Below are positions 1 through 64,000 of a stretch of DNA of 64,000 nt, piece after piece. Made by a program: the position numbers and the translations under genes. The notes beneath the pieces were generated by a model that was given only the letters and a program-made list of their open reading frames with translations, did no database searches and had not been told where the DNA came from. Each line of letters opens with the position of its first letter. The first letter of the stretch is position 1. Where the stretch lies: the NCBI GenBank assembly GCA_944324485.1, contig CALUWM010000005.1:1-64000 (forward strand), in the 5' to 3' direction. Source of the DNA: Candidatus Gastranaerophilales bacterium (lineage in GTDB: Bacteria; Cyanobacteriota; Vampirovibrionia; Gastranaerophilales; Gastranaerophilaceae).

Positions 1-35
1 TAAGCCAGCTGAGGCGATAGCCTCGAAATGCAATA

Positions 36-62
36 AAAAAACCACTCTGCTTGAGTGGTTTT
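36..62 (-). terminator. Rho-independent terminator after tRNA-Val
   Basis: A perfect 10-bp inverted repeat (38-47 with 53-62, five-base loop) is followed on the minus strand by a run of T. It lies just past the 3' end of the minus-strand tRNA gene, so it probably ends that transcript and possibly also that of the ABC exporter upstream. Confidence 0.85.
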
Positions 63-64
63 AG

Positions 65-140
65 TGGTGGGCGTTGAGAGGCTCGAACTCCCGACATCTT
101 CCTTGTAAGGGAAGCGCTCTACCAACTGAGCTAAACGCCC
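65..140 (-). tRNA. tRNA-Val (anticodon UAC)
   Basis: Read on the minus strand this 76-base stretch folds as a full cloverleaf. The acceptor stem is GGGCGTT with AACGCCC, the D arm carries AGTTGGTAGA, and the anticodon stem is CTTCC/GGAAG with loop CTTACAA, giving anticodon TAC (valine, GUA codons). The T arm has loop TTCGAGC with one G-T pair in its stem. The discriminator base is A and the terminal CCA is encoded at 65-67. A T-tailed terminator follows directly. Confidence 0.95.
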
Positions 141-193
141 AACTTGTTTTGCAATTTCTATAATAATATATAAACTGCTTTTGTCAAGAGTTT

Positions 194-2011
194 TTAATTT
201 TGAGTTATTAAATTTTCTTGATTTTTAAATTGCATATTATACAAATTACGATATTTACCTTCAGGAATACTGATTAGTTGTTCGTGAGTACCTTCTTCTA
301 TTATGTTTCCATTTTCAACTACTATTATTTTATCTGCGTTAAAAATAGTTGAAAGCCTATGTGCTATAACAAAAACGGTTTTATCTTTCATTAAGTTATC
401 AAGTGCCTTTTGAACAATTTTTTCTGATTTATTATCAAGAGCGCTTGTTGCTTCATCTAAAACAACAACGGGAGTATTTTTAATCATTGCTCTTGCTATT
501 GCAATTCTCTGTCTTTGACCTCCTGAAAGAGAAACACCGTTTTCTCCTATTTGGCTGTCTATTCCGTTTTCAAGTGTTTTGATAAAATCGTCTAAATGTG
601 ATGCTTTAATCACTTTTTCTATTTCTTCATCAGTTGCATCTTTTTTACCAATTAATATATTTTCTTTAATTGTGCCGGTAAAAAGAAAATTATCTTGGAA
701 TACTTCTGAAATAGAATTTCTTAGAGACGTAAGCGTAAAATCTTTTATGTTTATTCCGTCAAATAGAATCTGACCTGAATTTATATCGTAAAATCTTGGT
801 AAAAGGTTTACTATTGTAGACTTTCCCCCGCCTGAATTTCCAACTATTGCAAGAGTTTGCCCATGTTTTATGTTGAATGATATTTTATGTAAAATTTCTT
901 TATCTTTATTGTATGAGAAGCAAACATCCTTGAATTCAATTACAGAAGGAGAAAAGTCTAACTCTTTTTTGCCGTTATCAACAACTCTTGTACTAAAATC
1001 AAATAGCTCAAAAACCCTGCTTATTGCCACAAAGATTCCTTGCATACTTGTTAAATCTTGCCCTATTGTTTTAACAGGTTTATATAGTAATAATAATGAA
1101 GTTATAAAGCTTGCAAAGCTTCCTGTTGTTAATTTACCGTTTATTATAAGATTGTTTCCGACAAGCATGACAAATGCTATACCTACGCTTGCAATAATAT
1201 ACATTATTGGTGAAAGCCAGCCTGCTCTTTTTGTTAATGACATTTGCAAGCTAAATGTTTCTTGTATCAATCTTTTTACTTTATTATACATATCTTCTTG
1301 CAGATTGTATCCTGAGATAACTTTGTTTCCTTTGTATGTCTCATTAAATGATGTTGTTATGTTTCCTCCGACAACAGTACCTTGGTTTGAAACTTGTTTT
1401 ATTCTTTTTCTTAAAAATGCCATAGGTAAAAAAGCACAAACTAAAACAATTACACCAACGACAGCAAGTTCCCAAGAATTATATAAAAGCACAAATATTA
1501 AACCAAGAGCGCTTGTAAATGAAGTTATAAGTGTTTTAATGCTGTTTATTAATTGTTTTGAAGCAGCATCCGGATCGCCTAAAAATCTTGAAAGGACTAA
1601 TCCTGATGAATTATCATCATAAAATTTTGAATCAAGATATATTAGCTTTTTAAATAAATCAATTTTGACTGAGTTTGCAATTTTTATACTTATCCAGTCT
1701 GAAAGATAAGTGTTTAAGTATCTTAAAACCCCTTGAATTCCGGCAAAAATAACAACTCCTGGCGGTATCCACATAGCAAGGAAGTCTCTTGTTAGTGTAT
1801 AATTCCAAATTTCAAAAGTTTGTCCGTTTACGACAACATCTATATATGGTTTTAAAACAAATGCTGTGGCTCCATCCAAAAGCCCTAATGGAATTGCCAG
1901 AATAAAAGTAATAAAAATTCTAAACAAGAGCGGTTTTATGTATGGATATATTCTTTTTAAAAGATAACCGTAATCGAACGCTCTTTCTGTTTTAATATTA
2001 TCAAGTCTCAT
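194..2011 (-). CDS. ABC exporter with fused permease and ATPase (MsbA-like)
   Basis: A half-transporter of about 605 residues. The N-terminal half is a six-helix ABC exporter membrane domain (about residues 25-325). The C-terminal half is the nucleotide-binding domain, with Walker A GNSGGGKST near 391, signature LSGGQRQR, and Walker B VVVLDEA followed by the switch histidine in IAHRLST. The order matches MsbA and other lipid or drug exporters that work as homodimers in the inner membrane; the substrate cannot be read from sequence. The longest frame begins at a TTG at 2029, but a GAGGAAG ribosome site sits nine bases before the ATG at 2011, so I use that ATG. tRNA-Val lies downstream on the same strand. 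Confidence 0.88.
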   Translation of the reverse strand: MRLDNIKTERAFDYGYLLKRIYPYIKPLLFRIFITFILAIPLGLLDGATAFVLKPYIDVVVNGQTFEIWNYTLTRDFLAMWIPPGVVIFAGIQGVLRYLNTYLSDWISIKIANSVKIDLFKKLIYLDSKFYDDNSSGLVLSRFLGDPDAASKQLINSIKTLITSFTSALGLIFVLLYNSWELAVVGVIVLVCAFLPMAFLRKRIKQVSNQGTVVGGNITTSFNETYKGNKVISGYNLQEDMYNKVKRLIQETFSLQMSLTKRAGWLSPIMYIIASVGIAFVMLVGNNLIINGKLTTGSFASFITSLLLLYKPVKTIGQDLTSMQGIFVAISRVFELFDFSTRVVDNGKKELDFSPSVIEFKDVCFSYNKDKEILHKISFNIKHGQTLAIVGNSGGGKSTIVNLLPRFYDINSGQILFDGINIKDFTLTSLRNSISEVFQDNFLFTGTIKENILIGKKDATDEEIEKVIKASHLDDFIKTLENGIDSQIGENGVSLSGGQRQRIAIARAMIKNTPVVVLDEATSALDNKSEKIVQKALDNLMKDKTVFVIAHRLSTIFNADKIIVVENGNIIEEGTHEQLISIPEGKYRNLYNMQFKNQENLITQN

Positions 2012-2067
2012 TGTTGTAAACTTCCTCAAAATATACGTAAGAACATTATTGCATAAAAATAAAAAAA

Positions 2068-2099
2068 TTGTCTTTTCGGGCTTAATATTTTGTGATATT
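2068..2099 (+). promoter_or_regulatory. Putative purine operon promoter
   Basis: A TTGTCT element at 2068 and an extended -10 TGTGATATT at 2091-2099 lie just before purS. The -10 ends eight bases before the ATG and no Shine-Dalgarno sequence intervenes, suggesting a nearly leaderless transcript. The spacing to the -35 is long (about 20), so the -35 assignment is weak. I see no obvious PurR box or purine riboswitch. Confidence 0.4.
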
Positions 2100-2107
2100 A
2101 CTAAGTT

Positions 2108-2365
2108 ATGAGTAAATTTTTATTTAAAATTGTTACAAAATTGAAAGAAGAAATAAAAGATCCGCAAGGGGAAGTTGTTGAAAAAATATCAAAAAGATTA
2201 AAAATTTTTGATGAAATAAAAGTACAAGCAGGAAAGTTCTATGGAATAACTGTTGTTGCAAAGGATTTGGCAGAAGCTCAACAAAAGGCAGGTGAACTAG
2301 CGAAGAATGTTTTATCAAACCCTGTTGTAGAAACGTATGAAATAATTTGCTTTGAGGAGATTTGA
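2108..2365 (+). CDS. purS: Phosphoribosylformylglycinamidine synthase subunit PurS
   Basis: An 85-residue protein matching PurS in size. PurS bridges PurL and PurQ in the three-part FGAM synthase, which converts FGAR, glutamine and ATP to FGAM in step 4 of purine synthesis. The sequence begins with a beta strand (FLFKIVTKLKEEIKDPQGEVV), as PurS proteins do, and ends in the typical YEIICFEE strand. It is the first gene of the pur operon and its stop overlaps the purQ start (TGATG). There is no ribosome site before its ATG, in contrast to purQ. Confidence 0.93.
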   Translation: MSKFLFKIVTKLKEEIKDPQGEVVEKISKRLKIFDEIKVQAGKFYGITVVAKDLAEAQQKAGELAKNVLSNPVVETYEIICFEEI

Positions 2366-3006
2366 TGAAAAAACTTACAGCTAGTATAGTAAAATTCCCA
2401 GGGTCAAATTGTGAAAATGAAACATTGGAAGCTGTTAAGTATTTTAATTTTGATGCTTATTTTATAAGCCATAAAGAAACAGTTATTGACTCAGATTTGG
2501 TTATTTTACCTGGAGGATTTAGTTTTGGAGATTATGTTTCTTGTGGAAGAATTGCTAAATTTAGCCCTGTAATTTCAAGCTTAAAAGAACTTATAAAGAG
2601 AAGAAAAATATTTATTTTAGGAATATGTAACGGTTTTCAGATATTAACTGAAGCAAATATTCTTCCCGGAGCGATACTAGAGAATATTGGCGGTAAGTTT
2701 ATTTGCGATGATGTTGAGCTAACATTTTTGAATAAAAATTTTTCATTGCCAATAGCTCATCACCAAGGCAGGTATTATATAGATAATTTTGAAGATTTAA
2801 AGAATTATGAAATAATTAAATACAAAAACAATCCCAATGGTTCAATGGCAAATATAGCAGGTTTATATGATAAAAAAAGATATATAATGGGGCTTATGCC
2901 TCATCCCGAAAGAAATGTTATTACTCCGTTTAAATCCAAAGACGGCAAAAATATTTTTGAATTTATTAGGAATATAATAGAAAAAGATTTTTATGGAATT
3001 ATATAA
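2365..3006 (+). CDS. purQ: Phosphoribosylformylglycinamidine synthase subunit PurQ (glutaminase)
   Basis: A class I glutamine amidotransferase that supplies ammonia to PurL. The nucleophile cysteine is in LGICNGFQ and the catalytic histidine and glutamate are in PHPERN near the C terminus. The start of the family, VKFPGSNCE, is intact. The frame also opens at a TTG three bases earlier, but the ATG at 2365 has GAGGAGA at the right distance and overlaps the purS stop. The 213-residue length is normal for PurQ. Its 3' end overlaps the purL start by 14 bases, consistent with coupled translation of the complex. Confidence 0.95.
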   Translation: MKKLTASIVKFPGSNCENETLEAVKYFNFDAYFISHKETVIDSDLVILPGGFSFGDYVSCGRIAKFSPVISSLKELIKRRKIFILGICNGFQILTEANILPGAILENIGGKFICDDVELTFLNKNFSLPIAHHQGRYYIDNFEDLKNYEIIKYKNNPNGSMANIAGLYDKKRYIMGLMPHPERNVITPFKSKDGKNIFEFIRNIIEKDFYGII

Positions 3007-5029
3007 GAAGTTAAAAATTGATGATATTGTTTATCAAAATATTGTTAAAAAATTAAAGAGAAAACCTAACGATTTTGAAACGCATCTTTTTAGTGCAATG
3101 CATTCTGAGCATTGTGGTTATTTACATTCCAAAAAATATTTGAATGACTTTTATACAAATAATAATTTTCAAAATGAAAATGCAGGTTGTGTGCAGATTA
3201 AAGACCATTGTATCTTTTTCAAAATTGAATCACATAACCATCCTTGTGCGATTGAACCATATCAAGGTTCAATGACAGGAATAGGAGGGATTATAAGAGA
3301 TGTTTTATCTCTTGGAGCTAAACCTATTTGCCTTTTGAATTCATTAAAGTTTGGTAGAATTAAAGAATCTAAAACAAAGTATTATTTATCAGAGGTCGTA
3401 AGAGGAATAAGTGATTATGGTAATTCAACAGGAATACCGGTAATTTCAGGAGAGACAATATTTAATGAACAATTTGAAAATATACCCATAGTAAACGTTT
3501 TGGCTGCCGGTATAGTAAAGGCAGATAAAATTAAGTTTTCCAGCGCAAAAGAGAATTCGTATATTATAATTTTGGGTTCTAAAACAGGCGTGGATGGTTT
3601 GGGTGGAGCGACCTTTGCTTCAGATGTTTTAAGTGAAAATTCTAAAAGAAGCAGCGTTCAGATAGGTGATCCATATTTAAAGAAGCTTTTGATAGAGGCA
3701 ACTTTGAAAATTAATTCCTTGAATTCAATTCTTGCTTGTCAAGATTTGGGTGCAAGCGGGATTTTAAGTTCAACTTCTGAACTGTGTTATAAAGGAAAGT
3801 GCGGTGCTAAGTTATATTTGCAAAATGTTCATGTTCAAAATGAAAATATAACTCCGCTAGAAATAATGCTCTCTGAAACTCAGGAAAGAATGGCTTTTAT
3901 AGTAGAAAAAACAGGGCTTGAAGAATTTAAGAAAATTGCAGATGAATTTGAGCTTGAATTTTCTATAATAGGTGAAACGACAGAGGAAAATCATTATAGT
4001 GTTTTTTATAAAGATAAACTTTTAGCTGATATTCCTTTAGAAGCTTTATGTGAGCCTTATTTATATACTTTAAAATCTTTAAATAAAAAATATGAGAAAA
4101 ATATAAAAACATATAATATAAAAGATGATTTTTTTGAGATGATTAATGATGAAAACTTTTGTTCAAAAAAATACATATATTCTCAATTTGATCAAGAAGT
4201 TCAAGGGCGTACAGCGTTTTCTCAAAAAGAAAATTCTATCGGAATACTTTATTTAAAGGAGATAAGTTCTTTTATTGCTTTTTGTATAGAAACTAATATT
4301 GATGTTTCCGCTTTTGATGCTGCAATACATTCTTTTTTAAATTTATACAGAAAGCTTGTTTCTTTTGGTTTTGAGCCTTTGGGGCTCACAAATTGTCTTA
4401 ATTTTTCAAGTCCCGATGATATTAATGTTCAGAGTGATTTTTTAGAAACGATAGAAGCACTGAAAAAACTTTCAAAAGATTTTTTAATTCCTGTTGTTTC
4501 GGGGAATGTATCTTTTTATAATGAAACTAATAATTATAAAATTCCGCCTTGTGCTACTTTTTCAATGCTTGGGGCAATAGATGATAAAAACAAAGTAATA
4601 AAACCTAATATTTATCATAATGACAAAATTTTTTTATTAGGCGATTGTAATTGTGTTTTTCCTGATTTTTCTTATGAAATAAATTTAAAAAACATAATTT
4701 TTGATCTATATGAAAAAAAATTAATACATTCTGTAAAAACAATTAATAAATATGGTATTATCGGTACTTTATTGAAGAATAGTCTTTTTTATGGAATTGG
4801 TTTTGAAATTAGTTATAAAAAAGATTTATATTTTAAAAAAAATCTCCCTTGTTATCTTTTATTGTCAAATCATGGTGATTTAACAGAAGAACTAAAAAAG
4901 TATAATATTCCTTTTCAATATTTAGGAAAATATTTAGGTGATAAAATAAAATTTGACGATTTGGTTTTTGATTTGGATGAGATAAATCAGATATATCAAA
5001 ATAAAATTTGTTTTGAAATGGAAAAATAA
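2993..5029 (+). CDS. purL: Phosphoribosylformylglycinamidine synthase subunit PurL
   Basis: The synthetase subunit of FGAM synthase, in the short bacterial form that needs PurS and PurQ. It has the N-terminal HSEHCGYLHSK signature, SHNHPCAIEPYQGS and the glycine-rich GSMTGIGGIIRDVLSLGAKP. DLGASGI lies in the first AIRS-like lobe, and a second lobe contains VSGNVSFYNE. At 678 residues it sits between the roughly 600-residue Thermotoga and 740-residue Bacillus forms. It overlaps purQ, and purF starts three bases after its stop. The C-terminal 150 residues are rich in Lys, Asn and Ile, reflecting the AT bias. Confidence 0.95.
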   Translation: MELYKKLKIDDIVYQNIVKKLKRKPNDFETHLFSAMHSEHCGYLHSKKYLNDFYTNNNFQNENAGCVQIKDHCIFFKIESHNHPCAIEPYQGSMTGIGGIIRDVLSLGAKPICLLNSLKFGRIKESKTKYYLSEVVRGISDYGNSTGIPVISGETIFNEQFENIPIVNVLAAGIVKADKIKFSSAKENSYIIILGSKTGVDGLGGATFASDVLSENSKRSSVQIGDPYLKKLLIEATLKINSLNSILACQDLGASGILSSTSELCYKGKCGAKLYLQNVHVQNENITPLEIMLSETQERMAFIVEKTGLEEFKKIADEFELEFSIIGETTEENHYSVFYKDKLLADIPLEALCEPYLYTLKSLNKKYEKNIKTYNIKDDFFEMINDENFCSKKYIYSQFDQEVQGRTAFSQKENSIGILYLKEISSFIAFCIETNIDVSAFDAAIHSFLNLYRKLVSFGFEPLGLTNCLNFSSPDDINVQSDFLETIEALKKLSKDFLIPVVSGNVSFYNETNNYKIPPCATFSMLGAIDDKNKVIKPNIYHNDKIFLLGDCNCVFPDFSYEINLKNIIFDLYEKKLIHSVKTINKYGIIGTLLKNSLFYGIGFEISYKKDLYFKKNLPCYLLLSNHGDLTEELKKYNIPFQYLGKYLGDKIKFDDLVFDLDEINQIYQNKICFEMEK

Positions 5030-5032
5030 ATT

Positions 5033-6400
5033 ATGTCTAAATTAGCACACGAGTGTGGAATTGTTGCTTATTTTGCAAAAAATCAAAAAGATAACGTTAT
5101 AGAAAAAACCATTAATTCTTTAATTAAATTACAACACAGAGGTCAGGATTCTTGTGGAATTTCTTATGTTGAAAATGGCGAAATTAAAAGGAAAATTGCT
5201 CTTGGTTTAATTAAAGATAATCTTTTGAATTTAAATTTAAAGTCTAATTTAGCTATTGCACACACAAGATATGCAACTTGCGGAAATGTAGATATAGTAA
5301 ATGCACAGCCGTATTTTTATAAAGGTGTTGCGCTATGTTTTAACGGAACAATATATAAAATATCAAAATATAAAAAAAGATTAATTGAATCTCAATTTAG
5401 TTTTGAAACAGAATCTGATGCTGAAGTTATTTTGAAGTGGCTTTTTTTAAAACTTAAAAAACCTTCTTATTTGTGGACTTTAAATGAAATAGGAGAGATT
5501 TTAAACAGAGATTTTAAAGGTAGCGCATATAGTTTATTGGTACTTTTAAATGATAAAATTTTTGCTTATAAAGATTTTTTTTCGTTTCGTCCTTTGACTT
5601 TTATTGAAACAAAGACAGATTATATATTAATGAGCGAGGATTGCGAGTATTTAAACGATTATATTCAAAAAATTGAATTGAAAGCTGCTCAAGGAATTGA
5701 AATAAACAGTAAGGGCTATTTTTTGTCTGATTTTTTCAAGATAAATGATTTAAAGAAGTGCGTTTTTGAAGTTGTATATTTTGCTGATAAAAAATCAAGA
5801 GTTTTTGAAGTAGATGTAAAAAATGCAAGAATTAAACTTGGCAGTTTATTAGCCAGAGAAGATGATGTTGAAGCTGATATTGTTATTCCTGTTATGAATA
5901 GCGGATTTTGGGGCGCATTTGGCTATGCTATGGAGCGAAATATAAAATTATCGTTTGCAATAAAAAATAATAAAAATATTTTAAGAACTTTTATAGAAAA
6001 AGAACCAAAAAGAAACCTTGCTCTTAATGAGAAGTATTCAATAATTCAAAGTAAGGTAAAAGGTAAAAATGTTGTGGTTGTTGATGACTCTGTTGTAAGA
6101 GGAAATACAATAAAAAAAATCTCATCTCTTTTAAGAAAAAATGGGGCAAAACAAATTCATTTTAGACTTTTTTCTCCTCCAATTATAAATTCTTGTTTTT
6201 GGGGAGTAGATATACCAAAAAAGGAAGAGCTCCTTGCATATAACTTTAAATCGAAGGATAATAAAACAATAGCAAAAGAACTCAATGTTGATTCAATTAA
6301 ATTTATTTCAAGAGAGTCTTTTTGCGATATGTTTAGAGAAAATCAATGGTGCCACAATTGTTTTATAAAAAATCCTACAATTATAAATCCGCAGGTGTAG
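5033..6400 (+). CDS. purF: Amidophosphoribosyltransferase (Bacillus type, probable Fe-S enzyme)
   Basis: First enzyme of purine synthesis: PRPP plus glutamine gives phosphoribosylamine. The start MSKLAHECGIVA shows a short propeptide before the N-terminal nucleophile cysteine (C8). LQHRGQDSCGI, THTRYAT-like HTRYATCG and the PRPP loop VVVDDSVVRGNT are all present. Cysteines also occur at the four places that bind the 4Fe-4S cluster of the Bacillus subtilis enzyme: KKCVFE, NSCFWG, and the pair in QWCHNCF near the end. The cluster is inferred by analogy. The 3' end overlaps purM by 55 bases. Confidence 0.94.
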   Translation: MSKLAHECGIVAYFAKNQKDNVIEKTINSLIKLQHRGQDSCGISYVENGEIKRKIALGLIKDNLLNLNLKSNLAIAHTRYATCGNVDIVNAQPYFYKGVALCFNGTIYKISKYKKRLIESQFSFETESDAEVILKWLFLKLKKPSYLWTLNEIGEILNRDFKGSAYSLLVLLNDKIFAYKDFFSFRPLTFIETKTDYILMSEDCEYLNDYIQKIELKAAQGIEINSKGYFLSDFFKINDLKKCVFEVVYFADKKSRVFEVDVKNARIKLGSLLAREDDVEADIVIPVMNSGFWGAFGYAMERNIKLSFAIKNNKNILRTFIEKEPKRNLALNEKYSIIQSKVKGKNVVVVDDSVVRGNTIKKISSLLRKNGAKQIHFRLFSPPIINSCFWGVDIPKKEELLAYNFKSKDNKTIAKELNVDSIKFISRESFCDMFRENQWCHNCFIKNPTIINPQV

Positions 6401-7302
6401 ATATTGATAAAGCGGATAAAATAATAAAAAATATTAACAAAAAATTTAATCTGGATAATTTGCAAAATTTTGCAGGCTTGTATTCATCGGAAATTTTTAA
6501 AGGATATAAGATTTTTTCTTGTTGCGATGGAATTGGCTCAAAAATTATACCTTTAATTGAGAATAATTGTCCTGAAATCATAGCGAATGATTTAATTGCT
6601 ATGAATTTGAATGATTTGATTACCTTTGGTGCAAAACCTCTTTTTTTCTTGGATTATATTGCTGCAAATAATTTAAAAGGGGATATAATTGAAAAAACCA
6701 TTGAAAATATAAATATAATTTCAGAAAGATTTGGTTTTAAATTGCTTGGTGGAGAAATATCAGAGCTACCCTCTTTGATTAGTAAAAATTGTTTTGATAT
6801 AGCAGGATTTTTGGTTGGTTGTTGTAAAAATGAGGATGTTTTAGATAAAGATGATATTAAAAAAGGAGATGTTATAATTGGTTTTTCATCAAATGGCATT
6901 CATTCAAATGGATTTAGTCTTATAAGAAAACTTTATTACGATAAGATTATGGATGAAAGAATGTTTAAAGAATGTTTAAAACCGACAAAAATATATGCGG
7001 ATTTGGTGTATAATTTGCAAGAAAAAAAATTGATAAAGTTTGCTTCTAATATAACAGGTGGCGGTATATATTCAAATTTAATAAGAGTGATTAGAAATAA
7101 TAATGACATAAGGCTTGATTATTCAAGCATATTAAAACAAGAAATTTTTGAGTTTTTAAAAGAAAAAATAGACATAGATGAATGTTATAGAGTTTTTAAT
7201 ATGGGTGTTGGATTTTGTGTTTTTTGTAGTTTGGATAATGTTGATAGAATTCTTGAAATTTCAAAAGAATATTGTCCTTTTATTCTTGGAGAGGTTGTAT
7301 GA
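6346..7302 (+). CDS. purM: Phosphoribosylformylglycinamidine cyclo-ligase (AIR synthetase)
   Basis: Converts FGAM to AIR with ATP, step 5 of the pathway. Family features are SYNYKSAGVDID at the N terminus, CCDGIGSK, NDLIAMNLNDLITFGAKPLFFLDYIA, GGEISELP and SSNGIHSNGFSLIRK. At 318 residues it is a little shorter than the usual 340-350. The ATG at 6346 lies inside the end of purF; a TTG at 6358 is an alternative start. The family-typical SAGVDID begins only about 15 residues after the ATG, so the long overlap with purF is real. The stop overlaps the purND start (ATGA). Confidence 0.93.
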   Translation: MVPQLFYKKSYNYKSAGVDIDKADKIIKNINKKFNLDNLQNFAGLYSSEIFKGYKIFSCCDGIGSKIIPLIENNCPEIIANDLIAMNLNDLITFGAKPLFFLDYIAANNLKGDIIEKTIENINIISERFGFKLLGGEISELPSLISKNCFDIAGFLVGCCKNEDVLDKDDIKKGDVIIGFSSNGIHSNGFSLIRKLYYDKIMDERMFKECLKPTKIYADLVYNLQEKKLIKFASNITGGGIYSNLIRVIRNNNDIRLDYSSILKQEIFEFLKEKIDIDECYRVFNMGVGFCVFCSLDNVDRILEISKEYCPFILGEVV

Positions 7303-9044
7303 AAAACGTTCTTATACTTGCTTCGGGTGAGGGCACTAATTTTGAAGCTATTATTAAATATTTTATTGATAAACAAAGAGATGATATTAATTTTAAGTTA
7401 TTGTGCAATAGAAAAAATGCTAAGGTTTTATTAAGAGCAAAGAAGCTTGGTATTGAGGCTAATTATCTTGAATTTTCAGATTTTTCCGATTATTTTAAAA
7501 ATCGCAAATTTGATTTGGTTGTAATGGCCGGATTTGATAGAATTTTAGATGAAGATATTATCAAAACAAATGTTTTTGTTAATATCCATCCTTCTTTTTT
7601 ACCTAAGTATAAAGGGTTAAATGCTATAAAAAAAGCTTATGTGAATAGGGATTTAACAACCGGAATCACTATTCATTATGCAAACAAAGAAGTTGATAGC
7701 GGTGAGATAATTTATCAAAAGCAAATTAAAATTAGTCCTTCTTGGAGTTTAGCAAGACTCGAAAAGGAAATACATAAAAAAGAACATTATTATTATCCAA
7801 GAATCATAGAAATGCTATTGGGTTTAAATGTTTTAATTGTTGGTTCAGGAGCAAGAGAAGATTGCATTAAAGATAAAATATTTGCTTCCAGATATTTAAA
7901 TAAGCTTTATTTTGCTGACTGCAATGATATGTTTTTAGAATTTGGCGAAAAAATAGAATATGATAATTATGAACAGCTTGCAAAGAAAGCAAAAGAAAAA
8001 AATATTAATTTAGTTGTTGTTGGTCCTGAAAAATATTTGTGCGAGGGAATTGTTGACGTATTTAAAAAATATAATATAAGTATTATTGGTTCAGATAAAA
8101 AGTCTTCAAAGCTTGAGTCATCAAAGCTTTATGCAAAAAAAGTGATGCAAAAATATAAAATAAAAACATCTCCATATAAAAGAATTTCAAGCAAAAATAA
8201 AATTGATAAATATATTTATTATTTTAAAACACCTGTTATAAAAGCAGATGGACTTGCTTTTGGTAAAGGTGTTTTTATGGATAATGACAGGATAAAAGTT
8301 AAAAATGAATTGTTTAAGTTTTTATCAGGTAAGTACTCTGATGCTTCAAAAATTTGTTTGATTGAAGAGAAATTGTTTGGTTTTGAGGTTTCCCTTTTTT
8401 CTTTTTGGGATGGTGAAACACTTTTAAACATGCCATTGTGTCAAGATTTTAAGCAAAATGATGAAGGTCTGAATACTGGTGGTTTAGCTTCTATATGTCC
8501 TATTAATTTAGATAAAGATGATAGGAATAAATTAAACAGATACATAAAAAAGCTTGAAAATATGCTTATAAAAGAAAAAATTACCTCGCCTTTTGTTCTT
8601 TATTCCGGGCTTATGGTTTGTGAAGATGATATTTATGTTCTTGAATACAATGTTCGTCTTGGTGATCCTGAGACTCAGGTTTTATTGAATTATATAGAAA
8701 ATGATTGGCTTTTTATATTTTTTGCTCAGGTAAATAAAATGCTTGATTATATAAGTTTAAAAGAAGGCAATAAAGAAGTAACTTGTGTAGTGATGGCAAG
8801 TAAAGGATATCCTTTGAAAACAAGAAAAAACATCGAAATAAAAAATTTAGATTTTGTAATTAATCAAAAAAATGATACAAAAATATATTTTTCAAATATT
8901 AAAAAAGAAGACGAAAACTATTTTTCAATGGGAGGAAGGGTTTTATCAGTTGTTTCCGATAATAAAACCAATATTTATAAAATTTTAGAAGATATAGATT
9001 TTGAAGATAAAATGTATAAAAAGGATGTTGAAATTATACGTTAA
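7299..9044 (+). CDS. purND: Fused GAR transformylase and GAR synthetase (PurN-PurD)
   Basis: One 581-residue chain carries two purine enzymes. Residues 1 to about 177 are PurN (10-formyl-THF dependent GAR transformylase): LILASGEGTNFEAI, then NIHPSFLPKYKGL with the catalytic Asn-His, and HYANKEVDSGEII. From about residue 178 it is PurD (GAR synthetase, ATP-grasp): LNVLIVGSGARED, VVVGPEKYLCEG, PVIKADGLAFGKGV and EYNVRLGDPETQ. The usual GREHA of PurD reads AREDC here. The frame opens upstream at 7272, but the ATG at 7299 follows GGAGAGG and overlaps the purM stop. It closes the operon; purE, purC, purB and purH are not in this window. Confidence 0.9.
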   Translation: MKNVLILASGEGTNFEAIIKYFIDKQRDDINFKLLCNRKNAKVLLRAKKLGIEANYLEFSDFSDYFKNRKFDLVVMAGFDRILDEDIIKTNVFVNIHPSFLPKYKGLNAIKKAYVNRDLTTGITIHYANKEVDSGEIIYQKQIKISPSWSLARLEKEIHKKEHYYYPRIIEMLLGLNVLIVGSGAREDCIKDKIFASRYLNKLYFADCNDMFLEFGEKIEYDNYEQLAKKAKEKNINLVVVGPEKYLCEGIVDVFKKYNISIIGSDKKSSKLESSKLYAKKVMQKYKIKTSPYKRISSKNKIDKYIYYFKTPVIKADGLAFGKGVFMDNDRIKVKNELFKFLSGKYSDASKICLIEEKLFGFEVSLFSFWDGETLLNMPLCQDFKQNDEGLNTGGLASICPINLDKDDRNKLNRYIKKLENMLIKEKITSPFVLYSGLMVCEDDIYVLEYNVRLGDPETQVLLNYIENDWLFIFFAQVNKMLDYISLKEGNKEVTCVVMASKGYPLKTRKNIEIKNLDFVINQKNDTKIYFSNIKKEDENYFSMGGRVLSVVSDNKTNIYKILEDIDFEDKMYKKDVEIIR

Positions 9045-9049
9045 TTCTT

Positions 9050-9058
9050 TGGTATAAT
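9050..9058 (+). promoter_or_regulatory. Extended -10 promoter, leaderless layout
   Basis: TGG followed by a perfect TATAAT at 9053-9058, six bases before the ATG at 9065. Transcription would start at or next to the start codon, and no ribosome-binding sequence is present. Confidence 0.6.
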
Positions 9059-9064
9059 GAAATC

Positions 9065-9454
9065 ATGGATGATGGAATTGTAAAAGAGTATTACCTTATA
9101 ATAAAAAATAAAATTTTGCAGGTGGATTTTATTTCTGCCTTAAGAAGCATTGATAAATTGTTATACAATTTTCCAAATGATTCTTTTGGTTATTATTATA
9201 GAGGGGTTTGTCATTTTGCACAGGAAAAATATGAGGAGTCGATTGAGGATTATAAAACGGCTTTGAAATTTGACTCAGGTTTTGCAAAGGCTTATTTTAA
9301 TCTTGGGGTCAGTTTTTATATTTTAAATTATTATGATAATGCTTTAATTAATATTGCAAAGGCACTTTTAATCTTTGTTTCTCAAAAAGATTTGCAATCA
9401 AAAAGAAGATGTATAGATGCACTAAAGTTAATTAATGTTGAACAAAAAGGGTAG
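9065..9454 (+). CDS. Small TPR-repeat protein
   Basis: A 129-residue protein built of tetratricopeptide repeats. The clearest is at residues 38-71 (GYYYRGVCHFAQEKYEESIEDYKTALKFD type), followed by a second starting AKAYFNLG. TPRs are protein-binding scaffolds; no catalytic domain or signal peptide is visible. It is the first gene of a short run with a histidine kinase and a Xer recombinase, and the kinase starts two bases after its stop. Its partner is unknown. It could be a small accessory protein for the kinase, but that rests only on position. Confidence 0.75.
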   Translation: MDDGIVKEYYLIIKNKILQVDFISALRSIDKLLYNFPNDSFGYYYRGVCHFAQEKYEESIEDYKTALKFDSGFAKAYFNLGVSFYILNYYDNALINIAKALLIFVSQKDLQSKRRCIDALKLINVEQKG

Positions 9455-9456
9455 CG

Positions 9457-10446
9457 ATGAGTTCTGTTATTTTTATTGCGGGTTATATTATATTATTTTT
9501 AGTTGTTTTTGTTTCTTTGTTTATTATTTTGAAATATATAAAACTTTCAATTAAATTTTCAAGACTAACTAAATATTTGTATAATTATTTGAATATTATT
9601 ATATCTGCAAGGTATGGAAATTTAAATCTAAAGTGTGAGGATGGTGTTGATGCTTTAACTATTCAGCTTTCGAGAAACACAAATGCGCTTTTGGAGAGTA
9701 TTTTTGATAGGGATAAAATGATTAACGAATATATAGAAAGAGAAAAACAAAGCCAAAACTTAAAACAAGATTTTGTTTCAAGTTTAGCACATGATTTAAA
9801 AGTTCCTATTATTGCTCAGGACAATACTTATGATTTATTTTTACAAGGAAATTTTGGAGAAATTTCCAAGGTTCAAAAAGATGCAATTCAAAATTTGAAA
9901 ATTTCCAATAATGATTTAAAGAACTTGGTTGTTGATCTTTTAGATGCTCATAAATTTGAAGATAATGAGTTAAAGTTGCAAATTGAAAATGTTGATATTG
10001 TTAAACTTATAAAAGAGATAATTATTCAAAATAAAAGTATTTTAGATATAAGAAACAAGGAAATACGATTTATTTCAGATGTTAATGAATTATATTGTCC
10101 TTTTGATGCTTTTTTAATTAAAAGAGTGTTTAATAATTTAATTTCAAACGCAGTGTTTTACGGTAAAAACTCAAGATATATAGATATAGAATTAAAAATA
10201 ACCGAAAAACATATATTGGTTTCTGTTATTGATTATGGTGATGGCATAAACGAAGAAGAAATAAAAAATATTTTTAGAAAATATTATACTTCTGCAAAAA
10301 AATATGCTAATATCGGTGCAGGGTTAGGTTTGTATATCGCAAATAAAATTATACTCAGACATAATGGAAAAATATCTGCTTATAATATGCAAAACAAAGG
10401 TGCAAAATTTACTATTGAGTTGCCTTTAATTCAACAAAGTTTATGA
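9457..10446 (+). CDS. Membrane sensor histidine kinase
   Basis: A 329-residue kinase with one N-terminal membrane helix (about residues 5-28) and no sizeable extracytoplasmic domain. It therefore probably senses a membrane or cytoplasmic cue. The dimerisation and phosphoacceptor motif is SLAHDLKVPI, with the active His followed by Asp, a common variant of H-E. The ATPase domain shows NNLISNAVFYG (N box), DYGDGI (G1) and GAGLGLYIA (G2). No response regulator is adjacent, so the partner is encoded elsewhere. An AAGGG ribosome site overlaps the end of the TPR gene, and its stop overlaps the xer start. Confidence 0.88.
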   Translation: MSSVIFIAGYIILFLVVFVSLFIILKYIKLSIKFSRLTKYLYNYLNIIISARYGNLNLKCEDGVDALTIQLSRNTNALLESIFDRDKMINEYIEREKQSQNLKQDFVSSLAHDLKVPIIAQDNTYDLFLQGNFGEISKVQKDAIQNLKISNNDLKNLVVDLLDAHKFEDNELKLQIENVDIVKLIKEIIIQNKSILDIRNKEIRFISDVNELYCPFDAFLIKRVFNNLISNAVFYGKNSRYIDIELKITEKHILVSVIDYGDGINEEEIKNIFRKYYTSAKKYANIGAGLGLYIANKIILRHNGKISAYNMQNKGAKFTIELPLIQQSL

Positions 10447-11333
10447 AAACAATGGATGAAAAAGAAAATATATCTCAGTTTGTTTCTTCTTATTTATCAT
10501 ATCTTGAAATAGAAAGAGGATTATCAAAAAACACCTTAATTGCTTATCAAAATGATTTATTTTCATTTTTTGATTTTCTTTCACTGCAAAATATTAATCT
10601 TGAGTTAGCTGAAATTAAGAGAAAAGATTTTTCTTTGTATACAAAATTTCTTGCAAAAAAAGAATATTCTCCTTCATCTATTACAAGGAAAATTGCTTCA
10701 ATTAAAGGTTTTTTTAGGTTTTTGTGTGCAAATAGAGATATAAAAATAAATCCGTCAAGTTCTGTTGTGTCGCCTAAAATGCCCAAAAAATTGCCCAAAG
10801 TTTTGACAACAAAAGAAGTAGATGAAATGTTAAAAATCGGTTTGAATGATTTTGAATTAGCTGTTGTTGAACTTTTATATTCGGCGGGTATAAGAGTGAG
10901 TGAGCTAGTGGATTTAGAGCTAAAAAATGTTGATTTGAATCAAAAAATAATAAAGGTGTTTGGTAAAGGTTCTAAAGAAAGAATTGTTCCGATTAATTTA
11001 AGATGCGTAAAAATTTTAAAAAAATATCTAAGATATAGAGAGCTAATTTCTGTCAAATTTGATTCTAAACCATATTTTTTCTTGAGCAGCCAAGGTAAAA
11101 AGATAACTCGTCAAAGTGTCTATAAATTAATTAGAAGACAGGGTGAACTTATCCATAAAAAAATTTCTCCTCATACTCTTAGGCACAGTTTTGCTACGCA
11201 TTTACTTGAAAACGGTGCTGACTTAAGAGTTGTTCAAGAGCTTTTAGGACATTCAAGCATAGTTACCACTCAACTATACACTCATATTAGCAAAAAAACT
11301 CTTAGAGACGTCTATTTTAATATAAACAAATAA
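10443..11333 (+). CDS. xerD: Tyrosine site-specific recombinase, XerC/XerD family
   Basis: A 296-residue recombinase with the full catalytic set: R151 (AGIRVSEL), K175 (GKGSKER), H244 and R247 (HTLRHSF), H270 (LLGHSS) and the nucleophile Y279 (TQLYTH). The N-terminal SAM-like domain covers about residues 8-95. Length and motifs match XerC/XerD, which resolve chromosome dimers at dif. No integrase-type extension or phage context is present, so a chromosomal role is likely. XerC and XerD cannot be told apart with confidence here. Start ATG 10443 overlaps the kinase stop; an ATG at 10452 is also possible. Confidence 0.88.
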   Translation: MKTMDEKENISQFVSSYLSYLEIERGLSKNTLIAYQNDLFSFFDFLSLQNINLELAEIKRKDFSLYTKFLAKKEYSPSSITRKIASIKGFFRFLCANRDIKINPSSSVVSPKMPKKLPKVLTTKEVDEMLKIGLNDFELAVVELLYSAGIRVSELVDLELKNVDLNQKIIKVFGKGSKERIVPINLRCVKILKKYLRYRELISVKFDSKPYFFLSSQGKKITRQSVYKLIRRQGELIHKKISPHTLRHSFATHLLENGADLRVVQELLGHSSIVTTQLYTHISKKTLRDVYFNINK

Positions 11334-11341
11334 TGTTTAAG

Positions 11342-11350
11342 TGTTAAAAT
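11342..11350 (+). promoter_or_regulatory. Extended -10 promoter before bioA, leaderless layout
   Basis: TGT plus TAAAAT at 11345-11350, ending six bases before the bioA ATG at 11357. No Shine-Dalgarno sequence lies between them. Confidence 0.5.
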
Positions 11351-11356
11351 AAAGTT

Positions 11357-12724
11357 ATGGATAAAATTGATTGGCAAAAAGAAGACTTAAAATATATTTG
11401 GCATCCTTGTTCTCAAATGAAGGATTATGAAGATTTGCCGCCTATCGTTATAGATTATGGTAAAGGCATTAATTTATATGATATAGAAGGTAAAAGTTAT
11501 AAGGATGTTGTAAGCTCTTGGTGGTGTAATTTATTAGGACATTGTAATCCTGAAATTTCAAATTCTCTTAAAAAACAAGCTGATAAACTAGAACATGTTA
11601 TATTTGCTAATTTTTCCCATAAAGGTATAATCAGCCTTTGTATGCGTTTATCAAAGTTTGTACCTAAAGGGCTTGTTAAATTTAATTTCTCTGACAATGG
11701 TTCTTCTTCCATTGAAATGGCTATGAAAATGAGTTTTCAATATTTTCAACAGATAGGAAAACCTCACAAAACAAGATTTATGGCATTAACAGATGCTTAT
11801 CATGGTGAAACCATAGCTGCTTTGTCTGTTGGTGCTTGCGATTTATATACTAAGATATATAAGCCTATATTAATGGATGTAATCAGGGTTAAGGCTCCTG
11901 ATTGTTACAGATGTCCTTTTAATAAAAATCGTGAAAATTGTTCTTGTGAATGTTTTGTTGATGCTGAGAAACAGTTTGAAAAATATGGTGAAATGACTGC
12001 TGCTATATTGATAGAACCTCTGTTGCAGGGGTCAGCCGGCATGAAAATATATCCGGCATTGTATTTAAAAAAATTAAGAGATATATGCAATAAATACAAT
12101 GTTCATTTGATAGCAGATGAAATCGCAACAGGATTTTATAGAACAGGTAAGATGTTTGCTTTTGATCATGCGGGCGTTTCTCCTGATATAATGTGCATTT
12201 CAAAAGGATTGACAGGTGGGTATATGCCAATGGCTGCAGTTGTTACTACTGATGAAATATATAATGCTTTTTATGATGATTATTTAAAAGGTAAGGCTTT
12301 CATGCACTCTCATACATATTCCGGTAATCCTTTAGGAGCGAGTTGTGCATTGGCCGTATTAGATATTTTCGAAAAGGGTGAAATACAAAAGCACTTAAAA
12401 GCCGTAACTCCTTATTTTAATAATTTAATTAAGAATAAGTTTTTAAATTTAGAGAATGTTGGAGAGGTCCGATCTATTGGCTTGATTAATGCGATTGAGC
12501 TTGTTAAAGATAAAAATTCAAAAATTCCTTTTGATTCAAAATTAAGACTCGGGTATCAAATATATAAAAAAGCATTAAAAAAAGGCGTGCTATTGAGACC
12601 TTTAGGTGATGTCATATATTTTAATCCGCCATTGATTATAGATAAAGAAGATATGAATTTTGTTGTAGATGTTGCATTTGAATGTACTGTTGATGTATTA
12701 AAAGAATTTGGATTTATGCAATGA
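11357..12724 (+). CDS. bioA: Adenosylmethionine-8-amino-7-oxononanoate aminotransferase
   Basis: A fold-type I PLP aminotransferase of biotin synthesis that makes 7,8-diaminopelargonate from KAPA using SAM. The opening WHPCSQMKDYEDLPP is diagnostic for BioA. The PLP lysine is K283 in ISKGLTGGYMP and the cofactor-binding aspartate is in ADEIATGFYRTG. A cysteine cluster (C183, C186, C195, C197, C199) lies in the middle and resembles that in a subset of BioA proteins; its role is unknown to me. Length 455. No other biotin gene is nearby. Its 3' end overlaps the convergent GNAT-like gene by 11 bases. Confidence 0.92.
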   Translation: MDKIDWQKEDLKYIWHPCSQMKDYEDLPPIVIDYGKGINLYDIEGKSYKDVVSSWWCNLLGHCNPEISNSLKKQADKLEHVIFANFSHKGIISLCMRLSKFVPKGLVKFNFSDNGSSSIEMAMKMSFQYFQQIGKPHKTRFMALTDAYHGETIAALSVGACDLYTKIYKPILMDVIRVKAPDCYRCPFNKNRENCSCECFVDAEKQFEKYGEMTAAILIEPLLQGSAGMKIYPALYLKKLRDICNKYNVHLIADEIATGFYRTGKMFAFDHAGVSPDIMCISKGLTGGYMPMAAVVTTDEIYNAFYDDYLKGKAFMHSHTYSGNPLGASCALAVLDIFEKGEIQKHLKAVTPYFNNLIKNKFLNLENVGEVRSIGLINAIELVKDKNSKIPFDSKLRLGYQIYKKALKKGVLLRPLGDVIYFNPPLIIDKEDMNFVVDVAFECTVDVLKEFGFMQ

Positions 12725-13313
12725 TTTCTATTTTTGAGCCGGTATGGTCTTCATTCATTCTTATTAATCCTTCAAGTTTATCTTTGTTCATTATTGCATT
12801 ATTTTCAGGAATTGATGTAAAGCCGCAATGTTCAAAGTAAAAATTTCTCGTAGGCTCTTTTGGAGCAACTTCTAGAACAAACAAGTCCTTTTTTTGTTGT
12901 TGAGTTAGTTTTGCTAAAAAAGCTATCATTGTTTCACCAATAAATTTAATTGGTCGTGAATTTATGTTATAACAAGATAAACTTGGTGCTGTTTCAATGT
13001 ATTCAAGCGTGTTTTGGCTGTTTCCGCATGTATCTAGAACACTTATGCAGACTACGTTTTTGTCTTGGTCTTCGATTATAAAATATCTATCTTGCTTTCT
13101 TCTATTTGGTCTTTCATATTCTTCAGTTATTTCTTCAAGATAATTGTTGTTTTGCCATTTGTTGTCGTAGTACATTTTGTGTAACTCAAAACTGTCTTTT
13201 TGGCTATCAAGTTCATAAATACAAGCTTTTTTTGACTTATCCGATTGTCCTATTGCACAAGTTGCAATAAGTTTTTTTTGAAATAATAGGTTGTTTGTTT
13301 TTTGTATTTTCAT
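12714..13313 (-). CDS. GNAT-like protein, tandem paralogue 1
   Basis: A 199-residue protein paralogous to the next gene upstream. The C-terminal half has a GNAT acetyltransferase pattern: a helix GETMIAFLAKL, a strand LFVLEVAPKEP and NFYFEHCGF, which resembles the motif that closes the acetyl-CoA site. A classic Q/RxxGxG/A loop is not obvious, so catalysis is uncertain. Both copies begin with an Asn-rich stretch and FQKKLIAT. A 23-base identical segment recurs exactly 600 bases apart in the pair, which points to tandem duplication. It starts three bases after its neighbour's stop. Substrate unknown. Confidence 0.65.
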   Translation of the reverse strand: MKIQKTNNLLFQKKLIATCAIGQSDKSKKACIYELDSQKDSFELHKMYYDNKWQNNNYLEEITEEYERPNRRKQDRYFIIEDQDKNVVCISVLDTCGNSQNTLEYIETAPSLSCYNINSRPIKFIGETMIAFLAKLTQQQKKDLFVLEVAPKEPTRNFYFEHCGFTSIPENNAIMNKDKLEGLIRMNEDHTGSKIEIIA

Positions 13314-13316
13314 AGT

Positions 13317-13913
13317 CTAATTTGTGAAATCTATTTTGCCTTTTGTATGTTTTTCGTTTTGTTTTATTAGTGCAATATATTTTTTTCTGTTTAGTTGAAG
13401 ATCGTCTAAGTTATTTTTGCTATCAAAGCCACAATTTTCAGTGTAGAATCTTTTTGAACCTTGCGATGCATGATTAATTTTTAATGATATTTTACTTTCT
13501 TTCATAGATAATTTTACAAGAAATGCAAGTAGCGTTTCACCTATATATTTAATTTTTCTGTCTTGATTTTCGTGTTTGTATCTTGGATGTACTTCAAGAG
13601 TAATCACGTCATTTCTTTCACTTAAGTTGTCTTGATGACAATATCCCAAGCATCTTCCTTTTGGGGTTTCAATTACATAAACTTCAGAATCTCCCGTATA
13701 TAGGTTAAAAAAGTCACTTTTTAATTCGGCTTCAACAGGTTCAAGATATTTTGCTTTTTTCCATACTTGCCCTTGTCTTGTAAAATAATCACTATCAATA
13801 CCTTTTTCAAGTTGATATATTTTGCAAGGATATGGCTTTTCGTTTTTTAAAACATTTGCTGTTGCAATAAGTTTTTTTTGAAAATTTGTAGTTTGTACTT
13901 TGTTTATGCGCAT
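13317..13913 (-). CDS. GNAT-like protein, tandem paralogue 2
   Basis: A 198-residue paralogue of the previous gene and the first of the pair to be transcribed. It shares the N-terminal NFQKKLIATA segment, the helix GETLLAFLVKL, strand SLKINHASQGS and RFYTENCGF, again a GNAT-like C-terminal half. Sequence between these anchors has diverged strongly, so the duplication is old or the copies have taken different substrates. TGGA eight bases before the ATG is a weak ribosome site. I do not recognise a specific function; an acetyl-CoA dependent enzyme is the best guess. Confidence 0.62.
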   Translation of the reverse strand: MRINKVQTTNFQKKLIATANVLKNEKPYPCKIYQLEKGIDSDYFTRQGQVWKKAKYLEPVEAELKSDFFNLYTGDSEVYVIETPKGRCLGYCHQDNLSERNDVITLEVHPRYKHENQDRKIKYIGETLLAFLVKLSMKESKISLKINHASQGSKRFYTENCGFDSKNNLDDLQLNRKKYIALIKQNEKHTKGKIDFTN

Positions 13914-13987
13914 AGTTTATTCCAGATTTTTTATTGAATTATTTGCTTAACATGCATTTTTTAAAAACTACTGAATATAAAATTTTG

Positions 13988-15241
13988 CTAAAATTCAATT
14001 AATTCATTATGAATTTTAATTGCATAACTGTCACTCATGCCTGAAATATAGTCGATTATGGCTTGTTTAAAATCAGATAAATCTTCAATATTGTATATGA
14101 TTTTATTTCTGTATTTTCTAAGTTTATGTTGTTTTTCATCTATATTTGAATATTTTATAAGCCAATCTGAAAAATCTATTGTAGAAGTTGGGTAAAATTT
14201 TGAATATTTTGTTAATTTATTAATCGTATTGTATGAGTCATAGTGATCTAAGATAAAATTATAAATTGTATTTATGACAAGCGTTGCGTATTCCATAAAT
14301 GGTTTAAATCGTTTATTGTGATATATTTTTTGGTAATTAAATTTTTTAATTTTATTCATCATTCTATAATGCTCTGAAGAAAACATTAAGCCGTTTTCAG
14401 GAGAAGAATTTAAGCAAAGATTTGTTATGAATTCATGTATTAGGGCTGATGTATTAATGTCTTTAAATTTTATCTTTTTTTTCATGACATCTTGCCCCAT
14501 TTGTTTAAGAGTTAGGATGTCTTCTTTATCAAAAAATCTATAATTATAAGCATCTTCAATGTCTCTACCTAAATAAGCAATTTTATCTGCAATCTTAACT
14601 ACACAGCCTTCATATGTATAGGGCATATGTTTTCCTTTTATAATAAGATTCAGATCTAAAAACTCATCTCTAGGTTTTATATTGTTTTCGTTTACTTCGC
14701 CACAATGGCATACTATGCCGTCCCTTGTGGCATATGTCAGATTAAGATTTTCTTTAAAACCTTCATAATTCGGCAAAGTTTCAATTAAGTCAACAAATCT
14801 TAGAGAGTTTTTTTCGTGCCAAAATTTTTTTTCAAAGCCTTCATCTTTCATTATTTTTTCAATTATTTTTTCGCCATGATGACCAAATGGGCTGTGTCCT
14901 AAGTCATGACCAAGTGCTATTGCTTCGACTAAGGAATCATTTAATCCAAGAGCCTTTGATATTGTTTTTGAAATACTTGCTACGTGATTAACATGTTCAA
15001 TTCTTGTACAAACATGATCATTGTTGGTTGCAAAAAAAACTTGGGTTTTGTGCTTTAATCTTCTATATGCACTGGAATGCAATATTCTTGTGTTATCTCT
15101 GTCAAATGGTGAGCGAATGTCGAATGGCTTATGAGAAAGTGGTGATAATCTCGTAATAGCATTTTGCCATTTTTCACTTGTTTCATCAGTTTTATATTTT
15201 GAAAATAGCTGTTTTGGAATTTCATTTGTTTTATTTAACAT
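13988..15241 (-). CDS. dgt: dGTPase-like HD-domain triphosphohydrolase
   Basis: A 417-residue member of the Dgt family, which cleaves dNTPs to nucleoside and triphosphate. The metal-binding HD motif is clear: RIEHVNHVASI, then EAIALGHDLGHSPFGHHGEK, and a later aspartate in KIADKIAYLGRDIEDA. The N-terminal RSPFDRDNTRILHSSAYRRLKHKTQVF is also typical of the family. Activity on dGTP versus other dNTPs cannot be told from sequence. It is a single-gene unit with a TATAAT six bases before its ATG, divergent from the metallophosphoesterase gene. Confidence 0.87.
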   Translation of the reverse strand: MLNKTNEIPKQLFSKYKTDETSEKWQNAITRLSPLSHKPFDIRSPFDRDNTRILHSSAYRRLKHKTQVFFATNNDHVCTRIEHVNHVASISKTISKALGLNDSLVEAIALGHDLGHSPFGHHGEKIIEKIMKDEGFEKKFWHEKNSLRFVDLIETLPNYEGFKENLNLTYATRDGIVCHCGEVNENNIKPRDEFLDLNLIIKGKHMPYTYEGCVVKIADKIAYLGRDIEDAYNYRFFDKEDILTLKQMGQDVMKKKIKFKDINTSALIHEFITNLCLNSSPENGLMFSSEHYRMMNKIKKFNYQKIYHNKRFKPFMEYATLVINTIYNFILDHYDSYNTINKLTKYSKFYPTSTIDFSDWLIKYSNIDEKQHKLRKYRNKIIYNIEDLSDFKQAIIDYISGMSDSYAIKIHNELIEF

Positions 15242-15247
15242 AATTTG

Positions 15248-15253
15248 ATTATA
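15248..15253 (-). promoter_or_regulatory. -10 element of dgt, leaderless layout
   Basis: On the minus strand a perfect TATAAT ends six bases before the dgt ATG, with CAAATT between and no ribosome-binding sequence. Confidence 0.55.
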
Positions 15254-15302
15254 CGTAATTTTATTGATTTTTAAATCATATATGTATTTTATTTTGCTAA
15301 AG

Positions 15303-15311
15303 TGTTAGAAT
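15303..15311 (+). promoter_or_regulatory. Extended -10 promoter of the metallophosphoesterase gene
   Basis: TGT followed by TAGAAT at 15306-15311, six bases before the ATG at 15318. No Shine-Dalgarno sequence is present. It is divergent from the dgt promoter about 50 bases away. Confidence 0.5.
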
Positions 15312-15317
15312 TGTTTT

Positions 15318-16136
15318 ATGACTAAACAAATGATGGTACTGATAGCTTTAATACTATATGTGCTTTTTCGGTCTGTTTTTATTGAACCTAATTCTCTTGA
15401 AGTTACAAAATATGAGATAGAAGATAATCGTATGCAGGGGGTTAGAATAGTTTTTTTAAGTGATTTGCATTTAAAAAAACATGACTATAAAAGACTTGAT
15501 AATATTGTTATGCTTGTAAATAAGCAACAGCCGGACCTTGTTTTTATTGGTGGAGATTATGCTAACGGCCACAGTATGAAAAATATGATGGATATAAACA
15601 TTGCAGCACAAAAACTTAATCTTATATCTGCACCAACTTATTCTGTTTTGGGAAATCATGACTGGTGGTCAAATGGTACTGAAATTACTTCAACTTTGAA
15701 GAAAAATGGGATAAATGTTCTTGCAAATTCTGCCGTTAGAACAATTGTAAAAAGAAGATATTTAGATATTATTGGACTTGAGGACTTAACTACTCGTCAG
15801 CCAAATGTTGAAAGGGCATTTATGGGGACAAGGTCTCCTAGGATAGTTTTAACGCATAATCCTGATATTTATTATGACATAATGGAAGAAGTTTCTTTAA
15901 TTCTTGCGGGGCACACGCATGGAGGTCAATTTATATTACCCTTTACTCCTCCTTTGTTCGTTCCCTCAAAGTTTGGTTCGGAATTTGCAAGTGGGTTGAT
16001 TACCAATACTCATAACAAAATGATTATTACCAAAGGTTTAGGTACAAGTGTATTACCTGTTAGATTGAATTGTAAACCGGAAATTGTAGTTGTGGATTTT
16101 GTAAAAAAAGGTACTGCAAAATCTCAAACAAAATAG
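15318..16136 (+). CDS. Membrane-anchored calcineurin-like metallophosphoesterase
   Basis: A 272-residue protein with an N-terminal membrane helix (residues 4-20) and a metallophosphoesterase domain facing out or anchored. The dimetal motifs are SDLHL, GGDYANGH, LGNHDWW and AGHTHGGQ. The layout matches YkuE/YaeI-type enzymes, some of which act on phospholipids or UDP-sugars; the substrate here is not evident. It lies alone upstream of the NfeD-kinase operon, which has its own promoter. Confidence 0.85.
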   Translation: MTKQMMVLIALILYVLFRSVFIEPNSLEVTKYEIEDNRMQGVRIVFLSDLHLKKHDYKRLDNIVMLVNKQQPDLVFIGGDYANGHSMKNMMDINIAAQKLNLISAPTYSVLGNHDWWSNGTEITSTLKKNGINVLANSAVRTIVKRRYLDIIGLEDLTTRQPNVERAFMGTRSPRIVLTHNPDIYYDIMEEVSLILAGHTHGGQFILPFTPPLFVPSKFGSEFASGLITNTHNKMIITKGLGTSVLPVRLNCKPEIVVVDFVKKGTAKSQTK

Positions 16137-16144
16137 AATTTTAT

Positions 16145-16172
16145 TTGACACTCCCTCTTTAAAAATTATAAT
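16145..16172 (+). promoter_or_regulatory. Sigma-70-type promoter of the NfeD-kinase operon
   Basis: A consensus TTGACA (16145-16150) and a consensus TATAAT (16167-16172) are separated by 16 bases. The transcript would carry a short leader with AAGGTAGGG before the ATG at 16194. This is the best canonical promoter in the window and contrasts with the leaderless layouts. Confidence 0.8.
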
Positions 16173-16193
16173 TAGTTATAAGGTAGGGTATTT

Positions 16194-16631
16194 ATGTATA
16201 TTGTTTTTGCATTTATTGGTATGTTTTTTTTGTTATCTGACATTAATAAAAAAGCATTCTATAAGTTGGTTTTAGGTGCTGCTTTTTTGTTTACTTCTAT
16301 TGTTGCCTTTAAGTTTCCTCAAAGAGTAGATTTGCAAATATTCTCTTTAGTAGTTTTCTTAGCTGCAATGTTTCTTTTAATAAGGCTTATTTTAAAGAAA
16401 GAAAAAAGTGATACAGATAAGAAATTAAATTTGTCAGATTATATCGGAAAAACTGCTACTGTAAAAAAGGATATAGGAAAAACATTGTCGATTGATGGCA
16501 TTGGTTTAATTGAGTTCAATAATCAGATTTGGCAGGCAAAAAGCATAACCGATAGTGAAATTTTAGCTAATACAAGAGTTGAAATTGTTTCAAGAGAAAA
16601 TATGATAATGAATGTTAAGGTGGCAAAGTAA
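16194..16631 (+). CDS. NfeD-like membrane protein
   Basis: A 145-residue protein with three likely membrane helices in residues 1-70 and a C-terminal soluble domain (about 80-145). The latter fits the NfeD OB fold: IGKTATVKKDIG, GIGLIEFNNQIWQAKS and VEIVSRENMIMNVK. NfeD proteins associate with stomatin/SPFH proteins in membrane microdomains; no SPFH gene is adjacent here. It is the first gene of an operon with a two-component pair, and its stop overlaps the response regulator start (TAATG). Confidence 0.72.
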   Translation: MYIVFAFIGMFFLLSDINKKAFYKLVLGAAFLFTSIVAFKFPQRVDLQIFSLVVFLAAMFLLIRLILKKEKSDTDKKLNLSDYIGKTATVKKDIGKTLSIDGIGLIEFNNQIWQAKSITDSEILANTRVEIVSRENMIMNVKVAK

Positions 16632-17347
16632 TGCAAAAAAACAGTAAAAGGTTATTAATCGTGGATGATGATAAGCAAATAAGGGAATTATTAGCTTTTG
16701 ATATTTCTCATAGCGGATATGTGGTTGATACTGCTGTTGATGGTGAAGAGGGTTTGAAGAAGTCTTTAGAAAATCACTATGATTTAATTTTATTGGATGT
16801 AATGATGCCAAAAATGAATGGTTATGATGTATGTAAAAATATAAGAATTGCAAAACCTGATGTACCTGTTTTAATGTTGACTGCAAAAGGAACGCTTGAA
16901 GATAAGACAGAGGGGTTTGATTGCGGAGCAGATGATTATTTGGTTAAGCCTTTTGAAATACAAGAAGTTCTCTTGAGGATAAGGGCTCTTTTAAGGCGTG
17001 GAGAATCAGGACAAAAACAAAACAATAAAGAAGTTTTAAGAGCTGGCGATATTGAGATTTTGCCTGAAAGTCTTGAAGCTATGATTTTAGATAAAAAAGT
17101 TAAATTGACTCCTACTGAATTTGAGATTTTATATTGTTTAATGCAACATATAAATAATCCTGTAACATTAGCTACATTGCTGGATGAAGTATGGGGATAT
17201 GGTTCAGATGAGGATGTTAGAATGGTTAGAGTCCATGTGGGAGGTTTAAGGCAAAAAATTGAGCAAAATACAAGAACTCCTAAATATCTTCATACGGTTG
17301 TAAATGTTGGATATAAGTTGACACCTTTTGGATTATTAGAGGAATAA
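16631..17347 (+). CDS. OmpR/PhoB-family response regulator
   Basis: A 238-residue regulator with a receiver domain (residues 5-120) and a winged-helix DNA-binding domain (about 140-235). Receiver features are the acidic pair DDD, phosphoacceptor in LLDVMMPKMNG, conserved Thr in MLTAKG and Lys in LVKPFE. The effector domain has KLTPTEFEILYCLM and VRVHVGGLRQKIE, both typical of OmpR/PhoB. The gene overlaps the NfeD gene before it and abuts the sensor kinase after it, so the two form a two-component pair. Targets are unknown. Confidence 0.92.
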   Translation: MQKNSKRLLIVDDDKQIRELLAFDISHSGYVVDTAVDGEEGLKKSLENHYDLILLDVMMPKMNGYDVCKNIRIAKPDVPVLMLTAKGTLEDKTEGFDCGADDYLVKPFEIQEVLLRIRALLRRGESGQKQNNKEVLRAGDIEILPESLEAMILDKKVKLTPTEFEILYCLMQHINNPVTLATLLDEVWGYGSDEDVRMVRVHVGGLRQKIEQNTRTPKYLHTVVNVGYKLTPFGLLEE

Positions 17348-18987
17348 TGAAACGTTTAAAAATAATTGAGCAAATAATAATAGTTCTTGTTGTTGCGGTT
17401 TTAATACCATTTGTAACTATTGGTATTATTATATCAAATATTTCTCAACAGTCAGTGAGAAATGAACTTGCTAATAATACATCTCTTATTGCTCAGTTTA
17501 TCGGTGAAGCAACGGAAAATTATGTTCTTTTATCTCAATCTCAATTGGATCAGATAGCTTCAGGATTTAGTTATATTCCAAATACAATGGCTAAAATTCA
17601 ATATTTTGATGATATTGAATCAAAGACAATGCTTTTTAAAGAATTGGATATTATTGAAAAAAATAAAATCCCAAAAGATAAATATGATGTAAAAAATGGC
17701 AGATTAACACTGGTTTCTCCAATTGATGCCGATAAAAATTATTATCTGGCTGCACAGGTGAATATAAATATTATTGATAAATTATTGAGTAAGGAAAATA
17801 TTGAAGGTAGAAATATTTATATATTTGATTACTTTCAAAAAAAACTTATCGCAACAAATGTGGATACTACAAATACATATGATGTTGTTTCGGATTTAAA
17901 TTTAAAGCAGGATTCAAAAAAAGGTCTTTTTGGAAAGAAAAAAAATACTCCAAAAGCATATTATAAAATGAAAAATCCTCAATGGCTTGTTGTTGTTGAT
18001 ACTACTAAAAATGTTACTGCAAAAACAATTATAAAAGCAAGATATAGAATTATTCTATCTCTTTGTATTGCTGCATTTTCAATAATTTTTATTGTTGGTC
18101 TTTATACTTATTATTTATATATTAATATTAGGCAATTATTTAAAGGAATTACTGCTGTTTCAAAAGGTAATTATGATAAAAAAATTCACCTTATTAAAAG
18201 AGCGTTTACTCCTCATGAGATTGTTTTTCTTGCAAAAGAATTTAATTATATGGCAAATAAAATTAATGTTTCTTATAAAGATTTAAGAGAAAAAAATAAA
18301 GAGCTTGAAAGATTAAATGAATTTAGGGAGAATCTTGTAAATGCAACAAGCCATGAATTTAGAACTCCTTTGACAAGTATTATTGGTTATACCTCAAGAC
18401 TTTTAAGACAAGATATAGTTCTTGATGATGAAACTAAAGTTAAATCATTGCAGATTATTAAACAACAAGCACAGAGATTATCTAATATGGTTGAGGATTT
18501 GCTTGTTATACCGGAATTAGAAAGTTATAGTTTAAAATTTAATATTCAAGAAGTTGATTTAGCGGATTCAATTAATCGTGCTATCGAATATTTAAATTCG
18601 AGCGAGGTTGAATTTGTTTCAGATATTGCTCCTGATTTAAAAAATGTTTGGGCGGATGACTATCGACTTGAACAGATTATTATAAATCTTTTAGATAATG
18701 CAGTTAAATATACAAAAGATAATGCACCTATTGAAGTTTTTGCAAAAAATGTAGACGGTGTTCCTGTTTTAACAATTAAGAATAAGTGTGAAAAAATATC
18801 TGAAGAAATTAAGCAGAAGTTATTTGAAAAATTTATTAGAGCTGATTCTAAATTAACTAGAACAACAAGAGGTACGGGTCTTGGTTTGTATATAGTTAAG
18901 GGGCTAGCAGAAGCTTTAAAGATTGAAATTTCGCTCGATTGCGATGAAGATTTTATTATAACTTTGAAATTTAGCGATTATGTATAA
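17347..18987 (+). CDS. Sensor histidine kinase with extracytoplasmic domain
   Basis: A 546-residue kinase paired with the preceding regulator. A membrane helix at about 8-32 and another at about 228-252 flank an extracytoplasmic sensor of some 195 residues, probably Cache-like. HAMP and a coiled coil follow, then the phosphoacceptor in ATSHEFRTPLTS. The ATPase domain has NLLDNAVKYT (N box) and GTGLGLYIVK (G2). The expected G1 motif DxGxG is replaced by IKNKCEKI, which is unusual. Its end overlaps tadA by eight bases. Confidence 0.88.
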   Translation: MKRLKIIEQIIIVLVVAVLIPFVTIGIIISNISQQSVRNELANNTSLIAQFIGEATENYVLLSQSQLDQIASGFSYIPNTMAKIQYFDDIESKTMLFKELDIIEKNKIPKDKYDVKNGRLTLVSPIDADKNYYLAAQVNINIIDKLLSKENIEGRNIYIFDYFQKKLIATNVDTTNTYDVVSDLNLKQDSKKGLFGKKKNTPKAYYKMKNPQWLVVVDTTKNVTAKTIIKARYRIILSLCIAAFSIIFIVGLYTYYLYINIRQLFKGITAVSKGNYDKKIHLIKRAFTPHEIVFLAKEFNYMANKINVSYKDLREKNKELERLNEFRENLVNATSHEFRTPLTSIIGYTSRLLRQDIVLDDETKVKSLQIIKQQAQRLSNMVEDLLVIPELESYSLKFNIQEVDLADSINRAIEYLNSSEVEFVSDIAPDLKNVWADDYRLEQIIINLLDNAVKYTKDNAPIEVFAKNVDGVPVLTIKNKCEKISEEIKQKLFEKFIRADSKLTRTTRGTGLGLYIVKGLAEALKIEISLDCDEDFIITLKFSDYV

Positions 18988-19423
18988 ACCGGAAATAATG
19001 AAATTAGCCTTAAATAATGCCCTAAAAGTTGCTGAGGATATTCCTGTTTGTGCGCTTGTTGTTCTCGGTGATGATATTATTTCGCTACAAGTCAATAGAA
19101 AAGAAAGAGATAATCAAGTAACTTCACATGCTGAGATTTTGGCTTTAAGTGAGGCAAATAAAAAGTTAAATAGTTGGCGTTTAAACAATTGTGATATGTA
19201 TGTTACTTTAGAACCTTGTCCTATGTGTGCGTGGGCTATTATAAATGCAAGAATTTCAAATTTATATTTCGCTTCTTATGATTTAAAATACGGTGCCTTT
19301 GGAGGTGCTTTTAATATAAACCAGTATTCTGATTTTAAGGTCAACGTGTCTGGCGGTTTAATGGAAAAAGAGGGCGATGAGCTCTTAAAAAAATATTTTA
19401 GCAATATGAGGAAGACAAAGTGA
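18980..19423 (+). CDS. tadA: tRNA-specific adenosine deaminase
   Basis: A 147-residue cytidine-deaminase-fold enzyme. It has the zinc and catalytic motifs HAEILAL and PCPMCAWA, and the family spacing between them. TadA converts A34 to inosine in tRNA-Arg(ACG). Other nucleoside deaminases share these motifs, but length and the DIPVCALVV start fit TadA best; most TadA proteins have Gly where this has Cys in that motif. It sits in the kinase operon with short overlaps at both ends. Confidence 0.83.
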   Translation: MYKPEIMKLALNNALKVAEDIPVCALVVLGDDIISLQVNRKERDNQVTSHAEILALSEANKKLNSWRLNNCDMYVTLEPCPMCAWAIINARISNLYFASYDLKYGAFGGAFNINQYSDFKVNVSGGLMEKEGDELLKKYFSNMRKTK

Positions 19424-20145
19424 AAGAGTTTTTGGATAATTTAGTTGAAAAATATGAAAAAAAAGATTTTATAAAAAATGACCCAATTCAATTTCCTCAT
19501 AATTATTCTTCAAAAGAAGATATTGAAATTTCAGGTTTTATATCTTCTCTCTTTGCTTTTGGAAAGAGAGAGCTTTTTATCAAAAAATTGAATGAAATTT
19601 TTAATTTGGCTGATTGTCCTTTTGAACTTATTATAGATTATAAAAAATATAATCTTGAAAATTTTGTTTATCGATTTATAAAAAGCGTTGATTTAATAGA
19701 ATTGCTTAGTCTTTTAAATAAGTTATATGTTGTTGATAAATCAAGTTTGGCCGAACTTTTTTATGAGAAAAATAATAGATTCAAAAGAGTTGTTGATTAT
19801 TTTTATAAAAATTCAAACTGCCCTAATAATAGCGGCTTTTGTTTTTTGTTTGCAAAGCCTGAAAACAAATCCGCTCTAAAAAGAATAAATATGTTTTTAA
19901 GGTGGATGGTAAGAGATGGTGAAGTTGATCTTGGTGTTTGGGATTTTATTTCTAAAAGTGAACTTATTATCCCTTTAGATACCCATGTTGCGAGACTTTC
20001 TAGAAAGTTTAATCTTCTAAAAAGGGCTTCAAATGATTATAAGGCAGCTTTGGAGCTTACTGAGAAATTAAAGGAGTTTGATGAATATGACCCTGTTAAG
20101 TACGATTTTGCTTTGTTTGGACTTGGAGTAAATGAGAATAGTTAA
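19420..20145 (+). CDS. TIGR02757 (DUF2400) family protein
   Basis: A 241-residue protein that matches the uncharacterised TIGR02757 family. Features are GFISSLFAFGKRELFIKKL near residue 45, a central RINMFLRWMVRDGEVDLGVW and IPLDTHVARLSRKF, which resembles a helix-hairpin-helix DNA-glycosylase fold. The start is a GTG overlapping the tadA stop, with GAGGAAG upstream. A role in nucleic acid metabolism is plausible from fold resemblance and position but unproven. Confidence 0.8.
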   Translation: MKEFLDNLVEKYEKKDFIKNDPIQFPHNYSSKEDIEISGFISSLFAFGKRELFIKKLNEIFNLADCPFELIIDYKKYNLENFVYRFIKSVDLIELLSLLNKLYVVDKSSLAELFYEKNNRFKRVVDYFYKNSNCPNNSGFCFLFAKPENKSALKRINMFLRWMVRDGEVDLGVWDFISKSELIIPLDTHVARLSRKFNLLKRASNDYKAALELTEKLKEFDEYDPVKYDFALFGLGVNENS

Positions 20146-20504
20146 TTGATTTCAATGTTTTCAATAAAATTAAATTCAGGTTCTTTGGTTTTGTTTAAAA
20201 GTATTCCAATTGCATCAATTTGAAATTTTTTGTAATGTTTTTTGGATTTTTGAATGTAAAATTTTGCACACATGCAGATTGAATTAAGTTTTGTTTGGTT
20301 AATTGCTTCTATTGGCGTTCCAAAAAAAATTGAATTTCTTGTTTTTACTTCCACAAAGTGTAAAATGTTGTTTTTTTGAGCAATAATATCAATTTCCGCC
20401 ATTTTAGAATAGCGATAATTTGTTTCTAAAATTTCAAAACCTTTTTTTATTAAGAAATTTTTTGCTAGTTCTTCGCCGTATTTACCTATTTGTTTATTTG
20501 TCAT
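20142..20504 (-). CDS. YraN / UPF0102 endonuclease-like protein
   Basis: A 120-residue member of UPF0102. The restriction-endonuclease-like core is visible: GEELAKNFL, then AEIDIIAQ and FVEVKTRNS, giving the D-ExK type metal site. Biochemical function is unsettled in most bacteria. It ends overlapping the TIGR02757 gene tail to tail by four bases. On the minus strand TACAAT ends six bases before its ATG, so it is another leaderless-layout gene, divergent from gatA. Confidence 0.85.
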   Translation of the reverse strand: MTNKQIGKYGEELAKNFLIKKGFEILETNYRYSKMAEIDIIAQKNNILHFVEVKTRNSIFFGTPIEAINQTKLNSICMCAKFYIQKSKKHYKKFQIDAIGILLNKTKEPEFNFIENIEIN

Positions 20505-20510
20505 AAAATA

Positions 20511-20516
20511 ATTGTA
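20511..20516 (-). promoter_or_regulatory. -10 element of the yraN gene, leaderless layout
   Basis: TACAAT on the minus strand ends six bases before the ATG (TATTTT between). It overlaps a possible plus-strand -10 (TAAGAT) for gatA. Confidence 0.45.
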
Positions 20517-20544
20517 AGATAAATTTTATATGGAGTAAACATTA

Positions 20545-22005
20545 ATGGAATTATTGAAAAAAACTGCAAAAGAACAGCATGAAGCTTTATTAAATAAGGA
20601 AATAAGTGCAGTTGAGCTGACTCAAGCATCAATAGATAGAATAGAAAAATTAGATAAAACTCTTGGTGCTTTTAATTCATTGACTTTTGAAAGTGCGCTC
20701 GATGTTGCTAGGAAAGTAGATGAAAAAATTGCAAAAAATGAAGAAATCCCTCCGCTTGCAGGAATTCCAACTGCTCTAAAAGACAATATGAATGCAATTG
20801 GCACAAAAACTACTTGCTCATCAAAAATTTTAGAAAATTTTGTTTCTCCTTACGATGCTACAATTACTGTAAAATTAAAAGAAAACCTTGTTCCTATTAT
20901 GGGAAAAGCAAATTTGGATGAATTTGCAATGGGTTCAAGTAATGAAAATTCAGCTTTTAATATTGTAAGAAATCCATATAATTTAAATAAAGTCCCAGGC
21001 GGTTCTTCAGGTGGTTCAGCAGCTAGCGTTGCAGCTTCTGAAGTAACTTTGTCTTTGGGTTCTGATACCGGTGGATCCATTCGTCTTCCTGCTTCATTCT
21101 GCGGAATTACCGGTTTTAAACCTACGTATGGAAGAGTATCCAGATATGGCTTAATTGCTTTTGCTTCTTCTTTGGATCAAATCGGTCCTTTTGGACGTTC
21201 TATTGAAGATGTTACATATTTATATGAAGCTATTGCAGGATATGATTCTAAAGATTCTACTTCTTTGAAACTTGAAGTAGGCAACATCTCTGCTAACTTA
21301 AAGAAAGATATTAAAGGTTTAAAAGTTGGCGTTATAAAAGAATTAATGTCAGATGGCGTAAATGACGATGTTAAAATTGCCGTTGAAAATGCGATAAAAA
21401 CATATGAAAAATTAGGTGCTGAAATTAAAGAAATTTCACTACCTCTTTTAAAACATTCAATCGGTGTTTATTATATAGTGGCTACGGCAGAAGCAAGTTC
21501 TAACCTTGCCCGTTTCGATGGTGTTAAATATGGTTTCCGTGCTCAAAATTGCGAGAACTTGCTTGATATGTATTGCAAAACAAGGGCTCAAGGTTTTGGA
21601 CCTGAGGTTAAAAGAAGAATTATGCTTGGCACTTATGCTCTTTCAAGTGGTTACTATGATGCTTACTATAAAAAAGCTCAACAGTTAAGAAGATTAATAG
21701 CAAATGATTTTGAAAAGGCATTCAAGGAAGTGGATATTTTGGTTTCACCAACTTGTCCGACTACTGCTTTTGATTTGAATTCTAAAGCAAATAATCCGTT
21801 GGAGATGTATTTGACCGATATAGCTACAATTTCATCCAACCTTGTTGGTTCGCCTGCTTTATCTATGCCTGTTGGCTTTGATAAAGATAATATGCCAATC
21901 GGTTTACAGGTTATAGGTAAAAAACTTGATGAATCTACTCTCTTGCAGTCTGCATACGCATTAGAACAAGAGCTTGGAGTTTATAATTCAAGGCCTAATA
22001 TTTAA
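20545..22005 (+). CDS. gatA: Aspartyl/glutamyl-tRNA amidotransferase subunit A
   Basis: The amidase subunit of GatCAB, which converts misacylated Glu-tRNA(Gln) and Asp-tRNA(Asn) to the amide forms. The Ser-cisSer-Lys triad is visible: K79 in TALKDNM, the cis-Ser in GGSSGGSAA (about 155) and S178 in DTGGSIRLPA. FKPTYGRVSRYGL follows. Length 486 is normal. GatB and GatC are not adjacent. GGAG ten bases upstream serves as ribosome site, and a strong terminator follows. Confidence 0.96.
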   Translation: MELLKKTAKEQHEALLNKEISAVELTQASIDRIEKLDKTLGAFNSLTFESALDVARKVDEKIAKNEEIPPLAGIPTALKDNMNAIGTKTTCSSKILENFVSPYDATITVKLKENLVPIMGKANLDEFAMGSSNENSAFNIVRNPYNLNKVPGGSSGGSAASVAASEVTLSLGSDTGGSIRLPASFCGITGFKPTYGRVSRYGLIAFASSLDQIGPFGRSIEDVTYLYEAIAGYDSKDSTSLKLEVGNISANLKKDIKGLKVGVIKELMSDGVNDDVKIAVENAIKTYEKLGAEIKEISLPLLKHSIGVYYIVATAEASSNLARFDGVKYGFRAQNCENLLDMYCKTRAQGFGPEVKRRIMLGTYALSSGYYDAYYKKAQQLRRLIANDFEKAFKEVDILVSPTCPTTAFDLNSKANNPLEMYLTDIATISSNLVGSPALSMPVGFDKDNMPIGLQVIGKKLDESTLLQSAYALEQELGVYNSRPNI

Positions 22006-22021
22006 TAAAAAATATAAATTA

Positions 22022-22050
22022 AAATTGCCTAAGAATTAGGCAATTTTTTT
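22022..22050 (+). terminator. Rho-independent terminator after gatA
   Basis: A perfect 11-bp stem (22022-22032 with 22036-22046), three-base loop, followed by a T run. Confidence 0.9.
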
Positions 22051-22090
22051 TGCTAATTTTTTTTTATTAATATATCAGGGGGAATAATTT

Positions 22091-23020
22091 ATGATACACA
22101 CAACTAACGTGCGAGTTATTGAAATTCGCAACTTTTTCAAAAAAGTAAGAAAATTAATTAATTTATCAATTATCTTGACAGCTTTTTTGTCATTCGCTTA
22201 TTTGGTTTATTGGACTGCTGTAATGTCTGATGATATGGTATTAGATTATACGGCAAAATATTTTAGTCCGTTTGCAAATTTATTTTTTCACAATGATTCT
22301 TCTGTTGAAATATATCGTTCAACTGCTATTATATTAGCAATTTTAATTGTACCATTTAGTTTTATGTATTGGGTAGCAGATAAAATTGAAGAAAAATTAA
22401 TTCAACGAGAAAATAAAATTGATGAAATTCTTGAAGCAAACAGAATAAAACAAGCAAAAATTGATAATTTAATGCAATATGATGTTATAAACAGTTATTC
22501 AATTTGTCTTTCTTTGGATTATGAATCTGAAAAAATAATAACAGATGAAACAAAAATTGCTTTGAACAATATTGTTTTTCAAAAAATTAAAAAAGTTTTA
22601 AATGTTGCATTTCCTAACTTGAAGGTAAATTATGGAAGCGCATTAATAGTTAGTTCATTTGATTTTAACAAGTATGATCAAATATATTCAACTATTTTAA
22701 GAGCTTTAGCCAAGGTGAAAAATGTTGTTGAAAGTAAGTATGAATTAAAAATAATTCCAAATACATTTTCGGATGCTTATATAAATAATAAAACAATAAG
22801 TCAAATTGAACGTTCAAATAATGAAATTAAAAAACTTAATTTTAAAAATAGAGCTTTATCTTCAGCTGTCTTTTTAAAGAAATATAAATATTTAAAACAT
22901 GAAAAATACGCAGGTATTCCAATTGGAGAATATGCTCTATTTAATGATAATTCAACAAGTACATATGAGCTTAACGTTGTTTATAAGAATTTATCACAAA
23001 CATTGGCAAGTATTTCTTAA
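22091..23020 (+). CDS. Unknown two-helix membrane protein with cytoplasmic domain
   Basis: A 309-residue protein I do not recognise. Two membrane helices (about 22-46 and 76-96) enclose a short extracytoplasmic loop. A coiled coil (100-125) and a soluble domain of about 180 residues follow. That domain has a strand ICLSLDYES, a helix ending in KKVLNVAFP, and NYGSALIVSSF. It ends in GIPIGEYALF and STYELNVVY, which loosely recalls degenerate class III nucleotide cyclases, but the metal-binding aspartates and substrate residues are not evident. An unusually strong ribosome site (AGGGGGA) precedes the ATG. It forms a single-gene unit between two terminators. Confidence 0.6.
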   Translation: MIHTTNVRVIEIRNFFKKVRKLINLSIILTAFLSFAYLVYWTAVMSDDMVLDYTAKYFSPFANLFFHNDSSVEIYRSTAIILAILIVPFSFMYWVADKIEEKLIQRENKIDEILEANRIKQAKIDNLMQYDVINSYSICLSLDYESEKIITDETKIALNNIVFQKIKKVLNVAFPNLKVNYGSALIVSSFDFNKYDQIYSTILRALAKVKNVVESKYELKIIPNTFSDAYINNKTISQIERSNNEIKKLNFKNRALSSAVFLKKYKYLKHEKYAGIPIGEYALFNDNSTSTYELNVVYKNLSQTLASIS

Positions 23021-23036
23021 TACTTGCCTATTTTTT
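23005..23036 (+). terminator. Terminator overlapping the stop of the unknown membrane protein gene
   Basis: A perfect 10-bp stem (23005-23014 with 23019-23028) with loop TCTT, followed by a T-rich run. The stop codon of the plus-strand gene lies in the hairpin and the stop of the minus-strand small gene overlaps its end. Confidence 0.85.
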
Positions 23037-23186
23037 ATCATTTGCAATGTATGCAGTCAGCTTTTGAGCTATTTCTTTGCACTTCTCGCTGTCTAAAAGC
23101 GTCATTCGCATATCTTGTATCTTTTTATCCAGAATATTTTTCTTTTCCGGAATATTATTTTGATTTATGTTTATTGGTTTATCCAT
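23028..23186 (-). CDS. Small conserved-looking protein (52 residues)
   Basis: A short frame starting MDKPININ and ending IANDKK, located 35 bases after the TPR gene on the same strand. It contains a likely amphipathic helix (LLDSEKCKEIAQKLTAYIAN). There is no signal peptide or membrane helix. Codon use looks like its neighbours, and it fills the gap up to the convergent terminator exactly, which favours a real gene. No clear ribosome site is visible. Function unknown. Confidence 0.5.
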   Translation of the reverse strand: MDKPININQNNIPEKKNILDKKIQDMRMTLLDSEKCKEIAQKLTAYIANDKK

Positions 23187-23221
23187 AATGTTTATTACGG
23201 CTTTTTGATAAAAAACTTAAG

Positions 23222-24385
23222 TTATTTTTTTGATTTTGTGAAAAATTCCATAATTTTATCAATTAGTCCGCTATAATTTTCCTCTTTTTTTTCTATTATT
23301 TTACCGTATTGTTCAGCTTTTTCAAAATTTCCTTCAGAGTAGTAAAATTCTGCTAATATTTCTTTTGCTTGTTCATCATTATCTATTGCATAAACTTTTT
23401 CCCAAAATTCTATTGCAACAAATCTTTCTTTATTTTGCATATATAAATTAGCAAGTTCTATTAAAACAGTTTTATTATTTGAATTTTCTTGATAAGCATG
23501 ATTAAATTCTACGATTGCATCATCGAATTTATTTTGTAATTTATAGCAAAAACCCCAATTAAGGTGTGAATTAAATTCATCGTTTAATTCTTCATAAATA
23601 AGAGCTTTCATTTGGAAAGATAAAGCGTCAGGAGAAGCAAGTTTTATATATTCATTGATTTCTTCAAGAGCTTTTTCAAAGTTTTTTGTGTTGTATAAAT
23701 ATTGTGCTTTTAAAATGTGGTATGATTTTTTTTCAATATCATTTAGTTTATTTATATCTATTTTTTCCAAAAGTTCTTTGGCTTCATCATTTTGTTCATC
23801 TTGAAGAAGTATTTTTATTTTTAAGAATTCATCTTCCACAACTTCAAGTGCAGATTTAAAATCATTTGCTCTAAAATACAGTTGTGCGAGCATGTTTTTT
23901 AAATTGGCGTTATCTTTAAATTCTTCTAATCCTTTTCTTGCAATAGAAATAGCACTTTCAATAGCATTTTCTTTCATATATAAATCAACAAGTTCAAAGT
24001 AAGCATCAAGTTCTTTGGGACTTAATTCCATCAGTTTTATAAACTCATCGATAGCTTTTAGATTTTTGTTATCGACCTTAAACAGCCTTGCAAGTTTTCT
24101 TCTTGCATTTACATTGTCCATATCAAGCTCAAGAGCTTTTTTTGTATCGTGAATAGCATATTCCAATTTGTTTTGCGCTATGTTGACATTCGCTCTTGCA
24201 AGATAATAATTGAACTTATCTCCCTTTTCAAGATAAATATCCATAATACAAGAAAGCGCTACTTCGTCATTGGGAATTGCCTTAATAATTTCTTCATATA
24301 TATTTAAAGCATCATCTAATTTTTTATTTTCATATAGTTCTGCTGCTTTTTGATGCATTGTTTCAAGTTGGGTTAAATTTGACAT
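23222..24385 (-). CDS. TPR-repeat protein
   Basis: A 387-residue soluble protein made of about nine tetratricopeptide repeats from residue 7 onward, for example AAELYENKKLDDALNIYEEI, then repeats starting YAIHDTKKALELD, DAYFELVDLYMKE and DAIVEFNHAYQEN. There is no signal peptide. TPR scaffolds mediate complex assembly; nothing in the sequence names a partner. AAGGAT precedes the ATG with a TATGAT -10 further up. Probably co-transcribed with the 52-residue gene after it. Confidence 0.82.
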   Translation of the reverse strand: MSNLTQLETMHQKAAELYENKKLDDALNIYEEIIKAIPNDEVALSCIMDIYLEKGDKFNYYLARANVNIAQNKLEYAIHDTKKALELDMDNVNARRKLARLFKVDNKNLKAIDEFIKLMELSPKELDAYFELVDLYMKENAIESAISIARKGLEEFKDNANLKNMLAQLYFRANDFKSALEVVEDEFLKIKILLQDEQNDEAKELLEKIDINKLNDIEKKSYHILKAQYLYNTKNFEKALEEINEYIKLASPDALSFQMKALIYEELNDEFNSHLNWGFCYKLQNKFDDAIVEFNHAYQENSNNKTVLIELANLYMQNKERFVAIEFWEKVYAIDNDEQAKEILAEFYYSEGNFEKAEQYGKIIEKKEENYSGLIDKIMEFFTKSKK

Positions 24386-24419
24386 TTTAAAATCCTTTTT
24401 TCTTATATTATCATAAAAA

Positions 24420-26354
24420 TTATTCTAAAAAAATCTTATAAATAGGTAATATTGAAGTATTGATTTTTTTAATATTTTCTTTTTTGGAGTACTTTATTTT
24501 TGAATTTATACATATTTCAGGTAAATATAAAACAATTTTTTCTGTTTTAGGGTTATATTTTTTTATTTCTTTTACGTATTCTTTGATTAAATTTTTGTCT
24601 TCTCTTGTTCCTAAGTTAGATATTATCACTCTGTCTTTTGGCATTTCGGGATAATATTTTAAGTATGCGTTTGTATCAGGGATAATAAAATAAACGTTTT
24701 CATATTTATAATTTTTGTAATCTTGAATAGAATATTTAATAAGGTTGTCTATATTAGAAAATAGATTATAATTTTCGTATTTTGGCATATTGATAGAAAA
24801 TAAAAGAATAATTAGCCAAGTAAATTTTATTTTATATTTAATATTTATTAAAATTGCTGTATTTATAATTAAAAGCGGTAAAAATATACAAAAGTATCTT
24901 TCAAATAAAATCGGTTTTATTGTTAATGAAATTATATATGAGGCAATAAAAACAAACGATATTGAAATTATATTGTATATAAAAATTTTGCCTTCGAATT
25001 TATTTTTAAGGTGTTTGTTATAGATAAATATACAAAAAGCTACTGTACAAATCAAAAATAAAATATTTCCAAAATAAAAAATTACATGATTATATAAAAC
25101 TGTTAAATCGGGTTTTTCTAGCCAAGTGTTAAAATTTTTTTCAAATGAATGTAATATCATTGTGCTTTGCAGATACGGAAGGAAAGTTGAAAAGGCAAGA
25201 ATATTTAAAATTGTGAATTTAATTTTTTTATTTTTTAAAATAAAGAATCCTAAAATAAAGTTAAATAAAGCAAATAAAAGAGTGTAATAATGTGTATTTA
25301 TAAGTAAAATTGTAAAAAGAACATATAAAGCACAGTTTTTATAGCTAAAATCTTTTTTAATGTTTAGCAGGCTATATCCTCCCCATAAAATCAGGCTCAT
25401 TGATAATATGTAACTTCTGATTTCATTTGATTCTACTATTATAAAAATGTTTATCGCACTTAAAAAAGCTGCAACAAGTGCTGTTTTTTTGTTTATTACT
25501 TTATTTGTTATAAAATAAATGCTTCCTATTTGTATAAGCCCTAAAATTAAAGGTAAAAATCGAATTTGAATAATTGATGAGTTAAATTTTGTAAGCCAAA
25601 TATTAGATAATATAAAAAATAAAGGCGGATTTCCTGGGTCCATTATTGTTCTTTTTAAATTTAAAGTCCCATTTGAAATATTGCAAATGGTGTATAATTC
25701 ATCATTCCATAATGGTATAAAATCTATGTGTGATAATCTTAATAAAAATCCGAGAGATATTATTAAAAATATAGGTAGGATTTTTAAACTAAAATTATAG
25801 TTGAATTTATTTTTACTAAGATAGATGATAATTAAAATATAGCTAAAAATATAAAAATACCAATTATAGAATATGCTTTCTATATATATGGACATTTTTT
25901 GAAGAAGATTTTTGTGCACTATTTTAAAAGGTATTTTATAACTTGTATATTCTTCATTTTGAAATTCTATTTTTGATTTTATAGTTTCATTTATTGAATA
26001 GTATCCAAAATTTTTTTCACAAAATACTGTAATAGACTGTATATTTTTAGTTAAAGATTCATCTTTAAAAATTAATTCTATGTCATCTATTTCTCCATTA
26101 TAAAAAAGAGGGTTTGTTTGATTTAATTTATAGGTATAAATTCCTTTTTCAAGGTTCATTTTGTTGCAATTTTGATTAAAGCAAACATATAGATTTGAGA
26201 TATGACTATTGTTTTTTGTTTCTACATTGATCGATATCTTATTCAAATCATTTTGAAAATAAAATATGCTAACATAATGTCTTAATGGAAATAAGACTAA
26301 TATAAACAAAATTATTGAAATTATTATAAGATTATTTTTAAAAAAATTATTCAT
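24420..26354 (-). CDS. GT-C membrane glycosyltransferase (family 39-like), copy A
   Basis: A 644-residue polytopic protein with about 11-12 membrane helices. After an unusual N-terminal extracytoplasmic domain of about 130 residues (between helix 1 and helix 2), the GT-C core starts near 200. It carries PLWNDELYTI, the acidic pair expected for the catalytic first loop, and then MDPGNPPLFFIL. The family uses lipid-phosphate sugars (ArnT, PMT type). Donor and acceptor are unknown. It is a diverged paralogue of the gene at 27095-29143; the two flank a phosphoesterase, whose 3' end it overlaps by eight bases. Confidence 0.78.
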   Translation of the reverse strand: MNNFFKNNLIIISIILFILVLFPLRHYVSIFYFQNDLNKISINVETKNNSHISNLYVCFNQNCNKMNLEKGIYTYKLNQTNPLFYNGEIDDIELIFKDESLTKNIQSITVFCEKNFGYYSINETIKSKIEFQNEEYTSYKIPFKIVHKNLLQKMSIYIESIFYNWYFYIFSYILIIIYLSKNKFNYNFSLKILPIFLIISLGFLLRLSHIDFIPLWNDELYTICNISNGTLNLKRTIMDPGNPPLFFILSNIWLTKFNSSIIQIRFLPLILGLIQIGSIYFITNKVINKKTALVAAFLSAINIFIIVESNEIRSYILSMSLILWGGYSLLNIKKDFSYKNCALYVLFTILLINTHYYTLLFALFNFILGFFILKNKKIKFTILNILAFSTFLPYLQSTMILHSFEKNFNTWLEKPDLTVLYNHVIFYFGNILFLICTVAFCIFIYNKHLKNKFEGKIFIYNIISISFVFIASYIISLTIKPILFERYFCIFLPLLIINTAILINIKYKIKFTWLIILLFSINMPKYENYNLFSNIDNLIKYSIQDYKNYKYENVYFIIPDTNAYLKYYPEMPKDRVIISNLGTREDKNLIKEYVKEIKKYNPKTEKIVLYLPEICINSKIKYSKKENIKKINTSILPIYKIFLE

Positions 26355-27084
26355 TTATAAACATTCTTGCTAAGTCTTCGCAATGTTTAAAGCCTCTTGA
26401 TAGAATATGATTAGAAGCTATATTATTGTCGTATTTAACTATTTTATGTTCGACAAAAAATTTACCGTTTTTGTCAACTGTAAGTTGTAAATATACGGGC
26501 ATTTTGTCTTTTGTCATTGAACGACCTACTGAGCCAACATTTATTACTGTTTTTCCGTTTGATAAACTATAACCGCAGGGAATATGTGTATGACCACATA
26601 AAATTAAATCTGCTTTTGAATTTTGTGTCATTTCTAAAATTGTATTATCTGTCAATTCCGGATAGATATTTTCGTTTTGGCTTCTTGGAGAACCGTGTAC
26701 AAGTTGAATTTTAAGCCCATTAATTTCTATATACTTGTTTTCAGGGAGATTTCTTACGAAATCAATGTATTCTTGCTTTGTTATTTTTACATCTTCTTCA
26801 AGAGAATAACCCATACAAGGAAAAGCTTCTTTTGTTCTTTTGATTAAATCTTTATTGCAATTAGCAATCATTTTGTCTGTGTTGCCTTGTATGATTTCAA
26901 AATCTTCTTTCATGCTTTCTTTTAGTTCTGTTATTTTTTTGCATATGTAATTTGGGTTATATCCTGCAAGAATTATATCTCCAAGGCAAAATATTTTATC
27001 TGGTTTGAATTTGTCTATATCTTCCATAACTTTGTCGAAGGCATCTTGATTTCCGTGAATATCTGAAATAATTGCTATTTTCAT
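26347..27084 (-). CDS. Calcineurin-like phosphoesterase (YfcE-type)
   Basis: A 245-residue cytoplasmic metallophosphoesterase. Metal-site motifs in order: ISDIHGNQDAF, CLGDIILAGYNP, IQGNTDK, LVHGSPRS, CGHTHIP and INVGSVGRS. The family includes YfcE-like phosphodiesterases; the physiological substrate is open. It sits between two GT-C transferases with an eight-base overlap to the downstream one and a ten-base gap from the upstream one, so a role tied to sugar-phosphate lipid turnover is possible (inference from position). AGGAGA precedes the ATG. Confidence 0.85.
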   Translation of the reverse strand: MKIAIISDIHGNQDAFDKVMEDIDKFKPDKIFCLGDIILAGYNPNYICKKITELKESMKEDFEIIQGNTDKMIANCNKDLIKRTKEAFPCMGYSLEEDVKITKQEYIDFVRNLPENKYIEINGLKIQLVHGSPRSQNENIYPELTDNTILEMTQNSKADLILCGHTHIPCGYSLSNGKTVINVGSVGRSMTKDKMPVYLQLTVDKNGKFFVEHKIVKYDNNIASNHILSRGFKHCEDLARMFINE

Positions 27085-27094
27085 AAAAAATCTC

Positions 27095-29143
27095 CTATTT
27101 ATTGTATATTAGTTTTAAATTTCTGATTGAATTTGTTTGATAAACTCTTGCATTTGGGTTTAAAAAACTTATTTGGTTAATATCTGATGACATATCATGC
27201 AGATAAATAATGCCTTTATTTTTTATATAATCTTTTTTTATTATTGTTTTAACGTAATTCATTGAGTTTGTATCTACATAGTGCCAGATTATTTTTTTAT
27301 TTTGTTTGAGGGACGGGAAATTATCTAAATATTTTTTAGAATCATTTGTAATGCAATGAATTTCAAATTCATTAGTGTATTGAGCGGAGTCTTTTTCAAC
27401 AAAGTTCATAAAATCGTTTAATACATATATTTCTCTAAGGCACATTGGTTTTGTGATTGAAATAAATAAGAAAAATATAAGAATTTGTATTATGGTTTTT
27501 ATTGTTTTGAATTTTTTAATTTCCGTTATTCCTAGTATAATAACGCATTCAAATAAAAATAGAAGACCATAACAAGATAAAAGCAGTCTTTTGTGTAGTA
27601 TTGGTTTTATAAAAATTGAAGTTAATGATGTAAATAAAATTATAAAAACTATGGAAAAAAATAAATATAAAAAGAGCTCCTTTTTGTAATTGTTTAATTT
27701 TGGTTTTTTAAAGAAATGGTTTATTAGTATTATGCTTAAATATATTATTGTTATTAAAGTTATTAGAATAAAGATATATTTATTATTAAAATATTCATTA
27801 ATTATATAGATAAATGTGCTAGGTGTTAATTTTTCTATCCAGCTGTTAAATGAATTTGAAAGGGAATTTTTAAGTGTAAATACTAAATATGGAACAAATG
27901 TTATAAAAATAATAATATTAGAGAGTATAAAATTTAAAATTTGTTTTTTTGAATGTGATTTGATTAATTTATAATTTCCCCAAATAAAATTATATAAGGT
28001 AAAAAATACCATATAATAATGTAGGTTTATTGTAAAAATTGAACAGATTGTATAGTGTAAAAGATTTTTAGTGTTTTGATTTTTTAAATATTTAAATAAA
28101 AGATAAATACAAAAAACGCTAAAAGTTATACATAGTGAATAAGTCCTTGCTTCTTGTGAATGATAAATGCTAACTAGGTTAATAGAGGCAAAAAACATCA
28201 TAAACAATGAAGATCTTTCATCCATTTCTTTAAAGATTAAATATACTGCGTATGGAAAAATAATACCTGATAATAATGGGATTAATCTTAAAGAAAAGTT
28301 GCTAATACCTGTAACTTTTGTTATAAGAAATTCTAATAGATAAAACATTGGCGGATTTCCAGGGTCGCAAAAACATGATTTTATTGTTGTTATTGCAGTT
28401 GTTTTTGTATAGATTTCATCCAGCCAAAGTGGGAAATATGTAATTTCATTAATCCTTAAAATGATATTAAGGATTATAATTAATGTAAATAACAAACTAA
28501 AATTTTTAGCTTTAATTGAGAAGTTGAAATTATTTTTATTAAAAATGTACAGACAAAAGGCAACAAAAAGCCAAAAATAAGGAATGATAAAAATTTTAAA
28601 ATTGTAGAAAAGGGATAAAAATAAAATGCAAAAATGGTTTAAATATCCCTTATAATTTGTTTGAAAAGGTATCTTAAGAGCTGTATATTCATTTGTTGAA
28701 TTTTCAAGGGTGATTTTTAAGTTGGTTTTTTTGAATTTTAGAATGTCTTTGTTGTTAAAATATTTGCTTTTTGTACCGTTATGCAAATCAATCATTTTGA
28801 TGTTTTTATCGAGATTTTCATTTTTAGGATATGCAAGGTAAATATTTTTTATTTTGGAATTAAAGAAACTTTCTGTATTTTCATCGTATTTAATTGAATA
28901 TACATTTAAAAAGTTATCTTTTTCAAATGTTGAACAAAAATCATTGAAACAAATTAACGGATTTGCATTTGTTTTTTGTTTAAATTCAAGGTTTACGGTT
29001 ATGTTTTCAAGGGGGTAATTAAATCCTTTTATATTAAAGTGGTAAGGATATGACTTGAATATGTTAAAAATTGATAGAACAGAAAAAAATATTAAAGTCC
29101 AAAATGCAATTTTTATAATTGAAGGTTTTGTTTTTTTATTCAT
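27095..29143 (-). CDS. GT-C membrane glycosyltransferase (family 39-like), copy B
   Basis: A 682-residue paralogue of the 644-residue transferase downstream. A first helix (about 12-27), an extracytoplasmic segment of about 150 residues and roughly 11 further helices form the same layout. PLWLDEIYTK and CDPGNPPMFYLLEF correspond to the catalytic-loop motifs of copy A. The N-terminal extracytoplasmic domain has paired cysteines (CFNDFCSTF), as copy A does (CFNQNCNKM), probably a disulfide. Sugar and acceptor are unknown. First gene of the three-gene run. Confidence 0.78.
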   Translation of the reverse strand: MNKKTKPSIIKIAFWTLIFFSVLSIFNIFKSYPYHFNIKGFNYPLENITVNLEFKQKTNANPLICFNDFCSTFEKDNFLNVYSIKYDENTESFFNSKIKNIYLAYPKNENLDKNIKMIDLHNGTKSKYFNNKDILKFKKTNLKITLENSTNEYTALKIPFQTNYKGYLNHFCILFLSLFYNFKIFIIPYFWLFVAFCLYIFNKNNFNFSIKAKNFSLLFTLIIILNIILRINEITYFPLWLDEIYTKTTAITTIKSCFCDPGNPPMFYLLEFLITKVTGISNFSLRLIPLLSGIIFPYAVYLIFKEMDERSSLFMMFFASINLVSIYHSQEARTYSLCITFSVFCIYLLFKYLKNQNTKNLLHYTICSIFTINLHYYMVFFTLYNFIWGNYKLIKSHSKKQILNFILSNIIIFITFVPYLVFTLKNSLSNSFNSWIEKLTPSTFIYIINEYFNNKYIFILITLITIIYLSIILINHFFKKPKLNNYKKELFLYLFFSIVFIILFTSLTSIFIKPILHKRLLLSCYGLLFLFECVIILGITEIKKFKTIKTIIQILIFFLFISITKPMCLREIYVLNDFMNFVEKDSAQYTNEFEIHCITNDSKKYLDNFPSLKQNKKIIWHYVDTNSMNYVKTIIKKDYIKNKGIIYLHDMSSDINQISFLNPNARVYQTNSIRNLKLIYNK

Positions 29144-29216
29144 TTTATTCTCTTTTGCTTTAAGATTTATGGTATGATTTTAGCATAATTATTGAATAGA
29201 GGTTTTTTGTAAACTT

Positions 29217-30269
29217 ATGGAAAAGATTAAAATAAAAATTGGGGATGTTGAAATTGGTGGCGGATCGGCAGTTTCAATTCAGTCTATGACAAATACCAAA
29301 ACTGATGACACAAAAGCTACGCTAAAGCAGATTGAAGATTTATATAATGAAGGTTGTCAAATTGTTAGGGTTGCTGTATTAAACAAAAATTGTGCAAATG
29401 CGTTGGGTGAAATTGTTAAATATTCTCCTATTCCTGTTGTAGCAGATATTCATTTTGATTATAGACTTGCTTTGATTGCTATGGATAAGGGTATTGATGC
29501 TTTAAGACTTAACCCCGGAAATATAGGTTCTATTGAACATACTAAAAAAGTTGTCGAGGTTGCAAAATCTACATTTACTCCAATAAGAATCGGAGTTAAC
29601 GCTGGTTCGTTAGAAAAAGATTTATATGAAAATAAAGAGTTGCCGTTAGAAGAAAAAATGGTAATTTCTGCACAGCGACATATTGATATACTTGAAAAAC
29701 TTGATTTTCATTTAATAAAAGTGTCTTTAAAATCTTCTGATGTAATGACTACAATTAGAGCATATAGAAAAATGTATGAAATATCCCCTTATCCTTTGCA
29801 TGTGGGTTTGACGGAATCAGGAACTTTAAGAGGCGGAATTGTTAAGTCGTCAATAGGTATAGGCACGCTTTTAGCTGAAGGAATTGGAGATACAATAAGA
29901 GTTTCATTAACCGAAGATCCTATTGAAGAAGTTAAACTAGCCAAACAAATTTTAAAAACTCTAGGTTTAAGAAAAGGTGGAGTTAATTTTATATCATGTC
30001 CTACTTGCGGAAGGACGCAAATTGATTTAATAGGATTGGCAAAAAAGGTTGAAGAAAAATTCTCTGATTTAAATGCTGATATTACAATTGCTACAATGGG
30101 ATGTCCTGTTAATGGTCCCAAAGAAGCTGCTGGCGCTGATTATGGAATTGCAGGAGCTATTGGAGAAGGGTATATTTTTAAAAAAGGGCAAATGATTAAA
30201 AAAGTTTCTCAAGAACTTTTGTTAGATGAATTAGAAAAAGTTATTAAGTCAGATTTAAATATTTCTTAA
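29217..30269 (+). CDS. ispG: (E)-4-hydroxy-3-methylbut-2-enyl-diphosphate synthase
   Basis: The penultimate enzyme of the MEP isoprenoid pathway, converting MEcPP to HMBPP with a 4Fe-4S cluster. The TIM-barrel part has GGGSAVSIQSMTNTKT, VADIHFDYRLA and RLNPGNIG. Cluster ligands are the two cysteines of SCPTCGRTQIDL and the one in MGCPVNGPKEA. Length 350 matches the short bacterial form. An extended -10 TGGTATGAT lies at 29170-29178, and AGAGG is about 14 bases before the ATG, rather far for a ribosome site. Confidence 0.95.
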   Translation: MEKIKIKIGDVEIGGGSAVSIQSMTNTKTDDTKATLKQIEDLYNEGCQIVRVAVLNKNCANALGEIVKYSPIPVVADIHFDYRLALIAMDKGIDALRLNPGNIGSIEHTKKVVEVAKSTFTPIRIGVNAGSLEKDLYENKELPLEEKMVISAQRHIDILEKLDFHLIKVSLKSSDVMTTIRAYRKMYEISPYPLHVGLTESGTLRGGIVKSSIGIGTLLAEGIGDTIRVSLTEDPIEEVKLAKQILKTLGLRKGGVNFISCPTCGRTQIDLIGLAKKVEEKFSDLNADITIATMGCPVNGPKEAAGADYGIAGAIGEGYIFKKGQMIKKVSQELLLDELEKVIKSDLNIS

Positions 30270-30274
30270 AAATT

Positions 30275-30302
30275 TTGTAAAAAACCAACCATGGTATATA
30301 AT
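30275..30302 (+). promoter_or_regulatory. Putative promoter of the small secreted protein gene
   Basis: TTGTAA (30275-30280) and TATAAT (30297-30302) with a 16-base spacer. The leader contains an imperfect ACTAAA/TTTAGT hairpin and then AGGGGA before the ATG at 30343. Confidence 0.5.
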
Positions 30303-30342
30303 ATAACTAAAGTGGATACTTTTAGTTTACAGGGGAAATTTA

Positions 30343-30714
30343 ATGAAGAAATTATCAATTTTATTTGGAGTTTTATTTATAAGTTCACTTGCTTCTTTTG
30401 CTTATCTGGATGAAAGCGCAACAAGTGAAGTTGATACATTAAGAGCTCAAGGTTTTAGCGAGAGCATGTTACAGGTTGCTGATTTTGTAAATGAAAAAAA
30501 TAAAGGTATAAGCGGTAATTATGAACGCCGTTTTAAACCGGTAAAGCACACAGGAAAAATGGGTGCATATTCTAAAGTAAAAGTATATTTTGATCCTATT
30601 CAGGATGATGGAAAATTTGGCGAACATCAAATAAATTTTACAAATACCTGGATGGGTGAGCCAAATTGGTATTCTTCTCAATTAAAAGAAAGAGAAGTTG
30701 TTGAGAATTTATAA
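30343..30714 (+). CDS. Small secreted protein of unknown function
   Basis: A 123-residue protein with a clear signal peptide: MKK, a hydrophobic stretch to about residue 18, and a probable cut after SFA. The mature part of about 104 residues has no cysteine. It starts with an acidic segment (DESATSEVDTLRAQGF) and has a Lys/Arg-rich middle and an aromatic end (NTWMGEPNWYSSQ). I recognise no family. A promoter and an AGGGGA ribosome site point to an independent gene. It overlaps the convergent NuoN-like gene by six bases. Confidence 0.7.
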   Translation: MKKLSILFGVLFISSLASFAYLDESATSEVDTLRAQGFSESMLQVADFVNEKNKGISGNYERRFKPVKHTGKMGAYSKVKVYFDPIQDDGKFGEHQINFTNTWMGEPNWYSSQLKEREVVENL

Positions 30715-32115
30715 AATAAGACTTGTTATTAAAAATATTAAAATTACAACTGGAACAACGTAGTTTGGCGTTGTTCTTTTTGTATATTTTTCTTTTATTT
30801 TTTTGAAATTAAAACTGTAAATATTCTGAATTATTTTTAGTGAATTTAATAGTACTAAAATATAACAAACGATAATGGTAATTACTGTAATAAAAGATAG
30901 TTTGTCATAAATATAAACATTGTGTAGTATTTCAATACTGTATTTTAAAATACCGTTTGGAACGATTCCAACAAGCATTAAAATAAGTGTTGAAAAAAGT
31001 ACTGCAAAAAGTCTGTTGTTGAAAAATATTCCTTTTATCGCAGCTATATTTATTTTTTCTGTTTTTGAATTTATTTTAACAATGGATAAAAGGGAATATA
31101 ATCCTAAAAAGCAAAATGCAATAAGTGTTGAATATTTTATACTTTGGTCATTTGTTGATAAAAACATTATATTTAAAAGACAAAAGCAGGTTAGAAAGTA
31201 ATTTGTGTTAGCTAAAAATTTTATTAAGTTTTTTTGTTTTGATGCTGTTATGCCAAAATATAATGTGGTAATTGTTAGAAAAGTAATTAATGTTATTTGG
31301 CAAATTTCATCACTGTAACTTATAAAATTACTTATTTTGTTAAAAGTTAAAACTCCAATCCAAGGTAAAAAGCAAAATAAGAGTATGGAATATGGTATAT
31401 TGTCTTTGTAATTTTTGTTAATGAGGTAATTAACAAAAGGAAAAATGCCAATTTTTAGAAAAATTGCAAGTGCCATACATAAGTGAATAATGTTTAATTG
31501 GATACTGTCTTTTATAAATAGGGTCAAGATAAAAAATGCAAAAAACAATATGCTTGCACAAGTTCCTATTGCAACAAAGTCTGAAGAATAAATTTCGTTT
31601 TTTCTTATTCTCATATTTGATGCATATTTGTAAATAAAAATTGTTGTTAAATCAAGCAATAGGTACATTAAAATTAAATTTTGACTTTGAATTAAAAGAA
31701 AAACACTAAGTGTAATTAAAAGTAATATTGAATTTATAATAGGTGTTTTAAAGCGTGCTTTTCGAGTTAATTTGTATGATGAGGTCATAAAAATAATCAT
31801 AAAAACGCTTACTAATAATTTTATGATTAGTTCTGTTTTGTTTAAGGTTACTATATTATTTAAAATTGAAAGATTTAATTCATTTATAAAAAAAGAGTTT
31901 TTAATAAAAATAGATGAAATGATAATGGTATTTAAAATAAAGATTGAACAAGTTATAAAATCTGATATTCTTTTTACATTGAGCTTTCTTTTGAAAAACA
32001 AAAAGAAGAAAATGTTTAATATTATACCTAGAATTAAAAAGAGTTCACTTGAACAATATGCAATTATTTCTGATATTTCAGGTTTTATGTTTAAATTTAA
32101 TAGCAGATTTTCCAT
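30709..32115 (-). CDS. NuoN-like antiporter-type membrane subunit
   Basis: A 468-residue protein of about 13-14 membrane helices. SSELFLILGIILNI near the N terminus and the helix MALAIFLKIGIFPFVNYL match the NuoN pattern (PExxL, and the Lys followed by PFH in the proton channel). The channel lysine appears kept while the following His is Val. LMYLLLDLTTIFIY keeps an acidic residue (Asp) where NuoN has the channel Glu. It is last in an L-M-N ordered trio with no other complex I gene nearby. Assignment rests on by-eye alignment; Mrp or hydrogenase membrane subunits are alternatives. Confidence 0.62.
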   Translation of the reverse strand: MENLLLNLNIKPEISEIIAYCSSELFLILGIILNIFFFLFFKRKLNVKRISDFITCSIFILNTIIISSIFIKNSFFINELNLSILNNIVTLNKTELIIKLLVSVFMIIFMTSSYKLTRKARFKTPIINSILLLITLSVFLLIQSQNLILMYLLLDLTTIFIYKYASNMRIRKNEIYSSDFVAIGTCASILFFAFFILTLFIKDSIQLNIIHLCMALAIFLKIGIFPFVNYLINKNYKDNIPYSILLFCFLPWIGVLTFNKISNFISYSDEICQITLITFLTITTLYFGITASKQKNLIKFLANTNYFLTCFCLLNIMFLSTNDQSIKYSTLIAFCFLGLYSLLSIVKINSKTEKINIAAIKGIFFNNRLFAVLFSTLILMLVGIVPNGILKYSIEILHNVYIYDKLSFITVITIIVCYILVLLNSLKIIQNIYSFNFKKIKEKYTKRTTPNYVVPVVILIFLITSLIL

Positions 32116-32118
32116 TTT

Positions 32119-33537
32119 TTAAAAACTCCCGTTAAAAAAATATTGTGGATATATCCCTAAGATTATTATTGCTATTGTTAGTATTAAAGCTGTTATGGTT
32201 TGATGGTTTGCAAGTTTTATTTCATTTTTTAGTGTATTTTGAGGCTCTATAAGTACTTTATTAAATATATTTAAAGCACAAACTGAAATTGCAAACGAAC
32301 CAAATACCAGTATATATGGAATTATTTGCATGATAATTTCGTCATAGTCTACTGAAAAAATCATTATAAAATTAAAAAGATTTGATGTAAAAAGAGCAAG
32401 CGGAGGAATTTTGATAAGATTTAACAGAGTAAGTATGATAAATAATTTCAATATTTTGCTTTTTGAAGGTATTTTATAAATATCTTCAATTTTGTCGCTT
32501 TTAAACTTATTAATAAGTATTGCAAATATTGTTAATAAGAATAAGTATGATATCAAGGTTGTGATTGTGCTGTATAGATATGCTTGAATTCCTTTTTCTT
32601 CAAATGAAAACAAAGCAAAAATATTGATTATTATAAAAACAGGTAGTGTTGAATTGAAAATTTTAATAAGACTATCTTGCCTAAAGGATAGTATTATAAA
32701 CCAGATGAAGTTTATAAGTAAAAATATTATAATGTATTGTTCAAGATTATAGAATAAATAATCAAAAGCAATAAATGTTTTATATAAAAGTATGTTTCCG
32801 ATTGTAAAATTTGTTATAATGTTTATGTTTGATATTAACGGATTTGAAGATATTATATTTTTATCAAAAGGAATAAAATTAAAGAATTTGAATATCAGCA
32901 AAAGAAAACCTAAAAATCCTATTAGAGCTGATGTGTTATTAATGTGATAAAGATTTTCTTGGATATTAGAATAATTAAATGGTGTTTGGTTTAGAATAAA
33001 TAATCTTGCAAAATCGTAAAAAATTAATATAGAACAAAAAGCAAGAAGTGTAATGTTTTTGCTTAATTTATATAAAAGCTTATTTTTATTTTTTTTGTCG
33101 TAGTTTGAATTGAGTAAAAAACAAATAAGAAAAATCCAAAAGATGCTTCCAAAAATTATTGTTATATTATCAAAAAGAATAATGCTGTTAAGTAATCCAA
33201 ACAATAAAAATAATACACAGCTAAATAATTTTTGAGATTTTTGAATAAAGGTTTTTGAAATGATTGAAAAAATTAAAAATATAAATGCGTTTATAAATAT
33301 AAAGATTGATGAAAATTTATTTAAAATTACATTTATTTTAAAAATATTAAAATTTGTGTACTCTAATCCCGTGAGTATAATAAAAGCAAATACAAATAAT
33401 ATAGAAAAAATTGTTTTTGTGATTCTTCTTATGTAAATCGGATTTTTTATAAATGAGAAAATGCCGAATAAAAAGGCGAAGATAAACGGAATAATTATGT
33501 ATATATCAAGAAGAATATTATTATAATTTTCTAGCAT
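32119..33537 (-). CDS. NuoM-like antiporter-type membrane subunit
   Basis: A 472-residue protein of about 13-14 helices. The segment GFLGFLLLIFKFFNFIPFDKN aligns with the NuoM motif containing the channel lysine and PLHxWLPDAH; the Lys is kept, but His is replaced by Asp and the WLPDAH part is lost. I find no acidic residue in the helix that should carry the channel Glu (TIIFGSIFWIFLICF). It overlaps the NuoL-like gene before it by seven bases and is three bases from the NuoN-like gene after it. A diverged or repurposed ion-translocating subunit is my reading. Confidence 0.58.
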   Translation of the reverse strand: MLENYNNILLDIYIIIPFIFAFLFGIFSFIKNPIYIRRITKTIFSILFVFAFIILTGLEYTNFNIFKINVILNKFSSIFIFINAFIFLIFSIISKTFIQKSQKLFSCVLFLLFGLLNSIILFDNITIIFGSIFWIFLICFLLNSNYDKKNKNKLLYKLSKNITLLAFCSILIFYDFARLFILNQTPFNYSNIQENLYHINNTSALIGFLGFLLLIFKFFNFIPFDKNIISSNPLISNINIITNFTIGNILLYKTFIAFDYLFYNLEQYIIIFLLINFIWFIILSFRQDSLIKIFNSTLPVFIIINIFALFSFEEKGIQAYLYSTITTLISYLFLLTIFAILINKFKSDKIEDIYKIPSKSKILKLFIILTLLNLIKIPPLALFTSNLFNFIMIFSVDYDEIIMQIIPYILVFGSFAISVCALNIFNKVLIEPQNTLKNEIKLANHQTITALILTIAIIILGIYPQYFFNGSF

Positions 33538-34946
33538 TTATATCTCCCAAATAAGGCTGTAAAAATTGCTATGATGGCAAAAAACGCGAATATTATAAGT
33601 ATATTTCTTATATATTTTTTCTTTTCTTTTTGTTTTGTTTTTACGATAAATATTGTTGTAAAAATATCAAATAATTTTATTGGAAATAATGTAAAATTTT
33701 CTATTAGTTTTTCATCTATAAAACATATAAAGTGAGAAATTTTATTTGGTATTGTTTCAAAAAATAGAATATGAGTTTTTTCTAAAATAAAACCTTTGTT
33801 TTTTGAAATAAGCGCTGAATTTAAGTTTGTCTTATCTTTTATAAATAGAAATATTAGAATAAAAAGAATAAATAAAATTACTGAAAGATAGATGTATATA
33901 AATTCATTTTGTTTGAAAATTAGGTAAGTTACTATGAAAATTGAATTTAGTATAGAAATTATATGACCAAAGATTATTTTGTAATTTTTTTCAAAAAGTA
34001 TAAAGAACGCACTAATCGTTGCAGATAATATGCAAAATATAATTAAATATTCTTTCATATTATTAAGAAGATCAATAAAGCCAAGGCTTTTTATGAATAT
34101 GAATAATCCTAAAATGATATTTGAGGGTATTGTTGTTATATAGAAAATATTTGATGAATTTGCAAGAAAACTATTGTAACAACTAAGCGGAAATAAAAAC
34201 AATCTGCTCATAAAAGCTATGCAAAAACAAATTGCAATCAGCTGAAATTCGATTGAGCTGCTGATTCCATATGTGTAGCTTATTAAAATATTTAATTCAT
34301 TGTAATCTAAGCTTGAGGAATTTATGTAGCCTTCTGACAATATTGAATATTTAAAAAGCATTAAAATTCCTAGTAATAAGGAAAAATCACCAATAAAACT
34401 TATTCTTTGAAATCTTGTGATGTTGTAGCTTGTTGAATTTTTAAAAATATCGAAATATGCAAATAAGAAAATGATTATTCCTTCCAGCATAAAAAATATT
34501 AATGACTGAAATAAGTTAGGTGATACAAAAAACATATACGAATTGAATGCCAAGGCTGAAAGATAGATGTAAAATCTTTGTTTAGTGAATAAAAATTGCT
34601 TTTTTTTATCAAAGTATAATTTTGAATATATGCTTAAAATTGTAAAAACAAAGCAAGTAAATAAAAGGTAGATAATATTTTCAGGATTTATTGTAATTCC
34701 AAAGTCGAGAGTGATTTTATCATAGTTAAAAAAAGTATAGTTTAAATTAATCGGTGCATCTTCATTTATAAAAAGAGCTTTTTGTGTTGTGAAATATGCT
34801 AAACTTATTAAATTTATTATTATAGAACCATTGTTTAATAATTTTTTATTTACAAAAGATAGCCTGATTCTTGAAATCAAAAGATAAATTGCAAAGACAA
34901 TCGGAGCAAAAATAGCAAATAAACTAATTGAAACACTAATATCCAT
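33531..34946 (-). CDS. NuoL-like antiporter-type membrane subunit
   Basis: A 471-residue polytopic protein, first of the trio. FMLEGIIIFLFAYF followed by FQRISFIGDFSLLLGIL aligns with the NuoL region WEGVGLCSYLL then NRIGDxxxxLGI, keeping the channel Glu. Further on, FMSRLFLFPLSCY aligns with GKSAQxPLxxW, with Arg for Lys, and the downstream HAATMV histidine is gone. The C terminus has an amphipathic stretch and a last helix, but the protein is about 140 residues shorter than NuoL. A TATAAT lies nine bases before the ATG. Confidence 0.62.
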   Translation of the reverse strand: MDISVSISLFAIFAPIVFAIYLLISRIRLSFVNKKLLNNGSIIINLISLAYFTTQKALFINEDAPINLNYTFFNYDKITLDFGITINPENIIYLLFTCFVFTILSIYSKLYFDKKKQFLFTKQRFYIYLSALAFNSYMFFVSPNLFQSLIFFMLEGIIIFLFAYFDIFKNSTSYNITRFQRISFIGDFSLLLGILMLFKYSILSEGYINSSSLDYNELNILISYTYGISSSIEFQLIAICFCIAFMSRLFLFPLSCYNSFLANSSNIFYITTIPSNIILGLFIFIKSLGFIDLLNNMKEYLIIFCILSATISAFFILFEKNYKIIFGHIISILNSIFIVTYLIFKQNEFIYIYLSVILFILFILIFLFIKDKTNLNSALISKNKGFILEKTHILFFETIPNKISHFICFIDEKLIENFTLFPIKLFDIFTTIFIVKTKQKEKKKYIRNILIIFAFFAIIAIFTALFGRYKC

Positions 34947-34955
34947 ATTATCTTT

Positions 34956-34961
34956 ATTATA
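34956..34961 (-). promoter_or_regulatory. -10 element of the NuoLMN-like operon
   Basis: TATAAT on the minus strand, nine bases before the first ATG of the trio. The leader would be only a few bases long, with AAAGAT as a weak ribosome site. Confidence 0.45.
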
Positions 34962-35064
34962 TAGTTTTTGTTTTTAAAGGCAAATTTTTTTTAATATTAA
35001 GTTTATTTTAAAAATTTTTTGAGCTAAAATTTAGATAAATCAAATAAGGGAGTGAATTTATACT

Positions 35065-36768
35065 ATGAAAATGTCAAAATTATTTGTGCAAACGCTTCGC
35101 GAATTTCCTAATGATGCTGAAGCTATATCTCATAAATTATTAGTTAGAGCAGGATTTATTAAAAAACTTGCAAATGGTATATATACCTATATGCCTTTGG
35201 CGCAAAGAGTTTTGACAAAAATTTCAAACATCATAAGAGAAGAGATGAATATATCAGGTGCTCAAGAATTATTAATGCCTTTTGTTCAACCGGCGGAAGT
35301 TTGGCAAAAATCCGGCAGATGGCAAGTATATGGCAAAGAACTTTTAAGATGTAAAGATAGACACGATAACGATATGTGTTTAGCTCCTACTCATGAAGAA
35401 GTTATAACAAGTGTGGTATCTGATGTAATTAATTCATATAAACAACTTCCTTTAAATGTTTATCAAATTCAATCTAAATTTAGAGATGAAATAAGACCTC
35501 GTTTTGGCTTATTGAGGGGTCGTGAATTTATTATGAAAGATGCTTATTCTTTTCATACATCTCAAGAAGATTTGGAGCGTGAATATAAAGTTATGGCAAA
35601 AACATATACAAATATATTTAAACGTTGCGGCCTAGAAACAAAAGCTGTTCAGTCAGACTCAGGCGCTATTGGAGGATCGGTATCCCATGAATATATGGTC
35701 TTAACCGATACTGCAGTTGGTGAAAATGATGTATTTTATTGTGATAATTGTGATTATAGCGCAAATTCTAATCATGCAATTTCAATTTTACCAATTGAAG
35801 AAATTGACGGCGGTTTTTTAAAAGAAGAAATTGTTGATACTCCAAATGTTAAAACAATAGAAGATTTGGCAAAGTTTCTAAATGTTAATGAAAATTGCAT
35901 TTTAAAAGCAGTAGCTTATATTTATGATTCAAAACCTGCTCTTATAATGATTAGGGGTGATAAAGAAATTGAAGAAACAAAATTAATGAATGCCTTGAAT
36001 GCTCTTGAGATAAGACCTATGGAAGAAAATGAAGTTGTTGAATTTTTAGGTTCAAGTGCAGGATTTATTTCATATCGAGGAATTGATAAAACTAAAGTTA
36101 AGGTTTTATTTGATAATACAGCAAAAGGCATGAAAAACTTTGTTATCGGCGCAAATGAAAAAGATAAGCACATAGTTGGTGCAAATCTAGATGATAATAT
36201 TGAATTTGTTGATATTTCAGTGGTTAAAGAAGGTGAATATTGCCCTGTTTGCAAAAACCCTCTTAAGGTTACCAGAGGAATTGAAGTGGGTAATATTTTC
36301 CAATTGGGAACAAAATATTCTAAGCCGATGAATGCTTGTTATACTGATGCAGATGGTCAATTAAAGCCTTATATTATGGGTTGTTATGGTATAGGTGTTT
36401 CAAGAACAATGGCAGCAGCCATTGAAAAATATCATGATGACTTTGGTATTATTTGGCCAAAAGAAATAGCACCTTACCATGTTGATATTGTACCGGTTAA
36501 TGTAGAAGATGAACTTCAAGCTAAAGTTGCAGATGAACTTTATGAAAAATTATGCGCTCTTGGAATTGAAGTTGTGATTGATGATAGAAATGAAAGAGCT
36601 GGTGTAAAATTTAAAGATGCTGATTTAATTGGTTTTCCGATTAGAATAACAGTAGGCAAAACAATTTCAGAAGGTTTAGTTGAGTTTAAAACAAGAGAAA
36701 ACGGTGAAATGGTCAAAGTTCCCGTAAATGAAGCAATTGAAAAATGTCAAAAAATCCTCTTAAGCTAA
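35065..36768 (+). CDS. proS: Prolyl-tRNA synthetase, bacterial type
   Basis: A class II synthetase of 567 residues charging tRNA-Pro. It opens with KLFVQTLREFPNDAEAISHKLLVRAGFI. Motif 2 surrounds FRDEIRPRFGLLRGREFIMKD-type sequence and motif 3 is GCYGIGVSRTMAA. The editing insertion (about 225-390) is present, as in the long bacterial form. The C-terminal anticodon-binding domain includes GVKFKDADLIGFPIRITVG. AGGGAG lies 12 bases before the ATG; a second ATG six bases on is possible. It overlaps the next gene by 25 bases. Confidence 0.96.
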   Translation: MKMSKLFVQTLREFPNDAEAISHKLLVRAGFIKKLANGIYTYMPLAQRVLTKISNIIREEMNISGAQELLMPFVQPAEVWQKSGRWQVYGKELLRCKDRHDNDMCLAPTHEEVITSVVSDVINSYKQLPLNVYQIQSKFRDEIRPRFGLLRGREFIMKDAYSFHTSQEDLEREYKVMAKTYTNIFKRCGLETKAVQSDSGAIGGSVSHEYMVLTDTAVGENDVFYCDNCDYSANSNHAISILPIEEIDGGFLKEEIVDTPNVKTIEDLAKFLNVNENCILKAVAYIYDSKPALIMIRGDKEIEETKLMNALNALEIRPMEENEVVEFLGSSAGFISYRGIDKTKVKVLFDNTAKGMKNFVIGANEKDKHIVGANLDDNIEFVDISVVKEGEYCPVCKNPLKVTRGIEVGNIFQLGTKYSKPMNACYTDADGQLKPYIMGCYGIGVSRTMAAAIEKYHDDFGIIWPKEIAPYHVDIVPVNVEDELQAKVADELYEKLCALGIEVVIDDRNERAGVKFKDADLIGFPIRITVGKTISEGLVEFKTRENGEMVKVPVNEAIEKCQKILLS

Positions 36769-37481
36769 AAATTGCATATCTTTATCCTGATGTTTTAAAG
36801 TCAAATTGCGATAGGGCAAATATTGATGTATTTTGTACTCGTGCAAAATATAGAGATATTGATGTTACTTTGCATGAAATATATGGTAACGACAAGGTGC
36901 AAGCATCTAAATATGATTTTTACTATATAGGAGGTTCAAATATTGAGGATTTGGGCAGTGCACAAAAATTTCTTCTTCAAAATGAAGATGAATTAAAAAT
37001 TGCTGCAATATCTGCTGTTCCTATGCTGGCTGTTAATTGCGGGTATCAGCTTTTTGGAAATTTTTATCAACTACATAATCAAGCTCAAATTGAGGGGATA
37101 AAAATTTTGGATGTTGACTCAATAGCAGGTAAAACTCATCATTTTGGTAATGTTTTTGGTACTTGTGAATTTTTAAAAAATAAAATCGTAGTAGGATTTG
37201 AAAATCATGGAATATTAACATATTTAAAATCCGGTGTAAGTCCTTTTTTGATTTTAAAACATGGACTTGGAAATAATGGTAGGGATAAAACTGAAGGAGC
37301 AAGATTTAATAATGTTGTAGGAACGTATATGGTAAGTCCTATCTTAGCTCAAAATCCGCATTTGTGCGATTTCTTTATTGCTGTTGCACTTAGGGTGAAA
37401 TACAAATGTCGCATCCCTTTGACGAAATTAACCGATGATATTGAATGGTTTTCACATAATTACATCGTTGATACAAAATAA
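36744..37481 (+). CDS. GatD/CobQ-like glutamine amidotransferase lacking the expected catalytic His
   Basis: A 245-residue protein similar to GatD, the glutaminase that works with MurT to amidate lipid II. LKIAYLYPDVLKSNCDRANI, the nucleophile C99 in AVNCGYQLFG, GFENHGILTYL and GNNGRDKTEGARFNNVVGTYM follow the family closely. The family then expects YLHGPLLPKNP with the catalytic His, but here the sequence is YMVSPILAQNP, so Val replaces His near position 197. No MurT gene is adjacent. It may use another His, have lost glutaminase activity, or serve in ligand binding only. Confidence 0.75.
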   Translation: MSKNPLKLKIAYLYPDVLKSNCDRANIDVFCTRAKYRDIDVTLHEIYGNDKVQASKYDFYYIGGSNIEDLGSAQKFLLQNEDELKIAAISAVPMLAVNCGYQLFGNFYQLHNQAQIEGIKILDVDSIAGKTHHFGNVFGTCEFLKNKIVVGFENHGILTYLKSGVSPFLILKHGLGNNGRDKTEGARFNNVVGTYMVSPILAQNPHLCDFFIAVALRVKYKCRIPLTKLTDDIEWFSHNYIVDTK

Positions 37482-37501
37482 TTTAAAAAAAAATTTGTCT
37501 G

Positions 37502-37510
37502 TGGTAAAAA
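37502..37510 (+). promoter_or_regulatory. Extended -10 promoter before coaX, leaderless layout
   Basis: TGG plus TAAAAA (37505-37510), six bases before the ATG at 37517, without a ribosome site. Confidence 0.4.
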
Positions 37511-37516
37511 TAGTTT

Positions 37517-38284
37517 ATGCTTTTAGTTATTGATATAGGAAACACAAATACTTCATTAGGAATTTTTAGAAGAAACGACTTAATAAAAACGTTTAGTTTT
37601 TCTTCTGATATTAAAAAGACTGATGATGAATATGGTATTATGTTGCTTACTATTTTAAGTCATAATAATTTATTATCTGAAATTAAAGGCGCGATTGTTT
37701 CTTCGGTTGTTCCTCAATTATGTGAAGTGTTTAAAAGTGCAATATCAAAATATTTGAATATTGAAGCAATAAGTCTTTCATATAAATCTAAAATGCCTGT
37801 TAAATTGGCATTAAAAAATAATAAAGAAGTTGGTGCCGATAGAATTGCAAACGCAAGTGCAGTTTGTTTGAAATATAAATTACCGGCTATTGTTATCGAT
37901 TTTGGTACGGCGACAACTTTTGATATAGTTGATGAAAACGCTAATTTTATTGGTGGTATTATTGCCCCCGGGCTTAAAATTCAGGCTAATTCTCTTGCTC
38001 AGTTTACTTCAAAGCTTCCAAAGCTTAAAATTGAAGCTCCGGAAAGTTCAATAGGAAAAGATACTATATCGGCCATGCTTTCAGGGATAGTTTTGGGTCA
38101 TGGTGCAATGATTGAGGGCATGATTAAAAAGTGTGAAAAAGAACTTGGAAAGAAAGCAACAGTTATAGCTACCGGTGGATATTCTTCGGTTTTATTTGAA
38201 AGTATGAATGATGTATTAAATTATATTGATAAAGATTTAACTTTGTTTGGACTTAAGGAACTATATTATATAAATAAGGAATAA
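37517..38284 (+). CDS. coaX: Type III pantothenate kinase
   Basis: The 255-residue first enzyme of coenzyme A synthesis, of the feedback-insensitive CoaX type. The ASKHA-fold phosphate motifs are DIGNTNTSLGIF at the N terminus and VIDFGTATTFDIV in the middle. GADRIANASA and GGIIAPGLKIQANSL complete the family pattern. CoaX normally forms dimers and needs a monovalent cation. The dut gene starts three bases after its stop, so the two are co-transcribed. Confidence 0.95.
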   Translation: MLLVIDIGNTNTSLGIFRRNDLIKTFSFSSDIKKTDDEYGIMLLTILSHNNLLSEIKGAIVSSVVPQLCEVFKSAISKYLNIEAISLSYKSKMPVKLALKNNKEVGADRIANASAVCLKYKLPAIVIDFGTATTFDIVDENANFIGGIIAPGLKIQANSLAQFTSKLPKLKIEAPESSIGKDTISAMLSGIVLGHGAMIEGMIKKCEKELGKKATVIATGGYSSVLFESMNDVLNYIDKDLTLFGLKELYYINKE

Positions 38285-38287
38285 GAA

Positions 38288-38743
38288 ATGAAAACTATTG
38301 AAAAATTAACGTTAAGAATTAAAAAATTAGATAATTTTGTTTCATTACCGGAATATAAAACTGCAGGGGCTTCAGCTATGGACTTAGTTGCTGCAATAAA
38401 AGACGACATTATTATTCCATCCGGAGAAATAAGAATGATACCAACAGGAATTGCAATAGAATTGCCTCATAATACAGAGGCTCAGGTGCGTTCTCGTTCA
38501 GGCTTAGCTATTAAATCCGGAATTGCTGTGGTTAATGGCATTGGAACGATTGATGAAGATTATAGGGGTGAAATTTGCGTTGGTTTAATAAATCATTCTA
38601 AAGTTGATTTTAAAATTTCAAGAGGTGATAGAATTGCTCAAATGGCAATAATGGAAGTGTTAAAGCCATCAATAGAGATAGCTGATGATTTATCGGATAC
38701 AAAAAGAGCAGAGGGCGGATTTGGTTCAACAGGCGTTAAATAG
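38288..38743 (+). CDS. dut: Deoxyuridine 5'-triphosphate nucleotidohydrolase
   Basis: A trimeric dUTPase of 151 residues that turns dUTP into dUMP, limiting uracil in DNA and feeding dTMP synthesis. All five motifs are visible: AGASAMDLVAA (1), RSRSGLAIKSGI (2 and 3: GIGTIDEDYRGE with the catalytic Asp), GDRIAQM (4) and RAEGGFGSTG (5, the C-terminal arm). The ribosome site is AAGGA. It follows coaX directly, and the helicase gene starts 26 bases later. Confidence 0.96.
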   Translation: MKTIEKLTLRIKKLDNFVSLPEYKTAGASAMDLVAAIKDDIIIPSGEIRMIPTGIAIELPHNTEAQVRSRSGLAIKSGIAVVNGIGTIDEDYRGEICVGLINHSKVDFKISRGDRIAQMAIMEVLKPSIEIADDLSDTKRAEGGFGSTGVK

Positions 38744-38769
38744 AAAATTTTGTGGAATTAAATTAACAG

Positions 38770-41100
38770 ATGTACGGATTTAATTTTGAACTTGATGATT
38801 TTCAAAAAGAAGCAATTGACCATATTCAAAATGGGAAAAGTGTTGTAGTTTGTGCGCCAACGGGAGCCGGAAAAACATGTATTGCTCAAAGTGCCATACA
38901 TTTAGCGCTTGAACGCGGAGAAAGAATATTTTATACGACACCTTTAAAGGCTCTATCCAATCAAAAATATAATGATTTTTCAAAATTATATGGAATTGAT
39001 AATGTTGGGTTGTTAACAGGTGATACTACTATAAATCGAGATGCTCAAGTTGTTGTAATGACTACGGAAGTATTTAGAAACATGCTTTATGGTACCACAT
39101 TTGGTGCTTTAGCTGATAACCTAAAAAATGTTAGATATGTTGTTTTGGATGAAGTTCATTATATGAATGATGAATCAAGGGGTACTGTTTGGGAAGAAAG
39201 TATCATTTATTGTCCGACCAATATTCAAATAATAGCTTTAAGCGCAACGGTAAAAAACTCCCAACAACTTACTGATTGGATAAATACTGTTCATTCGAAA
39301 ACAGAGCTTGTATATACAGACTTTCGTCCCGTTCCTTTAAGATTTTTTTATTACGATAGCTCAAAACCGGATACAATATTGCCTTTATTAACTCCGGATG
39401 GAAAATTAAACAGAAAAATAAAGCCTGAGTCAAGATATAAATATTTCAACAAGAAGGAAAAGGTTAAAAATCCTACGACCAGTGTTGTACGTGTTTTAAG
39501 TGAAAAAAATATGCTTCCTTGTATTTATTTTACGTTTTCCAGAAAAAAATGTGATGAAAATGCAAGAAAATGTTTGAAATTAGAGCTTTTAAATAAAGAT
39601 GAAATTATAAAAATTAATGAAATAGTTGATGAATATATTAAAGAAAATCCATATTTAGAAAACAACCCACATATGGATTTAATTAAAGCAGGTATCGCCT
39701 CTCATCATGCGGGTTTGTTGCCTGCTTGGAAGGCTTTAGTTGAAAAATTATTTCAAATGGGTTTAATAAAGGTTGTTTTTGCAACCGAAACCTTAGCAGC
39801 AGGAATTAATATGCCTGCTCGAACTACCATAATAAGTTCAATTTCAAAAAGAACAGATGAAGGTCATAGAATGCTTTCTGCAAATGAATTTCTTCAAATG
39901 TCAGGAAGAGCTGGTCGTAGAGGTATGGATGAAATAGGTTATGTTGTTGTAATTGGAACACCTTTTCAAACACCTGATGAAGTTGCAACATTGGTTAAAT
40001 CCGATGCTAATCCTTTAGAATCAAAATTTTCTCCTTCGTATTCAATGGTTTTAAATTTGCTTCAAAGATTTTCTTTGGAAGAAGCCAGAGAACTTATATT
40101 TAAGACTTTTGGTTATTTTTCTTCAACTGACAGATTGACTCCGTTAATTAAAAAAAGAGAAAAAAGGGTTGAAGATATAAAGAATATTCATGATTTCACT
40201 TGCAGGTGGAATTTGACCGATGAAGATTTTGAAACTTACAATAAATTAAAAAATCAATTTGTTCAAATGAGAACTCTTTATAAAACTTTAAAACGTCAAG
40301 CAAAAGGAAAATATAAAAATCCTAATGATGCTCCTGAAGTTATTGAGTTTTATGAGAAATCAAAAGAGCTTCAAAGAAAAATTGAAAAATATGGTTGTAA
40401 TGCTTGTAAAATATATAAAAAGCATAAAAAGTGCATAGAATTAACTCAAAGATATGAAAAAGATATAAAACTATTGGAAAAAGAAATTGAGTTTCAAAAA
40501 GATGTATATTGGCAGAAATTTTTATCTCATAAAACAATACTAGAACAAACATCTAATTTGCTTGATGATTATCCGACAGAAAGAGGTAAAGTAACTATGG
40601 CACTAAGGTGTGAAAATGAGTTATTTTTATCTGAGTTAATTTTGTCTGGATTGTTGGATAATCTTAATGTTGTTGAGTTGGCTTCTGTTATTTGCGCAAT
40701 TATAACAGAAGACATAAGAGGAATTGATGAAGGTGTTAAAAAGCCATGTTCTAAAAATGTCAGAAAGGTTTTAAATCAAATAAAAGATATAAAACGAAGA
40801 ATATTTCTTCTTGAAAGAGATAATCACATAGAGAATCCAATGTATATAAATACCCATTTTTGTTGGTTTATGGAATATTGGATTGGTGCAAATTTGAATA
40901 TTGATAATAATAGCGCTGAAACATGGGAAAATATGTTCTCTGATACTGAATTCTCTCAAGGGGATATAGTAAGGACATTTAAAAGAGTAATCGATATTTT
41001 AAGGCAGATTACTATTTTAGATAAAGTTAATGAGAACCTTAAACAAAATGCAAAAGAGGCGATTAAATTAATTAATGTTGAGCCCGTTAATGTTGATTAA
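38770..41100 (+). CDS. Ski2-like DEAD/DEAH-box RNA helicase
   Basis: A 776-residue superfamily 2 helicase. Motif I APTGAGKTCIAQ, Ia TPLKALSNQKY, II VLDEVHYM, III ALSATVKN, a second RecA lobe with FATETLAAGINMPARTTI, and motif VI QMSGRAGRRGMDE are all present. A long helical region follows from about 470, ending in a DSHCT-like domain (VVELASVICAIITED). Bacterial Ski2-like helicases of this kind are typical of Cyanobacteria and Actinobacteria and are linked to RNA processing. There is no ribosome site before the ATG. Confidence 0.9.
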   Translation: MYGFNFELDDFQKEAIDHIQNGKSVVVCAPTGAGKTCIAQSAIHLALERGERIFYTTPLKALSNQKYNDFSKLYGIDNVGLLTGDTTINRDAQVVVMTTEVFRNMLYGTTFGALADNLKNVRYVVLDEVHYMNDESRGTVWEESIIYCPTNIQIIALSATVKNSQQLTDWINTVHSKTELVYTDFRPVPLRFFYYDSSKPDTILPLLTPDGKLNRKIKPESRYKYFNKKEKVKNPTTSVVRVLSEKNMLPCIYFTFSRKKCDENARKCLKLELLNKDEIIKINEIVDEYIKENPYLENNPHMDLIKAGIASHHAGLLPAWKALVEKLFQMGLIKVVFATETLAAGINMPARTTIISSISKRTDEGHRMLSANEFLQMSGRAGRRGMDEIGYVVVIGTPFQTPDEVATLVKSDANPLESKFSPSYSMVLNLLQRFSLEEARELIFKTFGYFSSTDRLTPLIKKREKRVEDIKNIHDFTCRWNLTDEDFETYNKLKNQFVQMRTLYKTLKRQAKGKYKNPNDAPEVIEFYEKSKELQRKIEKYGCNACKIYKKHKKCIELTQRYEKDIKLLEKEIEFQKDVYWQKFLSHKTILEQTSNLLDDYPTERGKVTMALRCENELFLSELILSGLLDNLNVVELASVICAIITEDIRGIDEGVKKPCSKNVRKVLNQIKDIKRRIFLLERDNHIENPMYINTHFCWFMEYWIGANLNIDNNSAETWENMFSDTEFSQGDIVRTFKRVIDILRQITILDKVNENLKQNAKEAIKLINVEPVNVD

Positions 41101-41708
41101 TCGTCTTTGTCTAATAAATCACCGACTTTTATAATTAAATTGTTATAGACTGCTATTGTCTCAGGACAAATATAAAGTTGTCTTTTAATAAGGCTTTTAA
41201 TGGTTTCTTTTGTACATTTTAGTATTGCTAAATCAAGTCCTATTGTACCTTTGTTTTGTTCAAGTATTTTGTATATTTTTTTTGAATATTTTTCGTCTCT
41301 TTCGTTGGGTTCAATTTTATCCGCAAGATAAATTATTTTTTCAAATGTTGTCATACTTGTTTTTCCTAAAGTATGAAATCTTACCGCTGAAATTATTTGA
41401 TTATCATCAATTTCAAATACTTTTTCTGCAAAAAAAGCACCAACTATTGCATGATATGTTTTTGGATTTTTGAGTTCTGTTTCGCTGTATCCTGTTTTAA
41501 TATCGTTTGTTATAATTTCATATAGTTTACTATCTTCAAGATTTTTAGCTGAATCATGAATTAAACCTGCTAAGTATGCTTTTTCTTCATCTTGATTGTA
41601 TATTTTTGCAAGTTTCTTTGCACATTCTGCACAACCAATTGAGTGTGAATATCTTTTAGTTGATAGATTCTCTTCGAGCCAATCTTTTATATAGTCTGTT
41701 GATTTCAA
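41097..41708 (-). CDS. yqeK: YqeK-type HD-domain hydrolase
   Basis: A 203-residue HD protein of the YqeK family, reported as symmetrical Ap4A hydrolases. RYSHSIGCAECAKKLA, GLIHDSAKN and the late IIYLADKIEPNER carry the metal ligands. The start is a TTG at 41708, inside nadD; no later in-frame start leaves the first HD helix intact, so the 53-base overlap with nadD is likely real. The nadD-yqeK pairing is common in bacteria. The stop overlaps the helicase stop in tail-to-tail fashion by four bases. Confidence 0.88.
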   Translation of the reverse strand: MKSTDYIKDWLEENLSTKRYSHSIGCAECAKKLAKIYNQDEEKAYLAGLIHDSAKNLEDSKLYEIITNDIKTGYSETELKNPKTYHAIVGAFFAEKVFEIDDNQIISAVRFHTLGKTSMTTFEKIIYLADKIEPNERDEKYSKKIYKILEQNKGTIGLDLAILKCTKETIKSLIKRQLYICPETIAVYNNLIIKVGDLLDKDD

Positions 41709-42264
41709 TATATTCTTTTACCTCTTTTAAAGTTAATCCAGTAATATCTTTTCCTTCTTGTATAAATTTTCGTATCATTTCTGAGGAAACGTCAAGAAAA
41801 TCAATATTTAAAATTTTATAGTTATAACCTTTATTTTTAAAATATTCAAATGCTCTTTCATTTATTGTTTGACCATTTTTAAATTTTCTTGGTACAACTA
41901 TAAAATTCAGGTTTTCTTTTAAAAATTGTGCTTCTTTCCAGTTTTCAATTTGAAAAAATTGATCATAACCGATTATAAAATTAATTTTTTCATTATTAAA
42001 TTCAGGCAGATGTTGGATAGTTCTATATGTATAGCTGGGCGGTTTTAATTTTGATTCTATATCTGAGACATTTTCTTCTCCAACTGCAAGTTTTACCATG
42101 TTGTATCTGTGAATAAAACTAAGGGTTTCTATTGTTGATTTGTGTGGAGGCATATATGCCGGCACAAATATTATTTTGTCAAAGCCAAGTGCTTTTACTT
42201 GTCTTGCAATTTCTATATGCCCTAAATGAATCGGGTTAAATGTTCCAAAAAAATAGCAATTCAT
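41656..42264 (-). CDS. nadD: Nicotinate-nucleotide adenylyltransferase
   Basis: A 202-residue nucleotidyltransferase of NAD synthesis: NaMN plus ATP gives deamido-NAD. The N-terminal GTFNPIHLGHIEIA holds the HxGH motif, VPAYMPPHK binds the phosphates, and VSSEMIRKFIQEGKDI is the C-terminal ISSTxIR motif. The usual end of the family, YIEINRLY, is followed by 11 extra residues that are also the start of yqeK in another frame. On the minus strand TATCAT lies seven bases before the ATG without a ribosome site. Confidence 0.93.
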   Translation of the reverse strand: MNCYFFGTFNPIHLGHIEIARQVKALGFDKIIFVPAYMPPHKSTIETLSFIHRYNMVKLAVGEENVSDIESKLKPPSYTYRTIQHLPEFNNEKINFIIGYDQFFQIENWKEAQFLKENLNFIVVPRKFKNGQTINERAFEYFKNKGYNYKILNIDFLDVSSEMIRKFIQEGKDITGLTLKEVKEYIEINRLYKRLARRESIN

Positions 42265-42315
42265 AATTTATATGATATAACAATTTTATAAAATAGTATA
42301 GTTAAGTGAAAAATA

Positions 42316-43896
42316 GTGTTAAATTTTGATTCTCTAACCTTAAAGTATTTTTTTGAAGAAAATTATGATTTTATTAATGGGGCTATTGTTCAGAAAATAC
42401 AGTTGCCAAGCCGTTATGAGATAATTTTAAATTTGAGAAATATTAATAAGTCAAAAAACAAAAAATTATATATAAATATAAATCCTAAATATCCTCATAT
42501 TTGTTTTATAAATGAATCATCATTTGAAAAAAGAGCAATAACAATTCCGAAAGCTCCTCCAATGTTTTGTATGCAGTTGAGAAAATATTTAAATGGTTCA
42601 CAAATTAAAGATTTTAGGCTTGTAGAATATGAAAGAATAATTGAGTTTTATTTTAATTATTTTGATGAAATAGGCTCTTTAACTAAATTATGTTTAACTA
42701 TTGAGCTTATGGGTAAATATTCAAATATAATATTGTACAATGCAACATCGAAAATTGTAATTGGTTCTATACATAATGTGTCTTTTCAAAAAAGCTCAAT
42801 AAGAGAGATTTATGGCGGAGTTAAATATATTTATCCACCTCTAAAAAATAAATTAGACATTTTAAAATCAAGTTATTCTACTTTTTTTGAAATTTCGAAA
42901 GATAAAAATATTGATGAAATTAATAATAATTTTTATTATTTTTCAAAGCCTGTTTTAAATAAAGCATTGAATGAGTTTAGAACACATGAAGATTTGTTTT
43001 ATTTTCTTCAAAACCTTCAAGCGGGTAAGAACTTGTCTTTTATGCTTTCTTTTTGGGGTTCAGGTGATAATGTTTCAGATGCGATTGATAATTATTTTTC
43101 AGATTTAATATTTAATGATGTTTTACAAACAAAGAAAAATTTGTTAATAAAATACTTAAAAAGCGAATTAAAAAAACTTCAAAAAAAACTTGAAAACAAG
43201 CCGGATGATAAGAAATTTTTAAAGTATAAAAAAATCGGTGATTATTTAATGTCTAATTTATATCAATTAAATTCAAGCAAAGTTTATATGGATGAATTGG
43301 AGTTTGAATTGGATAAAGATATTTCTATTACCGATAATGCACAGAAGTTTTATAGTTTATATAAAAAATCAAAAAGCGAATTTGAATATTCTAAAAAAAG
43401 ATATGAACAAGCTATACTTCAGTTTGAATATTATGAATCAATTTTATTTAATATTGAACTTGCTCAAACTCTTGATGAAATAGCACAAATTCAAGAGGAA
43501 CTTTCAGAAGCAGGCATTTTTCCTAAAAGTGATAAGCAAAAAAGTAATAATAAGTTGAAAGTTGAACCTTTATATTTTAAAGAATATGAAATTTATGTAG
43601 GAAAAAATAACAAACAAAACGATTATATAATTTCAAAAATTGCGACAGGGGAAGATTTGTGGTTCCATGGGCTTAATTTTCCAAGTTCTCATGTTTTGTT
43701 GAAGTTAAAGAATAATGACAAGGCACCAAGCAAGGAAGTTCTTGAGTTTTGTGCAAAATTAACAAAAGAAAATTCAAAAGCAAAGAATTCAGGTAAAACC
43801 TCAATTATTATGACAAAAAGAAAAAATATTAAAAAACCTCCAAATACTTACTTGGGTTACGTTACATACAAAAATGAAGTTGAAATTGTTATATAG
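42316..43896 (+). CDS. rqcH: Ribosome-rescue protein RqcH (NFACT family)
   Basis: A 526-residue NFACT protein. RqcH binds split 50S subunits with stalled chains and adds alanine tails. The NFACT-N domain shows INPKYPHICF and PPMFCMQLRKYLNGSQI. A long helical and coiled-coil middle runs from about 270 to 400. The C-terminal NFACT-R domain includes ATGEDLWFHGLNFPSSHVLLK. The start is GTG at 42316, just after an in-frame TGA, with no ribosome site. It is slightly shorter than the Bacillus protein (about 570). Divergent from nadD. Confidence 0.9.
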   Translation: MLNFDSLTLKYFFEENYDFINGAIVQKIQLPSRYEIILNLRNINKSKNKKLYININPKYPHICFINESSFEKRAITIPKAPPMFCMQLRKYLNGSQIKDFRLVEYERIIEFYFNYFDEIGSLTKLCLTIELMGKYSNIILYNATSKIVIGSIHNVSFQKSSIREIYGGVKYIYPPLKNKLDILKSSYSTFFEISKDKNIDEINNNFYYFSKPVLNKALNEFRTHEDLFYFLQNLQAGKNLSFMLSFWGSGDNVSDAIDNYFSDLIFNDVLQTKKNLLIKYLKSELKKLQKKLENKPDDKKFLKYKKIGDYLMSNLYQLNSSKVYMDELEFELDKDISITDNAQKFYSLYKKSKSEFEYSKKRYEQAILQFEYYESILFNIELAQTLDEIAQIQEELSEAGIFPKSDKQKSNNKLKVEPLYFKEYEIYVGKNNKQNDYIISKIATGEDLWFHGLNFPSSHVLLKLKNNDKAPSKEVLEFCAKLTKENSKAKNSGKTSIIMTKRKNIKKPPNTYLGYVTYKNEVEIVI

Positions 43897-43907
43897 TTTT
43901 TTTGTAA

Positions 43908-43913
43908 TATAAT
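43908..43913 (+). promoter_or_regulatory. -10 element of pheT
   Basis: A TATAAT at 43908-43913, about 30 bases before the pheT ATG, with a leader containing AAAGGAAT as ribosome site. Confidence 0.5.
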
Positions 43914-43942
43914 TATTAAGTTAGTAAAAAAAGGAATTAAAA

Positions 43943-46408
43943 ATGCAGGTTTCATATGAATGGTTAAATGAATTTGTTGATTTAGAGGGGGTAAGTCCTG
44001 AAGAAATTGCCCATAATCTAACTATGTCAGGGCTTGAAGTAGAAGAAATTGAATATAAAAAACCGTCATTTACGAATATAAAAACTGCAAAAATTATAAA
44101 AATCGAAAATCATCCAAATGCAGATAAATTGCACTTAGTTACTTTGGATATAGGTGGTGCGGAAAAAAGAGTGGTCTGCGGCGCTCAAAATATTGAAGTT
44201 GGTCAAATAATTCCTTATGCGTCTGTTGGCTCTAAAGTTTTAGATAGAAAAACAAAGGAAAGTTTTGAATTAACACCTGCTGTTATAAGAGGTGTTGAAT
44301 CTCAAGGTATGTTGTGTTCTCAGGATGAATTAGGTTTATCCGGATTGCAAGAAGAAGACGGTATTTTAATATTAAATCGTCTTTATGATAACGTTGAATT
44401 GAATCAACCGCTTGAAAAATTAATGAATTTATCCGATGAGATAATATTTCATGTTGCTCCAACGGCTAATCGTGGAGATGAAATGAGTGTTATTGGAATT
44501 GCAAGAGAGCTTTGTGCTTTATTTAATAAAAAATTGAAGTTGAAATTTTCTGATGTCAAAACAGACATTTTGCCTGATTTCGATGTAGAAATAAAAAACG
44601 ATGATATTTGTAAATTTTATTCTGTTGGAGTATTAAAAAATTTAAAAATAAAACAATCTCCTGATTTTATTCAAAGACGAATAATAGCTTCAGGCATGCG
44701 TCCTATTAATAATATTGTTGATATAACAAACTATGTAATGCTGGAATATGGAACTCCACAGCATGCCTTTGATTATGATAAGTTAAATAATTATCTTTGT
44801 GTTCGTTATGCAAATGAAAATGAAAGTATTGTTACTATTGATGAAGTTGAAAGAAAACTTACCGAAAATCAAAGTGTTGTAATTGCTTCTAAGGAATGTC
44901 CTGTGTGTATTGCGGGAGTTTTTGGAGGTTTGAATTCAGAAATTGATTCTAATACAAGAAATATTGCACTAGAAGCTGCTTATTTTACTTCTCATACTAA
45001 TAGAAAATCCGCACATAGTGTCGGATATCGCTCCGAAGCTTCTTCCAGATATGAAAGAGGAATTGATATTGAAATGGTTTTACCTGCTCTTTATCGTTCT
45101 ATTGAACTTTTAGAGAAATATGCTGATGCTGAATTTGTCGGCATTGCTAAGTGTGGTAATGATAAATTACCGGCTGTTGAGATTACTCTTAGAAGTTCGG
45201 AAATAAAAAGAATATTAGGTGTTGAAATTGAACAAGCAAGATGTATAGAAGTGCTTGAAAATTTAGGTTTTGAGTTATTGGGTAAAAATGAACTTGCTGC
45301 AAAATTTAAAGTTCCAAGTTACAGATACAATGATGTTACAAGAGAAATTGATTTAATAGAAGAGATTTCAAGAATTGAAGGATTTGATAAGATAAGCCCT
45401 GAAATACCAAATATATCTGAAGGTGCTGATATTGGTTTTGATACAAGAACAATAAAAAAAGTAAATGAAACAATGTTGGCCTATGGTTTTGATGAGATTG
45501 TTACAGGTTCTTTGGTTGGAAAAAACCTTTGTAACAGTTATTTGCAGCCGCTTGATGACGGTATGTCGGTTAAGGTAATGAATCCTCATTCAGAAGACTA
45601 TACTACTTTAAGGCAAACGTTAATGCCAAATATGTTGGATGTTGTAAAAAATAACTTTGACAACGGACAAAAAAATTTCAGATTGTATGAAATTGGAAAA
45701 GTATATATTAAAATAACAGAACCTAGCGAAGATTATTCTGGAGTAAAAGAAATCAGAAAATTGAGCGGATGTATTTTTGGATCTGTAAACAATGCTTTAT
45801 ATAAGAAAAAAGAAGATGATTTTTATACTTTAAAAGGTGTTTTGGAAGCATTGTTTGAAAAATTAGGAATATTAAAAAGAGTTGTTTTTGCTCCATTAAA
45901 TGATGCCGAAAGAAGATCTTTTGAATTTCTACATCCGGCTCAAAGTGCTTCAATTTCTATATTAGGTAAAAATAAAGAATCGATTGGATATGTTGGAAAA
46001 TTACATCCTGTATTATCAGATAAATTAAAATTTAATCAACCTTTGTACGTTTTTGAAATTAATCTTGATGAGGTTGTACAATCTTCAACGGATAACATAA
46101 CCAAGTTTAAAAAGATACCGGTTTTTGGCGCTGTTCAAAGAGATATTGCTTTTGCTGTTGATAAATCTGTTTCAGTTGAAGATTTATATAAAATAATTAA
46201 GAAATCATCTGATAAAGAGATATTTAAGGGTGCTAAGGTATTTGATATTTATGAAGGAGAAAATATCGGCGAAGGCAGAAAATCTTTAGCAATTAGGATT
46301 ACCTTGCAAGATGATAATAAAACATTAACTGATGAGATTATTCAAGCAGAAATTAATAAAATAAGATTTGGACTTGAAAAAAATGTTGCCGGTCTTGTTT
46401 TAAGATAG
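43943..46408 (+). CDS. pheT: Phenylalanyl-tRNA synthetase beta subunit
   Basis: The 821-residue large subunit of PheRS. Domains in order: N-terminal (MQVSYEWLNEFVDL), tRNA-binding EMAP-like OB fold (about 40-155: IIKIENHPNADKLHLVTLDIGG), B3/B4 editing domain (GMRPINNIVDITNYVMLEYG), B5 (EITLRSSEIKRILGVEI), the synthetase-like core and a C-terminal FDX-ACB domain (about 720-821: FGAVQRDIAFAVDKSVSV). The alpha subunit gene pheS is not adjacent, unlike the usual pheST operon. galE follows after eight bases. Confidence 0.96.
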   Translation: MQVSYEWLNEFVDLEGVSPEEIAHNLTMSGLEVEEIEYKKPSFTNIKTAKIIKIENHPNADKLHLVTLDIGGAEKRVVCGAQNIEVGQIIPYASVGSKVLDRKTKESFELTPAVIRGVESQGMLCSQDELGLSGLQEEDGILILNRLYDNVELNQPLEKLMNLSDEIIFHVAPTANRGDEMSVIGIARELCALFNKKLKLKFSDVKTDILPDFDVEIKNDDICKFYSVGVLKNLKIKQSPDFIQRRIIASGMRPINNIVDITNYVMLEYGTPQHAFDYDKLNNYLCVRYANENESIVTIDEVERKLTENQSVVIASKECPVCIAGVFGGLNSEIDSNTRNIALEAAYFTSHTNRKSAHSVGYRSEASSRYERGIDIEMVLPALYRSIELLEKYADAEFVGIAKCGNDKLPAVEITLRSSEIKRILGVEIEQARCIEVLENLGFELLGKNELAAKFKVPSYRYNDVTREIDLIEEISRIEGFDKISPEIPNISEGADIGFDTRTIKKVNETMLAYGFDEIVTGSLVGKNLCNSYLQPLDDGMSVKVMNPHSEDYTTLRQTLMPNMLDVVKNNFDNGQKNFRLYEIGKVYIKITEPSEDYSGVKEIRKLSGCIFGSVNNALYKKKEDDFYTLKGVLEALFEKLGILKRVVFAPLNDAERRSFEFLHPAQSASISILGKNKESIGYVGKLHPVLSDKLKFNQPLYVFEINLDEVVQSSTDNITKFKKIPVFGAVQRDIAFAVDKSVSVEDLYKIIKKSSDKEIFKGAKVFDIYEGENIGEGRKSLAIRITLQDDNKTLTDEIIQAEINKIRFGLEKNVAGLVLR

Positions 46409-46416
46409 GTGTATTT

Positions 46417-47406
46417 ATGATTTTAATAACCGGTGGTGCTGGATATATTGGAAGTCACTGTGTAATTGAGTTTTTAAAAAACAACCTCGATGTTGTTGTT
46501 TTTGATAATTTTTCAAAGGGACATAGTAAGATTATTGATAAAATTAAATCAAAGTACGATATAAATTTTTTTAAAGGTGATTTAAGAAATAAAAATGATA
46601 TTGATTTAATTTTTAGAAAATACGATATTGAGGCGGTTGTTCATTTTGCAGGTTTTTCTGAAGTTTCAGCTAGTACAGTTCAACCTAAAATGTTTTATGA
46701 AAATAATGTGTTAGGAACTTTAAATCTTTTAAATTCAATGGTTGAAAATAAGGTTTTAAATATTATTTTTTCTTCATCTGCTGCCGTCTATGGAGAAGCA
46801 AAATATGTTCCGATGGATGAAAATCACCAGTTGATGCCTAAAAATCCTTATGGAAAAACAAAATTAATTATTGAAAATATATTGGATGATTATGAAATAG
46901 CATATAATTTAAAATCCGTAAAATTAAGATATTTTAATGTTATTGGTGCTAATTATAAAGAAAATATTGGTGAATGGCATGATATAGAGACACATTTAGT
47001 GCCGAATATTTTAAAGTCCTCTTTGATAGATGATTATGTATTTAATATTTTTGGGGATGATTATGAAACTAAAGACGGCACCTGTATTAGGGATTATGTT
47101 GATGTTCAAGATTTGGTGCATGCGCATTATTTGGCATATAAATATTTAATTAAGTCAAACAAATCAGATATTTTTAATTTGGGTTCTGGTAAAGAATATA
47201 GTGTGAAAGATGTTTATAATTGCGTTTGTAAGGTTTTGGGCTATAAAATTCCTTTTAAAATAAATGCAAGAAGAAAGGGTGATCCTGCAATTTTAATTGC
47301 AGATTCATCAAAAGCAAGAAAAGTGCTAAATTGGAGTAATGAAACCTCATTAATTGAAAGTATTAGTAATGCTTACGAATGGGAGAAAATTTTAAAAACT
47401 TTTTAG
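46417..47406 (+). CDS. galE: UDP-glucose 4-epimerase
   Basis: An extended short-chain dehydrogenase of 329 residues that interconverts UDP-glucose and UDP-galactose. The NAD-binding ITGGAGYIGSHCVIE, the catalytic Ser region FSSSAAVYGEA, and the YxxxK pair in PYGKTKLIIE are all intact. LRYFNVIGAN and GDGTCIRDYVDVQDLVHAH-like sequence (KDGTCIRDYV) are typical of GalE. It provides galactose donors for envelope glycans. AGGTG lies before the ATG; probably co-transcribed with pheT. A strong terminator follows. Confidence 0.92.
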   Translation: MILITGGAGYIGSHCVIEFLKNNLDVVVFDNFSKGHSKIIDKIKSKYDINFFKGDLRNKNDIDLIFRKYDIEAVVHFAGFSEVSASTVQPKMFYENNVLGTLNLLNSMVENKVLNIIFSSSAAVYGEAKYVPMDENHQLMPKNPYGKTKLIIENILDDYEIAYNLKSVKLRYFNVIGANYKENIGEWHDIETHLVPNILKSSLIDDYVFNIFGDDYETKDGTCIRDYVDVQDLVHAHYLAYKYLIKSNKSDIFNLGSGKEYSVKDVYNCVCKVLGYKIPFKINARRKGDPAILIADSSKARKVLNWSNETSLIESISNAYEWEKILKTF

Positions 47407-47491
47407 CTATATTGCTGTTTTTTTAAAAATTTGCGATTGTTTTATTTATTTTGGTTTGTATTTGAAGTTGTTGTATAGTTGAGTTTTAAAA

Positions 47492-47530
47492 TTAATTTAA
47501 AAGCCCTTAAATAAAGGGCTTTTAAATTAA
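47492..47530. terminator. Bidirectional terminator between galE and the small exported protein gene
   Basis: A perfect 17-bp inverted repeat (47492-47508 with 47514-47530), five-base loop AAATA. A and T runs on both sides let it act for both convergent genes, and it includes the stop codon of the minus-strand gene. Confidence 0.9.
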
Positions 47531-47796
47531 TAATTTTTTATTCTGTCTTGGTAAAAATTTGTTTTTGGTTTTGGTTCTTCAAGTGATTTTAACGCTGCTT
47601 CATAATCTAATTTAGCGGCAGCTGCAGCTTCAAGTTTTCTTTGTCTTTCTGCTTGGGCTTCGGCTGCTCTTTTTTGGCCACGTAAAGTTCCATCATATAT
47701 AATATTTCTTCCGGTTGAATCATATTTTGTTCTTGCTAAAGCCATTCCTGAGCAACAAAACGTTGCTATTAATGCTAAAACCAAAAATTTTTTCAT
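47527..47796 (-). CDS. Small exported protein of unknown function
   Basis: An 89-residue protein with a signal peptide (MKKFLVLALIATFCCSGMALA, probable cut after ALA). The mature part has a strand-like start (YDSTGRNIIYDGTLRG) and then a charged, Ala-rich helix (about 42-70) likely to form a coiled coil. The frame opens 18 codons earlier, but GGAGGG sits directly before the ATG at 47796, and that start gives the signal peptide. The two cysteines (FCCSG) are within the signal; a lipobox is not convincing. Family unknown. Confidence 0.72.
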   Translation of the reverse strand: MKKFLVLALIATFCCSGMALARTKYDSTGRNIIYDGTLRGQKRAAEAQAERQRKLEAAAAAKLDYEAALKSLEEPKPKTNFYQDRIKNY

Positions 47797-47896
47797 AATT
47801 CCCTCCATATATACACTTTGTATTTTATATTTATTAAAACGAAAATTCAAAAAAAATGTTCATTTTTTACATTGTATGTAAACAACTTGTAACAAA

Positions 47897-48586
47897 TCAA
47901 AAGAGTGATTTCTGTTTTAGTTTTTTTCTGAGTTCTTTGTAATTCGGACAAAATTTATTTACTTCTGTCCAGAATTTTCTTGAATGATTTTTTATTTTTG
48001 TATGTACAAGCTCATGAATTATTACATAATCTATGATATCAAAATCGTATAGCATTAAATTAATATTTAGGTTTATGTTATTTTGGCATGAGCAACTACC
48101 GAATCGGGTTTTTTGATTTCTGAGAGTTAATTTGTTATATTTAAAGTCATATTTTTTTGAAAGAAACTCAAGCCTTGTTGGCAGATAATTTTTTGCTTCG
48201 ATTTTAATGGCTTCTATGATTGCTTCTTTGTATTTTTCTTGAATTTCTTTTGAATTAAAGTTTTGGTTTTCGGGATAATAAAAATGAACAACATTTTTTA
48301 TTGTTTGTGTTTTTAAGCAGTCTGATTTTATAGTTTTTAAACTTTCGAATTTTGTTTTAAAATTCGGTTGTATGAATTTTTCTTCATAGTTATATGCTTT
48401 AATTTTTTCAAAATTTTTAAGCAAGAACTCTCTTGCTGTTTTAAAAGGGCAAAAAATAGGCATCGTAACAAGAATTGAAAAATCTTTTTTGAGTGTAATT
48501 TTTATTGACTTTGAAAAAGTATGTTTTTTGAATTTTATTTTATAATTTTCTATTATTTCTTCTTTGGTGTAGTTCATTTTATTCAT
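47897..48586 (-). CDS. YgjP-like zinc metallopeptidase (DUF45)
   Basis: A 229-residue protein of the YgjP/DUF45 group. The zinc site is VIHELVHTKIKNHSRKFW (HExxH type with a third ligand His), preceded by LRNQKTRFGSCS, which is diagnostic of the family. The function of the group is not well established. The first ATG (48586) overlaps the R3H ATPase stop; a second ATG three codons later is also possible. Co-transcribed with the ATPase upstream. Confidence 0.85.
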   Translation of the reverse strand: MNKMNYTKEEIIENYKIKFKKHTFSKSIKITLKKDFSILVTMPIFCPFKTAREFLLKNFEKIKAYNYEEKFIQPNFKTKFESLKTIKSDCLKTQTIKNVVHFYYPENQNFNSKEIQEKYKEAIIEAIKIEAKNYLPTRLEFLSKKYDFKYNKLTLRNQKTRFGSCSCQNNINLNINLMLYDFDIIDYVIIHELVHTKIKNHSRKFWTEVNKFCPNYKELRKKLKQKSLF

Positions 48587-50174
48587 CTTTAAAGATTTTT
48601 AGATGTCGATTTTTGCCTTCCCCGATGCTAATAGATTTGTAACCATGCGCATCTACTAGTTCGTGTTGTAGTTTTCTTACGTTTTTTTCCTGAGGTTCAA
48701 GTTCAATTACTTCAGCACCTTCTGATAATTTTGCAATAGCTGCATTTGTTTCATCAAGTGCTAATTCGGTTGAATCTTTATAATTTATTATTTTTTGCGT
48801 TTCTTGATTTTCTTGCGTTAAATTGAGTGCTTCTTTTAAAACTCTTTGAATTTGGCTCATCGAATTTGTTCTTACAAAAAATACGGGTAAATGGTATTCG
48901 TTTGCGGTCGAAAGTATTTTTGTACCACCTTTTGCGAAGTTTTTATGTGCAATAACAAAATCGGCTTCTTCTACATTTCTTACTATTGAGGCATCGATAT
49001 CAAGTCTTTCAATTAATTTGTCTACTATCGATCTTGATACTGCGTAAATGTATATTTTTTTATGCTTTTTGTTTTCTTTAATATACGCTTGTCGATTAAA
49101 ATTAAAGCTTAGTGATGATTTTGTGGCTTCTTGAACTTTATTTTCTAATTTTTCAACTTCTTTTAGAATATTTGTTTCGACTTTTTTTTCTTTATAATTC
49201 CCGTCAACTTTTCTTATTTCGGGAGTTATTGGCCAGCCTCTAAGTATATAATCGACGGCTTGGGCACTGTCTTTGTATATTGCAAGGGTGTTTCTGTCTA
49301 TTATTTCAATTACTATATCAAATGTTGGTTGTTTTTGTCTTTCGAGTACAGTTTTTTGGCAGCCTCTGTGCTTTGCTTCATCGTCTCCAAGAGTTACTGT
49401 GTCTACTCCACCTATCAAATCAGATAGCGTTGGATTTTTAATTAAATTATCAAGAGTGTTTCCGTGAGCTGTTGCTATAAGCATAACCCCACGTTCAGCT
49501 ATTGTTCTTGCCGCTTGTGCTTCAAGCTCCGTTCCTATTTCATCAACAACAATGACTTCAGGAGTGTGGTTTTCCACTGCTTCAATCATTATGTCTTTTT
49601 GGTATTCCGGTTGGCTTACTTGCATTCTTCTGGCTTTTCCGATTGCAGGGTGAGCTACATCTCCATCACCTGCGATTTCATTTGATGTATCTACAACAAC
49701 AACTCTTTTTCCGAGTTCATCTGCCATAAGGCGAGTTATTTCTCTTAGTTTTGTGGTTTTACCAACACCAGGTCTTCCAAGAAAAAGAATTGACTTATTT
49801 TGTATAACAAAATCTTTGATACATTCGATGGTTCCGGTTATAACCCTTCCAATTCTGCATGTTAGTCCTACTATTTTACCTTGACGGTTTCTGATTGCAC
49901 TTATTCTGTGTAGAGTTCCCGCTATGCCTGAGCGATTGTCAGTTGTGAATTCCGGGAGTTGATTTGTAATGTAGTCTAAATCTTCCCTTGTAATGTTTTC
50001 ATTTCCAAGAGATATAATTTTCCCGTTACCAAGTCTGATTTCAGGAATTCTTCCAATGTCAAGTACGATTTCAATGGCATCATCCAATAAACCTTCCTGG
50101 ATGTTCCTTTTGATTTTTAGTGGTAATATTTCTATTAATTTTTCAATGTCTGTTTGAAATTGTACTTCGCTCAT
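48579..50174 (-). CDS. SpoIIIAA/Ycf45-like AAA ATPase with R3H domain
   Basis: A 531-residue protein with three parts. The N-terminal half is a RecA/AAA ATPase resembling SpoIIIAA and plastid Ycf45, with Walker A GRPGVGKTT (133-141) and Walker B VIVVDEIG (207-214). RTIAERGVMLIATAHGNTLDNL follows. The middle (about 365-440) holds a small alpha/beta domain (IYIYAVSRSIVDKLIERL). The C terminus (about 500-531) is an R3H single-strand nucleic-acid-binding motif (HGYKSISIGEGKNRHLKI). Such proteins are characteristic of cyanobacteria and relatives. It probably acts on RNA or ssDNA. Confidence 0.85.
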   Translation of the reverse strand: MSEVQFQTDIEKLIEILPLKIKRNIQEGLLDDAIEIVLDIGRIPEIRLGNGKIISLGNENITREDLDYITNQLPEFTTDNRSGIAGTLHRISAIRNRQGKIVGLTCRIGRVITGTIECIKDFVIQNKSILFLGRPGVGKTTKLREITRLMADELGKRVVVVDTSNEIAGDGDVAHPAIGKARRMQVSQPEYQKDIMIEAVENHTPEVIVVDEIGTELEAQAARTIAERGVMLIATAHGNTLDNLIKNPTLSDLIGGVDTVTLGDDEAKHRGCQKTVLERQKQPTFDIVIEIIDRNTLAIYKDSAQAVDYILRGWPITPEIRKVDGNYKEKKVETNILKEVEKLENKVQEATKSSLSFNFNRQAYIKENKKHKKIYIYAVSRSIVDKLIERLDIDASIVRNVEEADFVIAHKNFAKGGTKILSTANEYHLPVFFVRTNSMSQIQRVLKEALNLTQENQETQKIINYKDSTELALDETNAAIAKLSEGAEVIELEPQEKNVRKLQHELVDAHGYKSISIGEGKNRHLKIFKDE

Positions 50175-50246
50175 TTTCCTTTGAACCTTTTTATTGTCCT
50201 TTATATATATTATTCCCTGAACTAGATTTTAAAAAACATTTAAAAA

Positions 50247-51338
50247 TTAATTGTTAAATCTAAACAACATAATGTCGCCATCTTGCACTATATAATCTTT
50301 TCCTTCAAGACGTGCTACACCTTTTTCTCTTGCTGCCGCCCAAGAACCTGTTGAAATAAAATCATCATAAGAAATTACTTCTGCTTTAATGAAACCTTTT
50401 TCAAAATCAGAGTGAATTACACCTGCTGCTGCGGGTGCTTTTGTTCCTTTTGTAATTGTCCAAGCTCTTACTTCTTTTTCACCTGCTGTTATGTACGTTC
50501 TTAGATTTAGAATGTCATATGCAGATTTAATCATTTTTTCAATTCCTGAATTTTGAATTCCAAGTTCTTTTAGATAATTTTTTGCTTCTTCATCGCCTAA
50601 GTCTACAAGTTCTTCTTCCAGATTTGCGCAAATTAATACAACTTCTGCTTCGTTTCCAACGTATTCCGCTACTTTTTTTGTATAATTGTTACCGTTTAAC
50701 AAGTCTGTTTCTGATACATTGCAACAATATATTACCGGTTTTGCCATTAGAAGATGGAAGAAATGTAGTGCTTTTTTTTCATCTTCGTTAAAGTCAGAAG
50801 TATTTATAAATTTTCCTTTCTCAAGATAAGGCATACATTTATTTATAACAGAGTCTTGAATTAAAGCTTCTTTGTCTTTTGATTTTACGTTTTTTGATAT
50901 TCTTTTTGAAATATTTTCAAGTGTGGACATATCAGCCAAAGCCAGCTCCATATTAATTGTTTCAATGTCATCGATTGGATCAATTTTACCTGATACATGG
51001 ATTGTGTTTACGTCATCAAAACATCTTACAACTTGCACAATGGCATCTACTTCTCTTATATTGTGTAAAAATTGATTACCAAGCCCCTCTCCTTTGCTTG
51101 CACCTTTAACAAGTCCTGCAATATCTACAAATTCTATTGTTGTTGGTATTACGGTGTCTGTTTTTACAAGCGGTTGAAGTTTATAAAGTCTTTCATCCGG
51201 TACATTTACAACTCCAACATTTGGTTCAATTGTACAGAATGGATAGTTAGCACTTTGAGCGTTTTTAGCACTTGTTAGTGCGTTAAATAAAGTTGATTTA
51301 CCTACATTTGGGAGACCTACGATACCGACTTTAAGCAT
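50247..51338 (-). CDS. ychF: Ribosome-binding ATPase YchF (Obg family)
   Basis: A 363-residue P-loop protein. GLPNVGKSTLFNALT is the Walker A with the Obg signature, DIAGLVKGASKGEGLGNQFL the switch region, and NxxE-type specificity (CNVSETDL) fits the family's preference for ATP. A coiled-coil insertion and the C-terminal TGS domain (about 280-360: RTYITAGEKEVRAWTI to YIVQDGDIMLFRF) complete it. AAGGA precedes the ATG. Confidence 0.96.
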   Translation of the reverse strand: MLKVGIVGLPNVGKSTLFNALTSAKNAQSANYPFCTIEPNVGVVNVPDERLYKLQPLVKTDTVIPTTIEFVDIAGLVKGASKGEGLGNQFLHNIREVDAIVQVVRCFDDVNTIHVSGKIDPIDDIETINMELALADMSTLENISKRISKNVKSKDKEALIQDSVINKCMPYLEKGKFINTSDFNEDEKKALHFFHLLMAKPVIYCCNVSETDLLNGNNYTKKVAEYVGNEAEVVLICANLEEELVDLGDEEAKNYLKELGIQNSGIEKMIKSAYDILNLRTYITAGEKEVRAWTITKGTKAPAAAGVIHSDFEKGFIKAEVISYDDFISTGSWAAAREKGVARLEGKDYIVQDGDIMLFRFNN

Positions 51339-51410
51339 TGTTTTTCCTTTTTTTGTTCATTTTGTATTAATGATTTTATCATAAATATCTTTTTGTTGTA
51401 ATTAAATAGT

Positions 51411-51439
51411 AAAAGGCTCGTGTAATTCACGAGCCTTTT
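51411..51439 (-). terminator. Terminator after the PPi-phosphofructokinase gene
   Basis: A perfect 12-bp stem (51411-51422 with 51428-51439) with loop TAATT. It sits seven bases past the pfp stop on the minus strand and is followed by a short, T-rich tail. Confidence 0.85.
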
Positions 51440-51445
51440 TGTTAT

Positions 51446-53125
51446 TTAAGCTTTTACTAGAGTTTTTTCTTGTTCTAGTTGTAGCGTTATTGTTGTTATA
51501 TCACATACGTCTGACGGTCCAAAGTATTGAATAGCTCCAGGGAAAATGTAGCAATCATTTAATGCCCATTTTTCTCTGTGATTTTCAAGGGCTTTAAATA
51601 CAGGACCATCCAGTTCAACTAATGCTTTTTTAATTACAGGTTTCATTTCACCATGTCTTTTTTCCATATTCATCATCATTGTGAGCGGAACTCCACCTGC
51701 TATCCATTCAGATGCGGGTTTTGTAGTGTTTTTTATGGATGACAAATAGCCGGTAAGCCCTGCTTGAATTAGTGCAAAAGCGTTATAGCCTAGCGAATAA
51801 CAATAGTCTGCATCGAAATTAGATGGAGCGGCACATCTGCCTTCATATCCGAAAAAGTGCGCTTGGTCTGAGAATTTACCTTTGTATGAGCCTTGCTTTT
51901 TCATTTCTTCTAATTTTTCTTTTACCATTTCAATTAAAAGCTTTTCAGTTTCAATTTTGGATACTTGGACATTGCCGTGCGGGTCTCTATCCATAAGTAG
52001 TTGAGCCTTTATTTGAGAAGGTAGTGATTTAAATAAATTTGCAGACGCAGTGTCTAATTTTGTCGTAATGGATTCATATTTTTCTTCTTGCGTTAAAGTT
52101 TGATAATTATTATCTTTTTCTAAATCAGCAAGAATATCGTTTAATGATGAAATCATTGTTTTCATTTCAGGTATGAATTCAATCAAGCCTTCAGGGATTA
52201 GAGCTATACCGAAGTTTTTGCCTTTTGTTGCACGTGCTGCAATAATGTTTGCTATGTAAGTTACAATGTCATCCAGAGATTGTTTTTTTGCTTCAACCTC
52301 TTCTCCAATAAGAGTTATATTTGGTTGTGTTTGAAGTGCCGCTTCAAGACAAACATGGGATGCGCTTCTTCCCATTAATTTTATAAAGTGCCAATATTTT
52401 TTAGCTGAGTTTGCGTCTCTTTGTATATTTCCTATTAATTCTGCGTATGTTTTTGTTGCAGTATCGAAACCAAAAGAAATTTCAATTTGGTCATTTTTAA
52501 GGTCTCCGTCTATTGTTTTTGGACATCCGATAACTGAAATACCGGTATTTTTTGCTTTCATCCATTCAGCTAAAAGGCAAGCATTTGTGTTTGAGTCATC
52601 TCCTCCGATTATTACCACAGCTGATATGCCTAGTTTTTTGCATACTTCAAGTGCTTTTTCAAATTGGCTTTCAGTTTCAAGCTTTGTTCTGCCTGATCCA
52701 ATTATGTCAAATCCGCCAGTATTACGATATTTGTCTATTAATTCGTCTGTGATTTCAATATAGTTTCCTTCAACAATTCCTGAGGGTCCGCCTAAAAAAC
52801 CATAAAGTTTGTTTGTTGGGTTTTGTGCTTTTATTGCGTCATACAGACCTGCAATTACGTTATGTCCTCCGGGAGCCTGACCGCCTGATAAAATTACTCC
52901 TATGTTTCTTGTTTGGCCAGATAAGTCAGTTCCACTTGAAGCAAATTTTGCAACAGGTTCGCCATATATATGGGGAAATAGTGCTTTTATTTGGTCTTTG
53001 TCTGCAACTGCACTTGTTGATTCACCAAGTGAAAGTTTAATATTGTTAATTCCTGAAGCAAGTGCTCCTGCTAGTTTTGGCTTGTATGCCATTCTCTCTT
53101 TTTGAAGAGGTGAAATTTCTCTCAT
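51446..53125 (-). CDS. pfp: Pyrophosphate-fructose-6-phosphate 1-phosphotransferase (long form)
   Basis: A 559-residue phosphofructokinase that uses PPi and is reversible, so it can serve glycolysis and gluconeogenesis. [16 protein letters not shown] binds the phosphoryl donor. GGDDSNT (174-180) has the Asp that favours PPi over ATP, and PKTIDGDLK (202-210) has the catalytic Asp and the PPi-type Lys. The length matches the long PfpB-type enzymes of plants and spirochaetes. AAAGGAG precedes the ATG. PPi use would save ATP in a fermenting organism. Confidence 0.93.
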
Positions 53126-53282
53126 AGTATTCTCCTTTATACTTTATTAGTTTAATTATCTCATAAAAAATAAGTTTTAAAAATTGTAAAGAAAAATTAA
53201 AAAATATTTATCTTTTCTGTAAATAATTTTTTAAAAAATAACTTTATATATTTATATTGGAATTTATTTTTAGGAGTTTAAA

Positions 53283-53717
53283 ATGGATCAAATTCAATTG
53301 CAACAATCTGGTGCTGTAAGTAATAATTTTCAGCCACAAAGTTTTAAAGGCAGAATGGAAAATCAGACAAATCCTATTGAAATGAAAAAAGATGGCGATA
53401 AGACCATGCGAAATACTTTAATTGCATTGGGTACTATTGCTGCTGCCGGAGTTGCAATTGCAAAAAGGAAAAATATAAGCTCTGCTCTTAAAAAAGTTTT
53501 TAATGGCGCAGGAAAAGAAGCGGCAGAAATAGCTGCAAAAGAAAAGGCAGAAAGGATTGCAAAAGAAGCGGCAGAAAGAACTGCAAAAGAAGCTGCTGAA
53601 ATTACAGCTGCAGAGGAAGCTCAAAGAAGAATTTTTGGTGCAGTTGATTCATCAGTGGGTAAATCTGCAGAAGAAAGTGCTAAAGTATTTATGAATGCTG
53701 TATATGATAGTCATTAA
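53283..53717 (+). CDS. Coiled-coil protein of unknown function, cut by an in-frame TAA
   Basis: A 144-residue frame ending at TAA 53715-53717. It starts with an Asn/Gln-rich segment containing NNFQPQSFKG, has a short hydrophobic helix (about 40-58: RNTLIALGTIAAAGVAIA), then an Ala/Lys/Glu-rich helix (75-112) that should form a coiled coil. The end NAVYDSH looks abrupt, and the same frame stays open for 69 more codons beyond the stop. TAGGAGT precedes the ATG, so expression is likely. I recognise no family. Confidence 0.6.
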   Translation: MDQIQLQQSGAVSNNFQPQSFKGRMENQTNPIEMKKDGDKTMRNTLIALGTIAAAGVAIAKRKNISSALKKVFNGAGKEAAEIAAKEKAERIAKEAAERTAKEAAEITAAEEAQRRIFGAVDSSVGKSAEESAKVFMNAVYDSH

Positions 53718-53927
53718 CGCACAACGCGAAGCATAAGAAGTAGAGCTTGCAATTTAATTAGAAAACTAAAGCAAGATCCTACTAATAGAGATTTACACAA
53801 GCAAATTGTTGATTTGGTTGGACCTGTAAATTTAAATCAGCTTGTTGCGGAAAATAAAATCACTTTACAAGAGCAAGAAAAATTACAAAAGCTTATTACG
53901 CAAGCAAATATAATTGCTAAGATATAA
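53718..53927 (+). pseudogene. In-frame continuation beyond the TAA of the coiled-coil gene
   Basis: Directly after the TAA at 53715-53717, the same reading frame continues for 69 codons to a TAA at 53925-53927. The product has protein-like composition with helices (CNLIRKLKQDPTNRDL, then QLVAENKITLQEQEKLQ). It has no ATG or ribosome site of its own. The simplest view is one gene of 214 codons interrupted by a nonsense mutation; readthrough or a sequencing error are alternatives. Confidence 0.6.
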
Positions 53928-53949
53928 GAAATAATTATAAAATAACTTT

Positions 53950-53977
53950 AGTAGATGGCGAATGCCATCTACTTTTA
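53950..53977. terminator. Convergent terminator between the interrupted gene and typA
   Basis: A perfect 10-bp stem (53950-53959 with 53964-53973), loop GAAT. It is followed by TTT on the plus strand and AAAG/T-rich sequence on the other side, so it may serve both convergent genes. Confidence 0.8.
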
Positions 53978-53984
53978 TGATTAA

Positions 53985-55772
53985 TTATCTTAACTTAACC
54001 AAATCTGCTTTTCTCATTCTTACATTTTGAGGTGTTATTTCAACCAGCTCGTCATCTTGTATGTATTCAAGAGCGTCTTCAAGGCCCATAATTTTGGGGG
54101 CTTGAAGAGTTACCATTACATCTGCCGTTGCTGAGCGCATATTTGTCATTTTTTTTGTTTTACATACATTAACTGCTATATCTTGCGGTCTGTTACATTC
54201 TCCAACAATCATACCCCTATATACTTTTGTTTTTGGAGTTATAAAGAATACTCCTCTGTCTTCAAATTGATGCAGTGCATATGCAACTGCCTCGCCATCT
54301 TCGTGAGCTATAAGCGAGCCTGTTCTTTGACGAGGTATATCTCCTGCGTATTCATCGTATTTCTCAAATGTATGGTACATTATTCCTTCGCCTTTTGTCA
54401 TTCTTATGAATTCTGAGCGAAAACCTATTAGACCTCTTGCAGGTATAATAAAGTCAATATTTGTTCTTTTTAATCCTGCTTCCATATTTTGCATTTGAGC
54501 TTTTCTTGAGGACAATCTTTCAATAACTGAACCTACAAATTCTTCTGGTACATCTACAATTAAGTTTTCATATGGTTCAAGTACAACCCCGTCTTCTTCT
54601 TTAAAAATTACTTCAGGTTTTGAAACTTGAAATTCATAGCCTTCTCTTCTCATTGTTTCAATTAAAATTCCAAGATGTAACTCTCCTCTTCCTGAAACTT
54701 TAAAAACATCTGTTGAATCAGTATCTTCAACTCTAAGAGATACATTTTTTTCAAGTTCAAAATATAATCTTTTTCTTAATTGTCTTGATGTAACAAATTT
54801 TCCTTCTGTGCCTGCAAAAGGTGAATCGTTTATTGAAAAGTTCATCTGAAGCGTTGGTTCGTCTATTTTTATTAACGGTAGCGCAACAGGATTGGTTAAA
54901 CAAGATATAGTTTCTCCTATTTGAATATCTGAAAAACCTGCTACACCAACAATATCTCCTGCTGATGCTTCTTCGATTTCTACTCTTCCAAGGTCTTTAA
55001 AGCCAAATAATTTAATAATTTTACCTTTTTGGGCTGTTCCATCTCTTTTAAGAAGAGTTACTTGTTCTTGAGATTTTATTTTACCGTTTTTAATTCTTCC
55101 TATTGCAATTCTGCCTACGTATTCATTGTAATCAAGTGTTGTTATTTGAAGTTGCAAAGGAAGATCAATATCTGCTTCCGGTCCTTCTATGTTTTCTAAT
55201 ATGCAATCTAATAAAGGCAGAATGTTTTTATTTTCGTCTTCAAGGTTAGCTTTAGCATATCGATTTAGCGAACTTGCATATATTACAGGAAAATCAATTA
55301 AATCATCTCTGTCTGTTAGTTCTGTAAATAAATCAAATACTTTGTCTAGCGTTCCATCTGGGTCTGCACCCGGTTTATCTATTTTATTTATTACAACTAT
55401 AATTTTTATTCCAAGTTCAAGTGCTTTAGATAGTACAAATCTTGTTTGGGGCATTGGACCTTCTTGAGCATCAACAATTAATAAAGCACCATCTACCATT
55501 CCTAAGACTCGCTCAACCTCTCCTCCGAAATCTGCGTGTCCCGGGGTATCTACAACGTTAATTTTTACCCCTTTATATTCAACTGCAACATTTTTTGAAA
55601 GAATTGTGATTCCTCTTTCTCTTTCGATATCATTATTATCTAAAACGCAAGTCCCCATTTCTTGATGTTCTTTAAATACATTGGTAGCATCTAAAATACA
55701 ATCTACGAGTGTTGTTTTGCCATGGTCTACGTGAGCAATTATTGCTATATTTCTTAATTTTTTATTTTTCAT
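53985..55772 (-). CDS. typA: Ribosome-associated GTPase TypA/BipA
   Basis: A 595-residue translational GTPase. G1 AHVDHGKTTLVD, G2 in ERERGITIL, G3 DTPGHADFG and G4 NKIDKPGA are intact. The EF-G-like domains follow, and the C-terminal BipA-specific part contains ARGLIGFRSEF and RTGSLIAHEDGEAVAYAL. BipA aids 50S assembly and growth at low temperature in model bacteria. Single-gene unit; the sequence before the ATG has only a weak AAAGAAAG ribosome site. Confidence 0.96.
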   Translation of the reverse strand: MKNKKLRNIAIIAHVDHGKTTLVDCILDATNVFKEHQEMGTCVLDNNDIERERGITILSKNVAVEYKGVKINVVDTPGHADFGGEVERVLGMVDGALLIVDAQEGPMPQTRFVLSKALELGIKIIVVINKIDKPGADPDGTLDKVFDLFTELTDRDDLIDFPVIYASSLNRYAKANLEDENKNILPLLDCILENIEGPEADIDLPLQLQITTLDYNEYVGRIAIGRIKNGKIKSQEQVTLLKRDGTAQKGKIIKLFGFKDLGRVEIEEASAGDIVGVAGFSDIQIGETISCLTNPVALPLIKIDEPTLQMNFSINDSPFAGTEGKFVTSRQLRKRLYFELEKNVSLRVEDTDSTDVFKVSGRGELHLGILIETMRREGYEFQVSKPEVIFKEEDGVVLEPYENLIVDVPEEFVGSVIERLSSRKAQMQNMEAGLKRTNIDFIIPARGLIGFRSEFIRMTKGEGIMYHTFEKYDEYAGDIPRQRTGSLIAHEDGEAVAYALHQFEDRGVFFITPKTKVYRGMIVGECNRPQDIAVNVCKTKKMTNMRSATADVMVTLQAPKIMGLEDALEYIQDDELVEITPQNVRMRKADLVKLR

Positions 55773-55941
55773 TGTTGTTAGCTTTCTTTTACTTCGACAA
55801 TTCTATAAAACTTGTGATAAAAATATTTTACAACAAAAAATTAATAATCTGTTTTTTAAATTCAAAAGATTCTTAACATTTTTACAATAAAATTTTTTAA
55901 TGTAAAATTAAAGATAATCAGATTTTATTTTGGGGGTTTGT

Positions 55942-57177
55942 ATGGAACTTGATATTATAAGAAAAACAGATGAAATTATTGCTGAATATATAGAAAAAGA
56001 GCTTGAGCGCCAAAGAAATACTATTGAACTTATTGCGTCTGAAAATTTTACTTCTCCTGCTGTAATGGCTGCTTGCGGCAGTGTTTTAACAAATAAATAC
56101 GCTGAAGGAAAGCCTCATAAAAGGTATTATAACGGATGTGAATTTATAGATAAAATTGAAGAATTGGCACAAAAAAGATGTTGCGAATTATTTGGCTGTG
56201 ATCATGCGAATGTGCAGCCTCATTCTGGTGCACAAGCAAACATGGCAGTTTTTTTGTATGCCCTAAAGACAGGTGACACAATTTTAGGCATGGATTTATC
56301 TAATGGTGGGCATTTAACACATGGTTCAAGTGTAAATTTTTCCGGAATTAACTATAATGTCATATCTTACGGAGTTAGCGAAGAGGGTGTCATTGATTAT
56401 GATGATGTTGAAAAAAAGGCTGTTGAATATAAACCAAAATTAATAATTGCCGGAGCAAGCAATTATTCTCGAATTATTGATTTCAAAAGATTTTCAGAAA
56501 TTGCAAAAAAGGTTGGCGCATATTTAATGGTTGATATTGCCCACATTGCTGCTTTAGTTGCAACAGGTTGTCATCCAAGCCCTGTTCCATATGCTGATTT
56601 TGTCACGACGACAACCCATAAAACACTAAGAGGCCCAAGAGGTGGTATCATAATGTGCAAAGAGGAACATGCGCAAGGCATAGATAAAGCTGTATTCCCC
56701 GGAATTCAAGGAGGTCCGCTTGAGCATATAATAGCAGGTAAAGCTGTTGCGCTTAAAGAAGCTCAAAGTGAAGAATTTAAAAAATATGCTTTTCAAGTGG
56801 TTGAAAATTCTAAATGTTTGGCTTCAGCGTTAATTAAAGAGGGTATTGATATAGTTGGTGGTAAATCAGAAAACCATGTAATGACACTTGATCTAAGAAG
56901 ATTAAATAAGACCGGAAAAGATGTTGCAAATTTATTGGAAGAAGTAGGTATTACTGCAAATAAAAATACTGTACCTAATGACCCTCAAAGTCCGTTTGTA
57001 ACTTCCGGAGTTAGGATTGGTACTGCTGCGGTTACAACAAGAGGAATGAAAACGGATGAAATGAAAATTATTGCAAAAATTATTGCTGATGCTATTCTTG
57101 AAAGAGATGATATTCAAAATATTAAAAATAAAAGCTTGGAATTATGTAAAAAATTCCCTTTGTATGAAGAAATGTAG
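55942..57177 (+). CDS. glyA: Serine hydroxymethyltransferase
   Basis: A 411-residue PLP enzyme converting serine and THF to glycine and methylene-THF, feeding purine and thymidylate synthesis. [45 protein letters not shown] and the PLP lysine region [13 protein letters not shown] are all present. The frame opens at TTG 55930, but GGGGG stands right before the ATG at 55942, which is the family-consistent start. The WecA/TagO-like gene starts eight bases after its stop. Confidence 0.96.
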
Positions 57178-57185
57178 GATTTGTT

Positions 57186-58232
57186 ATGATTAAGTTATCT
57201 CAAGCTCATGTATTAGGAACTATAATTGCATATTTACTTGGAATTTTTATTGTTCCATTGGTTATTTACTTTTCCCAAAAAATGGGTTTAGTTGACGTAC
57301 CAAATGAAAGAAAAATTCACCATGGTAATATTTCACGTCTTGGTGGAGTTGCGATTTGGGTTTCTGTTATGTTGTCTTTTTTGTTTTTAATTCTTTTAAG
57401 TTATTATCCAAAAGGACAAGGATTATCTGCCATTATTGTGGGTGGGTCTTTAATGTTTTTAATGGGGCTTATAGATGATATATATTGCTTAAATGCTAAA
57501 TTTAAATTATTTATTCAAGTTGCTATTGCAACAATAGTCATTTTATTGGGAGTTAGAATAGAAAATTTGTTTAATCCTTTTGGAGCAAATATTGATTTAG
57601 GTATTTTAACATATCCGATAACTTTGTTTTGGATAGTAGGAATAACAAATGCGATTAATTTTATTGATGGAATAGATGGTCTAGCTGGTTCAATAGTTAG
57701 TATCTCTGCTCTTGCAATAGGTATAATTTCTCTGGTATTAGAACCTGCTATTCCTATTAATGCACTGATTGCTTTTATATTGACGGGTGCTATGTGTGCT
57801 TTTTTAACATTTAATTATAATCCTGCTAAAATTTTTATGGGTGATTCCGGGGCTTTATATGCAGGATTTTTGCTTGCTACATTATCAATAACAGGTATTG
57901 TTAAACCAAGTTCCGGTGTTTCAATGTATTTGCCGATTTTGATTTTGGCTGTTCCTCTTATGGATGTTGCTTATTCATCAATAAGAAGAATGTTAAAAGG
58001 TACAAGCCCTTTTGTTGCAGATGCTGAACATATACATCATAAACTTTTACATGCAGGATATTCACAAGATAAGCTTGTGCTATTACTTGCCGGTTTTTCT
58101 ATGGTTTGTGCTTTGTTATCAATAATAGTAGTAAGTACAAAAAGTAAATTTATAATCATTGCTTTAAGCTTAATTGGAGTATTGATTATATTAAATATTG
58201 TTTCGAAATTAATTAAAAAGAAAGACGAATAA
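57186..58232 (+). CDS. Undecaprenyl-phosphate sugar-1-phosphate transferase (WecA/TagO type)
   Basis: A 348-residue membrane enzyme of the MraY/WecA family with about 10-11 helices. LVDVPNERKIHHGNISRLGGVAI, MGLIDDIYCLNAKFKL (acidic metal/lipid site), NAINFIDGIDGLAGS, FMGDSGALYAGF and the cytoplasmic AEHIHHKLL motif are all present. The HIHH type favours GlcNAc-1-phosphate transfer (WecA/TagO) over MraY. It starts an O-antigen, teichoic-acid-like or other glycan on undecaprenyl phosphate. TAGGAT is the ribosome site. Confidence 0.92.
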   Translation: MIKLSQAHVLGTIIAYLLGIFIVPLVIYFSQKMGLVDVPNERKIHHGNISRLGGVAIWVSVMLSFLFLILLSYYPKGQGLSAIIVGGSLMFLMGLIDDIYCLNAKFKLFIQVAIATIVILLGVRIENLFNPFGANIDLGILTYPITLFWIVGITNAINFIDGIDGLAGSIVSISALAIGIISLVLEPAIPINALIAFILTGAMCAFLTFNYNPAKIFMGDSGALYAGFLLATLSITGIVKPSSGVSMYLPILILAVPLMDVAYSSIRRMLKGTSPFVADAEHIHHKLLHAGYSQDKLVLLLAGFSMVCALLSIIVVSTKSKFIIIALSLIGVLIILNIVSKLIKKKDE

Positions 58233-58257
58233 ACATATCTGTTTTCCAGATGTTTTT
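58233..58257 (+). terminator. Weak terminator after the WecA/TagO-like gene
   Basis: An imperfect hairpin (ATATCTG with CAGAT, T-G wobble) followed by TTTTT. The stem is short, so confidence is modest. Confidence 0.45.
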
Positions 58258-58374
58258 GTTAAATGCTATGAAAATTATATAGAAATTAATTTTGCGCTTG
58301 TTTCTTAAAGATAATTTTGATAGTGTAAGAGCTGCTGTTGAAAAGTTGTAATTTTTGCTTTTGCAGCAAGTTTG

Positions 58375-58551
58375 TTAATAATCTAATGGTCGAGCAGAGA
58401 GATTTATGGTAAGTTCTAAGTTTTTAATATCAACAATCGCCCATCTGATTGGCTCAAAACCAAGTTTCTTAATTTCTTCCTCGATATAATCAACATTTGG
58501 CGGCAATGAATCCGTTTTAATTTTTATAGTTTTTGAAATTATCTTGTTCAT
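58375..58551 (-). CDS. Small protein coupled to nupC (58 residues)
   Basis: A short frame whose ATG overlaps the nupC stop (TAATG), a layout used for translational coupling. It begins MNKIISKTIK and ends with SARPLDY, with a predicted strand-helix-strand pattern: TIKIKT, then DYIEEEIKKLGFEPIRWAIVDI, then LELTINLSA. It has no signal peptide or membrane helix. The fit to the nupC end and ordinary codon use favour a real gene. Function unknown. The 140 bases beyond it, up to the WecA/TagO gene end, hold no gene that I can see. Confidence 0.6.
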   Translation of the reverse strand: MNKIISKTIKIKTDSLPPNVDYIEEEIKKLGFEPIRWAIVDIKNLELTINLSARPLDY

Positions 58552-59843
58552 TATATCAAAATTCCTGCCATTGCTGCCGATATATAACTAACCAAAGTCC
58601 CGCAAATAAGAGCTTTTATGCTAAGTCTTGCAAGATTTTTTCTTTGATTTGGCGCAAGTTCACCTATACCTCCTATTTGAATAGCTATTGTAGAAAGGTT
58701 TGCAAAGCCGCAGCATGCAAATGTAGCAACTGCTATACTTTTTTGAGTAAGTGTAGCTGCATCTATATGTTTTGCTAGATCTATGTAGGCTATTGTTTCA
58801 TTTAAAATCAGTTTTTCGCCAATTAAAATACCAACCGCTTCAATATTTCCCCAAGTTGTTCCTATTAAAGCTGAAAAAATTGAGAATATCTTACCTACTA
58901 TAAGTTGTATGGATAAGTGCTGTAAATCAATTCCAATAAATGATAAGTTTAGATGACAGTAGTTGTATAGAAATATTCCGAATTTTGCCAAAATTTCATT
59001 ACAAAAAGTAATCAGAGCAACTAAGCCTAATAAAACAGCAATTACATTAAGAGATACCCTCATTCCCTCTGATGCACCTTTTGAAATTGCAGCCAAAATA
59101 TTAACATCGGTTTTTCTGTTGCTTATTTTGAAATTTTTTATTGTTTGCGGTTCTAATGTTTCAGGATAAACTATTTTAGAAACAACAAACGATCCGGGGA
59201 TTGCCATAACAGATGCGGCGAGTAGATATTCTGTGCTTATTCCAAAACCCGTATACATTGCAATACAGCTAGCTGAAATACAAGCCATTGAGCCCGTCAT
59301 GACAGCAAGCATTTCAGAGCGTGTCATGTTTGGAAGATAATGTTTTACAAGAGATTGTGCTGCTACATTTCCGACAAAAGGGCTTGCACAGTTAGAAAGT
59401 GCTTCTGCTCCGCTTACTCCGAGAATTTTGTTCATTATTTTTCCAAGAATAAGTATTACTCTTTGCATAATCCCGTAGTAGTATAGTATATTTACTATGA
59501 CTAATATTAATATCATTGTAGACATAAGTATTAATGCAAAAATAAAATCTTTTTGAGGGAAAAGTTCGCTAATTTTTTCAGGAGAATTTGATAACCATCC
59601 GAAAACAAAATTTGAACCTTCTATTGAGGCATTTAATATTTTATCTATAAGTATTGCTAGGAAACTAAAGATTTTTACTCCGATAGGGGTTTTCATAATA
59701 AACACTGCAAGTAAAAATTGTAGTAAAAGTCCTACACCAACAGTTTTGTAGTTAATCTTTTTTTTATTGTTAGACATCAAAAAACAAATACCAAGGATAA
59801 CCAGTATTCCGAATAATCCGCTAAATCTTGACAAAATTTCCAA
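58551..59843 (-). CDS. nupC: Concentrative nucleoside transporter (NupC/CNT family)
   Basis: A 430-residue inner-membrane symporter. The N-terminal helices, the pattern NLSTIAIQIGGIGELAPNQR near the end, and GVSGAEALSNCASPFVGNVAAQSL with the nucleoside- and ion-binding region VMTGSMACISASCIAMYTGFGI match the CNT family. It imports nucleosides with H+ or Na+, supplying purine and pyrimidine salvage. It lies 14 bases after the TolC-like gene on the same strand, so both may share a transcript under the divergent promoter next to marR. Confidence 0.93.
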   Translation of the reverse strand: MEILSRFSGLFGILVILGICFLMSNNKKKINYKTVGVGLLLQFLLAVFIMKTPIGVKIFSFLAILIDKILNASIEGSNFVFGWLSNSPEKISELFPQKDFIFALILMSTMILILVIVNILYYYGIMQRVILILGKIMNKILGVSGAEALSNCASPFVGNVAAQSLVKHYLPNMTRSEMLAVMTGSMACISASCIAMYTGFGISTEYLLAASVMAIPGSFVVSKIVYPETLEPQTIKNFKISNRKTDVNILAAISKGASEGMRVSLNVIAVLLGLVALITFCNEILAKFGIFLYNYCHLNLSFIGIDLQHLSIQLIVGKIFSIFSALIGTTWGNIEAVGILIGEKLILNETIAYIDLAKHIDAATLTQKSIAVATFACCGFANLSTIAIQIGGIGELAPNQRKNLARLSIKALICGTLVSYISAAMAGILI

Positions 59844-59857
59844 AATAATTTCCTTTT

Positions 59858-61234
59858 TTATAGATTTTCACTATTTGTAAAATCAACTCCTCCGATTGAT
59901 TTGTATAGGTTTATTGTTGATATTACATAGTTTATTTTATCATCGACAAGTTTTTGTTGTGCTATAATTTGTGCTTGTTGATACAAAATGTAATCTAATT
60001 CATTAGCAAGTCCTATGGATTTATTAATTTCTTTTAGTCTAAGCTTTTGTGATTGAATTTCAAATATATCTGATGCTATTTTAAAGTTTTTCTTTTCTTT
60101 TTTTGTTATAGCTAGAGCATCATTTACTTCTTGAATTGATGAAAGTACGGATTTTTCATATTCATCTTGGGCTCTTTTGTATTCAAGTTTCTTTAATTTC
60201 ATAAAGTGATATTTTCTTCCGCCGTCAAATATGTCAAAATTTGGCACTATCCATAAATCAGCCAGACCTGAATTTGGTGAAAAAAGATGTGTTCCATGGC
60301 TATAACCGTTAAAACCGAGAGTTCCCATTATGGTAAAGCTAGGTAGAATATCTCTTTTGGCGCTTTTTGCCTCATAATTTGCTCTTAAAATGTTAAGGGC
60401 TGAACTTTTTACGTCTGGTCTATTTATGATTACACTTGAATTTATTTCTTCCGGAACATTATTTAATAATGTAATATTTTCAAAGTCGCTTCTTTTAACT
60501 TCAGAAAAAAGCTTATCCCCCATAAGATAGCTTAGTTGGTTTTCAAAAATTTCTTTTTTTGATTCCAGATTGTTTACCAAGATTTCTAGTTGCGCTGTTT
60601 TATTTTTTATTTCAAGAATGTCATCGGTTGTTGCGAGTCCGTTTTTTTCTTTTGAAATTGTTAATTCTAGTAATTTTTGATTTAATTTTAATAATTTTTT
60701 TTGTAGTTCAAGCGTCTTATCGGTTTTAATTAAGTTAAAATAATCTGCTGCTATGGCTGAAGTGAGAGCTATATATACTGCTCTTTCATCTTCTTTGAGC
60801 ATTTTTTCACTTTCTTTAAAACTTTTTGTTCTGAGTCTGTTTTTGCCCCATATATCAATTTCATAACTTGCAGTCAAAGGTAATAAAAATCTTGTTTGAC
60901 TGTAATTGTTAATCATAAAATTATTTTTACCTCTGAGTAAGTCAGATGATGCAAATGTCCTTCCTAACATTCCTTCAAAGTTTATATGAGGTAATTCTTC
61001 TGCTAATGATAGTTTAACTATTTTTTCACTTTCTTTAATTTTTGAGTCAGCGATTTTTAAATCGGGGTTGTTTTCAAAGGCTTTTTCTATATTATTTATT
61101 AAAATTTCATCGTTAAATTTTTCCCAAAAATTTAAATTTAAGTATTGCCTTTTGTCCTCATTAGCTGCAAGACAAAAGGCAAAAAGTTGAGAGATTAGAA
61201 ATATTAAAAATATAGTTAAGAGGTTTTTTTTCAT
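59858..61234 (-). CDS. TolC-family outer membrane efflux protein
   Basis: A 458-residue protein with a signal peptide (residues 1-23, cut near CLAA) and two long OEP repeats: helices at about 150-235 and 345-450, as in TolC. LPHINFEGMLGR, SYEIDIWGKNRLRTKS and DIFDGGRKYHFMKL are typical of the family. It would supply the outer-membrane exit for the EmrAB-like pump encoded divergently. It has no N-terminal lipobox of the OprM/NodT kind that I trust. A minus-strand TTTAAT lies about 20 bases before the ATG and the palindromic operator stands just behind it. Confidence 0.88.
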   Translation of the reverse strand: MKKNLLTIFLIFLISQLFAFCLAANEDKRQYLNLNFWEKFNDEILINNIEKAFENNPDLKIADSKIKESEKIVKLSLAEELPHINFEGMLGRTFASSDLLRGKNNFMINNYSQTRFLLPLTASYEIDIWGKNRLRTKSFKESEKMLKEDERAVYIALTSAIAADYFNLIKTDKTLELQKKLLKLNQKLLELTISKEKNGLATTDDILEIKNKTAQLEILVNNLESKKEIFENQLSYLMGDKLFSEVKRSDFENITLLNNVPEEINSSVIINRPDVKSSALNILRANYEAKSAKRDILPSFTIMGTLGFNGYSHGTHLFSPNSGLADLWIVPNFDIFDGGRKYHFMKLKKLEYKRAQDEYEKSVLSSIQEVNDALAITKKEKKNFKIASDIFEIQSQKLRLKEINKSIGLANELDYILYQQAQIIAQQKLVDDKINYVISTINLYKSIGGVDFTNSENL

Positions 61235-61260
61235 AGTTGTTCATGCTTGCATTAAAGTTT

Positions 61261-61284
61261 TTTATGTTATTATGATAACATAAA
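61261..61284. promoter_or_regulatory. Palindromic operator, probable MarR site
   Basis: A perfect 10-bp inverted repeat, TTTATGTTAT and ATAACATAAA, with spacer TATG. It lies between the divergent tolC-like and marR genes, overlapping a possible marR -10 (TATGAT, 61271-61276) and the region upstream of the tolC-like -10. Size and position fit a MarR-family operator that controls both directions. Confidence 0.65.
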
Positions 61285-61315
61285 AAAATAAAAGTAAAGG
61301 ATTTTTGATATAATT

Positions 61316-61780
61316 ATGTTGAATCAGTTAAAAAGAACTTCTATTTCAAATGGTATTGTTTCTTGCGCTACATTAATTAAAGTAATTACTTTAAGGTGTT
61401 TTAAGAAACATAAGTTTGAAATTACTCCTGAGCAATTTATTTTATTGGATACTTTATTGGATAATGTTCAACCTGAAAACTTATATCAAAGACAATTAGG
61501 AGTATTATTGGGAAAAGATAGAGCTAATATTGCAAGATTAATCGGGATATTAGAAAAAAAGGGACTTGTTGAAAGAGTGTCTGATTCAAACGGTAGACAA
61601 ATAAATAGAATTACAGTTACTAATAAGGGGGTAGAAATAAGAAATAAAATATATCCTGTAATATCCGATATAAGGAAAAGTTATTTGGATGATATTGACT
61701 ATAATGATTTAAAAAAATGTCTCGACATATTAAATAGAATTAAAGATAACATTTCAAAAAATACTAAATTAAAAATATAA
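61316..61780 (+). CDS. MarR-family transcriptional regulator
   Basis: A 154-residue winged-helix regulator. The recognition helix region is LLGKDRANIARLIGILEKKGLVERVSDSNGRQINRITVT, with the wing GRQINRI, as in MarR/EmrR. It is followed after 13 bases by the emrA-like gene, so it probably represses its own efflux operon and the divergent tolC-like gene through the palindrome upstream. Ligand release is the rule in this family; the ligand is unknown. AAAGGA about 15 bases upstream is the ribosome site. Confidence 0.9.
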   Translation: MLNQLKRTSISNGIVSCATLIKVITLRCFKKHKFEITPEQFILLDTLLDNVQPENLYQRQLGVLLGKDRANIARLIGILEKKGLVERVSDSNGRQINRITVTNKGVEIRNKIYPVISDIRKSYLDDIDYNDLKKCLDILNRIKDNISKNTKLKI

Positions 61781-61793
61781 AAAGGAAAAAGTT

Positions 61794-62867
61794 ATGAATA
61801 AAGCATCAAAATACTATTCTGCAGCAAGAGAAAAGGTAAAAGCAAAAAGAAAAAGCTATCAAAAGAAAAGAGTTATAGTTCCTGTTATAACTGCTATTGT
61901 TTTTATTGTTTTTGGGATTTTTTCGTTGATATATTCTTCTTTTTATCAGTCAACAGATGATGCTTTTGTTGAAGCTCATATGGTTTATCTTTCTCCAAAA
62001 GTATCCGGAGAAATTGTTGAGTTAAATGTTGATGATAATACCCTTGTTAAAAAAGGTGAGATATTAGCACAAATTGATACACGAGATTATGAAATTGCTT
62101 TAAAAAATGCTGAAGCAAAGCTTGAAAAAGCTCAAGCAGAATTAAAAGTTTCTACCAGTGATATTGATAAAATGTCTGCTATGACAAATCAAAATAAAAA
62201 TAATATTGAAACTGCAAAATCAAAGCTTGAATATGCAAATAGCGACTATATAAGATATAAAAATGCTTATAAGGATGGCGCTGTGACTAAACAAGATTTG
62301 GATAATGCTATAAAAAATCTTGATGTTGCAAGAGCGCAATTTGCAGCAGCGCAAGATGGCTTAAAAGCTACGGATAGCGCATTGAAGTCTACAATATCTA
62401 AAAAAGCTTCTCAAATGGCAGAAATTAAAAAGTTGATGACAGATGTAGATCAAGCTCGTTTAAATCTTTCATATACTACAATAGTTGCTCCTGTTGACGG
62501 AACTGTTACAAACAAAACAGTTGAACTTGGAAATTATGTACAAACAGCACATCCGATTATGACAATTGTGCCTAAAGATTGTTATGTGATTGCTAATTTT
62601 AAAGAAACTCAATTAACCAATATGAAAAAAGGTCAAAAGGTAACAATAAAAATAGATACATATAAAAATAAGAAATTTAATGGAATAGTGGATAGTATTC
62701 AAAGAGCATCCGGAGCTAAAGCAAGTCTTTTTCCACCTGAAAATGCTGTTGGATCATATGTAAAGGTAGTTCAAAGAGTGCCGGTTAAAATATTATTTAC
62801 AGACGATATTTCAGATTACAACATAGTTCCTGGGATGAGTGTTGTACCAAAAGTAAAGATAAGATAA
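61794..62867 (+). CDS. emrA: EmrA/HlyD-family membrane fusion protein
   Basis: A 357-residue periplasmic adaptor. One membrane helix (about 28-50) follows a basic N terminus. The lipoyl half-motifs flank a long helical hairpin: VYLSPKVSGEIVELNVDDNTLVKKGEILAQID before, TTIVAPVDGTVTNKTVELGNYV after. The hairpin spans about 100-225. It links the MFS pump in the inner membrane to the TolC-like protein. The helix IDTRDYEIAL and the end PGMSVVPKVKI are family-typical. Confidence 0.92.
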   Translation: MNKASKYYSAAREKVKAKRKSYQKKRVIVPVITAIVFIVFGIFSLIYSSFYQSTDDAFVEAHMVYLSPKVSGEIVELNVDDNTLVKKGEILAQIDTRDYEIALKNAEAKLEKAQAELKVSTSDIDKMSAMTNQNKNNIETAKSKLEYANSDYIRYKNAYKDGAVTKQDLDNAIKNLDVARAQFAAAQDGLKATDSALKSTISKKASQMAEIKKLMTDVDQARLNLSYTTIVAPVDGTVTNKTVELGNYVQTAHPIMTIVPKDCYVIANFKETQLTNMKKGQKVTIKIDTYKNKKFNGIVDSIQRASGAKASLFPPENAVGSYVKVVQRVPVKILFTDDISDYNIVPGMSVVPKVKIR

Positions 62868-62896
62868 TTTTTTTGAAATCTGAAGATTAACAACAA

Positions 62897-64000
62897 ATGC
62901 AAACTAAAACTTTATATGAAAAATTGAATATTCCTTTGTGGTTGATTACTATATCTGTGATGTTGCCTACGATTTTTTCCATGCTTGCAACATCTTCAGT
63001 TAACGTTGCTATACCATATATTGCAGGACAATTTGGCTCAACTCGTGATGAAGCAAATTGGGTCATTACCAGTTATATGATTGCTCATGCTATGATGCTT
63101 CCTATAACAGGTTGGTTGGAAAATAAATTTTCAAGAAGACAGCTATTAAAGGCAATTTGTGTGATTTTTGCTGCTGGTTCTGTTATTTGTTTTCTTGCTC
63201 CTTCTTTAAATGTGTTGATAATAGGAAGAATAATACAGGGTATTGGCGGTGGTCCTTTTATGCCATTGAGTCAAGCAATTTTGATGCAAACTTTTCCAAA
63301 AAAACTTCAAGCAACGGCGATGGGTATATTTGGTCTTGGAATGATGGTATCTGCTATAATTGGGCCGGCTGTCGGTGGTTTTTTGGTTGAGCATTTGTGT
63401 TGGGAGTGGATTTTTATTATTAATATTCCTGTTGTCATAATGTCTGTTGTTATGATTCATTGTAATGTTATGAACAGTACATTGAGACAAAAAGTGGGTA
63501 GTTTTGATGTTATTGGCTTTAGTGCATTAATTTTGTGGCTTTTACCTATGCAGACCGTATTAGATAAAGGGGCTCAATATGGTTGGTTTGATTGCACTTG
63601 GATATGTTGGTTGAGCGGATTTTCGGTATGCTCTATGGTATTTTTTATTGTTTGGGAGTTGGAATATAAAAATGCTATAACGGATTTTAGGATTTTTAAA
63701 GATTGGAATTTTTGTTTGGGCACTGTTTTAGGCTCCGGTGTTAATATGATTGCATATATGACATTATCTACATTGCCTGGGTTTGTTCAAAGTTTGATGG
63801 GATATAATGCTGAACTTGCCGGTTTGAGTCTTGCAAGTAGGGCAATATCTTGTATTGTTTTTATGGTGATAGTCTCTAAGTTGTGTGAATTTATTGATAA
63901 TAGAATTATAGCAGGAATTGGATATGTCCTTCTTTTAGTTAGTACTTTTAGTTTTACTCAATTAAATTTGCAAGTTTCATTTGCTTATTTTGCACTACCT
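62897..64000 (+). CDS. emrB: EmrB/QacA-type MFS drug exporter (partial at window end)
   Basis: An open frame from ATG 62897 to the window end (368 codons seen), encoding a DHA2 14-helix MFS transporter. VNVAIPYIAGQFGSTRDEANWVITSYMI, then the motif A-like ENKFSRRQL, RIIQGIGGGPFMPL and the motif C-like GPAVGGFLVEHLCWEWIFIINIP are diagnostic of EmrB. About 140 more residues should lie beyond the window. It forms a three-part pump with the EmrA-like and TolC-like proteins. Only a weak ribosome site is seen. Confidence 0.92.
   Translation, partial: MQTKTLYEKLNIPLWLITISVMLPTIFSMLATSSVNVAIPYIAGQFGSTRDEANWVITSYMIAHAMMLPITGWLENKFSRRQLLKAICVIFAAGSVICFLAPSLNVLIIGRIIQGIGGGPFMPLSQAILMQTFPKKLQATAMGIFGLGMMVSAIIGPAVGGFLVEHLCWEWIFIINIPVVIMSVVMIHCNVMNSTLRQKVGSFDVIGFSALILWLLPMQTVLDKGAQYGWFDCTWICWLSGFSVCSMVFFIVWELEYKNAITDFRIFKDWNFCLGTVLGSGVNMIAYMTLSTLPGFVQSLMGYNAELAGLSLASRAISCIVFMVIVSKLCEFIDNRIIAGIGYVLLLVSTFSFTQLNLQVSFAYFALP

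Follow-up and report, generated by a model that had tools for sequence, protein, structure and literature searches.

Orphan NuoL-, NuoM- and NuoN-like genes in a Gastranaerophilaceae bacterium are the remainder of an eroded complex I operon kept under purifying selection

Coupling in complex I is usually discussed in terms of a two-arm machine whose membrane arm serves the redox arm. The locus analyzed here, within a window of 64,000 nucleotides at the start of a contig from a Candidatus Gastranaerophilales bacterium, a cyanobacterial relative of the gut, raises the question of what the antiporter-type subunits of this enzyme are when they stand alone. A preliminary description had noticed three consecutive genes in the order of nuoL, nuoM and nuoN, without companions and with part of their channel residues lost, and had proposed a reduced or repurposed ion-translocating module, possibly a novel membrane complex. 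Are these genes relics on the way to loss, a part of another complex, or a remnant with a role of its own?

The three open reading frames are intact and lie head to tail on the minus strand between positions 30709 and 34946, in the order L-M-N. They encode an L-like subunit of 471 residues (33531..34946), an M-like subunit of 472 residues (32119..33537) and an N-like subunit of 468 residues (30709..32115), in agreement with the three proteins of about 470 residues first described; of the overlaps reported between them, only that of L and M exists (7 bp), M and N being 3 bp apart. Each protein found its namesakes as best NCBIfam families, all of them far below the curated cut-offs: the NuoL/NdhF models for L (8e-10 to 2e-6), TIGR01972 for M (1e-7) and TIGR01770 for N (2e-10). 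Within the trio, the Pfam domain PF00361 was detected in the N-like protein alone, with a score just under its cut-off. Profile-profile alignment of the genus sequences with the subunits of full operons gave values of 9e-25 (L-L), 8e-27 (M-M) and 5e-22 (N-N), each profile matching its own namesake far better than the other two subunits. The AlphaFold2 model of the M-like protein (pLDDT 87, pTM 0.89) best matched solved NuoM/ND4/NdhD and MrpD chains, with top TM-scores of 0.78-0.86, and that of the L-like protein (pLDDT 79, pTM 0.77) best matched NdhF/NuoL chains of complex I; neither had its best match in an unrelated transporter fold. Taken together, the NCBIfam matches, the profile-profile alignments and the fold comparisons confirm that the trio consists of diverged NuoL, NuoM and NuoN. 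Upstream, a promoter-like TTGCCT-16-TATAAT (34956..34983, minus strand) ends 9 nt before the ATG of the nuoL-like gene, which is preceded by no Shine-Dalgarno site, and a TATATAA-type box lies a few bases 5' of the nuoL ATG in 12 of the 12 genus loci compared. Judged from this promoter-like sequence, the trio mRNA looks leaderless.

The description of the trio as an orphan holds for the whole host genome (1.72 Mb, 99.6% complete). The neighbors, as read, include no nuo, mrp or hydrogenase gene, and NuoA, NuoC and NuoI are absent at the site. Genome-wide, PF00361 matches are confined to the N-like gene and two subunits whose operon lies on contig C15 at about 26.7-33.9 kb (locus L004 6690-13929), and matches to PF01058, PF00346 and PF00146 to this same Ehr-like operon. 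No match to PF00499 (nuoJ), no match above cut-off to PF00420 (nuoK), no second nuoLMN set and no nuoB, nuoD, nuoH or nuoJ outside the Ehr-like operon were found in the genome. A full complex I encoded elsewhere was thus rejected, as the searches with these six families gave no match above cut-off outside that operon. The genes of the Ehr-like operon itself are those for a ferredoxin-type small subunit (Oxidored_q6 plus ferredoxin domains), a large subunit of the 49 kDa type, an NADHdh protein and a pair of antiporter-type subunits; on reading, the first motif of its large subunit is CGDS instead of the CxxC of hydrogenases, in line with the hydrogenase-like complex devoid of NiFe motifs reported for gut Melainabacteria (PMC3787301).

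The origin of the trio becomes apparent from its flanks. Upstream lies the divergent proS (35065..36768, plus strand), a flank fixed in genome G037, in genus g36 and in the trio genus. Downstream lie the convergent gene of a small conserved protein of 123 residues (30343..30714, plus strand), a fixed flank that also adjoins nuoN in full operons, and ispG (gcpE; 29217..30269, plus strand), the second downstream marker of the ancestral nuo site. About 50 nuo sites, in relatives whose genomes are mostly metagenome-assembled, were annotated with profiles made from full operons. Besides the full 11-gene operon, ABCDHIJKLMN, we found ABCDHJKLMN, without nuoI (G126); AHJKLMN (genera g9 and g17 and two g19 genomes); JKLMN (g23 and g36); JKL'MN, with an L shortened to 385-387 residues (g6, g20 and g33); and LMN (the trio genus, g1). 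In g37, proS is divergent from nuoA in G037, where all eleven nuo genes are present, and nuoN is followed by the small gene and then ispG in G067. Between proS on one side and the small gene and ispG on the other stand JKLMN in g36 and LMN in g1, and in G057, also of g1, nothing at all. Since the same flanks surround 11, 5, 3 or 0 nuo genes, the trio is what an ancestral operon for an 11-subunit complex I has left behind at its original site, and the suggestion of a novel complex of separate origin does not stand. The named relatives with the trio are for the most part metagenome-assembled genomes of Candidatus Gastranaerophilales, including one from goat caecum. An assembly artefact was rejected for most sites, where the remnants lie inside contigs with genes on either side; contigs end within the sites of G106 and G135, the latter of which was left out of the counts. 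In G126 (locus L062, 9936-11720), the operon is complete but for nuoI, missing between nuoH and nuoJ; many of its E-channel and proton-path residues are already gone, and it may be an intermediate.

How often has the electron-transfer arm been lost? Among 146 genomes of the family, nuoD was found in 32 (a count based on PF00346 E-values, the operon structure having been checked in 19 of them) and a membrane-only remnant, AHJKLMN, JKLMN or LMN, in 31. The reverse case, nuoD without membrane subunits, did not occur in the 146 genomes, as each of those with nuoD encodes three or more PF00361 proteins. In an rpoB tree with 49 genomes, parsimony required at least six state changes, and a single-clade origin of the remnants was rejected (p-AU 1.8e-16). 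Counting losses only, there would be six or seven (g23; g6, g20 and g33 as one; g19; g9 and g17, possibly together; g36; g1), the number being approximate as this is a quick, single-gene tree with several weakly supported forks. These results imply that the arm was probably lost independently six or seven times in the family.

The loss of genes is accompanied by a loss of channel residues. Across 17 full operons, L, M and N do not vary in their TM5 acid, TM7 Lys, TM8 His/Lys or TM12 charge, apart from a single TM8 change in N, so that the TM8 residue is kept in 17/17 L, 17/17 M and 16/17 N; at the 31 membrane-only sites it is kept in none of the L, one of the M and one of the N subunits. The basic TM7 residue, on the other hand, persists at these sites in 30 of 31 L, all 31 M (allowing a one-residue offset in the trio genus, in an inspected MAFFT alignment) and 25 of 31 N. 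Judged from these alignments, membrane-only remnants converge on the loss of the TM8 residue, the link between the proton half-channels. The trio has lost its TM8 and most of its TM12 residues; TM7 is basic in L, M and N alike at 14/14 loci, and N alone still has a TM5 acid at a consistent position. The complete TM5-TM7-TM8-TM12 proton path of complex I is lacking. Most of the residue assignments made at first sight were borne out: L has Arg at the TM7 Lys position and lacks the TM8 His; in M, TM7 is still basic, one residue out of register, and no TM5 Glu is present; N has the TM7 Lys (K221) and, at TM5, an Asp (D155); and W(L)PDA-type segments are absent from all three. The TM5 Glu said to be kept in L, in contrast, lies two residues out of register and varies between E, Q and T within the genus, and is not clearly a retained channel residue. 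As the trio has lost the TM8 and most of the TM12 residues of the canonical proton path, and almost all membrane-only relatives the TM8 residue, the term "ion-translocating" is also doubtful. In the g37 clade, channel decay preceded gene loss, as NuoM TM5 and TM12 and NuoN TM8 have already changed while the peripheral-arm genes are still there. The full 11-gene operon of G037 (locus L124) encodes a NuoM without the TM5 Glu, TM8 Lys and TM12 Glu.

NuoL has furthermore been deleted internally in three lineages independently, with ends that differ between them: approximately residues 290-550 (E. coli numbering) in g6, g20 and g33, 389-515 in g19 and 350-515 in g1. All three retain the C-terminal region. 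The L-like protein of the window keeps the lateral C-terminal helix and the last transmembrane helix, modeled as a 51-residue helix (387-437) and a final helix (443-466), both with low to moderate confidence, below that of the rest. As truncations at the end of E. coli NuoL make complex I fragile (PMC3274701), the retained C-terminus suggests selection for assembly.

The remnants are kept open under purifying selection. Between the window species and G107, omega was 0.110 for L, 0.121 for M and 0.123 for N, and 0.027-0.126 for six neighboring genes, values that are approximate as dS exceeds 1. The trio is open in 14 of the 14 genus loci compared (two of which, L128 and L135, are apparent duplicates of G084 and G127), and neutral simulation at comparable divergence produced a mean of 82 stops in the trio and an intact trio in 0 of 200 runs. 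A pseudogene reading was rejected on these grounds. Several neighboring genes evolve more slowly than the trio: ispG and the small gene are 88-90% identical, and L, M and N 75, 68 and 72%. JKL'MN is under tighter constraint than the trio, with omega 0.02-0.18 where estimable. The trio is nevertheless dispensable, as it is missing from the congeners G021 and G057.

An 11-subunit complex I has been described for gut Melainabacteria (PMC3787301). The trio shares with this NDH-1 type of Melainabacteria and Cyanobacteria, which has no NuoEFG, its operon position, gene order and L, M and N orthologs, but lacks all peripheral subunits as well as A, H, J and K, the TM8 and most TM12 proton-path residues, and an internal part of L. 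The Mrp cation/proton antiporter (MrpA-G) is likewise a redox-free set of antiporter-type subunits, and the M-like model matches MrpD; no MrpB, C, E, F or G-type gene was read beside the trio, however, the key TM8 and TM12 lysines are missing, and the trio groups with Nuo by both its sequence and its synteny, so that its identification as an Mrp antiporter was rejected. Ehr and group 4 [NiFe]-hydrogenase-related complexes also have antiporter-type subunits in common with the trio, whose site contains neither a hydrogenase-type large or small subunit nor a NuoH-like gene. The DAB2 (DabA/DabB) CO2 hydration complex, in which a complex I-type membrane subunit is used with a new partner (PMC13144422), is a precedent for such use, although the trio comprises three L/M/N orthologs, not one DabB, and has no DabA carbonic-anhydrase-like gene beside it, its neighbors being proS, the small protein and ispG.

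Which explanation accounts best for these observations? The one we prefer, with about an even chance of being right, is that the trio is a non-pumping, redox-free complex I remnant with a retained role, most likely an ion leak or exchange. An ancestral operon of the type without the NADH module eroded in place and lost its peripheral, electron-transferring arm and also its connecting membrane subunits, with the trio as the last stage. L, M and N most likely still assemble in the membrane, where the lateral C-terminal helix of L would brace M and N. Canonical proton pumping is presumably gone, given the loss of residues that join and complete the half-channels, and the trio would be kept for a positive, redox-independent function; the likeliest physical activity, which is a guess, might be that ions leak or are exchanged, slowly or under gating, through the TM5-TM7 half-channels that survive. 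What speaks against a working half-channel in L and M is the TM7 Arg of the former and the missing TM5 partner of both. A close rival is that the remnant conducts nothing and acts as a structural or regulatory assembly, kept to hold or dock a further protein or to give the membrane its shape. It would fit the convergent loss of proton-path residues while the bracing C-terminus of L and the sequence constraint persist, and the Mrp structure, in which proton routes follow TM8 and TM12 lysines and the TM5/TM7 pair is regulatory (PMC7419157). We nonetheless consider it unlikely: the basic TM7 residue kept in almost all remnants is hard to explain for a pure scaffold, and neighbor clustering returned no new partner gene that is conserved next to the remnants in different lineages. 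The sole candidate partner, a probable exported TPR-repeat protein encoded divergently just upstream of nuoA or nuoJ (L023, L039, L042 and others), was rejected, as its gene adjoins nuo operons in full and JKL'MN lineages alike.

Ranked third, and rather improbable, is the possibility that the genes of the trio are decaying under a constraint that is residual or waning, and are heading for complete loss with no new function. Its fast evolution, the loss of most channel residues, its absence from two congeners and the NuoM and NuoN residues already going in g37 with the full operon present would all be expected from decay. The frames open at every genus locus, omega values of about 0.11, the conserved promoter box and the conserved charged residues would not, nor would the nearly frozen JKL'MN, whose NuoM is about 95% identical within g33 at dS > 1. 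Even less credible, and in our view very improbable, is that the trio serves as an extra membrane module of the Ehr-like complex. All five trio-bearing genomes of the genus do have the Ehr-like operon and G021 lacks both, but G057 has Ehr without the trio, the Ehr operon carries its own two antiporter-type subunits, and dependence on Ehr is made unlikely by at least 13 membrane-only relatives without any PF01058 or PF00346 protein (G005, G072, G098, G118, G033, G064, G092, G112, G008, G046, G016, G023 and G081).

Membrane-only complex I remnants are apparently undescribed so far, as a search of freely accessible papers returned no published description. In this family, the membrane arm has repeatedly outlived the redox arm and the opposite was never seen; it remains selected even as its residue at the TM8 junction vanishes. 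The repeated loss of the redox half, with the membrane half intact and selected, suggests that the latter does a job without the enzyme. It is tempting to speculate, and we put this at slightly under an even chance, that within a single family of bacteria complex I became, at least six times, a redox-free membrane complex under selection, in which the antiporter-type subunits, once the electron-transfer arm was lost, acquired or turned out to have a function that depends neither on quinone reduction nor on the canonical proton path. The natural series of 11, 7, 5 and 3 genes, partly at one site, bears on what these subunits do alone, and would allow pumping residues to be told from those needed for folding or assembly.

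Elsewhere in the window (24420-29143), two related large membrane proteins of 644 and 682 residues, glycosyltransferase-like by eye, flank a metallophosphoesterase-like gene, and copy number differs among relatives.
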